NCBI GenBank assembly: GCA_026984135.1
Contig: JALSSR010000267.1
Span: forward strand, 1-32,049
Direction of reading: 5' to 3'
DNA length: 32,049 nucleotides
DNA from: Bacteroidales bacterium
GTDB taxonomy: Bacteria; Bacteroidota; Bacteroidia; Bacteroidales; JAADJA01
Made by a program: the position numbers and the translations under genes. Of this stretch, positions 1-32,049 are shown piece after piece. The number at the start of each line of letters is the position of its first letter. The first letter of the stretch is position 1. The notes under the pieces were generated by a model. That model did not search any database. It was given only the letters and a program-made list of their open reading frames with translations, and had not been told where the DNA came from.

Positions 1-1111
1 TTCCCGCCATCTCCTTACGCTCTTTCTGCGATTGCAGGATTTTTCTGTACATTGCTTCGGCGGTTTCAGGATTTTTATGCAGATAGTTATCAAGATTTCG
101 CTTTACCACATCGTTCACAAAATTCCTTATGGTTTGCCCGCCCGGCTCCATATATTGTGATCCGAGCTTTGTTTTTGTCTGGGATTCAAACACCGGCTCC
201 TGCACCTTAATGGCAATAGCAGCGGCAATACTTGCCCTGATATCGCTCGTATCGAAATCTTTTCCATAAAACTCCCTGATAGTCTTCACAATAGCTTCCC
301 TGAAAGCAGCCTGATGTGTTCCGCCCTGTGTGGTATGCTGCCCGTTAACAAAGGAGTAATACTCCTCCCCGTATTGCTTTGAGCTGTGCGAAAATGCAAA
401 TTCCAGATCACCCTCTTTAATATGGATTATGGGATAAAGTATTGGTCCGTTGCCGTTAATTGTTCTCTCAAGCAGGTCTTTAAGTCCGTTTTTTGCATAA
501 AACCGCTGACCATTATATGTTATGCTTAACCCGTTGTTCAGAAAGACATAATTCCACAGCAACTTTTCAACATACTCGGGAATAAAATGGTAGTTACCAA
601 AAACCTCGGCATCCGGAGTGAAAGTAACAAGTGTCCCGTCCTTTTCGTCGGTATCCCGAATATCATAATCTTTTAGCAATTGGCCTTTTGAATATTCAAC
701 AATTTTGGTTTTGCCTTCCCTGACCGATTTTGTCATAAAATAAGAAGATAGGGCATTGACCGCTTTTGACCCCACTCCGTTAAGTCCAACGGCTTTTTTA
801 AACACTTTGGAATCATACTTTGCACCGGTATTGATCTTTGAGACACAGGCATTAACCTTACCGAGAGGTATTCCGCGTCCGAAATCACGAATTGTTACGG
901 TTTTATCCTGAATAGTAACTTCAATCGTTTTACCGTAACCCATAACGTACTCATCAATGGAATTATCAATCACCTCCTTGATAAGCACATAAATACCGTC
1001 ATCCTGCGATGCTCCGTCACCCAGTTTTCCGATGTACATACCGGGACGCATCCTGATATGTTCGCTCCATTCGAGAGACCGGATGTTATCTTCTGTGTAC
1101 TTCTCAGACAT
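1..1111 (-). CDS. parE: DNA topoisomerase IV subunit B (ParE/GyrB family), N-terminal 370 residues, cut by window edge
   Basis: This is the ATPase half of a type IIA topoisomerase, the subunit that binds and hydrolyses ATP to drive strand passage and chromosome decatenation. The frame is open from the ATG at 1111 to the window edge, so the C-terminal TOPRIM part is missing. Visible GHKL-ATPase motifs include [11 protein letters not shown] near residue 22, the catalytic-base region [16 protein letters not shown] near 42-57, [10 protein letters not shown] near 76-85, and the glycine-rich ATP lid [14 protein letters not shown] near 109-122. The transducer region contains [19 protein letters not shown]. 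The wording of these motifs is closer to the ParE-like subunit of Bacteroidota than to GyrB; that choice is from memory. The 111-bp spacer to the next gene contains a possible -7 box. Confidence 0.9.
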
Positions 1112-1128
1112 TTTACTCCATTTTGCGA

Positions 1129-1136
1129 CAAAAGTA
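1129..1136 (-). promoter_or_regulatory. Possible Bacteroidota -7 box for parE
   Basis: On the minus strand this reads TACTTTTG, a match to TAnnTTTG, 17 bp upstream of the parE ATG. No good -33 TTTG is seen at the right distance and the leader would be very short, so this is a weak call. Confidence 0.3.
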
Positions 1137-1222
1137 AACAAAGAATCCTTTATATAATAAGGGATACGGGAAAAGTTATCAAGAATCTGAGTGTTAATAT
1201 CTTTTGGAATATACTTGCATTC

Positions 1223-1873
1223 TTATCTCATATCAACAACCTCCACATCAGGATAATCGGCAGGATTAAAAGTAAAATCGGAATCTTTAACTTCCACATC
1301 CGGTGTAAACTTGTTAATAACATAGGAATAGCTGCTTCCACTGTTATCGAAAATTGTAAAGTCAAGGATTTCAAGTTTATCCTTATCAATTATTATCCTC
1401 ACTCTTGAGAAGTTTTTCCCCTCAAGAGGTGTCAAATCAATGACATACACATCAGTTCCATACTGAAAAGTCTCTCTGACAAATTTCGATTTATAATCCT
1501 TTTGGTAAGAAGAGAAGAGATTGTTAGGTGTTATTGATTCATCATTATCCTCAACTGAATTAATCTGTACTTCATCAGCATCTTTAATATATGTCCAGAC
1601 TGTTTTGCCGTCGCAAATAATTTCCTGACCTGCAATTTTCAGGTTATATTTATCACCCGAAACTATCAAAACACCTTCTTTGCTTTCGTCAATACCGGCC
1701 TCTTTGTTTTGCATTTTGTAAGTAAAATCGGCTTCAAAAGATTTATATGCTTCCGTTTTTGCCGAAACCTTATCAAGTATCTCTCTGGATTTTTTATCTC
1801 CTTTTTCTGCATCCTGAGCAAAAAGTGAGGGTATCAATGCTATAACTAAAAATAAAATTAATGATTTTTTCAT
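1223..1873 (-). CDS. lolA: LolA-family outer-membrane lipoprotein carrier protein
   Basis: A 216-residue periplasmic protein of the LolA fold, which in Gram-negative bacteria takes lipoproteins released from the inner membrane across the periplasm. Residues 1-19 are a Sec signal peptide (MKKSLILFLVIALIPSLFA). The mature part matches the Bacteroidota LolA pattern: a helix ending in KSFEADFTYKM (about 44-54), the strand GVLIVSGDKYNLKI, then CDGKTVWTYIKDADEVQI (about 87-104) and the SSYQKDYKSKF segment. It lies 65 bp downstream of ftsK on the same strand, a common Bacteroidota pairing, so it is probably the last gene of the PPIase-DUF4412-ftsK-lolA operon. Confidence 0.85.
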   Translation of the reverse strand: MKKSLILFLVIALIPSLFAQDAEKGDKKSREILDKVSAKTEAYKSFEADFTYKMQNKEAGIDESKEGVLIVSGDKYNLKIAGQEIICDGKTVWTYIKDADEVQINSVEDNDESITPNNLFSSYQKDYKSKFVRETFQYGTDVYVIDLTPLEGKNFSRVRIIIDKDKLEILDFTIFDNSGSSYSYVINKFTPDVEVKDSDFTFNPADYPDVEVVDMR

Positions 1874-1938
1874 TTTAATTGATTTAATACTATTCCAATA
1901 ATTCAGACTTCATTCACCATTCACGGATTTTAGTCCCT

Positions 1939-4350
1939 TTATTCAAAGTTTCTACTGTCTAAATCCTTCAAATATTGTTCCAAAGCCATTTCATTGGCAA
2001 TTTTAACCTCTCTGGCCTTGCTTCCTTCAAAGGGGCCAACGATTCCCGCAGCTTCAAGCTGGTCTATTATACGGCCGGCTCTGTTGTATCCAAGTTTAAG
2101 TTTCCTCTGCAATAATGAAGTTGACCCTTGCTGAGTCTGAACAATAATTCTGGCAGCATCTTCAAAGAGGCTATCTCTCTCGGACGGGTCATATTCTGCC
2201 GGCCCCGAGTCTTCTTCGTCGGCATATTCGGGAAGATGAAACGCATCGGGATATGCACGTTGCGAACCTATAAAGTCGGTAATCTTTTCGATTTCGGGTG
2301 TATCAACAAAAGCACATTGCAATCGTATCATATCGCTTCCCGTTGCCATTAGCATATCACCACGGCCAATAAGCTGATCGGCACCACCACTGTCAAGAAT
2401 TGTCCTTGAGTCAATTTTGGAGATGACCCTGAAAGCAACCCGAGCTGGGAAATTTGCTTTTATGGAACCCGTAATGATATTTACCGAAGGACGTTGAGTT
2501 GCAATAATAAGATGAATGCCGACCGCTCTTGCCAACTGAGCCAGTCTTGTTATGGGAGCCTCAATCTCTTTACCGGCTGTCATTATCAAATCGGCAAATT
2601 CATCAACAACAAGCACAATATACGGCAAAAACCTGTGCCCGTGTAGCGGATTCAGCTTTCTGGATTTGAACTTGACATTATACTCTTTTATATTCCTGAC
2701 CTGAGCATCTTTAAGCAATTCGTATCTGTTGTCCATCTCTATACTCAAAGAATTGAGAGTACGAACTACTTTACGTGTATCGGTAATAATGGCCTCTTCC
2801 GAGTCCGGCAACTTGGCAAGATAATGCCTTTCAATTTTAGAATAGAGCGTAAGTTCTACCTTTTTCGGGTCAACGAGAACAAATTTAAGTTCCGCCGGAT
2901 GACGTTTGTAAAGCAGTGAAACAATTATGGCATTCAGCCCGACAGACTTCCCCTGACCCGTTGCACCGGCCATAAGCAGGTGGGGCATTTTTGTAAGATC
3001 GGCAACAAAACTCTCATTTGCTATGGTCTTTCCAAGACCTATCGGAAGTTCATATTCTTTATGTTGAAATTTGTCGGAACTTAAGATTGATTTCAAAGAA
3101 ACGATATCCGGATTTTCGTTAGGCACCTCAATACCAATCGTCCCTTTGCCCGGAATAGGTGCGATAATACGAATGCCGAGAGCGGATAGGCTCAACGCTA
3201 TATCATCTTCCAGATTCTTGATCTTTGAAATTCTGACTCCTGCAGCAGGTACTATCTCGTATAAAGTGACAGTGGGCCCTATTGTTGCCTTTATCTTTTG
3301 TATCTTAATGGAATAATTGCCGAGTGTTTCAACTATTCTGTTTTTGTTCCTTTCCAATTCCTCCTTACGAACGGAAATCCTGTCACTGCCGTGTTCAGCA
3401 AGCAACTCCAATGGCGGAAACTTGAATTCGGCAAGGTCAAGACGCGGGTCGTAAGGTTCGTCAATGGTTTTGTGGTCAACATCTTCAGCTTTAGCAGCAC
3501 CCTCATCTATTTTAGGCTCATCCTCATTCGGCTCCTCAATTGTCAGCTCAATATCCTCTCCGGCATCTTGCGTATCTGGTTTTTCAGGCACATCCACACC
3601 TAAGTCAATTACCTGATTTACAGGCTTGTCTTCCGGCTTTGAATCACCCCAATCGTCTTCATCATCTTCATCCTCAACGGAAAACTCTCTTGTATTGTAT
3701 TTATCCTCAAGAGGATTATCAGCTACCGACGCCCGTTTATTCTTTTTTTTTCCTTTACCGAACTTAATATCCGGAGTTTTAAAATTTATGTTGAAGTTAA
3801 TGATCAAAAAGCCCAACAGTAAAAACAGCAATAGCAATCCTGTTCCGAGACTCCCGAGAGCAAGTTCAATCCACCGTGCAGTCTGATTTCCGAATAAACC
3901 GCCAAGGATTGCCAGTTTATCGTTGCCACCGAAGAAAAAGCCGAGAGTAATGGAAAACCATAACATTATAAGAATTGATAAACGGGTAGTTTTCCAAACG
4001 GGCAGAACAGCTTTTTTAAAAAGTATATGAAAACCGTAAATAAAAAGAAGGAAAGGAAAAATAAAAGCACCGATCCCAAACCAATCCTCTATGGCCCATT
4101 TCGACATATTTCTGCCCAGTTTCCCTATCCAGTTGCGTGCTTCTCCCGATGGCATTGTGGCATCTGATTGCCAGGTAAAAAAGTAAGATGCTAACGCAAT
4201 GAAAAAGGCAATGGAAAACAGAACCAAAAAAAGCCCTGTGAGCTTGTGAAACTTTTCATTTTTCAAAAAGAGTGCAACAGACTTAAAAAAGCCACCTTTT
4301 CTCTTTTTATTTTTTAATGATGATTTTACTTTTTTCGATTTTCCTGCCAT
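1939..4350 (-). CDS. ftsK: DNA translocase FtsK
   Basis: An 803-residue FtsK/SpoIIIE translocase, which pumps DNA at the division septum and helps resolve chromosome dimers. Order of parts: a basic N-terminus; four hydrophobic membrane segments between about residues 38 and 186; an acidic, low-complexity linker (about 205-300, rich in D/E/P); then the motor. Walker A is GATGQGKS (462-469), Walker B is VVDEFADL (581-588), and ATQRPS is at 617-622. Residues from about 735 on form the gamma winged-helix domain (LLQRKLKLGYNRAGRIID) that reads KOPS-type orienting sites. The linker is short compared with E. coli FtsK. The start lies 6 bp from the end of the DUF4412 gene, so the two are co-transcribed. 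Confidence 0.95.
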   Translation of the reverse strand: MAGKSKKVKSSLKNKKRKGGFFKSVALFLKNEKFHKLTGLFLVLFSIAFFIALASYFFTWQSDATMPSGEARNWIGKLGRNMSKWAIEDWFGIGAFIFPFLLFIYGFHILFKKAVLPVWKTTRLSILIMLWFSITLGFFFGGNDKLAILGGLFGNQTARWIELALGSLGTGLLLLFLLLGFLIINFNINFKTPDIKFGKGKKKNKRASVADNPLEDKYNTREFSVEDEDDEDDWGDSKPEDKPVNQVIDLGVDVPEKPDTQDAGEDIELTIEEPNEDEPKIDEGAAKAEDVDHKTIDEPYDPRLDLAEFKFPPLELLAEHGSDRISVRKEELERNKNRIVETLGNYSIKIQKIKATIGPTVTLYEIVPAAGVRISKIKNLEDDIALSLSALGIRIIAPIPGKGTIGIEVPNENPDIVSLKSILSSDKFQHKEYELPIGLGKTIANESFVADLTKMPHLLMAGATGQGKSVGLNAIIVSLLYKRHPAELKFVLVDPKKVELTLYSKIERHYLAKLPDSEEAIITDTRKVVRTLNSLSIEMDNRYELLKDAQVRNIKEYNVKFKSRKLNPLHGHRFLPYIVLVVDEFADLIMTAGKEIEAPITRLAQLARAVGIHLIIATQRPSVNIITGSIKANFPARVAFRVISKIDSRTILDSGGADQLIGRGDMLMATGSDMIRLQCAFVDTPEIEKITDFIGSQRAYPDAFHLPEYADEEDSGPAEYDPSERDSLFEDAARIIVQTQQGSTSLLQRKLKLGYNRAGRIIDQLEAAGIVGPFEGSKAREVKIANEMALEQYLKDLDSRNFE

Positions 4351-4356
4351 TCAATA

Positions 4357-5031
4357 TTAACCTCCATACATAGACTTAAACTCATCCATTGACATAACCT
4401 TATATTCCTCAGGTATTTCAAAATCCTTATCGGATATTTTCTTTTTCTCAACCTTTACGGCAGTGAACTTCATATTCATTTGTTTTTCAGCGGAAGAAAA
4501 CTCAAGCATAACCCCGTCAATGTCTTTATACATAGGATTATCCCAGTTTAACATTCCGTCACCCAGTTCATCGGTATAATAAACCGTATATTCATCGGAA
4601 CCGTCTTTAGGTTTAACAATGGCTTTCTTGCAGGTATATCCCGCAATATCCTTTGTTTCATCCGTAACCGTAACATCTACATCAGGTACGTCCTTACTTT
4701 TGTTTTCTATATCACCGGTTGTCATTTTCATTGCCATTTTCTGCCCCATCATATCAATCAGGACAAAACCGTCCTTTTTCTCGGCATCAAAAACCGTGAT
4801 ATTTGTTCCCATTCCCATACTCATCTCCATTCGTGTTTTACTTCCTTTGATGTAAAGTTTCATGGTTTTAGGCATCATTGAAGCCGTTTGGGCATCCAAA
4901 TCATCACCGTAAGTGATATTATAAACAATTACGCCTGTAAATCCTTTGGCTTCTGCTTTCCCGTGTCCGGCAAAGATAAATGCCGAAAGGAGAAACATTA
5001 CAACTATGCTTGTTCTTGTTTTCATGTGCAT
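4357..5031 (-). CDS. DUF4412-type secreted protein
   Basis: A 224-residue exported protein with a signal peptide (hydrophobic core about residues 9-21, cleavage near AEA/KG at 28). The mature part is a beta-rich, methionine-rich chain resembling the DUF4412 family: a strand FTGVIVYNITYGD, then KLYIKGSKTRMEMSMG, VLIDMMGQKMAMKM, and IAGYTCKKAIVK. In this family the single CKKA cysteine in the middle is usual. The fold is thought to resemble LolA/LppX-like half-barrels, but no function is established. It sits between the PPIase (18-bp gap) and ftsK (6-bp gap), so it belongs to that operon. Role in envelope lipoprotein or protein handling is only an inference from neighbours. Confidence 0.7.
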   Translation of the reverse strand: MHMKTRTSIVVMFLLSAFIFAGHGKAEAKGFTGVIVYNITYGDDLDAQTASMMPKTMKLYIKGSKTRMEMSMGMGTNITVFDAEKKDGFVLIDMMGQKMAMKMTTGDIENKSKDVPDVDVTVTDETKDIAGYTCKKAIVKPKDGSDEYTVYYTDELGDGMLNWDNPMYKDIDGVMLEFSSAEKQMNMKFTAVKVEKKKISDKDFEIPEEYKVMSMDEFKSMYGG

Positions 5032-5049
5032 AATATTTTATTATGATTA

Positions 5050-5487
5050 CTATTCGTCAAAAATAACAATTTTTTCAATTACATCACCCGCCTCAATATC
5101 ATCAATAATATCAACATTTTCCACCACTTTGCCAAATACCGTATGAACACCGTCAAGATGCTGCGTGTTTTGACGGTTATGACAAATGAAAAACTGTGAG
5201 CCACCGGTATCTCTTCCGGCGTGTGCCATAGATAAAACACCACGGTCGTGATACTGGTTTCCACCGTCGGTTTCACATTTTATAGTGTAACCCGGACCTC
5301 CCGTACCGTCACCTTTGGGACATCCGCCCTGAATGACAAAGCCGGGAATCACCCTGTGAAAAGTAAGTCCGTCGTAAAAACCTTTTTCCGACAAATCAAT
5401 GAAATTTTTGACGGTTCCGGGAGCATCTTTTTCAAAGAACTCAACCACCATCATTCCTTTTTCCGTATGTATTTCCGCTTTTTTCAT
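5050..5487 (-). CDS. Cyclophilin-type peptidyl-prolyl cis-trans isomerase
   Basis: A 145-residue single-domain cyclophilin, which speeds cis-trans isomerisation of Xaa-Pro bonds. There is no signal peptide, so it should be cytoplasmic. Active-site motifs are clear: [13 protein letters not shown] (43-55, with catalytic Arg45, Phe50 and Gln53), [14 protein letters not shown] (87-100) and [11 protein letters not shown] (111-121). Leu111 stands where human CypA has Trp121, as in most bacterial members, which predicts poor cyclosporin binding. It is the first gene of the minus-strand run PPIase-DUF4412-ftsK-lolA; the promoter should lie in 5488-5586, but I see no clear TAnnTTTG box there. Confidence 0.92.
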
Positions 5488-5586
5488 TGTTTATATAATT
5501 ATAATTTATTTAATCTTTGTTACCTCATGAGAGGCACGTCCGTGCGGCTCTAATTACCTATTTACCGAATACGAATCAGTTATTTA

Positions 5587-5885
5587 AAACCTGCAAGGTT
5601 GCTATCTCACGGGCAACCGAAACCTTTTTAAACCTGCAAGGTTGCTATCTCACGGCCAACCGAAACCTTTTTAAACCTGCAAGGTTGCTATCACACGGCC
5701 AACAGAAACCTTTTTAAACCTGCAAGGTTGCTATCTCACGGGCCAACAGAAACCTTTTTAAACCTGCAAGGTTGCTATCTCACGGCCAACCGAAACCTTT
5801 TTAAACCTGCAAGGTTGCTATCTCACGGCCAACCGAAACCTTTTTAAACCTGCAAGGTTGCTATCTCACGGCCAACAGAAACCTT
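5587..5885. repeat. Tandem array of seven 43-bp units
   Basis: Seven head-to-tail copies start at 5587, 5630, 5673, 5716, 5760, 5803 and 5846. All are 43 bp except copy 4 (44 bp, an extra G) and copy 7, which stops at 40 bp. Each starts AAACCTGCAAGGTTGCTATC and ends GAAACCTTTTT. Differences are confined to a few sites: GGGCAACC, GGCCAACC or GGCCAACA, and TCTCAC or TCACAC. Each unit contains the inverted pair AACCT-gca-AGGTT. The array fills the lepB-PPIase spacer. The rest of the spacer (5488-5586) has only a GC-rich inverted pair GCACG-tc-CGTGC at 5534-5545 and no gene. Confidence 0.95.
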
Positions 5886-5898
5886 ACAGGTTTTGTTG
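5873..5898 (-). terminator. Hairpin directly after the lepB stop codon
   Basis: CAACAGAAACCT (5873-5884) and AGGTTTTGTTG (5888-5898) pair with a 3-nt loop and a one-base bulge. On the minus strand the hairpin begins on the base after the lepB stop codon. It has no U-tract, so it may be an mRNA 3' stabiliser or a degenerate array unit rather than a true terminator. Confidence 0.4.
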
Positions 5899-7416
5899 TC
5901 AGTTGATAAATCTGAACAATTTATTCCACCTTATCTTACCTCCGAAAAGCGATTTTTCGGGATTCAGCGATAGCCACACAAATGATGCTTTGCCGACAAC
6001 ATGATCTTCGGGCACAAAACCCCAGTATCTTGAATCGGCGGAATTATGCCGGTTATCACCCATCATCCAATAATAATTCATTTTGAAAGTATAGGAGTCG
6101 GCTTCCTTTCCGTTAATAAATATCTTTCCGTTATCTATTTTCAAATCGTTGTGCTCATAGACTTTAATAAGTCGTTTATACAAGCTTATATTACTCATAT
6201 CAAGCTTTATTGTCCTTCCTTTTTCAGGAATATATATAGGACCGTAATTATCAATGTTCCACTTATAGGTTGAATCGAATGGAAACAAGTCAGGATTCCA
6301 GACACCGGGTTTTTCAATCACCTTTTCAACTTTTCGTACTGAAGGCCGCTCTTTAAGCAAGGCTGCCATCTCCTTTGTCAAAGGCAATTTATGCATCGGG
6401 TCTCTGCGCCAGTAATTATAATCCTCATCCGATATACCTATTTTATCCCTGAATTTTTTGTTAATTCCTTTGGGCGCATCAACAAAATATTTGAATTGCC
6501 CGTCGGGAGCCAGCGGATTTATCTTGCCGTTAATATAAACAACCTGCTTTTTAATCTCAAGGGTATCTCCGGCAATTGCAATACATCTTTTAATGTAATT
6601 TTCACGCTTGTCAACCGGACGATAAATAATATCGCCGTACCTCCTTTTATTTCTCCATAAATTGTCTCTTCCCACCTCTTTCACTAATCTGTAATAGCTT
6701 ATATTACTCTGAAAGACAGTGGAAACCGTATCTCCTTCCGGATAATTAAAAACTACAACATCATTGTTTTTTATCTTTTCAAATCCCGGAAAACGGTAGT
6801 AAGGAAGTTTTATCCACTCCACAAAAGATTTTGTACTTGTGGAAAGCGGCATGGTATGATGGACAAAGGGAAAGGATAACGGCGTTTCGGGAATACGCGG
6901 GCCGTAAGCTATCTTACTAACAAACAGAAAGTCACCGCGCAAAAGTGTTTTTTCCATCGAAGATGTGGGAATTGTGTAAGCCTCAATAAGAAAAGTGCGT
7001 ATTATTGTTGCGGCAATAACCGCAAAGATAATAGCATCAGTCCATTCCCTGACAACACCCTTTTTAAATTTCTTGCGTTCGGCAACAGGAACAAACTTCT
7101 CCTTATGGGAAAAGCCGAGGTACGGCAGATAGACAAAAGGAAAAAGAACGGCAATACCTTGTTCCCAAAGAGTATATTTTTCAAATCCTTTTGCAAATTC
7201 CACTAACATCAACATTATCATAAACACATTCAAAAAAGGAACCAGAAGAAATATATACCACCAGAGAGGCTTCTCAATAATTTGCAACCACACATACAAG
7301 TTATAAAACGGTATTAGAGTTTTCCAACCCGGTTCACCCGCTTTTTCGAAAATTCCCCACGCAAATACTGCAATTATTGTGAAAGAAACAGGCAATAAAA
7401 AGAAAAGACCCAACAT
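5899..7416 (-). CDS. lepB: Signal peptidase I with N-terminal membrane domain
   Basis: Signal peptidase I removes Sec/Tat signal peptides at the outer face of the inner membrane. The protein is 505 residues, much longer than E. coli LepB, for two reasons. Residues 1-105 form an extra membrane domain of the DUF5684 type (hydrophobic segments about 5-20, 52-72 and 86-100). The catalytic domain also carries a long insert (about 295-430), as usual in Bacteroidota. The anchor helix (about 127-145) is followed by the Ser box YTIPTSSMEKTL, with Ser153 as nucleophile. The general-base Lys276 lies in YIKRCIAIAGD, and the final box GDNRHNSADSR is at 453-463. It appears to be transcribed alone. The 300-bp upstream spacer is described separately. 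Confidence 0.93.
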   Translation of the reverse strand: MLGLFFLLPVSFTIIAVFAWGIFEKAGEPGWKTLIPFYNLYVWLQIIEKPLWWYIFLLVPFLNVFMIMLMLVEFAKGFEKYTLWEQGIAVLFPFVYLPYLGFSHKEKFVPVAERKKFKKGVVREWTDAIIFAVIAATIIRTFLIEAYTIPTSSMEKTLLRGDFLFVSKIAYGPRIPETPLSFPFVHHTMPLSTSTKSFVEWIKLPYYRFPGFEKIKNNDVVVFNYPEGDTVSTVFQSNISYYRLVKEVGRDNLWRNKRRYGDIIYRPVDKRENYIKRCIAIAGDTLEIKKQVVYINGKINPLAPDGQFKYFVDAPKGINKKFRDKIGISDEDYNYWRRDPMHKLPLTKEMAALLKERPSVRKVEKVIEKPGVWNPDLFPFDSTYKWNIDNYGPIYIPEKGRTIKLDMSNISLYKRLIKVYEHNDLKIDNGKIFINGKEADSYTFKMNYYWMMGDNRHNSADSRYWGFVPEDHVVGKASFVWLSLNPEKSLFGGKIRWNKLFRFIN

Positions 7417-7718
7417 ATTATGATTATCTTTTAAGTGTTATTTTTTGAGTGTGCAAAATTCTGCTTTTTTTGTCAGAAATAATAATATATTCTTATAAAA
7501 GTTGTTAACGAATGTTTTTTTTCTTTATTGTTACACCTTTCCTTTGGAAACAGCATTTAAAACCATTGAGCAGAATAGTAGTACCGATGTACAAATCCAA
7601 CTTATGAAAAGAGTACCATTACCAATAATACCGACACGGCTGAAGCAGAGGTGTTTCTCACGACTATACAAGGCCGGCACCGTTATTTGAAATGACAACA
7701 TATAATGAAACAGGCTCC
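7417..7718. other. Intergenic spacer, no gene recognised
   Basis: This 302-bp stretch between the Dabb gene and lepB is AT-rich near lepB and mixed elsewhere. A 62-codon plus-strand frame (7502-7690) is open but matches no family and has no promoter. No tRNA cloverleaf, repeat or strong terminator is visible. A weak GAATTTTG (near TAnnTTTG) on the minus strand about 40 bp upstream of lepB could be its -7 box. Confidence 0.5.
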
Positions 7719-8021
7719 TTATATCTTATAATCCACAACGGCAGTACTTTCGGTCACCTTGCCGAGAAAATCAAGTACTTCAACGTGTTTCGGATGTTTG
7801 CGATAGTTATTCAAATCCTCTTCCGAATCAAAAATAGTGTTTAATACCAAATCATAAGCCGAAGGTTTAATATTAAAATTAAGGCCTACTTCGATGAATT
7901 TTATTTCATCAATATAAATTTTCAGATCTTCAAGTGATTTTTTGAGTTTAAGAGCATTGGCAAGTTTTTCGGCAGGCTCTCCCGTTTCTTTTAATTTCAG
8001 CATTACAATGTGCTTAACCAT
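7719..8021 (-). CDS. Dabb (stress-responsive alpha/beta barrel) protein
   Basis: A 100-residue single Dabb domain, a dimeric ferredoxin-like barrel. The start MVKHIVMLKLK with His4, the central VGLNFNIKPSAYDLVLNTIF (about 46-65) and the HPKHVEVLDFL motif (about 77-87) are typical. Some relatives are cyclases or are induced by stress, but most bacterial members have no known substrate, so no reaction is assigned. The start overlaps the end of the upstream HD-domain gene by 8 bp. The two are therefore translated from one message, with ftcD further upstream. Confidence 0.85.
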   Translation of the reverse strand: MVKHIVMLKLKETGEPAEKLANALKLKKSLEDLKIYIDEIKFIEVGLNFNIKPSAYDLVLNTIFDSEEDLNNYRKHPKHVEVLDFLGKVTESTAVVDYKI

Positions 8022-8598
8022 AGTTCTTCTTTTTTATCTGTTTTGCAATATTCATTACTTCATTAAAATGTACTATTTCGATATCCTCGGTTTCGTAATA
8101 CAACTCTTTTGCAAAAGTAATAAGATTTTTACTTGTCTCAAATCGTAAATATCTTTCGTCAAGATTATCCTCACCAAGGCGGATTCTGTCAAGAGCATCG
8201 GCATCTTTCAGAATTGCCGTAACGGAATAGGCTTCATCAGTAATCTTAAATTCATTTGTAACGGAATGATTTGCAACGGCTTTTCCAATATTTTTTATGT
8301 CTTTATCAGTCATACCGATCTTACGAAAAAGTGGCTCAAAAACCGGCAGTTTACTTTGAACTGCCCAGCTCCCGTGTTGCGTACAGTAACCGTCGTCTTT
8401 TCTTGCCAAATCGTGAATAAAGGCGGCACACAAAGCAGGCACAACCTCCTTTTCAAGCCCTTCGGTCTCGGAAATATACATCGTAAGACACATAACCCTG
8501 TAAGTGTGGTTAATGCCGTGCAGTGTACTTTGATGGTCAAAGTATTCGCGCTTTAGATCAAACAATGTATAATCAATATTCCTCATATTTTCGGGCAC
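8014..8598 (-). CDS. HD-domain metal-dependent phosphohydrolase
   Basis: A 194-residue HD-superfamily protein. The metal-binding residues are in order: His31 in HGINHTYRV, the His62-Asp63 doublet in AAFIHDLAR, His111 in VANHSV, and the late Asp in KDADALDRIR (131-140). The spacing resembles small stand-alone HD hydrolases acting on phosphomonoesters or nucleotides; the substrate cannot be read from the sequence. An ATG four codons inside (MRNIDY) is an alternative start. It begins 9 bp after ftcD and overlaps the Dabb gene, so ftcD, HD and Dabb form one operon. Confidence 0.85.
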   Translation of the reverse strand: MPENMRNIDYTLFDLKREYFDHQSTLHGINHTYRVMCLTMYISETEGLEKEVVPALCAAFIHDLARKDDGYCTQHGSWAVQSKLPVFEPLFRKIGMTDKDIKNIGKAVANHSVTNEFKITDEAYSVTAILKDADALDRIRLGEDNLDERYLRFETSKNLITFAKELYYETEDIEIVHFNEVMNIAKQIKKKNYG

Positions 8599-8607
8599 GC
8601 TCCCCCA

Positions 8608-10299
8608 TTACATTTTTTCATTTACGATATCAAGTATCTCCTTTTGCAATTTTGCAGCTTTACCTTGCAACTCCTGTCCTTTGGCAACTATTTCCTCCAC
8701 ATACTCTTTATCGTCAAGACCTCCTGCATTTATCTTAACATTCAGAAAAGCTCCTTTCACACCTGCGAGGGCTGCAATAGCACCGACACCCGCATCTGAA
8801 ACGGAATTGGGATTTCCTGTTTCAGCCATTGCTTTCATAACTTCCATTGATTCATAACAAAGCGTCATAACCTTAAATGGAACTTCAATTGCATATTTAG
8901 TAGCCTCCTGAATTGCAATATTACGAAGTTTTTTCTCCTCATCCGTTTTCTTAGGCAAACCGAAAGCATCCATTATTTTGTTAAATGCATTTGTATCCTC
9001 ATCAACCATTTTCAGGAGTTCGGTTTGGAAGTATTTTCCTTTTTCCGCCCATTGCGAAAACTCTTCCCAGCGGTCGTCCCAGCCGCGCTTATGCGATGAA
9101 AGGTTAGCCACCATTGTTCCAAGAGCGGCACCCATAGCACCCATAGCAGCAGAAATGGAGCCTCCTCCCGGAGCGGGTGATTCCGATGCAGTCTCTTCCG
9201 TAAATCCCGAAACCGACATATCAACCAACTTTTTCCGTGCTTTGTCCTCCAGAATGTATTCAATTATCTTCTTATCGGGATCAAAAGGCCCAAGTTCGTC
9301 AAGCCCGAGCGACTTGACGGCAATTTTTATTATCTCCCTGTCGGGAATACCCAATGAGCGTTTTTGCATTTTCAGATAGAACTTACCTGCATCAAGCATA
9401 GCCTTTAGAGGTATAACGCCGACAAGCTCCGATCCCGTCACTCTGACGCCTCTTGCTTCGGCACTCTTTTTGACAGCCTCAAAGGCCTCATGAACTGATG
9501 TAACCGTTATGTCAGTCAGGTTCATAGAAATTTGGGCTATGCCATATTCTTCTATAAACCACCCTATTGCCTTAACTTTTTTCAGTAATCCGGGAGTATA
9601 AACAGGTTTTCCGTTTTCATCCTTAACTATTTTACCCGTCAGCGGGTTTCCTTCACGTTTAATCCTGCCGCGCTCTCTTACGTCGAAAGCAATCGCATTG
9701 GCACGGCGCGTTGAGGTCGTATTGAGATTAACATTGTATGCAACAAGAAAATTACGGGCACTGACGGCAGTAGCACCTGTTTTAACAACGTGCTCGTTAA
9801 ATTCGGCAGGACCCCAGTCGGGCTTCCAGTGCGGGTCGGCAAGTTTTTCTTTCAGACCTTCATATTCACCCGAACGGCAATTGGCAAGATTCCGCCGTTC
9901 CTCGCTAAAGGCAGCAAACTCGTAATTATAAACGGGAATACCAAGCTCCTCCCCTATTCTTTTTCCAAGATTGCGTGCAAGCTCAACGGTCTCCTCCATT
10001 GTGATATTAGCCACCGGAACCAACGGACATACATCCGTAGCCCCAAAACGGGGATGCGCTCCCGAATGTTTGCTCATATCAATCAATTCGGAAGCTTTTT
10101 TTACTACTCTGAAAGCAGCTTCACAAACTTCATCGGGCGTTCCCACAAAGGTTATTACCGTTCTGTTTGTAGCTTTTCCGGGATCAACATCAATAAGTCG
10201 TACACCTTCAACGGTCTCAACGACATCCGTTACCTGTTTTATTATATTCTCATCGCGGCCCTCGCTGATATTAGGAACACATTCTATAAGTTTTTGCAT
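8608..10299 (-). CDS. ftcD: Bifunctional glutamate formimidoyltransferase / formimidoyl-THF cyclodeaminase
   Basis: This 563-residue fusion carries out the last step of histidine degradation. It moves the formimino group of formiminoglutamate to tetrahydrofolate, then releases ammonia to give methenyl-THF. The N-terminal transferase begins IECVPNISEGRD (5-16) and has SKHSGAHPRFGATDVCPLVP (77-96). Its His82 lies at the number of the catalytic His of mammalian FTCD (from memory). The C-terminal transferase subdomain covers about 182-326. The cyclodeaminase is the helical domain from about 356 to the end, with ESPAPGGGSISAAMGAMGAA (373-392). The fused mammalian-like form is common in Bacteroidota. 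HutI lies upstream on the same strand; HutH and HutU are not in the window. Confidence 0.95.
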   Translation of the reverse strand: MQKLIECVPNISEGRDENIIKQVTDVVETVEGVRLIDVDPGKATNRTVITFVGTPDEVCEAAFRVVKKASELIDMSKHSGAHPRFGATDVCPLVPVANITMEETVELARNLGKRIGEELGIPVYNYEFAAFSEERRNLANCRSGEYEGLKEKLADPHWKPDWGPAEFNEHVVKTGATAVSARNFLVAYNVNLNTTSTRRANAIAFDVRERGRIKREGNPLTGKIVKDENGKPVYTPGLLKKVKAIGWFIEEYGIAQISMNLTDITVTSVHEAFEAVKKSAEARGVRVTGSELVGVIPLKAMLDAGKFYLKMQKRSLGIPDREIIKIAVKSLGLDELGPFDPDKKIIEYILEDKARKKLVDMSVSGFTEETASESPAPGGGSISAAMGAMGAALGTMVANLSSHKRGWDDRWEEFSQWAEKGKYFQTELLKMVDEDTNAFNKIMDAFGLPKKTDEEKKLRNIAIQEATKYAIEVPFKVMTLCYESMEVMKAMAETGNPNSVSDAGVGAIAALAGVKGAFLNVKINAGGLDDKEYVEEIVAKGQELQGKAAKLQKEILDIVNEKM

Positions 10300-10360
10300 C
10301 TTTTTTAATTTTATTGATAAATACTTCCGTCGAATTTATCCGACTCAAAAAATTAGTCCG

Positions 10361-10368
10361 CAAAGTTA
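10361..10368 (-). promoter_or_regulatory. -7 box upstream of ftcD
   Basis: The minus strand reads TAACTTTG, matching TAnnTTTG, 61 bp upstream of the ftcD ATG. No clear -33 TTTG lies about 20 bp further upstream, so only the -7 part is supported. Confidence 0.45.
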
Positions 10369-10515
10369 AGAATTGGGATTTAATTGTGAGAGTTTTTGTA
10401 AAAAATATTTTGCACTACGGCAATTAGGATGACTTGCTGCATTCACAATAGAAAAACCATTATTGACAAAAAAGTTAGCATGGCGATTTCTCATTTTACT
10501 CAACCCCCGATTAGT

Positions 10516-10728
10516 TTACTCCTTAAATAATCTTTTCAACATTTCAAAAGGTTCTCCCTCAATATTTTCAGGATCAACACATAAAAAATATTGACCATAA
10601 AACTCTCCATTTACAAATCTATCTTGAAATTTTTTATATGTATTTTTTCGATTGCCATTAACTACAATTTTTAACAAAAGTAAATAAAATATTTTATAAG
10701 AACATTCTGTTTTCCGGTATTTTACCAA
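10516..10728 (-). CDS. Small hypothetical protein
   Basis: A 70-codon frame between hutI and ftcD. The product is basic in its first half with a short hydrophobic run (FYLLLLKIVV, about 14-23). It ends in a more ordinary soluble stretch with VDPENIEGEPFEMLKRLFKE. I do not recognise a family. It could be a genuine small gene or the remnant of a longer one, since the C-terminal half reads like a folded-protein tail. The flanking spacers (10300-10515 and 10729-10777) contain no other gene. Confidence 0.35.
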   Translation of the reverse strand: MVKYRKTECSYKIFYLLLLKIVVNGNRKNTYKKFQDRFVNGEFYGQYFLCVDPENIEGEPFEMLKRLFKE

Positions 10729-10777
10729 AACAATATATGACAGATTGATATTGTCTGTTACTCACAATCATTAATAT

Positions 10778-12016
10778 TTATACAACTATTTTCCCGTTAA
10801 GAATTATCCTGTCCACCTTATTTGTTCCGTAATAATAAGGCATATATTCTATTGTAGGTATATCCTTCGTAATAAACAAATTAGCTCTTTTACCAATGGC
10901 AATTGAGCCAAGTTCATCACTGACTCCCATAGCATAGGCGCTGTTCAGTGTAACGGCATTTATTGCTTCTTCGGGAGTAAGCCTATAGAGGATACTTGCC
11001 ATTGAAAGGATCAGTTGCATATTTCCCGAAGGTGAAGAACCCGGATTAAAATCGCTTGCCATTGCAACCGGAAGACCTGCATCAATCATCTTGCGTGCCG
11101 GGGCATAAACCATTCCGAGAAAGAATGCAGCACCCGGTAGTATAGTCGGCATAGTGTCGGAGTTCAGCAATGCTTTTATCTCTTCTTCGCCGGTGTATTC
11201 AAGATGATCAACCGAAAGGGCTCCATATTTCACACCTGCCTGTATTCCTCCCGAATAGTCAAGTTCATTGGCGTGAATCTTCGGTATCATCCCGTATTTC
11301 AATCCCGCCATCAAAATTCGTTCTGTATCTTCGACGGTAAAAAATCCCCGGTCGCAGAAAACGTCAATATAATCCGCAAGCTCTTCGGCAGCAACCTGAG
11401 GAATCATCTCATTAATAACAACATCCACATAATCCGTCTGTCTTCCGCGGTATTCGGCAGGAATAGAATGAGCACCAAGAAAAGTGGCTTTTATTGACAA
11501 AGGAGAGTTTTCCTTCAAACGCTTTATGACACGAAGCATTTTCAATTCGGTTTCGGTTGTCAGTCCGTACCCGCTTTTAATCTCAACAGCACCTGTACCG
11601 TATGCCGTTATTTCATCAAGTCGCTTCATTGCATCTTCGTATAATTCATCTTCCGAAATCTCAGCCATCTTTTTAGCAGAATTGAGAATTCCTCCTCCCC
11701 TTTTTGCAATTTCCTCGTAAGACAACCCTTTTATCTTATCAACATACTCTATTTCACGGCTTGCCGGATAAACAAGGTGTGTATGCGAATCGCAAAAGGC
11801 CGGAAAAACCATCTTGCCCGTAGCATCTATCACAACTGCATCCTGCAACTCCCCTTGCGGTTGTTCAGCCATTTTACCAAAATCAACAATTTTTCCATCC
11901 TTAATATAAAGAAAGGCATTTTCAATTGTGTTCAGTACAGACATCTCTTTTCCGGCACGATTTGTAACAGGGTCAGACTCAGTCTGAACAAGTTTTTTTA
12001 TATTTTTAATTAGCAT
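10778..12016 (-). CDS. hutI: Imidazolonepropionase
   Basis: HutI hydrolyses imidazolonepropionate to formiminoglutamate, the substrate of the FtcD encoded downstream. It is an amidohydrolase-superfamily TIM barrel with one metal ion. From this start it has 412 residues, the usual family length. Metal and substrate motifs: CDSHTHLVYPASRE (His-x-His at 78 and 80), KSGYGLTTETELKML, HSIPAEYRGR, HANELDYSGGIQAG, SVDHLEYTG and ASDFNPGSSPSGNMQL. The ATG at 12016 (MLIKNIKKL) was chosen because the frame upstream is AT-rich and begins only at a TTG (12064). An ATG two codons earlier (12022) is equally possible. It shares a divergent promoter region with the C10 protease gene. Confidence 0.92.
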   Translation of the reverse strand: MLIKNIKKLVQTESDPVTNRAGKEMSVLNTIENAFLYIKDGKIVDFGKMAEQPQGELQDAVVIDATGKMVFPAFCDSHTHLVYPASREIEYVDKIKGLSYEEIAKRGGGILNSAKKMAEISEDELYEDAMKRLDEITAYGTGAVEIKSGYGLTTETELKMLRVIKRLKENSPLSIKATFLGAHSIPAEYRGRQTDYVDVVINEMIPQVAAEELADYIDVFCDRGFFTVEDTERILMAGLKYGMIPKIHANELDYSGGIQAGVKYGALSVDHLEYTGEEEIKALLNSDTMPTILPGAAFFLGMVYAPARKMIDAGLPVAMASDFNPGSSPSGNMQLILSMASILYRLTPEEAINAVTLNSAYAMGVSDELGSIAIGKRANLFITKDIPTIEYMPYYYGTNKVDRIILNGKIVV

Positions 12017-12119
12017 AGTCATTTTATCCGTTTTAAATTCATCTGCGAAAATAATAAATTGCAACTAACAGTTAACTTAAATTGTCAATAAAAATAGTAA
12101 CTTTTTAAATAAAAAAGCG

Positions 12120-12147
12120 TTGCTAAATTGAAGTTTTTTTATTTTTG
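12120..12147 (+). promoter_or_regulatory. Promoter of the C10 protease gene
   Basis: A -33-like TTG starts at 12120 and, after 17 bp, the -7 box TATTTTTG (12140-12147) matches TAnnTTTG. The ATG follows at 12177, giving a leader of roughly 22-25 nt. The spacing is slightly shorter than the usual 19-21 bp. Confidence 0.6.
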
Positions 12148-12176
12148 CACAAATTAACACTTAAAAACAAGAATTT

Positions 12177-14300
12177 ATGAAACGATTATTACTTGGTCTC
12201 CTGCTTATATCAATTGCAGGAGTAAGTTTTGCTGACAAAGTAGAACTAAAAAAGGCAAAGACTATTGCCAAAAATGCTTACTTCCAAAAACTAAACACTT
12301 ACTCCCGGCCTGTCAGTTTTGATGCACTGCAAATAGCTGACCGGTTTATCATCAAAGCTAACGGTGAAGAAGCTATTTACGCTTTTGACTTCACAAATTA
12401 CGGTTTTATCCTGATAGCTGCCGAAGATGCTATTGAACCGGTACTCGGCTATACATTTGATAATCCGTTTCCTTCCGAGAATCAACCGGAAGGTTTCAGG
12501 GGTGTCATTAATGAGTTTAAAGAGCAAGTTAGCTACCTGAGAGATAATAAAATTGATGCAACGCCGGAGATAGAGCAGCAATGGGATAATCTAATTTCGT
12601 TTGATCCTTCACAATTCACTCCCCAAAAGGGAGACAAGGATATTGACCCCATGCTTACCTGCACATGGAATCAGGATTCACCGTACAATTTCCTTTGCCC
12701 TGAAGATGAAGACGGACCCGGAGGGCATGTCTATGTCGGTTGTGTTGCTACGGCAATGTCACAAATTATGTATTATTGGAGATTCCCGGAACACGGACAA
12801 CATACGAAGAGCTATTACGCCTCGGGATATGGAAATCAAACCGTTAATTTTGAGGAAGCTACGTACGACTGGGATGCAATGGTTGATAACTCCGACTCAA
12901 AATACAATTATGAGATTGCGGAAATAAGCTACCACGCCGGAGTATCCGTTGAGATGATGTACAGCCCGGGAGGTTCCGGAGCTTACAGTCAGGATGTGCC
13001 TTTCGCTCTCAAATATTACTTTAAATATTCAAACAGTTGTGCTTATAAACAACGTCAAAACTATAACCTAACCACCTGGAAAAGTATGGTACAGGCTGAA
13101 TTGGACGATGACTGTCCTGTCTATTATTCCGGGTCAAGTCCGGATGGTGGTCACGCTTTCGTATTGGACGGACGACATGATGCCGACGACACATACCATT
13201 TCAACTTCGGCTGGAGCGGTTCAGGTAACGGATGGTACCTAATCACAAATGCAGGAGGATTCCCGTCAAATCAGGGAATGGTTATAAACATTGTCCCCAA
13301 TGATGACAACTATCCTTATGGTTGTGGAAACAGTGAAAAAACAGCTCTGTACGGAAGCTTTGAAGACGGGAGCGGCCCCATGGAAAATTATGACCAGAAT
13401 GCAGATTGCAGTTGGCTGATAAACCCTCAATCAGATCAGGATTCCGTTACAAGTATTAAAATTGACTTTGTTAAATTTGATACCGATCCCAACGATATTG
13501 TCACAATATATGACGGACCCACTACAAACGATCCCGTATTAGGTACATACTCCGGAACTACGGTTCCGGGCGAAACTATTTTCTCTACCGGAAATCAGGT
13601 TCTTGTAACATTTGTTGCCGACGGAAACGCAACAACCTCTGCAGGCTGGCAACTGGGATATGAAAGTATTCTCCCCTCATATTGCGGTTCTCTCGTAACA
13701 CTTGAAGAGCCTACCGGAACTGTTTCAGACGGGAGCGGAGACTTTTATTATAATGATTTGTCAAATTGTATGTGGAAGATAGCTCCGGTATATGCTTCCG
13801 ATATAACTCTTACTTTTACGGAATTCAATACTGATGTTGAAGATGTTCTTAAAATATACGATGCTTCAAACAATCAGCTTCTTGCTGAGATTTCTGGAGA
13901 ATATACTTCGGGAAATATGCCCGATCCGGTTTTTGCGCAAAGCGGACAGGTATTCCTTATTTTCCAAAGCGACGGATATCTTAACGGCCCGGGATGGTCG
14001 GCCGACTGGGAAATCGGAAATGTAAGTGTTAAGGAACAACTGAACGGAGTTTCTATGCTGAATATATTCCCGAATCCGGCAAACAATGTTCTGAATATCA
14101 GCTTTAAAACCGACAAATCTCAAGCATTTACAGTTAAACTTATGTCGGTGACCGGAGAAGTGGTTTATGAAGAAAATACCGATAATTTCTCCGGAAACTA
14201 TTCCAACAGCATTGATGTTTCATCTTTTGCTAAGGGAGTTTATATTCTTAACCTCTCGAATGAATCCGGAAGTGTTAATAAAAAAGTTGTTATCAGGTAA
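12177..14300 (+). CDS. Secreted C10-family cysteine protease with two CUB domains and T9SS signal
   Basis: A 707-residue exported protease of the streptopain (C10) family. Signal peptide: residues 1-19. A Spi/I69-like propeptide (about 20-150) has the FILIAAEDAIEPVLGYTFD pattern and should keep the enzyme inactive until cleaved. The peptidase domain (about 155-375) has the nucleophile Cys189 in YVGCVATAMSQIMYYW, His326 in GGHAFVLDGR and the NFGWSGSGNGWY motif. Two CUB domains follow (about 383-495 and 503-612), each starting with a CG pair and ending in a GW motif. The last 80 residues are a T9SS type A sorting domain (LNIFPNPANNVLNISF ... GVYILNLS). It is probably cell-surface anchored or released. 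A strong terminator follows. Confidence 0.93.
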   Translation: MKRLLLGLLLISIAGVSFADKVELKKAKTIAKNAYFQKLNTYSRPVSFDALQIADRFIIKANGEEAIYAFDFTNYGFILIAAEDAIEPVLGYTFDNPFPSENQPEGFRGVINEFKEQVSYLRDNKIDATPEIEQQWDNLISFDPSQFTPQKGDKDIDPMLTCTWNQDSPYNFLCPEDEDGPGGHVYVGCVATAMSQIMYYWRFPEHGQHTKSYYASGYGNQTVNFEEATYDWDAMVDNSDSKYNYEIAEISYHAGVSVEMMYSPGGSGAYSQDVPFALKYYFKYSNSCAYKQRQNYNLTTWKSMVQAELDDDCPVYYSGSSPDGGHAFVLDGRHDADDTYHFNFGWSGSGNGWYLITNAGGFPSNQGMVINIVPNDDNYPYGCGNSEKTALYGSFEDGSGPMENYDQNADCSWLINPQSDQDSVTSIKIDFVKFDTDPNDIVTIYDGPTTNDPVLGTYSGTTVPGETIFSTGNQVLVTFVADGNATTSAGWQLGYESILPSYCGSLVTLEEPTGTVSDGSGDFYYNDLSNCMWKIAPVYASDITLTFTEFNTDVEDVLKIYDASNNQLLAEISGEYTSGNMPDPVFAQSGQVFLIFQSDGYLNGPGWSADWEIGNVSVKEQLNGVSMLNIFPNPANNVLNISFKTDKSQAFTVKLMSVTGEVVYEENTDNFSGNYSNSIDVSSFAKGVYILNLSNESGSVNKKVVIR

Positions 14301-14321
14301 TGAGATTTTAAAAAGTAATCT

Positions 14322-14352
14322 AAAAAAGCCTTCCAAACCGGAAGGCTTTTTT
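14322..14352 (+). terminator. Intrinsic terminator after the C10 protease gene
   Basis: GCCTTCC (14328-14334), loop AAACC, GGAAGGC (14340-14346), then a run of six T. With the matching A-run in front, the stem can extend to 13 bp. It starts 22 bp after the stop codon. Confidence 0.9.
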
Positions 14353-14366
14353 ATTTACAAAATGAT

Positions 14367-14374
14367 TATCTTTG
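14367..14374 (+). promoter_or_regulatory. -7 box for the methyltransferase gene
   Basis: TATCTTTG matches TAnnTTTG and lies 16 bp before the ATG at 14391, just beyond the terminator. No convincing -33 element is visible because that position falls in the terminator stem. Confidence 0.4.
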
Positions 14375-14390
14375 ACCCGGATTTTAAATT

Positions 14391-15020
14391 ATGGCAAAAA
14401 CAAAACCTTTCGATAAGAATACTAAATTGTATGAACAGTGGTTTACAAGGAATAATGCTGTTTACAAATCGGAATTGAAAGCCATAAGACATTTTATACC
14501 CGGGCAGGGAAAGGGTATTGAAATAGGAATAGGAAGCGGACTTTTTGCAAAACCGCTCGGCATCAGGGAAGGAATTGACCCGTCGGAAGAGATGATTCGT
14601 CTTTCTGAAAAAAGAGGACTAAAAGTAATAAAAGGTGTTGCCGAAAAGTTGCCTTTTCCTGATGAAAACTATGATTATGCATTGATGGTCACAACAATCT
14701 GTTTTGTTGACGACCCGGAAAAAGCACTTAAAGAAGTTTACAGAATTTTAAAGGGTAACGGTCTGTTTATTATTGCTTTTGTTGATAAAGAGAGTGAAAC
14801 GGGGAAAGATTATTTGAAAAACAAAGAAAAAAGTCTCTTTTACAAGGATGCCGTTTTCTTTTCAACCGGTGAAATCATCAACCTGCTTAATGAAACGGGA
14901 TTTAAGAATCTTGATATTGTTCAAACCGTTTTCGGAAAGCTTGACAAAATAGAGACAATACAAGACTTCTCTTCCGGTTTCGGCAAAGGAAGTTTTATAG
15001 TTATTAAAGCTATCAAATAA
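14391..15020 (+). CDS. Class I SAM-dependent methyltransferase
   Basis: A 209-residue methyltransferase of the Methyltransf_11 type. SAM-binding motif I is GIEIGIGSGLFAKPLG (42-57), followed by the acidic GIDPSEEMI loop (61-69), the VIKGVAEKLPFPDENYDYAL segment and the post-motif region with RILKGNGLFIIAFVDKES. It is cytoplasmic, without signal or membrane segments. The substrate (small molecule, lipid or protein) cannot be told. It sits 10 bp upstream of the ThrRS-editing-like gene and is probably co-transcribed with it and the prolyl oligopeptidase. Confidence 0.85.
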   Translation: MAKTKPFDKNTKLYEQWFTRNNAVYKSELKAIRHFIPGQGKGIEIGIGSGLFAKPLGIREGIDPSEEMIRLSEKRGLKVIKGVAEKLPFPDENYDYALMVTTICFVDDPEKALKEVYRILKGNGLFIIAFVDKESETGKDYLKNKEKSLFYKDAVFFSTGEIINLLNETGFKNLDIVQTVFGKLDKIETIQDFSSGFGKGSFIVIKAIK

Positions 15021-15030
15021 AATCAAAGAT

Positions 15031-15441
15031 ATGAAACTTTTAATGATCTATATGGACAGGTTTGCTTACAAACCCACCATAAAAACCCTCGTTGAGATGG
15101 AAACAATTGAAAAAGGGCGTGAGTTCAAAGATGCACAGGTCGCCTTTATTCATGCTGAAGAGCAGGATATTGAGAATGAGAACAATGTCTTGAAAAAGAC
15201 CCTTAAAAATCTGAAATGGATTGCGGGAAAGAACAGCACCAAAAGAATAGTTCTGCATTCTTTTGCCCACCTTTCGGAAAGCAAAGCAGAGCCGGGTTTC
15301 ACAAAAGCCTTTTTCGACAAGGTTCAAAAACGCCTTGAAGATACGGGATACGAGGTTTATCAAACACCATTCGGATATTTTCTCGACCTTTCGGTTGAAG
15401 CTCCGGGCGTCTCTCTCGCAAGGGTATTTAAAAGTTTATAA
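15031..15441 (+). CDS. Free-standing archaeal-type threonyl-tRNA synthetase editing domain protein
   Basis: This 136-residue protein resembles the N-terminal editing domain of archaeal ThrRS (tRNA-Thr_ED, a DTD-like fold), which removes mischarged serine from tRNA-Thr. Matching features are the first strand MKLLMIYMDRFAY, AFIHAEEQD (39-47), the IVLHSFAHLSESKAEP core (73-88) and TPFGYFLDLSV (112-122). There is no synthetase attached; it is a complete short gene in an operon-like setting (10 bp after the methyltransferase). By recall alignment to Pyrococcus abyssi ThrRS, His83 is kept (His80 here). Tyr120, Lys121 and Glu134 appear as Phe117, Leu118 and Arg131. It may therefore be a binding protein or have a different activity. 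Confidence 0.8.
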   Translation: MKLLMIYMDRFAYKPTIKTLVEMETIEKGREFKDAQVAFIHAEEQDIENENNVLKKTLKNLKWIAGKNSTKRIVLHSFAHLSESKAEPGFTKAFFDKVQKRLEDTGYEVYQTPFGYFLDLSVEAPGVSLARVFKSL

Positions 15442-15475
15442 CTCTTTATTTATTGTTGATGTTAATTGCAAAAAG

Positions 15476-17560
15476 ATGAAAAGGTATTATGTTTTATCAC
15501 TTATAATGATAATGTGCTTTTTTCCCAAAGCGCAAAAATATGAGCCGGTTTATGCAAAAGAAATTCCTGTTATTGATACATTTTACAGCAATTATATAAT
15601 TGAAGACAAATACCGCTGGCTTGAGAACACGGACGGCGAGGATACTAAAGAATGGGTTGATAAAGAAAACGCAATGTCACAAAAATTTTTATCGCGAACG
15701 ACAACTCATACAAACTCTTATAATCTTATTGACAAGTATTCATACGTAAAGTTTGATAATCCGCAAAAAGACGGAGATTACTATTTTACTTTTGCCTACT
15801 ATAACTTCGGCAATATTCCGGCATTATTTTACCAGTCATCGTTGAACGCCGAGCCTAAATTACTTATTGATCCTAAGTTTATTTCAAGTAAAGACAGAAT
15901 TGTCATTACAGATTACAGCGTTTCAAAAAACTCAAAGTATATGGCCTATCAGTTCAGCAGAAACGGAAGCGACTGGGCTGAGTTAAAAGTTCTTACACTA
16001 CCGGGTGGGATAGATAAAAAAGATCACCTCGTAAATGTAAAGTTCTCTAACATAGCCTGGAAAGACGATGGGTTTTATTACTCTACGTTTTTACGAACGG
16101 GACAATGGGGAAAGGCAATTGGGCAAAAGGTATGCTATCATAAAATCGGAACGGACCAGTCGGAAGACAAGGTTATTTTTAAACGTGAAAAGTCCATTTA
16201 TCTGTTCAGTTTTTTAACCTCTTCAAACGAACGGTTTTTCATCTTGAGAGAAGACAACATTCAACGTGGCACAACCTCATTTTTTTATATTGACTTCAAC
16301 TCCGGACAACCGGCAATCAGACCATTAATTACGAATTTACGAGACGAAGTCAATATTATTGACAGTCATAACGGAAAACTTATTGCCAAAACATTTTTAA
16401 GTGCCAATAACGGTAGTATTGTTGAGATTGACCCGTCAAATCCTACTCAATGGCGATTAATTGTCGAGGGATTTCCCGAAGCGGTTCTTCAAAAAGTTGT
16501 CCCGTTTTCCGACAGAATTGTCGCGGTATATTATATGAAACAGCACCCTGTCATTACAATTTTCAATTATTCCGGAAAAGCATTACACAGTCTGGAGATG
16601 CCTGTGGGAACATCTGTTGATGGACTTAACGGTGAAAGTACCGACGAAAAAATTAATTACTACGTTAAATCATATATTATGCCTCCTGTTGTTTATAATC
16701 TCAACATCAAAACATATAAAGAGAAGGTGGGTAAAATGACAACCATAACCTACGGATACGATGATTTAGTTATTGATGCCGCTGAATATCCGTCAGGTGA
16801 CGGAGTTAAAATCCCAATGCTTATTGTACATAAAAAAGATTTGAAACTCAATGGAGATAATCCGCTTATATTAAAAACTTATGGTGGTTTTGGAATATTT
16901 GAAACTCCATCATTTGATCCGGGAATAGTTTATTTTGTAAAAAAAGGAGGTGTTTTTGCATATGCAAAAGTAAGGGGTGGAGGCGAAAAAGGGTCCGAAT
17001 GGGCTATTGACGGCAGAGGGCTTAATAAACAAAATTCAATTGAGGATTTCATATATGCAGCAAAATATCTAATTAAACAAGGATATACCAACAGCAACAA
17101 ACTTGCAGCACTGGGAGCTTCCAACGGAGGATTGGTTGTGGCTGCTGCAGTAATTCAGCAACCGGAACTTTTCAAGGTTGCCGTACCACAAGTTGCCCCT
17201 CTTGATATGATCAGATTTGAGAATTTTTCTGTCGGACACTGGCTCGTTAATGAATACGGGACGGTTTCAGATAGCCTCGGCTTTGTATCTTTACTTAATT
17301 ACTCTCCCTATCAAAATATCAAAGAAACAATTAACTACCCGTCTATGCTGGTCATCACCTCCGAAAATGATGACAGGGTTCCTCCTTTTCACTCATATAA
17401 ATTCGTTGCAAGATTACAAAACAGACCCGTACAACAAAATCCGATTCTGTTGAAAGTTGAAAAAAATGCGGGTCACTACGGGGCATCAAACCGCTTATTC
17501 TCAATAAAAGAAAAAGCGGAAATATTTGGTTTTATCACGTATGAACTGGAAAACAATTAG
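15476..17560 (+). CDS. Prolyl oligopeptidase (S9A), exported
   Basis: A 694-residue serine peptidase that cuts short peptides after proline. Residues 1-20 look like a signal peptide, so it should work in the periplasm or outside. The N-terminal part has the family entry motif DKYRWLEN, followed by the beta-propeller that screens substrate size. The C-terminal alpha/beta-hydrolase domain has GGGEKGSEW, the nucleophile Ser549 in GASNGGLVVAA, Asp632 in NDDRVPPFHSYKF and His667 in NAGHYGAS, so the triad is complete. The frame is open upstream into the editing-domain gene. The ATG at 15476 was chosen because it gives the signal peptide and lies 34 bp after the previous stop. Confidence 0.92.
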   Translation: MKRYYVLSLIMIMCFFPKAQKYEPVYAKEIPVIDTFYSNYIIEDKYRWLENTDGEDTKEWVDKENAMSQKFLSRTTTHTNSYNLIDKYSYVKFDNPQKDGDYYFTFAYYNFGNIPALFYQSSLNAEPKLLIDPKFISSKDRIVITDYSVSKNSKYMAYQFSRNGSDWAELKVLTLPGGIDKKDHLVNVKFSNIAWKDDGFYYSTFLRTGQWGKAIGQKVCYHKIGTDQSEDKVIFKREKSIYLFSFLTSSNERFFILREDNIQRGTTSFFYIDFNSGQPAIRPLITNLRDEVNIIDSHNGKLIAKTFLSANNGSIVEIDPSNPTQWRLIVEGFPEAVLQKVVPFSDRIVAVYYMKQHPVITIFNYSGKALHSLEMPVGTSVDGLNGESTDEKINYYVKSYIMPPVVYNLNIKTYKEKVGKMTTITYGYDDLVIDAAEYPSGDGVKIPMLIVHKKDLKLNGDNPLILKTYGGFGIFETPSFDPGIVYFVKKGGVFAYAKVRGGGEKGSEWAIDGRGLNKQNSIEDFIYAAKYLIKQGYTNSNKLAALGASNGGLVVAAAVIQQPELFKVAVPQVAPLDMIRFENFSVGHWLVNEYGTVSDSLGFVSLLNYSPYQNIKETINYPSMLVITSENDDRVPPFHSYKFVARLQNRPVQQNPILLKVEKNAGHYGASNRLFSIKEKAEIFGFITYELENN

Positions 17561-17715
17561 CTATCATATAGCAACTATCCGGTAATCAATTGATTAAAAT
17601 AATTACGGATACTACAGATTTACTTTCTCACACTCTAACGACTGACGTCATTTAGAATGTTTTCTAAATTTCACAAAACATTCTTCAAAGACTTCGCTTT
17701 TCACTCTTTTTATTT

Positions 17716-17723
17716 TAACTTTG
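17716..17723 (+). promoter_or_regulatory. -7 box for the ICMT-like gene
   Basis: TAACTTTG matches TAnnTTTG, 13 bp before the ATG at 17737. The 176-bp spacer (17561-17736) holds no gene; it has two small palindromes just after the peptidase stop (GCTAtcatatAGC and AATCAATTGATT). No clear -33 box. Confidence 0.4.
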
Positions 17724-17736
17724 CGACAACTTACAT

Positions 17737-18252
17737 ATGTTAACGGATATGATACGTTTTATTATCTGGACAGTGATGTTATTCGGAGGTGCCGGTTTGG
17801 GGTTTTACCTTGATTCTATTTTTTTTCCCGGTATTCATCACAACCTAATGTTCCATATTGTCAGTTTTGTTTTCGGGGTACCGTTACTCAGGACGGTTCT
17901 CGTTGTGAGCCGTAATACAGGCCGGATTTTGGCAAAATACGGCAGAGAGGGTGACATTCCTCGAATGGAAACAAACCGTCTCGTCTCCGAAGGACCGTAC
18001 AGACTTATGCGTCATCCGATGCATCTCGGATTACTCTTTTTCCCTCTTGCATTTGCTTTGCTTATTGGTTCACCGTCGTTTGTTTTTATCATTGCACCTG
18101 CAGAAGCACTCTTTATGCTTTTGATGATAGCTATTGTGGAAGAGCCGGGAGCAAGAAAAAAATTCGGTGCGAAATATAAAAGGTATGCAAAAGGAAAACC
18201 CTGGTTCTGCTTGAAAAACGAATGTATCAAAGAACTTTTTAACAATGTTTAG
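17737..18252 (+). CDS. Isoprenylcysteine carboxyl methyltransferase (ICMT/PEMT)-family membrane protein
   Basis: A 171-residue integral membrane protein with about four hydrophobic segments (about 5-28, 36-52, 99-115, 117-133). The SAM-binding ICMT/PEMT signature is present: RLVSEGPYRLMRHPMHLGLL (81-100), then the late EEPGARKKFGAKYKRYAKGKPWF region (about 136-158). Bacterial members methylate lipids or small molecules, or are of unknown role; the substrate is not readable. The next gene starts within 11 bp, or overlaps by 8 bp if its earlier ATG is used. Confidence 0.82.
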   Translation: MLTDMIRFIIWTVMLFGGAGLGFYLDSIFFPGIHHNLMFHIVSFVFGVPLLRTVLVVSRNTGRILAKYGREGDIPRMETNRLVSEGPYRLMRHPMHLGLLFFPLAFALLIGSPSFVFIIAPAEALFMLLMIAIVEEPGARKKFGAKYKRYAKGKPWFCLKNECIKELFNNV

Positions 18253-18262
18253 AAATAACAAT

Positions 18263-18661
18263 ATGAATAAAGATATTATAATTGCCTGTGCCACTGATGA
18301 TGGATTAACTTTTCCCGATAAACATTCCGGTGAAGCCAAGTTTTTTATGATCTACGCAATCAATGACAAGAAACACGAGTTAATTACAAAGATTGAAAAT
18401 ACAACTCCTGAAGAACGTATGCACGGCGACCCGCAAAAAGCCAAAGGTGTCGTCGGAATACTAAAGAAAAAAGGTGTTGATGTTATTGTTTCCAAACAGT
18501 ATGGCAAAAATCTTACAAGAATAAAAGATAAAGTCGTTCCGGTGATAATTGGTGCGGAAAAGATAGAAGACGGGGTTGGATTATGCATCGAAAATATTGA
18601 GCAAATACGCAATGAACTTATTAAATCAGGCAAGGAGAGAAAACATTTAAAATTCGGATAA
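18263..18661 (+). CDS. NifX/NifB-type dinitrogenase iron-molybdenum cofactor-binding-like protein
   Basis: A small stand-alone protein (132 residues) with the RNase-H-like fold of the NifX/NafY/VnfX family. Typical parts are IIIACATDDGLTFPDKHSGEAKFFMIYAI at the N-terminus (given in part: CATDDG, KHSGEAKFFMIY), KAKGVVGILKKKGVDVIVSKQYGKN in the middle and the closing LCIENIEQIRNELI helix. Such proteins often occur outside nitrogen fixers, near Fe-S or molybdoprotein genes. No nif genes are in the window. An ATG at 18245 would add six residues and overlap the upstream gene by 8 bp; 18263 gives the usual family start. It lies 20 bp before the Fe-S flavoenzyme gene. Confidence 0.75.
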   Translation: MNKDIIIACATDDGLTFPDKHSGEAKFFMIYAINDKKHELITKIENTTPEERMHGDPQKAKGVVGILKKKGVDVIVSKQYGKNLTRIKDKVVPVIIGAEKIEDGVGLCIENIEQIRNELIKSGKERKHLKFG

Positions 18662-18681
18662 AACTCAAAAAATCAGATATT

Positions 18682-20538
18682 ATGCTAAACCTAAAGAACA
18701 ATTTCATAATGGCTCCGCTGAAGCTGGGATACAGCGACGGAACAGGAGCGGTCACCGACAGACATCTTTCTTTTTATGCCGCAAGAAGCAAATACCTCGG
18801 AGCTGTGGCTCTCGAGCCTTTGTATATGGATAAGGGTCTTAGAGAAATACCCACACAACTCGGTATTGACAATGATGATAAAATTGACGGTCTGAAAAAA
18901 CTCACAAATATTATACATTCTTCCAACACAAAAATTATCGCACACCTTAACCATCCGGGCAGAATGGCGAATCCGAAAATTCCCGGCAATTACTATCTTT
19001 CATCATCAGATAAACCCTGCGAAAACGGCGGTGCCACTCCAAAACGAATGGATAAAAATGATATTGAGTCCGCAATACGGCTATTCACCGGCTCGGCTGT
19101 CAGAGCGGAGAAAGCGGGATTCGACATTCTTGAATTGCAGTTCGGACATGGCTATCTTGCTGCGCAGTTCATCTCACCTTCGGTAAACGACAGAACCGAT
19201 GAATATGGAGGAAGTTTTGAAAACAGGATCCGTTTCTCCATTGAAGTATTGGAGTCTGTAAAACAAGCTGTTAATCTGCCTGTTATTGTACGAATCAGCG
19301 GTGATGAAATGATTGAAAACGGATATCACCTTGATGAAATGATAAGATTTGTATCAATCCTGAAAGAGAAAGGTGTTGAAGCGGTTCATGTTTCTGCCGG
19401 GACGGTTTGCTCTACTCCTCCCTGGTTCTTTCAGCATATGTTCGTACCAAAAGGAAAAACCTGGGAGTTTGCAAAAAAAATCGGAGAAGCAACGGGAATG
19501 CCGGTCATTTCAGTCGGGAGGATTCATTCCGAAGAAGATATTGACCATCTGTTGAAAGAGAACAAATCCGACTATGTGGCCATAGGACGAGCACTGGTGG
19601 CTGACCCTGATTTCGTTGGGAAGTATCTCGGTGAAATAGATGATTATGTTAGACCTTGTATGGCTTGTTCGGAAGGTTGTCTCGGCGGAGTTAGAGGCGG
19701 TACGGGACTCGGTTGTGTCGTGAATCCCGTGGTAAGTTTTGAAAACAATTCCGTTAAAAAAGCCGGCACAAAGAAAAACATTGCCGTTATCGGCGGCGGA
19801 CTTGCAGGTATGGAATCCGCCATAACTCTTACGGAACGTGGCCACAATGTTCGTATCTTTGAGAAAGACAAACTCGGCGGTCAGTTTAATCTCGCCTGGT
19901 TGCCACCCAAAAAAGAAAGTCTGAAGGAGATAGTTGATTATTATGAAAATGAGATTGACAAATTGGGCATTCCGGTGAGCATTACCGAATTCTCAGCCGA
20001 AGACCTTGATGAAAATTACCACGCGGTTGTGGTTGCAACGGGTGCCGTTCCGGCAGTCCCGCCAATCAAAGGATTAAAAAATTATTATTGGGCCGACTAT
20101 CTGTTGGATGAAAACCTGCCTGAAAATGAAAAAATAGTGATAATAGGCGGTGGACTTATCGGTATCGAAATGGCAAGCAAGCTGGTTGACCGCAATAATG
20201 AAGTCATCGTTGTTGAAATGCTTGAAGAGATCGCCCGCGGAATGGAGATGATTGAGAAAAAGATGACACTTGCAAAACTTAAAGCGAAAAATGTAAAGAT
20301 ATTACTTGGGTATAAAGTAACTGAAATAGAAGGTGATAAGGTGATGATATCCGGTAAGGAGAAGAAAATTCTGGAGGGTATTGATAAAATAATTGTAACC
20401 GCCGGAATGAAAAGCCTCAACACTCTTGAAGACAAATTGAAAGAGGATACGGAAGTTTATGTTATCGGCGATGCACGGCAGGTCGGTAAAGCACAGGAAG
20501 CAATTAGGGATGCTTATGAAACGGCACTCTTGATATAA
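18682..20538 (+). CDS. Fe-S/FMN/FAD old-yellow-enzyme-family oxidoreductase (2,4-dienoyl-CoA reductase-like)
   Basis: A 618-residue multi-cofactor reductase. The N-terminal TIM barrel (about 1-320) binds FMN and has IIAHLNHPGR (85-94) and the active-site run HGYLAAQFISPSVNDRTDEYGGS (156-178; quoted here by its parts HGYLAAQF and DEYGGS). Four cysteines for a 4Fe-4S cluster follow: Cys326, 329, 333 and 345, the C-x2-C-x3-C-x11-C pattern of dienoyl-CoA and trimethylamine reductases. The C-terminal part has two nucleotide-binding folds: VIGGGLAGMESA (369-380) for FAD and IIGGGLIGIEMA for NAD(P)H. It passes electrons from NAD(P)H through FAD, Fe-S and FMN to an enoate substrate, which is unknown. 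Confidence 0.9.
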   Translation: MLNLKNNFIMAPLKLGYSDGTGAVTDRHLSFYAARSKYLGAVALEPLYMDKGLREIPTQLGIDNDDKIDGLKKLTNIIHSSNTKIIAHLNHPGRMANPKIPGNYYLSSSDKPCENGGATPKRMDKNDIESAIRLFTGSAVRAEKAGFDILELQFGHGYLAAQFISPSVNDRTDEYGGSFENRIRFSIEVLESVKQAVNLPVIVRISGDEMIENGYHLDEMIRFVSILKEKGVEAVHVSAGTVCSTPPWFFQHMFVPKGKTWEFAKKIGEATGMPVISVGRIHSEEDIDHLLKENKSDYVAIGRALVADPDFVGKYLGEIDDYVRPCMACSEGCLGGVRGGTGLGCVVNPVVSFENNSVKKAGTKKNIAVIGGGLAGMESAITLTERGHNVRIFEKDKLGGQFNLAWLPPKKESLKEIVDYYENEIDKLGIPVSITEFSAEDLDENYHAVVVATGAVPAVPPIKGLKNYYWADYLLDENLPENEKIVIIGGGLIGIEMASKLVDRNNEVIVVEMLEEIARGMEMIEKKMTLAKLKAKNVKILLGYKVTEIEGDKVMISGKEKKILEGIDKIIVTAGMKSLNTLEDKLKEDTEVYVIGDARQVGKAQEAIRDAYETALLI

Positions 20539-20596
20539 ATGAAAGGCTATTCCCGCTTGCAGCTTGCCGCATTAGATTGGTCCGGCTTTGCGCGCA

Positions 20597-20608
20597 TTCA
20601 ACGGATGA
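20597..20608. repeat. Single arm of the TTCAACGGATGA repeat family
   Basis: GCGCATTCAACGGATGA here matches the arms of the inverted repeats at 22062-22168, 25836-25912, 26073-26168 and 26751-26801. Only one arm is present, in the short spacer between two convergent genes. It may be a degenerate copy. Confidence 0.6.
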
Positions 20609-20612
20609 TTTA

Positions 20613-21743
20613 CTATTGCTTAATTACTTTTCCAAGATAACAATTATTACCTTCGGTCATTTTTATTATATAAAGTCCGGCAGAAAGATCGGAAATATCA
20701 ACGGTATTGATTTTCGATTCAGTATTTACAATTTGTAACACTTCCTGGCCGCTTATATTGATTACAGATATTGTTTCCTTTGCTGAATTTTTATTATTTA
20801 TTTCAATATTAAACTTTCCGGCACAAGGATTGGGATAAATATTAAGTACCTTGGGTACACTCTTAATTTCATCATCGCCCAATACTCCGTAGAAATAGAC
20901 CTCTTTATCAAGGTTTTCCCAAATGCTGTCGTTCCAATCCATTCTTATCATTTTTGTAACATATCCTTCCTCGTCAAACCATTTCAAAGTTTTAATCTCA
21001 TTACTCCAAGCAGTGTCTTTCCACTTTAACAGAACTTCCTCCCACTCGGTATAATTGTCATTATATGAATACTCTCTCAACCATTCGTTTTGCCATTCAT
21101 TTACATTACGGTTAAAATATTCCTTTTTTATCACATAACCGTTTGTATCATATTTATAAAATGCCGAATCGGATTTAATCCACACAGTGTCGTTTAATAC
21201 ATAAAACAAATAGCCTGAAAAACGATTGTCGCTATTGTAATAATAAATCTTATACGATTTTAAATAAGCCGGATCAAGGTATGCCAAATATCCATACGCT
21301 TTAATTAACTTATATTCGTCATATTCGTATGTATAAATATACTTTATTCCGGGATCGGGAAAATTTATAATATAATTTTCTTGAATCAGACGAAGAGAAT
21401 CGTCATAGTAATATGAAAAATGATAAGTATAACCTCCGATTACATTGGGATTATAACAAATAACACTTTTTAAACTATCAAAATCTTCATAATATTCATA
21501 CATTGTTTTGTCTGTAAGTGAAAAATCACCGTTATAGTTATGGTATCTGAAAATCGAAACAACTTGATCATTATCATTATATTCATACACCCGGTATGAA
21601 TGAAGCCCCCATAAAGAGTTATTCCAATCGTAACTAATTGATGTTAATAAAACTTTTTCACGTTCGGGAACATTTTGACCGTTCGCAACGAAAGATAAAC
21701 CTGAAATTAAAATTATCGAAAGATAAGTTGCAATTGTTTTCAT
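20613..21743 (-). CDS. T9SS-secreted surface protein, function unknown
   Basis: A 376-residue exported protein with signal peptide MKTIATYLSIILISGLSFVA and a C-terminal T9SS type A sorting domain starting LNIYPNPCAGKFNIEI. The middle is very rich in Tyr, Asp, Asn and Trp. It is built from repeated beta-strand units of the form YxYDxxG/Nxx (YEYNDNDQV, YKYDTNGYV, KWFDEEGYV), similar to YD/RHS-type repeats that record text-like question units in Bacteroidota surface proteins. No enzyme motif is seen. The ATG at 21743 was chosen because it starts the signal peptide and lies about 80 bp downstream of a good promoter. The longer frame begins at a TTG inside the -7 box. Confidence 0.85.
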   Translation of the reverse strand: MKTIATYLSIILISGLSFVANGQNVPEREKVLLTSISYDWNNSLWGLHSYRVYEYNDNDQVVSIFRYHNYNGDFSLTDKTMYEYYEDFDSLKSVICYNPNVIGGYTYHFSYYYDDSLRLIQENYIINFPDPGIKYIYTYEYDEYKLIKAYGYLAYLDPAYLKSYKIYYYNSDNRFSGYLFYVLNDTVWIKSDSAFYKYDTNGYVIKKEYFNRNVNEWQNEWLREYSYNDNYTEWEEVLLKWKDTAWSNEIKTLKWFDEEGYVTKMIRMDWNDSIWENLDKEVYFYGVLGDDEIKSVPKVLNIYPNPCAGKFNIEINNKNSAKETISVINISGQEVLQIVNTESKINTVDISDLSAGLYIIKMTEGNNCYLGKVIKQ

Positions 21744-21830
21744 AAGCTTTTGATAATAAATTGAAGAAATTAAAAGTATTTTCTCGGTTGACACTCTCTT
21801 TTTAAATCTGTTTTTTTGAACTGTTATTTG

Positions 21831-21862
21831 CAAATATAGAAATTTGGATTAAAAAAACCAAA
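21831..21862 (-). promoter_or_regulatory. Promoter (-33 TTTG, -7 TATATTTG) of the T9SS gene
   Basis: On the minus strand TTTG (21859-21862) and TATATTTG (21831-21838) are separated by 20 bp, an excellent fit to the Bacteroidota primary-sigma promoter. Transcription would start near 21825 and give a leader of about 80 nt before the ATG at 21743. Confidence 0.75.
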
Positions 21863-21880
21863 TATTTCATATAGAAAAAA

Positions 21881-21910
21881 GTTAACGGTATGATTTTTCA
21901 AGTTAACGGT
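21881..21910 (-). promoter_or_regulatory. LytTR-like operator: two ACCGTTAAC repeats, 21-bp period
   Basis: Minus-strand ACCGTTAAC occurs at 21902-21910 and 21881-21889, separated by exactly 12 bp. It lies 18 bp upstream of the -33 box. The LytTR consensus recalled from the literature is [TA][AC][CA]GTTN[AG][TG] in direct repeat with a 12-13 bp spacer; each copy fits 8 of 9 positions. The surrounding 39 bp (21873-21911) are identical to 26548-26586. Confidence 0.55.
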
Positions 21911-21935
21911 TTTCTGTCTTTCTACTCAAATATGA

Positions 21936-21953
21936 GCAAGCGTCCACGCTTGC
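21936..21953. repeat. Perfect inverted repeat GCAAGCG-tcca-CGCTTGC
   Basis: A 7-bp stem with a 4-nt loop, GC-rich against AT-rich surroundings. It stands just upstream of the LytTR-like block and resembles short palindromes scattered between genes in Bacteroidota. Confidence 0.6.
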
Positions 21954-22002
21954 CTCTGTCATACACCCTATATGCCTCTATTTCCGAAGGTTGTGGCTTT
22001 TC

Positions 22003-22049
22003 AACCTTTCAGTTCGCAGCCGCACGGGCTTGCCTCGAACTGAAAGGTT
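22003..22049. repeat. Hairpin repeat, copy A (AACCTTTCAGTTC / GAACTGAAAGGTT)
   Basis: A perfect 13-bp inverted repeat (22003-22015 with 22037-22049) around a 21-nt loop containing CGCACGGGCTTGCC. Copies B (26016-26062) and C (26694-26740) have CAATTC/GAATTG in place of CAGTTC/GAACTG, so both arms changed together. An alternative 7-bp hairpin AAGGTTG/CAACCTT (21987-22008) shares the left arm. Confidence 0.8.
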
Positions 22050-22061
22050 TCTGCCCGTATC

Positions 22062-22168
22062 CAACGGATGGCTTGCCTGCGCCGCATTCAACGGGTGACT
22101 TGCCTGCGCTTGGGCCTTGCGTTCAGTCACCCGTTGAATTGCCCGCTTGCGCGCAGTCATCCGTTGAA
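22062..22168. repeat. Nested inverted repeat of the TTCAACGGATGAC family, copy A
   Basis: Inner arms TTCAACGGGTGACT (22087-22100) and AGTCACCCGTTGAA (22125-22138) pair perfectly over 14 bp. Outer arms AACGGATG (22062-22069) and AGTCATCCGTTGAA (22155-22168) pair around them. It ends 15 bp before the stop codon of the next minus-strand gene, so it also lies just downstream of that gene. Confidence 0.8.
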
Positions 22169-22182
22169 TTTTTACCCACGGG

Positions 22183-23124
22183 TTAATTAATTATTACCTT
22201 TTCCGAATGAACACATTCTCCACCGTCCGATTTGATATTGACAATATAGGTACCTGTCGGCAATTCGGCGGTTCTTATCTTTATCTTTCCGTTTCGTATT
22301 TCACGCGTCAGTACCGTACTGCCGTTTATATCTTTCAACGTAACGGACAAATCTGCGCAAGTGCCTTCCGCTTTAACTGTTATTACATCTTTTGAAGGAT
22401 TAGGATATACGGTTACTTTCAATCCGTCGGGCTCGGAATAATTGTCGGTTATTGTCAATTGATTGCAATCAATAGCCGTAAAATTCAGAGTGCCGCCGTT
22501 ATCAACTGTTCCCCGCCAACACTGTCCGTCGGGGGATTTCATAATTATTCCGTGGTCAATGTCACTAATAAAAATATCGCCATTAGTAATTTCCAGTTTT
22601 GCCGTAGGATTATGCGTTCCGATACCCACATTGGCATCCCAAAAGACGAAATCGGAAGCTGTGTGGAAGTTCAAATCCTGACTGCCTCTTGCATCAATTC
22701 TGTTTCCGGCTGTACCGAATTTTACTCTTGCATAGTTCATTGAGCTTCCCGGCTCAAGCAGCAGGTCGGCGTCCTCGTTGTTGTCGGCTTTGATATGTAG
22801 CTTTGCCTGCGGGTCGGTTACATCGCCGATGCCTATTTTGCCGGTTTTATTATCATCAGGAGAATCACTTACGAAAAATGTCGGTTTTGTGCTCCCGAAA
22901 CCAATCAATAGCGACCTGTATTTATTATTTACCAACCTTTCGTTTATTCCACTTCCAACACCTGTTCCTATAACAAAATTTGAATTTGATGATGCGGTTA
23001 CATAATTACCTATTGCACTTCCGTTATTTGATATTGTTGAACCGTCGCAATTTGTGCAATTTTGCGATTGAACAAAATAAAAAAATGATACAATTGCCGT
23101 TAATGCTAATATAATTTTTTTCAT
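22183..23124 (-). CDS. T9SS-secreted protein with tail-fibre/adhesin-like repeats
   Basis: A 313-residue exported protein with signal peptide MKKIILALTAIVSFFYFVQS. The N-terminal part has repetitive beta-strand motifs like those of tail-fibre and trimeric-adhesin heads (FVIGTGVGSGINERL, RSLLIGFGS). It is followed by two copies of the pattern GIG...(D/N)P.AKL.I: GIGDVTDPQAKLHI and GIGTHNPTAKLEI. The C-terminus is a T9SS type A sorting domain (VTVYPNPSKDVITV ... GTYIVNIKS) that includes a cysteine pair. It is probably displayed on the surface; binding partner unknown. The gene starts 26 bp after the 512-residue T9SS gene and is the last of a three-gene operon. Confidence 0.83.
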   Translation of the reverse strand: MKKIILALTAIVSFFYFVQSQNCTNCDGSTISNNGSAIGNYVTASSNSNFVIGTGVGSGINERLVNNKYRSLLIGFGSTKPTFFVSDSPDDNKTGKIGIGDVTDPQAKLHIKADNNEDADLLLEPGSSMNYARVKFGTAGNRIDARGSQDLNFHTASDFVFWDANVGIGTHNPTAKLEITNGDIFISDIDHGIIMKSPDGQCWRGTVDNGGTLNFTAIDCNQLTITDNYSEPDGLKVTVYPNPSKDVITVKAEGTCADLSVTLKDINGSTVLTREIRNGKIKIRTAELPTGTYIVNIKSDGGECVHSEKVIIN

Positions 23125-23150
23125 AATTATTCAGTTTTTGATTGTTAAAA

Positions 23151-24689
23151 TTATTTTTTAATAAACTTTCCGGTTTCCACTACTTTCTCCCGATTAATTA
23201 ATATCCAAACATATTCACCGTTTAAAAGAGATCGGATATCAATACCTGTAATGATTTTGTTAATCGGTACATTCTTAACTGTTTTACCCGATAAATCAAA
23301 AATGAAAAAATTAGCATTATTAATTGCTGTTCGCAAATAAATAATGCCATTTTCAGATGGATTCGGATAGATTATGGCATTTTTAATTTTTGTAGTACTA
23401 ATATCATTTATTCCAACGTATCCGTTATAGTCAAATTTGTATAAAAATCCATCATAATCCAGGTAATTGATATTTTCGTCAAAACGTCTTCCGGTGACTA
23501 TAACTCCTCCGTCATATGTTGCGCACATTCCGTCCACTCTGTAGAAAGCATCTCCACCAAGATATTTTTCCCATATAATATTCAAACTATCATCAAGTTT
23601 GGTTACATAAATCCAATCATCATTATAGTTGAAGTTACCCGGGGGTACTTTGAAAGCTCCGCTAACATATATCTGATTAGGATAAACATAATCAATACAA
23701 TTGTCGGAAGCCGGATATATTTGGATGTTATCCGTAGTATTACCCGTTGTCAACATTTTTTCAACCAATACATTAAATTCTGCATCAAATTTAAGAGCAC
23801 CTATATAGTCTACAATCTGACCATTATAAATATCATACATCCCTGCTGCAACAAATTTATTTCCTGACAATATTTTTGCCGAATAAGGTGCGGAGAACTC
23901 ATATATTGGTGTGCTGTTATGTAAAGGATAAAAGTATGTCATTATACTGTCATAAGTATTAATGTCAATAACCTGACAATTAACATTATTGTTATCATCT
24001 CCAGAAACATATCTTGCATAATGAATCCAAATATTAGATGAATCGGGGGCATAGGTCAATGCATAAACAAGTCCGCTTGAATACCAAGGATATTCTTTAT
24101 AATATAAACTGTCTCCGGTAGAATTAAATCTATATATTGATGTCATTCGATTTCCAGGTCCTCCTGCACCTTTTTCTGCGGCAAAAGCAACAATAAATGT
24201 AGAATCTGATAATTGTAAAAATTTACTGTGAAAAGAATAATGATAATCAAGAGGTGCAAAATGATATGTTCTTTCCCAATTCAATGTGAAATCTTCGTTT
24301 ATGGAAGCCAACCAGAGGAATGAATTAACAGCGGTTGTTCCATTGTTTATCAATTGATTTCCGATTCCATAAATTAAAATATTTCCTGTAACTTTATCAT
24401 AAAGTAATTGGGCATACATTATCAGTGTATCTTGCTTTTTATATGTCCATCTCAATGTATCGCCAGACGGGCTAATTTTATAAATATAATATGATACCGT
24501 CTGAGGCCAAGGTGTTGAAGGATATATCTCGGAGACAATAACGAATGAGTTTCCATTGGGAGATGAAACAACAATATCTGCATAAGTAGAATAAACACCG
24601 TCGAACAATATCTCAAACCCATTTTGCGAATGTGTAGGCTGAAGTAAATAGCCAGGAATTAAAAATAATAAAACTATTACTTTTTTCAT
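23151..24689 (-). CDS. T9SS-secreted beta-propeller-like protein
   Basis: A 512-residue exported protein with a signal peptide (1-21, hydrophobic VIVLLFLIPGYLL). The body is made of repeated beta-strand segments that resemble propeller blades. Examples are FVIVSEIYPS, ILIYGIGNQL, FIVAFAAEKGAGG, IWIHYARYVSGD, FVAAGMYDIYNG and GVIVTGRRFDEN. It has many Asp/Asn/Tyr residues and no catalytic motif I recognise. The C-terminus is a T9SS sorting domain (AIIYPNPSENGIIYL ... LLNGEYVWILI). It lies between the lipoprotein gene (49-bp gap) and the adhesin-like T9SS gene (26-bp gap). Confidence 0.83.
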   Translation of the reverse strand: MKKVIVLLFLIPGYLLQPTHSQNGFEILFDGVYSTYADIVVSSPNGNSFVIVSEIYPSTPWPQTVSYYIYKISPSGDTLRWTYKKQDTLIMYAQLLYDKVTGNILIYGIGNQLINNGTTAVNSFLWLASINEDFTLNWERTYHFAPLDYHYSFHSKFLQLSDSTFIVAFAAEKGAGGPGNRMTSIYRFNSTGDSLYYKEYPWYSSGLVYALTYAPDSSNIWIHYARYVSGDDNNNVNCQVIDINTYDSIMTYFYPLHNSTPIYEFSAPYSAKILSGNKFVAAGMYDIYNGQIVDYIGALKFDAEFNVLVEKMLTTGNTTDNIQIYPASDNCIDYVYPNQIYVSGAFKVPPGNFNYNDDWIYVTKLDDSLNIIWEKYLGGDAFYRVDGMCATYDGGVIVTGRRFDENINYLDYDGFLYKFDYNGYVGINDISTTKIKNAIIYPNPSENGIIYLRTAINNANFFIFDLSGKTVKNVPINKIITGIDIRSLLNGEYVWILINREKVVETGKFIKK

Positions 24690-24738
24690 TTTTTTTGTTT
24701 TTTTAAATTCATTAAACTGCCGTAATAATTTATATAAA

Positions 24739-25785
24739 TTATTCGCCTATTGGTGATGGAATTGTATCGGGAATAGGCCCACAGTCCGTTAACCGCTTGC
24801 CAATTATTACCGTCAATTTATGCCATATAACCTCACTTCCTGAATTTTTGCCATCAATATAATCTTTTACTTTAAATTCTTTGAACTTTTTCCCCTGATG
24901 TTCCGTAATAAAATCTGAAACTATCTGAGTATATGAGTTATCATAAAATGGCATTTCAATATTTGCAGAAATACATTTAACACTATCAACCCAGGCATTT
25001 GGTGTGTTTTGCTCATTGGCATAAAATACAAGATAATCAAGATAATTATCTTCGGGAGTTTCATCAGCAGGATTTATATAATCATCTACTATTTCTTGCT
25101 TGTCAATTTCTTTTGTATCAATTAAATAGAAAAGGTAAGTGCATCCTTCTGGGGGATATTCTTTGAACTTTTTACTTACTCTTGTTTGTAATTGCTGCGC
25201 AGCATCGCCTTCAAAAATATTTGAATTATCACAAGTGCCGGCATTTCCTCCGTACCACCAATCGTGTGGTATATCATCCGATCCTTCACCGCCTTTTGTT
25301 GCAGATGTAACTTCAAGTTTTCTGTCTTCACCGTTTCCTGTAATTTTTAAATCAACAGCAGACAAATGTTTGTCAGACAACTGTATTTCATTGTATTGAC
25401 CTGCAACCGTCTGTACTATTTCATTAAGTTTACTTGCTATTTGACCGGAATTGAGAATCTCATCATCCGGAAAATCAATAACTGATGTTTTTATCTCTAT
25501 TTTACCATCTGGCAAATTATTATAACCATAAACAAAATTCATTGCAGCTTCCATATAAAAAACGGCACTATCTGCACTCATTTGCTCCCCATCTTTGTAT
25601 TCAGGATTATTCCTAACAAAATCCATCCTCTGTTTAAATTTCAAAACCTTAGTGAAAAATCCGTCATCGTTATTACTATAAAACTTTTCAGGAACATTTT
25701 TGGTTTCGTTATTCTCTTTGGTGCAGGCAAAAAATATTATTACCGCACTCATTATAAAAACACTTAATACTATTATTTTTTTCAT
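24739..25785 (-). CDS. Hypothetical lipoprotein
   Basis: A 348-residue protein with a lipoprotein signal: hydrophobic stretch then lipobox IFFAC with Cys21, followed by charged residues, suggesting outer-membrane anchoring. A region around residues 60-165 (QMSADSAVFYMEAAMNFVYG, VIDFPDDEILNSGQIASKLN) recurs in Bacteroidota lipoproteins of unknown role. Around residue 170-185 it has IPHDWWYGGNAGTCDN. Cysteines at about 184, 216, 269 and 338 could form disulfides. No enzyme motif is recognised. It is the first gene of the minus-strand run leading to the two T9SS proteins. The sequence before its ATG has no TAnnTTTG box but does contain inverted repeat copy B1. Confidence 0.7.
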   Translation of the reverse strand: MKKIIVLSVFIMSAVIIFFACTKENNETKNVPEKFYSNNDDGFFTKVLKFKQRMDFVRNNPEYKDGEQMSADSAVFYMEAAMNFVYGYNNLPDGKIEIKTSVIDFPDDEILNSGQIASKLNEIVQTVAGQYNEIQLSDKHLSAVDLKITGNGEDRKLEVTSATKGGEGSDDIPHDWWYGGNAGTCDNSNIFEGDAAQQLQTRVSKKFKEYPPEGCTYLFYLIDTKEIDKQEIVDDYINPADETPEDNYLDYLVFYANEQNTPNAWVDSVKCISANIEMPFYDNSYTQIVSDFITEHQGKKFKEFKVKDYIDGKNSGSEVIWHKLTVIIGKRLTDCGPIPDTIPSPIGE

Positions 25786-25835
25786 TTTTTTTCAATTTTA
25801 ATTCGGTTACTTAATAATATATATAGCTTCCCGCA

Positions 25836-25912
25836 TCAACGGATGGCTTGCCTTCGCCGCATTCAACGGATGACTTGCTTTCGCTTGGGTCTGCGCACAG
25901 TCACCCGTTGAA
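25836..25912. repeat. Inverted repeat of the TTCAACGGATGAC family, copy B1
   Basis: TTCAACGGATGACT (25862-25875) and AGTCACCCGTTGAA (25899-25912) pair over 14 bp with one mismatch (A against C). A further left arm TCAACGGATGG is at 25836-25846, but its outer partner is missing. It lies 50-130 bp upstream of the lipoprotein ATG. Confidence 0.7.
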
Positions 25913-26015
25913 TTGCCAATCTATCCCAACCATCGTCCTATTGTCTTCATTTCTTCTTTTTCCTTATAGCGTAGGTCTGAAAATATCTCTCCTATTCGGA
26001 TGATTCGTTGTTTTC

Positions 26016-26062
26016 AACCTTTCAATTCCCTGACGCACGGGCTTGCCTCGAATTGAAAGGTT
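26016..26062. repeat. Hairpin repeat, copy B (AACCTTTCAATTC / GAATTGAAAGGTT)
   Basis: Perfect 13-bp inverted repeat (26016-26028 with 26050-26062) around the loop CCTGACGCACGGGCTTGCCTC. A short competing hairpin GTTG-tttt-CAAC is at 26007-26018. Confidence 0.8.
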
Positions 26063-26072
26063 TCGGCGCTCA

Positions 26073-26168
26073 TTCAACGGATGCCCATTCAGCGGATGAC
26101 TTGCCATTGCTTAGGCCTTGCGCGCAGTCATCCGTTGAATTGCCGACCTTGCGCAGTCATCCGTTGAA
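26073..26168. repeat. Nested inverted repeat of the TTCAACGGATGAC family, copy B2
   Basis: Inner arms TTCAGCGGATGACT (26088-26101) and AGTCATCCGTTGAA (26126-26139), outer arms TTCAACGGATG (26073-26083) and AGTCATCCGTTGAA (26155-26168). It follows hairpin copy B at 11 bp, the same order as in copies A and C. Confidence 0.8.
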
Positions 26169-26176
26169 GTGCCAGC

Positions 26177-26446
26177 CTATGTCAAAACAAATTCAGTCTG
26201 AAAAGCCAAATTTCCGGTTTGCTTTTCGGTAAAAGAACGCATTTTATTAAATAGTATATTTTTCTCCGGTAATTTCCGGAACTGTTTTTTAACGAAACAT
26301 AAGATGTTAATTGACAGACCCGTAACCGCCTGATAGATAGATAGATAGCGGCGTAACTCATTGATGCACAACATATTATACACACCGGTTTTTATCTTTC
26401 GCAAAAGGTTTGAAACGGCTATCCTATTTTCAATATTTTTCGGCAT
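26177..26446 (-). CDS. Hypothetical 89-residue protein or leader ORF
   Basis: The ATG at 26446 lies 60 bp downstream of a well-formed -7 box, so this frame is probably transcribed. The product is basic (many Lys and Arg), with no signal peptide; it contains NRIAVSNLLRKIKTG and NELRRYLSIYQAVTG. I recognise no family. A GATA tetranucleotide repeated four times (26332-26347) lies within it. It may be a small protein, a decayed gene, or simply part of the leader of the downstream lipoprotein/T9SS operon. Confidence 0.35.
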   Translation of the reverse strand: MPKNIENRIAVSNLLRKIKTGVYNMLCINELRRYLSIYQAVTGLSINILCFVKKQFRKLPEKNILFNKMRSFTEKQTGNLAFQTEFVLT

Positions 26447-26506
26447 TTTAGGTTACCTTTGTTAAACGTAAAATTTTGATCTTTTTTTTCGGGATAATAA
26501 CGCAGG

Positions 26507-26536
26507 CAAATATAAGAATAAAAATTGAAAAGTCAA
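26507..26536 (-). promoter_or_regulatory. Promoter (TTG / TATATTTG) upstream of 26446
   Basis: On the minus strand TTG (26534-26536) and TATATTTG (26507-26514) are 19 bp apart. The layout matches the promoter at 21831-21862, including the distance to the shared 39-bp block. Confidence 0.65.
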
Positions 26537-26555
26537 GTTTTTTTGAAAGAAAAAA

Positions 26556-26585
26556 GTTAACGGTATGATTTTTCAAGTTAACGGT
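26556..26585 (-). promoter_or_regulatory. LytTR-like operator, second copy
   Basis: Minus-strand ACCGTTAAC at 26577-26585 and 26556-26564 with a 12-bp spacer, 19 bp upstream of the -33 TTG. The block 26548-26586 is identical over 39 bp to 21873-21911, while the flanks and leaders differ. Confidence 0.55.
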
Positions 26586-26633
26586 TCTCCTTCGTTCTTC
26601 GGCGAATGGAACCTTTAGGGACGAAGAAGGCTT

Positions 26634-26740
26634 GTGTGTCCGATTCCCGAATGGTTGAGATATAAAAGGGCTTTACGTATTTAACGATTTCTCAACCTTT
26701 CAATTCCCGGACACACGGGCTCTCATCGAATTGAAAGGTT
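26634..26740. repeat. Hairpin repeat, copy C, with a competing larger inverted repeat
   Basis: AACCTTTCAATTC (26694-26706) pairs with GAATTGAAAGGTT (26728-26740), as in copies A and B. Its left arm is also part of a second inverted repeat: GTGTGTCCG...GGTTGAGA (26634-26660) against TCTCAACC...CGGACACAC (26690-26716). Both arms are 27 nt with a central 10-nt mismatch. The two foldings cannot form together. Upstream (26587-26633) a 7-bp pair TTCTTCG/CGAAGAA (26595-26628) is also present. Confidence 0.7.
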
Positions 26741-26750
26741 TCGGTGCGCA

Positions 26751-26801
26751 TTCAACGGGTGGCTTGCCTTCGCTTGGGCCTGCGCGCAGTCATCCGTTGA
26801 A
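26751..26801. repeat. Inverted repeat of the TTCAACGGATGAC family, copy C
   Basis: TTCAACGGGTGG (26751-26762) and AGTCATCCGTTGAA (26788-26801) pair imperfectly around a loop CTTGCCTTCGCTTGGGCC similar to the other copies. It ends 33 bp beyond the kdsA stop codon. Confidence 0.75.
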
Positions 26802-26834
26802 TGGCCATCGTTTAGGCCTGCAATGGCGGTTAGC

Positions 26835-27641
26835 TTAAAGTGCTTTTCTGATTTTTACCAGTTTTTTGAGAAGTCCTTCCAGATTATCAAGAGGCAGCAT
26901 ATTAGCTCCGTCCGACAGGGCATTTGCCGTGTCGGGATGTGTCTCGATGAAAAGTCCGTCGGCACCAACTGCAATTCCTGCTTTTGCAATGGTTTCAATC
27001 ATTTCAGGTTGTCCGCCCGTGACTCCGGATGCTTGATTCGGTCTTTGAAGAGAATGTGTGCAATCCAGAATTACCGGTGTTCCTGTGCTTTGCATTGCAG
27101 GTATTCCCCTGAAATCAACAACCAAATCCTGATATCCGAATGTTGTTCCTCTTTCGGTGAGCATTATTTTATCATTGCCTGAATCCAAAACTTTTCGTAC
27201 TGCATATTTCATTGCTTCAGGTGATAAAAACTGCCCCTTTTTTATGTTGATGACTTTTCCCGTTTTTGCAGCGGTAACAAGCAGGTCGGTTTGACGACAC
27301 AGGAAAGCCGGGATTTGCAACACATCAACAAACTCCGCTGCTAACTTTGCCTCTTCAGGGCTATGAACATCCGTAAGAACAGGGATATTAAGTTTATCCC
27401 TGACTTTTCTTATTGCTTCAAGGCCCTTTAAATCCCCGATGCCCGTGAATGAATCAAGTCTGGAGCGGTTTGCCTTTTTGTATGATGCTTTGAAAATATA
27501 CGGAATTTTAAGATTGTCGGTAATCCCGACTATTGTCTCCGCTATTTCCAGGGGCATCGTCTCATTCTCAACGACACAGGGGCCTGCAATGAGAAAAAAG
27601 TTGCCCTGATCTTTATACTTTAATAATGGAATGTCGAACAT
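26835..27641 (-). CDS. kdsA: 3-deoxy-8-phosphooctulonate synthase, metal-dependent class
   Basis: KdsA joins phosphoenolpyruvate and arabinose 5-phosphate to make KDO 8-phosphate for the inner core of lipopolysaccharide. The 268-residue TIM barrel has FLIAGPCVVENE (16-27), KASYKKANRSRLDSFTGIG (51-69), LCRQTDLL and TERGTTFGYQDLVVDFR. The metal-ligand set Cys22, His196, Glu233 and Asp244 is complete. Relative to Aquifex aeolicus (Cys11, His185, Glu222, Asp233, from memory) all four are shifted by exactly 11. The enzyme should therefore be of the metal-requiring class, unlike E. coli KdsA, which has Asn at the Cys position. It is preceded by its own -7 box and followed by repeat copy C. Confidence 0.95.
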   Translation of the reverse strand: MFDIPLLKYKDQGNFFLIAGPCVVENETMPLEIAETIVGITDNLKIPYIFKASYKKANRSRLDSFTGIGDLKGLEAIRKVRDKLNIPVLTDVHSPEEAKLAAEFVDVLQIPAFLCRQTDLLVTAAKTGKVINIKKGQFLSPEAMKYAVRKVLDSGNDKIMLTERGTTFGYQDLVVDFRGIPAMQSTGTPVILDCTHSLQRPNQASGVTGGQPEMIETIAKAGIAVGADGLFIETHPDTANALSDGANMLPLDNLEGLLKKLVKIRKAL

Positions 27642-27663
27642 TGTGTTTTATTTTTATCGAGCA

Positions 27664-27671
27664 CAAATATA
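27664..27671 (-). promoter_or_regulatory. -7 box upstream of kdsA
   Basis: TATATTTG on the minus strand, 22 bp before the kdsA ATG. The best TTG upstream is only 15 bp away, shorter than the usual 19-21 bp, so the -33 element is uncertain. Confidence 0.5.
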
Positions 27672-27751
27672 AGCTTTTCAAAAAAACAACCGAATGGTCC
27701 GTCTGTTAATTCGAATATTCCTGATTTTCTTTGGGCGTGTGGCTAATGATA

Positions 27752-29473
27752 TTATCGTTTGTCAGCCTTAACACTCCACAATCCCAGCGACATAGGCTGA
27801 TATGGCCTTTTTTGATTTGCAAGCCATTCACCCAAAAGGCTTCTGAAATCCTCTTTAGTGCAACCGACCGTTCTTGATTTTATTTCCGCTTTTGTAAGTC
27901 CCACGCCATCGGTAAGGTGGCCACCACCACCGTTGGCTCTGTACGAGTTTAATGCAACGGAATACATTTTGTCCGGATCAAAGGGTGAACCGTCGGCCAT
28001 TGAAATAATCTTTACTCTGGAGCCTCTCTCCGCATCAGGTGTGATAATGTAACGAATTCCTGCTCCCGAATCAAAATTGTAATAGGGATTTTTTAACTTT
28101 ATATAGCTGCTTTCTTTATTGTCCTTACTGCTTAAAAGCAACCGGTTACCTCTTGCATTCAGACATGTGTCGAACCAAAGATCGGTTGAGTATTCGAGAT
28201 ATTTCTTTATTTCGCTTCCTTTGAGTTTCATTGTGCATAGAAAATTCTCATACTTGTAAAGGTTAAACAGGTCGGCCCGGGTAAAAGGTCCTTTTTTTAA
28301 AACTGCAGAAATGGAAAACGGAGCTGCAAATGATATTTCCGCACCGCTGATTTCCATTTGTGCTTCGTGTATCATATCTACAAATGCCGAAGGACCATAT
28401 AGAGCATCTTCGGCTTTTACATCGGAAGCAAGGATTGTTATATCTTCCGATACATATTTTTTAGTATCTTCAAACCAGTAATCAAATTTTTTCAGGAAAA
28501 GCGAGTCGGGTTTAACATCTTTCATAGGGACAATGGCGCCTGATAATTTTTTATGCCACGACTTGGTAGCAATATCCCAATGCATTTTGATATCGGCTCT
28601 TCCGACAAACTGAGCATGTGCTCCCGCATTAATTATCATTACCTGCTTTGAATCCGCATTCTGTATCACGAGCAGTTTTTTCTTATGGTCATGACCGCAG
28701 AAAACAATATCGAACCCGGGAACACGGTCGGCAACCAACATACTTGCATTTTCATTCAACGGTGTATTGGGGTCGGCGCCGCCGTAGCCGGCATCCAAAC
28801 CCGAATGAAAAAGTCCAACCAGCAAGTCGGGTTTTTCCTTTTCGCGTATAATGTTAACCCATTTGCGGGCAGTGACAATCATATCGTCAAAATAGATCCC
28901 TGACCAAAGATATTCGGGTAACCAGTCGGGAATGGATGGTGTAATCAGTCCCAGAACCGCAATTTTAATTCCCCCGCGTTCAATAGTCGTGTACGGTTGA
29001 AAATAACTTTGTCCCGTAACGGAATCTATTGCATTTGCACCAAGCAAGGGGAAGTTGAGTTGTTTGCGGTAATTATCGTAAACCTGATGCCCTGCCTCTA
29101 TATCATGATTACCTGCTGTTTCCGCATCATATTTCATAAAGTTGAGCATAGCAGCAACCGGATTTACACTGTCCTTTTGAATGTAATCGGCATAATATAC
29201 GACAGGTGTTCCCTGAAGAATATCTCCGTTATCAAGTAAAATGACATCAAGGGAGTCCGTCCTTCTCAGATCCGATACATAAGTGGAAACCTGGGACATA
29301 CTGCCGTACGGGACACGTTTTCTGACAAGGTCGTAAGGAAAGAAGCTTCCGTGGACGTCGGTGGTTTCAAGGATGACAAGGTTAATATCCTTTTTTTGCG
29401 AGTAACCTGTGAAAGTCAGAATCGCAAACAATAAAAGTAAAGGAATCTTTGATTTTATGATTTTTTGTTTCAT
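27752..29473 (-). CDS. Exported 5'-nucleotidase / 2',3'-cyclic phosphodiesterase family protein
   Basis: A 573-residue periplasmic metallophosphoesterase of the UshA/CpdB type, which releases phosphate from nucleotides. A signal peptide covers about 1-26. The two-metal centre motifs are in order: TTDVHGSF with Asp39 and His41, DNGDILQG with Asp84, AGNHDIEAG with Asn122 and His123, His223 in LFHSGLD, and GHDH (260-263). The C-terminal substrate-binding domain (about 330-560) has FAAPFSISAVLKKG, the LCTMKLKGSEIKKYLEYS segment and SYRANGGGGHLTDG. Gaps of 69 bp to the upstream gene and 110 bp to kdsA suggest its own or a shared promoter. Confidence 0.9.
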   Translation of the reverse strand: MKQKIIKSKIPLLLLFAILTFTGYSQKKDINLVILETTDVHGSFFPYDLVRKRVPYGSMSQVSTYVSDLRRTDSLDVILLDNGDILQGTPVVYYADYIQKDSVNPVAAMLNFMKYDAETAGNHDIEAGHQVYDNYRKQLNFPLLGANAIDSVTGQSYFQPYTTIERGGIKIAVLGLITPSIPDWLPEYLWSGIYFDDMIVTARKWVNIIREKEKPDLLVGLFHSGLDAGYGGADPNTPLNENASMLVADRVPGFDIVFCGHDHKKKLLVIQNADSKQVMIINAGAHAQFVGRADIKMHWDIATKSWHKKLSGAIVPMKDVKPDSLFLKKFDYWFEDTKKYVSEDITILASDVKAEDALYGPSAFVDMIHEAQMEISGAEISFAAPFSISAVLKKGPFTRADLFNLYKYENFLCTMKLKGSEIKKYLEYSTDLWFDTCLNARGNRLLLSSKDNKESSYIKLKNPYYNFDSGAGIRYIITPDAERGSRVKIISMADGSPFDPDKMYSVALNSYRANGGGGHLTDGVGLTKAEIKSRTVGCTKEDFRSLLGEWLANQKRPYQPMSLGLWSVKADKR

Positions 29474-29542
29474 TATTATTTTTTATTTGCTTGAAGTGGA
29501 CAACGCGGTTGAAAACCATATTTTTTCCTTATAATCGGCAGA

Positions 29543-30073
29543 TTACTTATTACCAAGATATTTTTTCGGTATTTTCAAATCCTCATTTTCTTCATTCCAT
29601 ATGATTGAAACAATTTTCCATTTACCGGCAACTTTAATAAGTTGTATGCTGTTAATACCCTTTTTGTTGATATAATCTTCTCTGCCTGCAAGAATGTATC
29701 CCGATTCGTAAGTGCTGAAACAGTGAGCTATGTTGCCGAAGATTTCAATTTCGCATGAAACTTCCTTTTCGCGAAAAGCCAAAACCTTACCCGCTGTTAC
29801 CTGTTTGTTAATTATGCCGCTGAATTCCTGCAAAGTGTATTTTTTAGGTTCTCCTGTATTATTGTTTATAAGGAGACCTCTTCCGTAAAAAATCTCTTTA
29901 AGTTTTGCCAGTGTCGGAGCATAATTCTTTTTGAATGTGAGATTTTCATAAAGCTTATTTATAACTTTGTGAATTTCGGATTTGTCGTATTCCGTAGCTG
30001 CATCCTGACCGAATGCCGTTTGTAATCCTGTTAAAAAGAATAAAACCGTGATTGTTAAAATAATCTTTCTCAT
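29543..30073 (-). CDS. Exported NTF2-like (SnoaL/DUF4440-type) protein
   Basis: A 176-residue protein with signal peptide (1-22, ending LQTAFGQ). The mature part has the cone-shaped NTF2-like pattern: a helix EIHKVINKLYENLTFKKNYA, the strand AFREKEVSCEIEIFGNIAHCFSTYESGYIL (about 99-128, described by its ends) and the closing SIQLIKVAGKWKIVSIIWNEE. In this superfamily the fold hosts both enzymes and binding proteins, so no reaction is assigned. It starts 4 bp after the YgbA-family gene and is surely co-transcribed with it. Confidence 0.75.
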   Translation of the reverse strand: MRKIILTITVLFFLTGLQTAFGQDAATEYDKSEIHKVINKLYENLTFKKNYAPTLAKLKEIFYGRGLLINNNTGEPKKYTLQEFSGIINKQVTAGKVLAFREKEVSCEIEIFGNIAHCFSTYESGYILAGREDYINKKGINSIQLIKVAGKWKIVSIIWNEENEDLKIPKKYLGNK

Positions 30074-30077
30074 TGTG

Positions 30078-30437
30078 TTAATTTTTAATTTTTTTCTTAG
30101 GTCGTTTTAAATTGAATAATATTTTATCATAAATGTGCATAACTGCCATTAGGGGATGATGAAAAGTCATACGCGGACCTGCATATCTCATTACTACTTT
30201 TATTTGCTCCTTTGCATCTTTTTTAAAGCAATGCACCGGACACACCTCACAAGCAGGTTTGTCAAGTCCGAAAACACATTTGTCAATCCTTTGAATACTG
30301 TACTCATACAATTGTTTACAAGAATTGCACATCTCTTCCTTTGTGTGATGTTTATCGTGACAATACATTTTCATCATCACATATATTGTCTCTTTCTCCC
30401 GCTTTATTCGTTCCGTCTCTTTCCGTACCCTCTTCAT
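30078..30437 (-). CDS. YgbA-family protein (nitrous oxide-stimulated promoter family)
   Basis: A 119-residue cytoplasmic protein resembling enterobacterial YgbA. Family marks are the ERIKREKETIYVMMKMYCHDKH start, the cysteine pairs CNSC (37-40) and CEVCPVHCF (63-71), IDKCVFGLDKPAC and the highly conserved EQIKVVMRYAGPRM (77-90). Seven cysteines (26, 37, 40, 54, 63, 66, 70) suggest a metal or Fe-S site. In enterobacteria ygbA is controlled by NsrR and helps recovery from nitrosative stress (recalled). It lies 20 bp after the amidotransferase gene and 4 bp before the NTF2-like gene. Confidence 0.85.
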   Translation of the reverse strand: MKRVRKETERIKREKETIYVMMKMYCHDKHHTKEEMCNSCKQLYEYSIQRIDKCVFGLDKPACEVCPVHCFKKDAKEQIKVVMRYAGPRMTFHHPLMAVMHIYDKILFNLKRPKKKIKN

Positions 30438-30457
30438 TGTATTAACAACTCATTATT

Positions 30458-31156
30458 TCATTGATTATTATCCGTTAAACTATCCAACAACCCGTACAGG
30501 AAGGAATTATTTTCGGAAATATTGTTTATGTTTTCCAGTATTTCTTTTTCGGATTGTATGAAGGGAGAATCTTCTTCCAGTTCCCGTTTACATTCGTTAA
30601 CTAAAGTTTGTATCATCTTTTCGGTCATTTCCGGATGAAATTGCAGTGCTATTACATCCTCTTTGAAGAAGAAACCTTGATTTGAAGTGGCTTCGGAATG
30701 TCCTATCTTTACAGCCCCTTCAGGAAGTTTAAAAGTGTCGCCGTGCCAGTGAAATGTGTTGATTTTTTCAGGCAGATTTACTGGAAGGTTAGCTTTATTA
30801 TCAGGGAAAGTAACTTCGTGCCATCCTATCTCTTTATATTCATTCTTTGTGACTTCGCTACCCAAAGCGTTGGCAATCAGTTGTGCTCCGAGACATATTC
30901 CTATAACCTTTTTACCTGAATCTATTGACCTTTTGATAAACATTTTTTCATCCGGCAACCAGTCAAACTTATCTTCATCATTTACGCTCATAGGTCCGCC
31001 CATTATCACCAGCATATCAAAATCCTTAATATCAGGCAGTTGAGCTTTCTCATAAAACCGTGTAAAGCTTTTTTCATATCCGTTATTGTCGCACCAGATT
31101 ACAATTGCACCCGGGTCTTCGTACGGAACGTGTATAAAAAAATGTACTCTCTTCAT
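30458..31156 (-). CDS. Class I glutamine amidotransferase-like protein
   Basis: A 232-residue stand-alone class I (triad) amidotransferase, related to the glutaminase domain of GMP synthase and to YfeJ-type proteins. Catalytic Cys88 is in GICLGAQLIA, with His174 and Glu176 in LQFHPEM, so the triad is complete. MGGPMSVND (52-60) forms the oxyanion-side loop. No synthetase partner domain is present. Stand-alone members can act on gamma-glutamyl compounds, but the substrate is unknown here. It is 20 bp upstream of the YgbA-family gene; a 9-bp repeat array lies just before its start. Confidence 0.88.
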   Translation of the reverse strand: MKRVHFFIHVPYEDPGAIVIWCDNNGYEKSFTRFYEKAQLPDIKDFDMLVIMGGPMSVNDEDKFDWLPDEKMFIKRSIDSGKKVIGICLGAQLIANALGSEVTKNEYKEIGWHEVTFPDNKANLPVNLPEKINTFHWHGDTFKLPEGAVKIGHSEATSNQGFFFKEDVIALQFHPEMTEKMIQTLVNECKRELEEDSPFIQSEKEILENINNISENNSFLYGLLDSLTDNNQ

Positions 31157-31171
31157 ATAAATCTTTTCTGT

Positions 31172-31270
31172 AATCCTATCAATCCTATCAATCCAATCAA
31201 TCCAATCAATCCAATCAATCCAATCAATCCTATCAATCCCTTCAATCTCTTCAATCTCATCAATCTCATC
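31172..31270. repeat. Array of eleven 9-bp repeats (AATCCWATC)
   Basis: Eleven perfect-length 9-bp units: AATCCTATC, AATCCAATC and, at the right end, variants AATCCCTTC and AATCTCATC. The array fills 99 of the 123 bp between the hemerythrin/PAS gene and the amidotransferase start. Variation increases toward the right end, and the central four units are identical. It could vary in copy number and would change the spacing upstream of the amidotransferase gene. Confidence 0.95.
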
Positions 31271-31279
31271 AACCCTCCA

Positions 31280-32049
31280 CTACATATCCAACAATCTTTT
31301 TTCCCCTTTCAACTTTCTTATTTCGGAAACATCCTGACTAACCTCTATAACACCTTTATAATTACCTTGTTCATCTCTAACGGCAAAATATTGAATAAGC
31401 AGAAATTTATCTTTAAAGCTGATCCAGAACGATTCCGCATCTTTTTTCCCCGATTTGAAAGAGTCAACGATTTCATTAACAATATGAACACTTTCGTGGG
31501 GATGGCAATTTTGTACTTTTCGTCCGATAATTGCTTTTGAGCGACCGAAAATCCTGTCTTTCGGAGTGGAGAAATATTTGACTTCATCATTTTCATCAAC
31601 AAAAGTGATATCCACCGGCAGATGATTAAAAATACGAATAATTTCGGCGGGAGAGAGTTTTCCTGTTTCCAGATTAACAAGGTTACTATCTGCTTGGGAT
31701 TTTTGCGCTTCTTTTTGTTTTACGGTTTTAGGAAGTGATTCCGGAGGCTCGATAAAAGCAAATCCCTCCTCAGCGCTTTGTACCAGCATTTCATCCCAAT
31801 CCGTTTTTTTTATTGCTCTTGCAGCGACAGGGTAGAGGATATATTCTTCTCTGAAGATAACCGGAAGAACCGAATAGTAGAGTTTGCCTATATTCATATT
31901 AAAAACATTTATCAAGGGCTCCTCCTTTTCAATGTTTTCAAGCAATATTTTAATACTTTCCCTCGCATCGTCGTGCATTGACCACATAACACCGACGCAG
32001 CGATAATCCGGAAAATATTTTTCAATATACGGGAAGAGAATGTTTTCTT
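31280..32049 (-). CDS. Hemerythrin/PAS (DUF438-type) protein, C-terminal part, cut by window edge
   Basis: The frame is open past the right edge; an internal ATG at 31987 is not the true start. The first visible residues read ENILFPYIEKY, then MWSMHDDARESIK, and later FREEYILYPVAARAI. These are the paired E-x2-L-x-P and His motifs of a hemerythrin-like di-iron domain. A PAS domain follows (from about FNHLPVDITFVDENDEVKYF to YKGVIEVSQDVSEIRKL), of the DUF438-associated kind. Related proteins are redox- or gas-sensing, and a nitric oxide or oxygen role is an inference. It is the upstream gene of the amidotransferase/YgbA/NTF2-like run. Confidence 0.8.
   Translation of the reverse strand, partial: ENILFPYIEKYFPDYRCVGVMWSMHDDARESIKILLENIEKEEPLINVFNMNIGKLYYSVLPVIFREEYILYPVAARAIKKTDWDEMLVQSAEEGFAFIEPPESLPKTVKQKEAQKSQADSNLVNLETGKLSPAEIIRIFNHLPVDITFVDENDEVKYFSTPKDRIFGRSKAIIGRKVQNCHPHESVHIVNEIVDSFKSGKKDAESFWISFKDKFLLIQYFAVRDEQGNYKGVIEVSQDVSEIRKLKGEKRLLDM

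Follow-up and report, generated by a model that had tools for sequence, protein, structure and literature searches.

A direct repeat and promoter upstream of a gene with a type IX sorting domain

Little is known of what regulates the cargo of the type IX secretion system (T9SS), in contrast to the secretion machine itself. The window analysed here, a stretch of 32,049 nucleotides of Bacteroidales DNA, raises this question through a short direct repeat at 21873-21911 in front of a gene for a protein with a T9SS sorting domain: is this block an operator, and if so, for what kind of regulator? Based on comparisons within this genome and with its relatives, we consider the block very probably the operator of a LytTR-type response regulator governing a regulon of T9SS cargo. 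As such, the kind of system would be a known one, and the new element, which the comparisons support, would be a LytTR regulon of T9SS cargo.

Read on the minus strand from 21910 down to 21881, the sequence is ACCGTTAAC TTGAAAAATCAT ACCGTTAAC, with the promoter-distal half-site at 21902-21910 and the promoter-proximal one at 21881-21889; our re-reading agrees with the original prediction on the twofold 9-mer, the 12-bp spacer and the period of 21 bp. The Bacteroidota-type promoter that had been placed downstream of the repeat (21881-21910) is likewise present on the minus strand at 21831-21862, its TTTG (21862-21859) beginning 18 bp past the repeat and being followed after 20 bp by TATATTTG at 21838-21831. 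Each half-site fits the LytTR consensus, quoted in the prediction as [TA][AC][CA]GTTN[AG][TG], in eight of nine positions, as had been claimed. The proposed 9-bp half-site holds as a core, but the full half-site is longer and reads ACCG(W)(W)AACTGATTT. A T at positions +1, +4 and +5 past the proximal half-site, for which the searches described below did not ask, is found in 51-54 of 54 sites, and these conserved T's would extend the half-site to ACCGTTAACTnnTTT, the extended half-sites of the window block then lying at about 21896-21910 and about 21875-21889. At the orthologous regulator loci of relatives, the half-site reads ACCGWWAACTGATTT. The target gene (20613-21743, minus strand) has its start codon about 138 bp past the repeat and encodes a protein of 376 aa, whose N-terminus resembles a signal peptide and which ends in a T9SS sorting domain (Pfam PF18962, E 2e-15); no match to this protein at E<=1e-25 was found in 16 congeners.

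An identical block had been reported 4.7 kb away, and it is indeed found on the minus strand at 26556-26585 (distal half-site ACCGTTAAC at 26577-26585, proximal half-site ACCGTTAAC at 26556-26564), with an identity of exactly 39 bp and with flanks as dissimilar as described, only 22/60 and 28/60 positions agreeing between the blocks in an ungapped comparison. The promoter of this second site (26507-26536, minus strand) consists of TTGAC at 26536-26532 and TATATTTG at 26514-26507, its -7 box lying 41 bp past the repeat. The likely target is an operon on the minus strand at 22183-26446, inferred from gene order, with a small ORF (26177-26446), a lipoprotein-like gene (24739-25785) and two genes for proteins with T9SS tails, one a marginal Pfam match below the cut-off (23151-24689) and the other with a Por_Secre_tail above it (22183-23124). 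The identity had been taken to suggest selection on the block itself, for which it is weak evidence, as the 12-bp spacer varies at other sites; selection on every base was rejected on this ground and because the 26556 locus and a third copy of the block, at C253:616, are segmental duplicates. Since the C253:616 locus is such a duplicate, the spacer common to these blocks is probably due to recent shared ancestry, and descent probably also accounts for most of the identity between the window blocks. The 21881 locus has in common with the C253 and 26556 loci just the block and nearby REP-like elements.

The window also contains other repeats. REP-like intergenic repeats with GCAGTCATCCGTTGAATTGCC and its inverse occupy 20584-20614, 22062-22173, 25837-26173 and 26726-26806, and 35 near copies exist genome-wide (reversed control, 0). 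In addition, an intergenic repeat of ~100 bp with inverted CAACCTTTCAATTC-like arms occurs three times (21970-22070, 25983-26083 and 26661-26761), a tandem array at 5540-5928 holds seven copies of a unit of 43-44 bp, and a 9-bp tandem repeat of the AATCCAATC type (31154-31293) lies immediately before the gene 30458-31156 on the minus strand.

Distribution of the sites, their promoters and their targets

The exact pair ACCGTTAAC-N12-ACCGTTAAC occurs six times in the 4.17-Mb genome, with ~1e-4 occurrences expected under uniform composition, and the genome-wide search for such pairs that had been suggested with the prediction yielded about 13 sites, most of them near promoters in register. Nine are exact matches to ACCGTTNNC-N12-ACCGTTNNC, and a further four with one or two mismatches (C307:10708, C243:3457, C251:468 and C58:11913) were kept on promoter and context, three other one-mismatch matches (C26, C66 and C304) being left out, which makes 13 a partly curated figure. 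The reversed-pattern control for the 32-base core gave 0 matches; only the tier with 0-1 mismatches exceeds the control, the two-mismatch pattern giving 92 matches in this genome versus 96 for the control and thus mostly background. Among these sites the arms are conserved and the spacers varied, with one spacer common only to C253 and both window sites and another to C152 and C307:14500; the 12-bp spacing was a search condition outside the window, so that spacer length there is not independent. No own-genome site falls within an ORF of at least 120 aa.

The promoters stand in a preferred register to the repeat. In other genomes, TAnnTTT(G/A) starts 31-33 bp past the repeat at 20 of the 29 sites found by motif alone, a fairer figure than the pooled 41 'other' sites, which include public-genome loci chosen after their flanks had been seen; several of the remaining nine have a -7 box one base off consensus, and the flanks upstream of the sites give a background of about 0.002 matches per bp and site. 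The own genome has a -7 box at 31-33 bp in 7/13 sites and at 41-42 bp in three more, namely both window sites and C253, with three sites showing no clear -7 box in register; the distance of 42 bp at the 21881 site is one helical turn beyond the usual one. TTG most often lies 10 bp past the repeat, and 19 bp at the window sites.

Behind these promoters, a C-terminal Por_Secre_tail or CHU_C domain, by which T9SS cargo was recognized, is present in the products of 20613-21743, of 22183-23124 and of most other targets. A Por_Secre_tail above the cut-off is found in genes or operons after the C93:37393, C152, C209, C253, C307:10708 and C243 sites, and operons related to 22183-26446 carry the site at C253:616, at C93:37393 and in genome G067. 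The tail after C307:14500 is marginal and below the cut-off, the stretch downstream of the C251 site leaves the contig, and the C231 site lies at a contig edge. T9SS tails follow most own sites; genome-wide there are at least 150 of these domains, found in a few percent of the genes. Eight of ten tested targets in other genomes have a T9SS tail as well (seven Por_Secre_tail, one CHU_C alone), the remaining two showing SprB repeats and an incomplete C-terminus.

At one site, C93:6859 (G000 C93 about 6859-7020; L068:3860-4019), operator and promoter have no gene behind them, and a terminator-like hairpin with a T run follows about 90-110 bases on. This geneless arrangement is syntenic in a congener near tgt (G067 C109:17318; L083:1501-1655), and the putative transcript is a candidate for a LytTR-controlled small RNA, for which an Rfam search gave no credible family.

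Congener G067 carries nine sites and a few occur in four other families, with the reversed-pattern control near zero. Sites in other species often precede homologous genes, as homologues of the C209, C243, C307 and C152 targets and of the small C58 protein bear the site there, some of them in other families. The same sites as in G067 are seen in a public record labelled Chlorobiota bacterium M_MetaBat.92 (L125, L152), and congener G151 matches one labelled Bacteroidales; the Chlorobiota label may be misassigned. Matches in GTDB from Kamptonema, Acidobacteria, Prevotella and others are mostly promoterless tandem CGTTAAC arrays, a different thing, and were discarded.

A receiver-LytTR protein as best candidate regulator

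The lack of any LytTR gene had been named as grounds for giving up the prediction; 17 such genes are present. Two of them, C58 and C251, have a site a short way downstream, and both neighbour a gene for a His_kinase protein. The C58 protein P0001, which combines a receiver domain (PF00072, E 6.5e-21) with a LytTR domain (PF04397, E 6.3e-18), adjoins a propeller histidine kinase (His_kinase PF06580), and the site carried by its own next gene leads to the small membrane-like protein that follows the regulator and to a TonB-plug protein. The C58 protein is the best candidate for the regulator; besides this next gene, the orthologous loci in about 18 other families of the order carry the site. Its orthologues have the motif downstream and the -7 box in register in 15/15 assessable loci of the genus (16 loci, one cut by a contig end) and in 19/19 loci outside it, from about 18 families, these genus and family comparisons being phylogenetically non-independent. 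In all 34/34 assessable loci the motif lies 4-402 bp downstream and the -7 box at +31 to +34; for a few of the most distant orthologues (L267, L269), which score barely above shuffled sequence, it is the promoter register that carries the assignment. The sites at regulator loci often read ACCGAAAAC or ACCGTAAAC, off the GTT core of the quoted consensus, and these versions fit it more poorly than the window half-sites do. All six motif-bearing genomes among the 149 in the order belong to the 16 with a C58-regulator orthologue at about E<=1e-90; the chance of this overlap would be about 6e-7 if the genomes were independent, which they are not, and the cut-off was set afterwards and relatedness inflates the result. 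Together, the 34 regulator-linked loci, the operator geometry and the sorting tails support the proposal that T9SS cargo is under LytTR control.

Paralogues at 43-50% identity mostly lack the motif, the exceptions being C251 and a few ACCGAATAT variants that have no promoter in register. The C251 regulator is 48% identical to that of C58, and 255 bp downstream of it stands a site, ACCGTTCCC-N12-ACCGATAAC, whose promoter is in register. Scanning of the other own LytTR genes for direct repeats of their own gave a few weak candidates. Behind the paralogous LytTR genes at L244, L245 and L247 comes a variant repeat, for example ACCGAATAT-GGATTT-N6-ACCGTTTAT, which may be the operator of a different LytTR subfamily. 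With 17 LytTR proteins, the acting one could differ by target, and both the C251 site and the ACCGAATAT-type repeats are what one would expect if a different LytTR regulator, such as the C251 paralogue, or several with overlapping specificity acted on the operator; we regard this as unlikely, although deserving serious consideration, as a consistent motif across families is seen only in the C58 lineage and the motif-bearing genomes coincide with that lineage.

Discussion

In the model that we favour, with a receiver-LytTR response regulator as the acting protein, the half-sites ACCG(T/A)(T/A)AACTGATTT, or shorter variants of it, stand head to tail at a distance of 21 bp. A regulator dimer would place one LytTR domain on each of them, both on one face of the DNA and just upstream of the -33 element. 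The bound dimer would then assist RNA polymerase in initiating at a TTG-N19/20-TAnnTTTG promoter, and the regulon here would comprise mostly exported proteins that bear T9SS sorting tails, with the window gene and the window operon among its members. In this scheme, we infer DNA binding, activation and the histidine kinase as the source of the input signal. The sequence would fit either direction of regulation, and the bound regulator might repress rather than activate; no result speaks for this, and we find it improbable, given that the repeat is clear of the core promoter and lies upstream of -33, in the place bound by LytTR activators, among them AgrA (PMC4227749) and HdrR. A non-LytTR factor that happens to regulate the gene beside the regulator might also account for a half-site that exceeds the classical 9-mer and tolerates AA for TT, but the spacing, the promoter distance and the ACCG core all match known LytTR operators and the adjacency to a LytTR gene is conserved, which makes such a factor quite doubtful. 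That the block is a mobile or dispersed repeat travelling with the REP-like elements, whose 35 copies include some close to the C253 block and to each block of the window, is hardly credible despite the duplication of the C253 and 26556 loci, since the spacers differ, most of the 13 sites lack the 39-bp block, sites occur at homologous genes in other families and, unlike in the promoterless dispersed repeat that had been named as a counter-case, positions are fixed relative to promoters.

Beyond the proposed LytTR regulon itself, we give even chances to an ancestral Bacteroidales two-component LytTR system as a layer of control apart from PorXY-SigP, one that would act directly on a conserved set of T9SS cargo genes, on an outer-membrane receptor-like gene and on a small noncoding RNA, by way of the extended half-site ACCGWWAACTGATTT and a strict promoter geometry. 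With operator, promoter register and candidate regulator at hand, the circuit is directly testable, and target genes in many uncultured Bacteroidales could be predicted from the motif.

Comparison with known systems

The literature searched has little to say about LytTR regulation in Bacteroidota, and a search mostly outside subscription journals found no paper in which T9SS cargo is under LytTR control. In published LytTR systems the spacers measure 12 bp and the operators are strongly biased towards a position 10 bp upstream of -35; LRS-like operons of Bacteroides carry ACCG-type repeats, and the operator of B. thetaiotaomicron reads TCCGGTATTCA-11bp-ACCGGAAATCA, 11 bp upstream of TGTA-19-TATCTTTG (PMC6193735). 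The features of such operators are found here as well, namely repeats of ~9 bp that are 12 (11-13) bp apart, a position just upstream of -35/-33 and a linked LytTR gene. The LytTR Regulatory System (LRS) of Streptococcus mutans and relatives (HdrR, BrsR) and the LRS-like system of Bacteroides are alike in 9-bp direct repeats, spacing and promoter distance; those LRS regulators pair with a membrane protein, whereas here a receiver-LytTR protein stands beside a histidine kinase and T9SS cargo makes up the targets. The C58 regulator falls outside the LRS in the strict sense, in which an inhibitory membrane protein takes the place of the histidine kinase.

AgrA of Staphylococcus aureus, whose repeats are centred near -60 (PMC4227749), is likewise a receiver and LytTR response regulator with two direct repeats upstream of the promoter, and its FFRCHNS motif is resembled by FLRIHKS in the C58 regulator. 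The centre of the repeat here lies near -58 usually and near -68 in the window, as estimated from the usual placement of the -7 box. AgrA differs in belonging to another phylum and in its kinase, promoter type and targets, and the half-site here is ACCGWWAACTGATTT.

Two-component control of T9SS in Porphyromonas gingivalis is exerted by PorX/PorY-SigP (PMC4800418, PMC8265659). The proposed system resembles it as two-component control of T9SS in Bacteroidales. PorX, however, belongs not to the LytTR proteins but is a CheY-PglZ protein that works together with an ECF sigma factor. Its targets are the genes of the secretion machine, whereas the targets here would be cargo genes.
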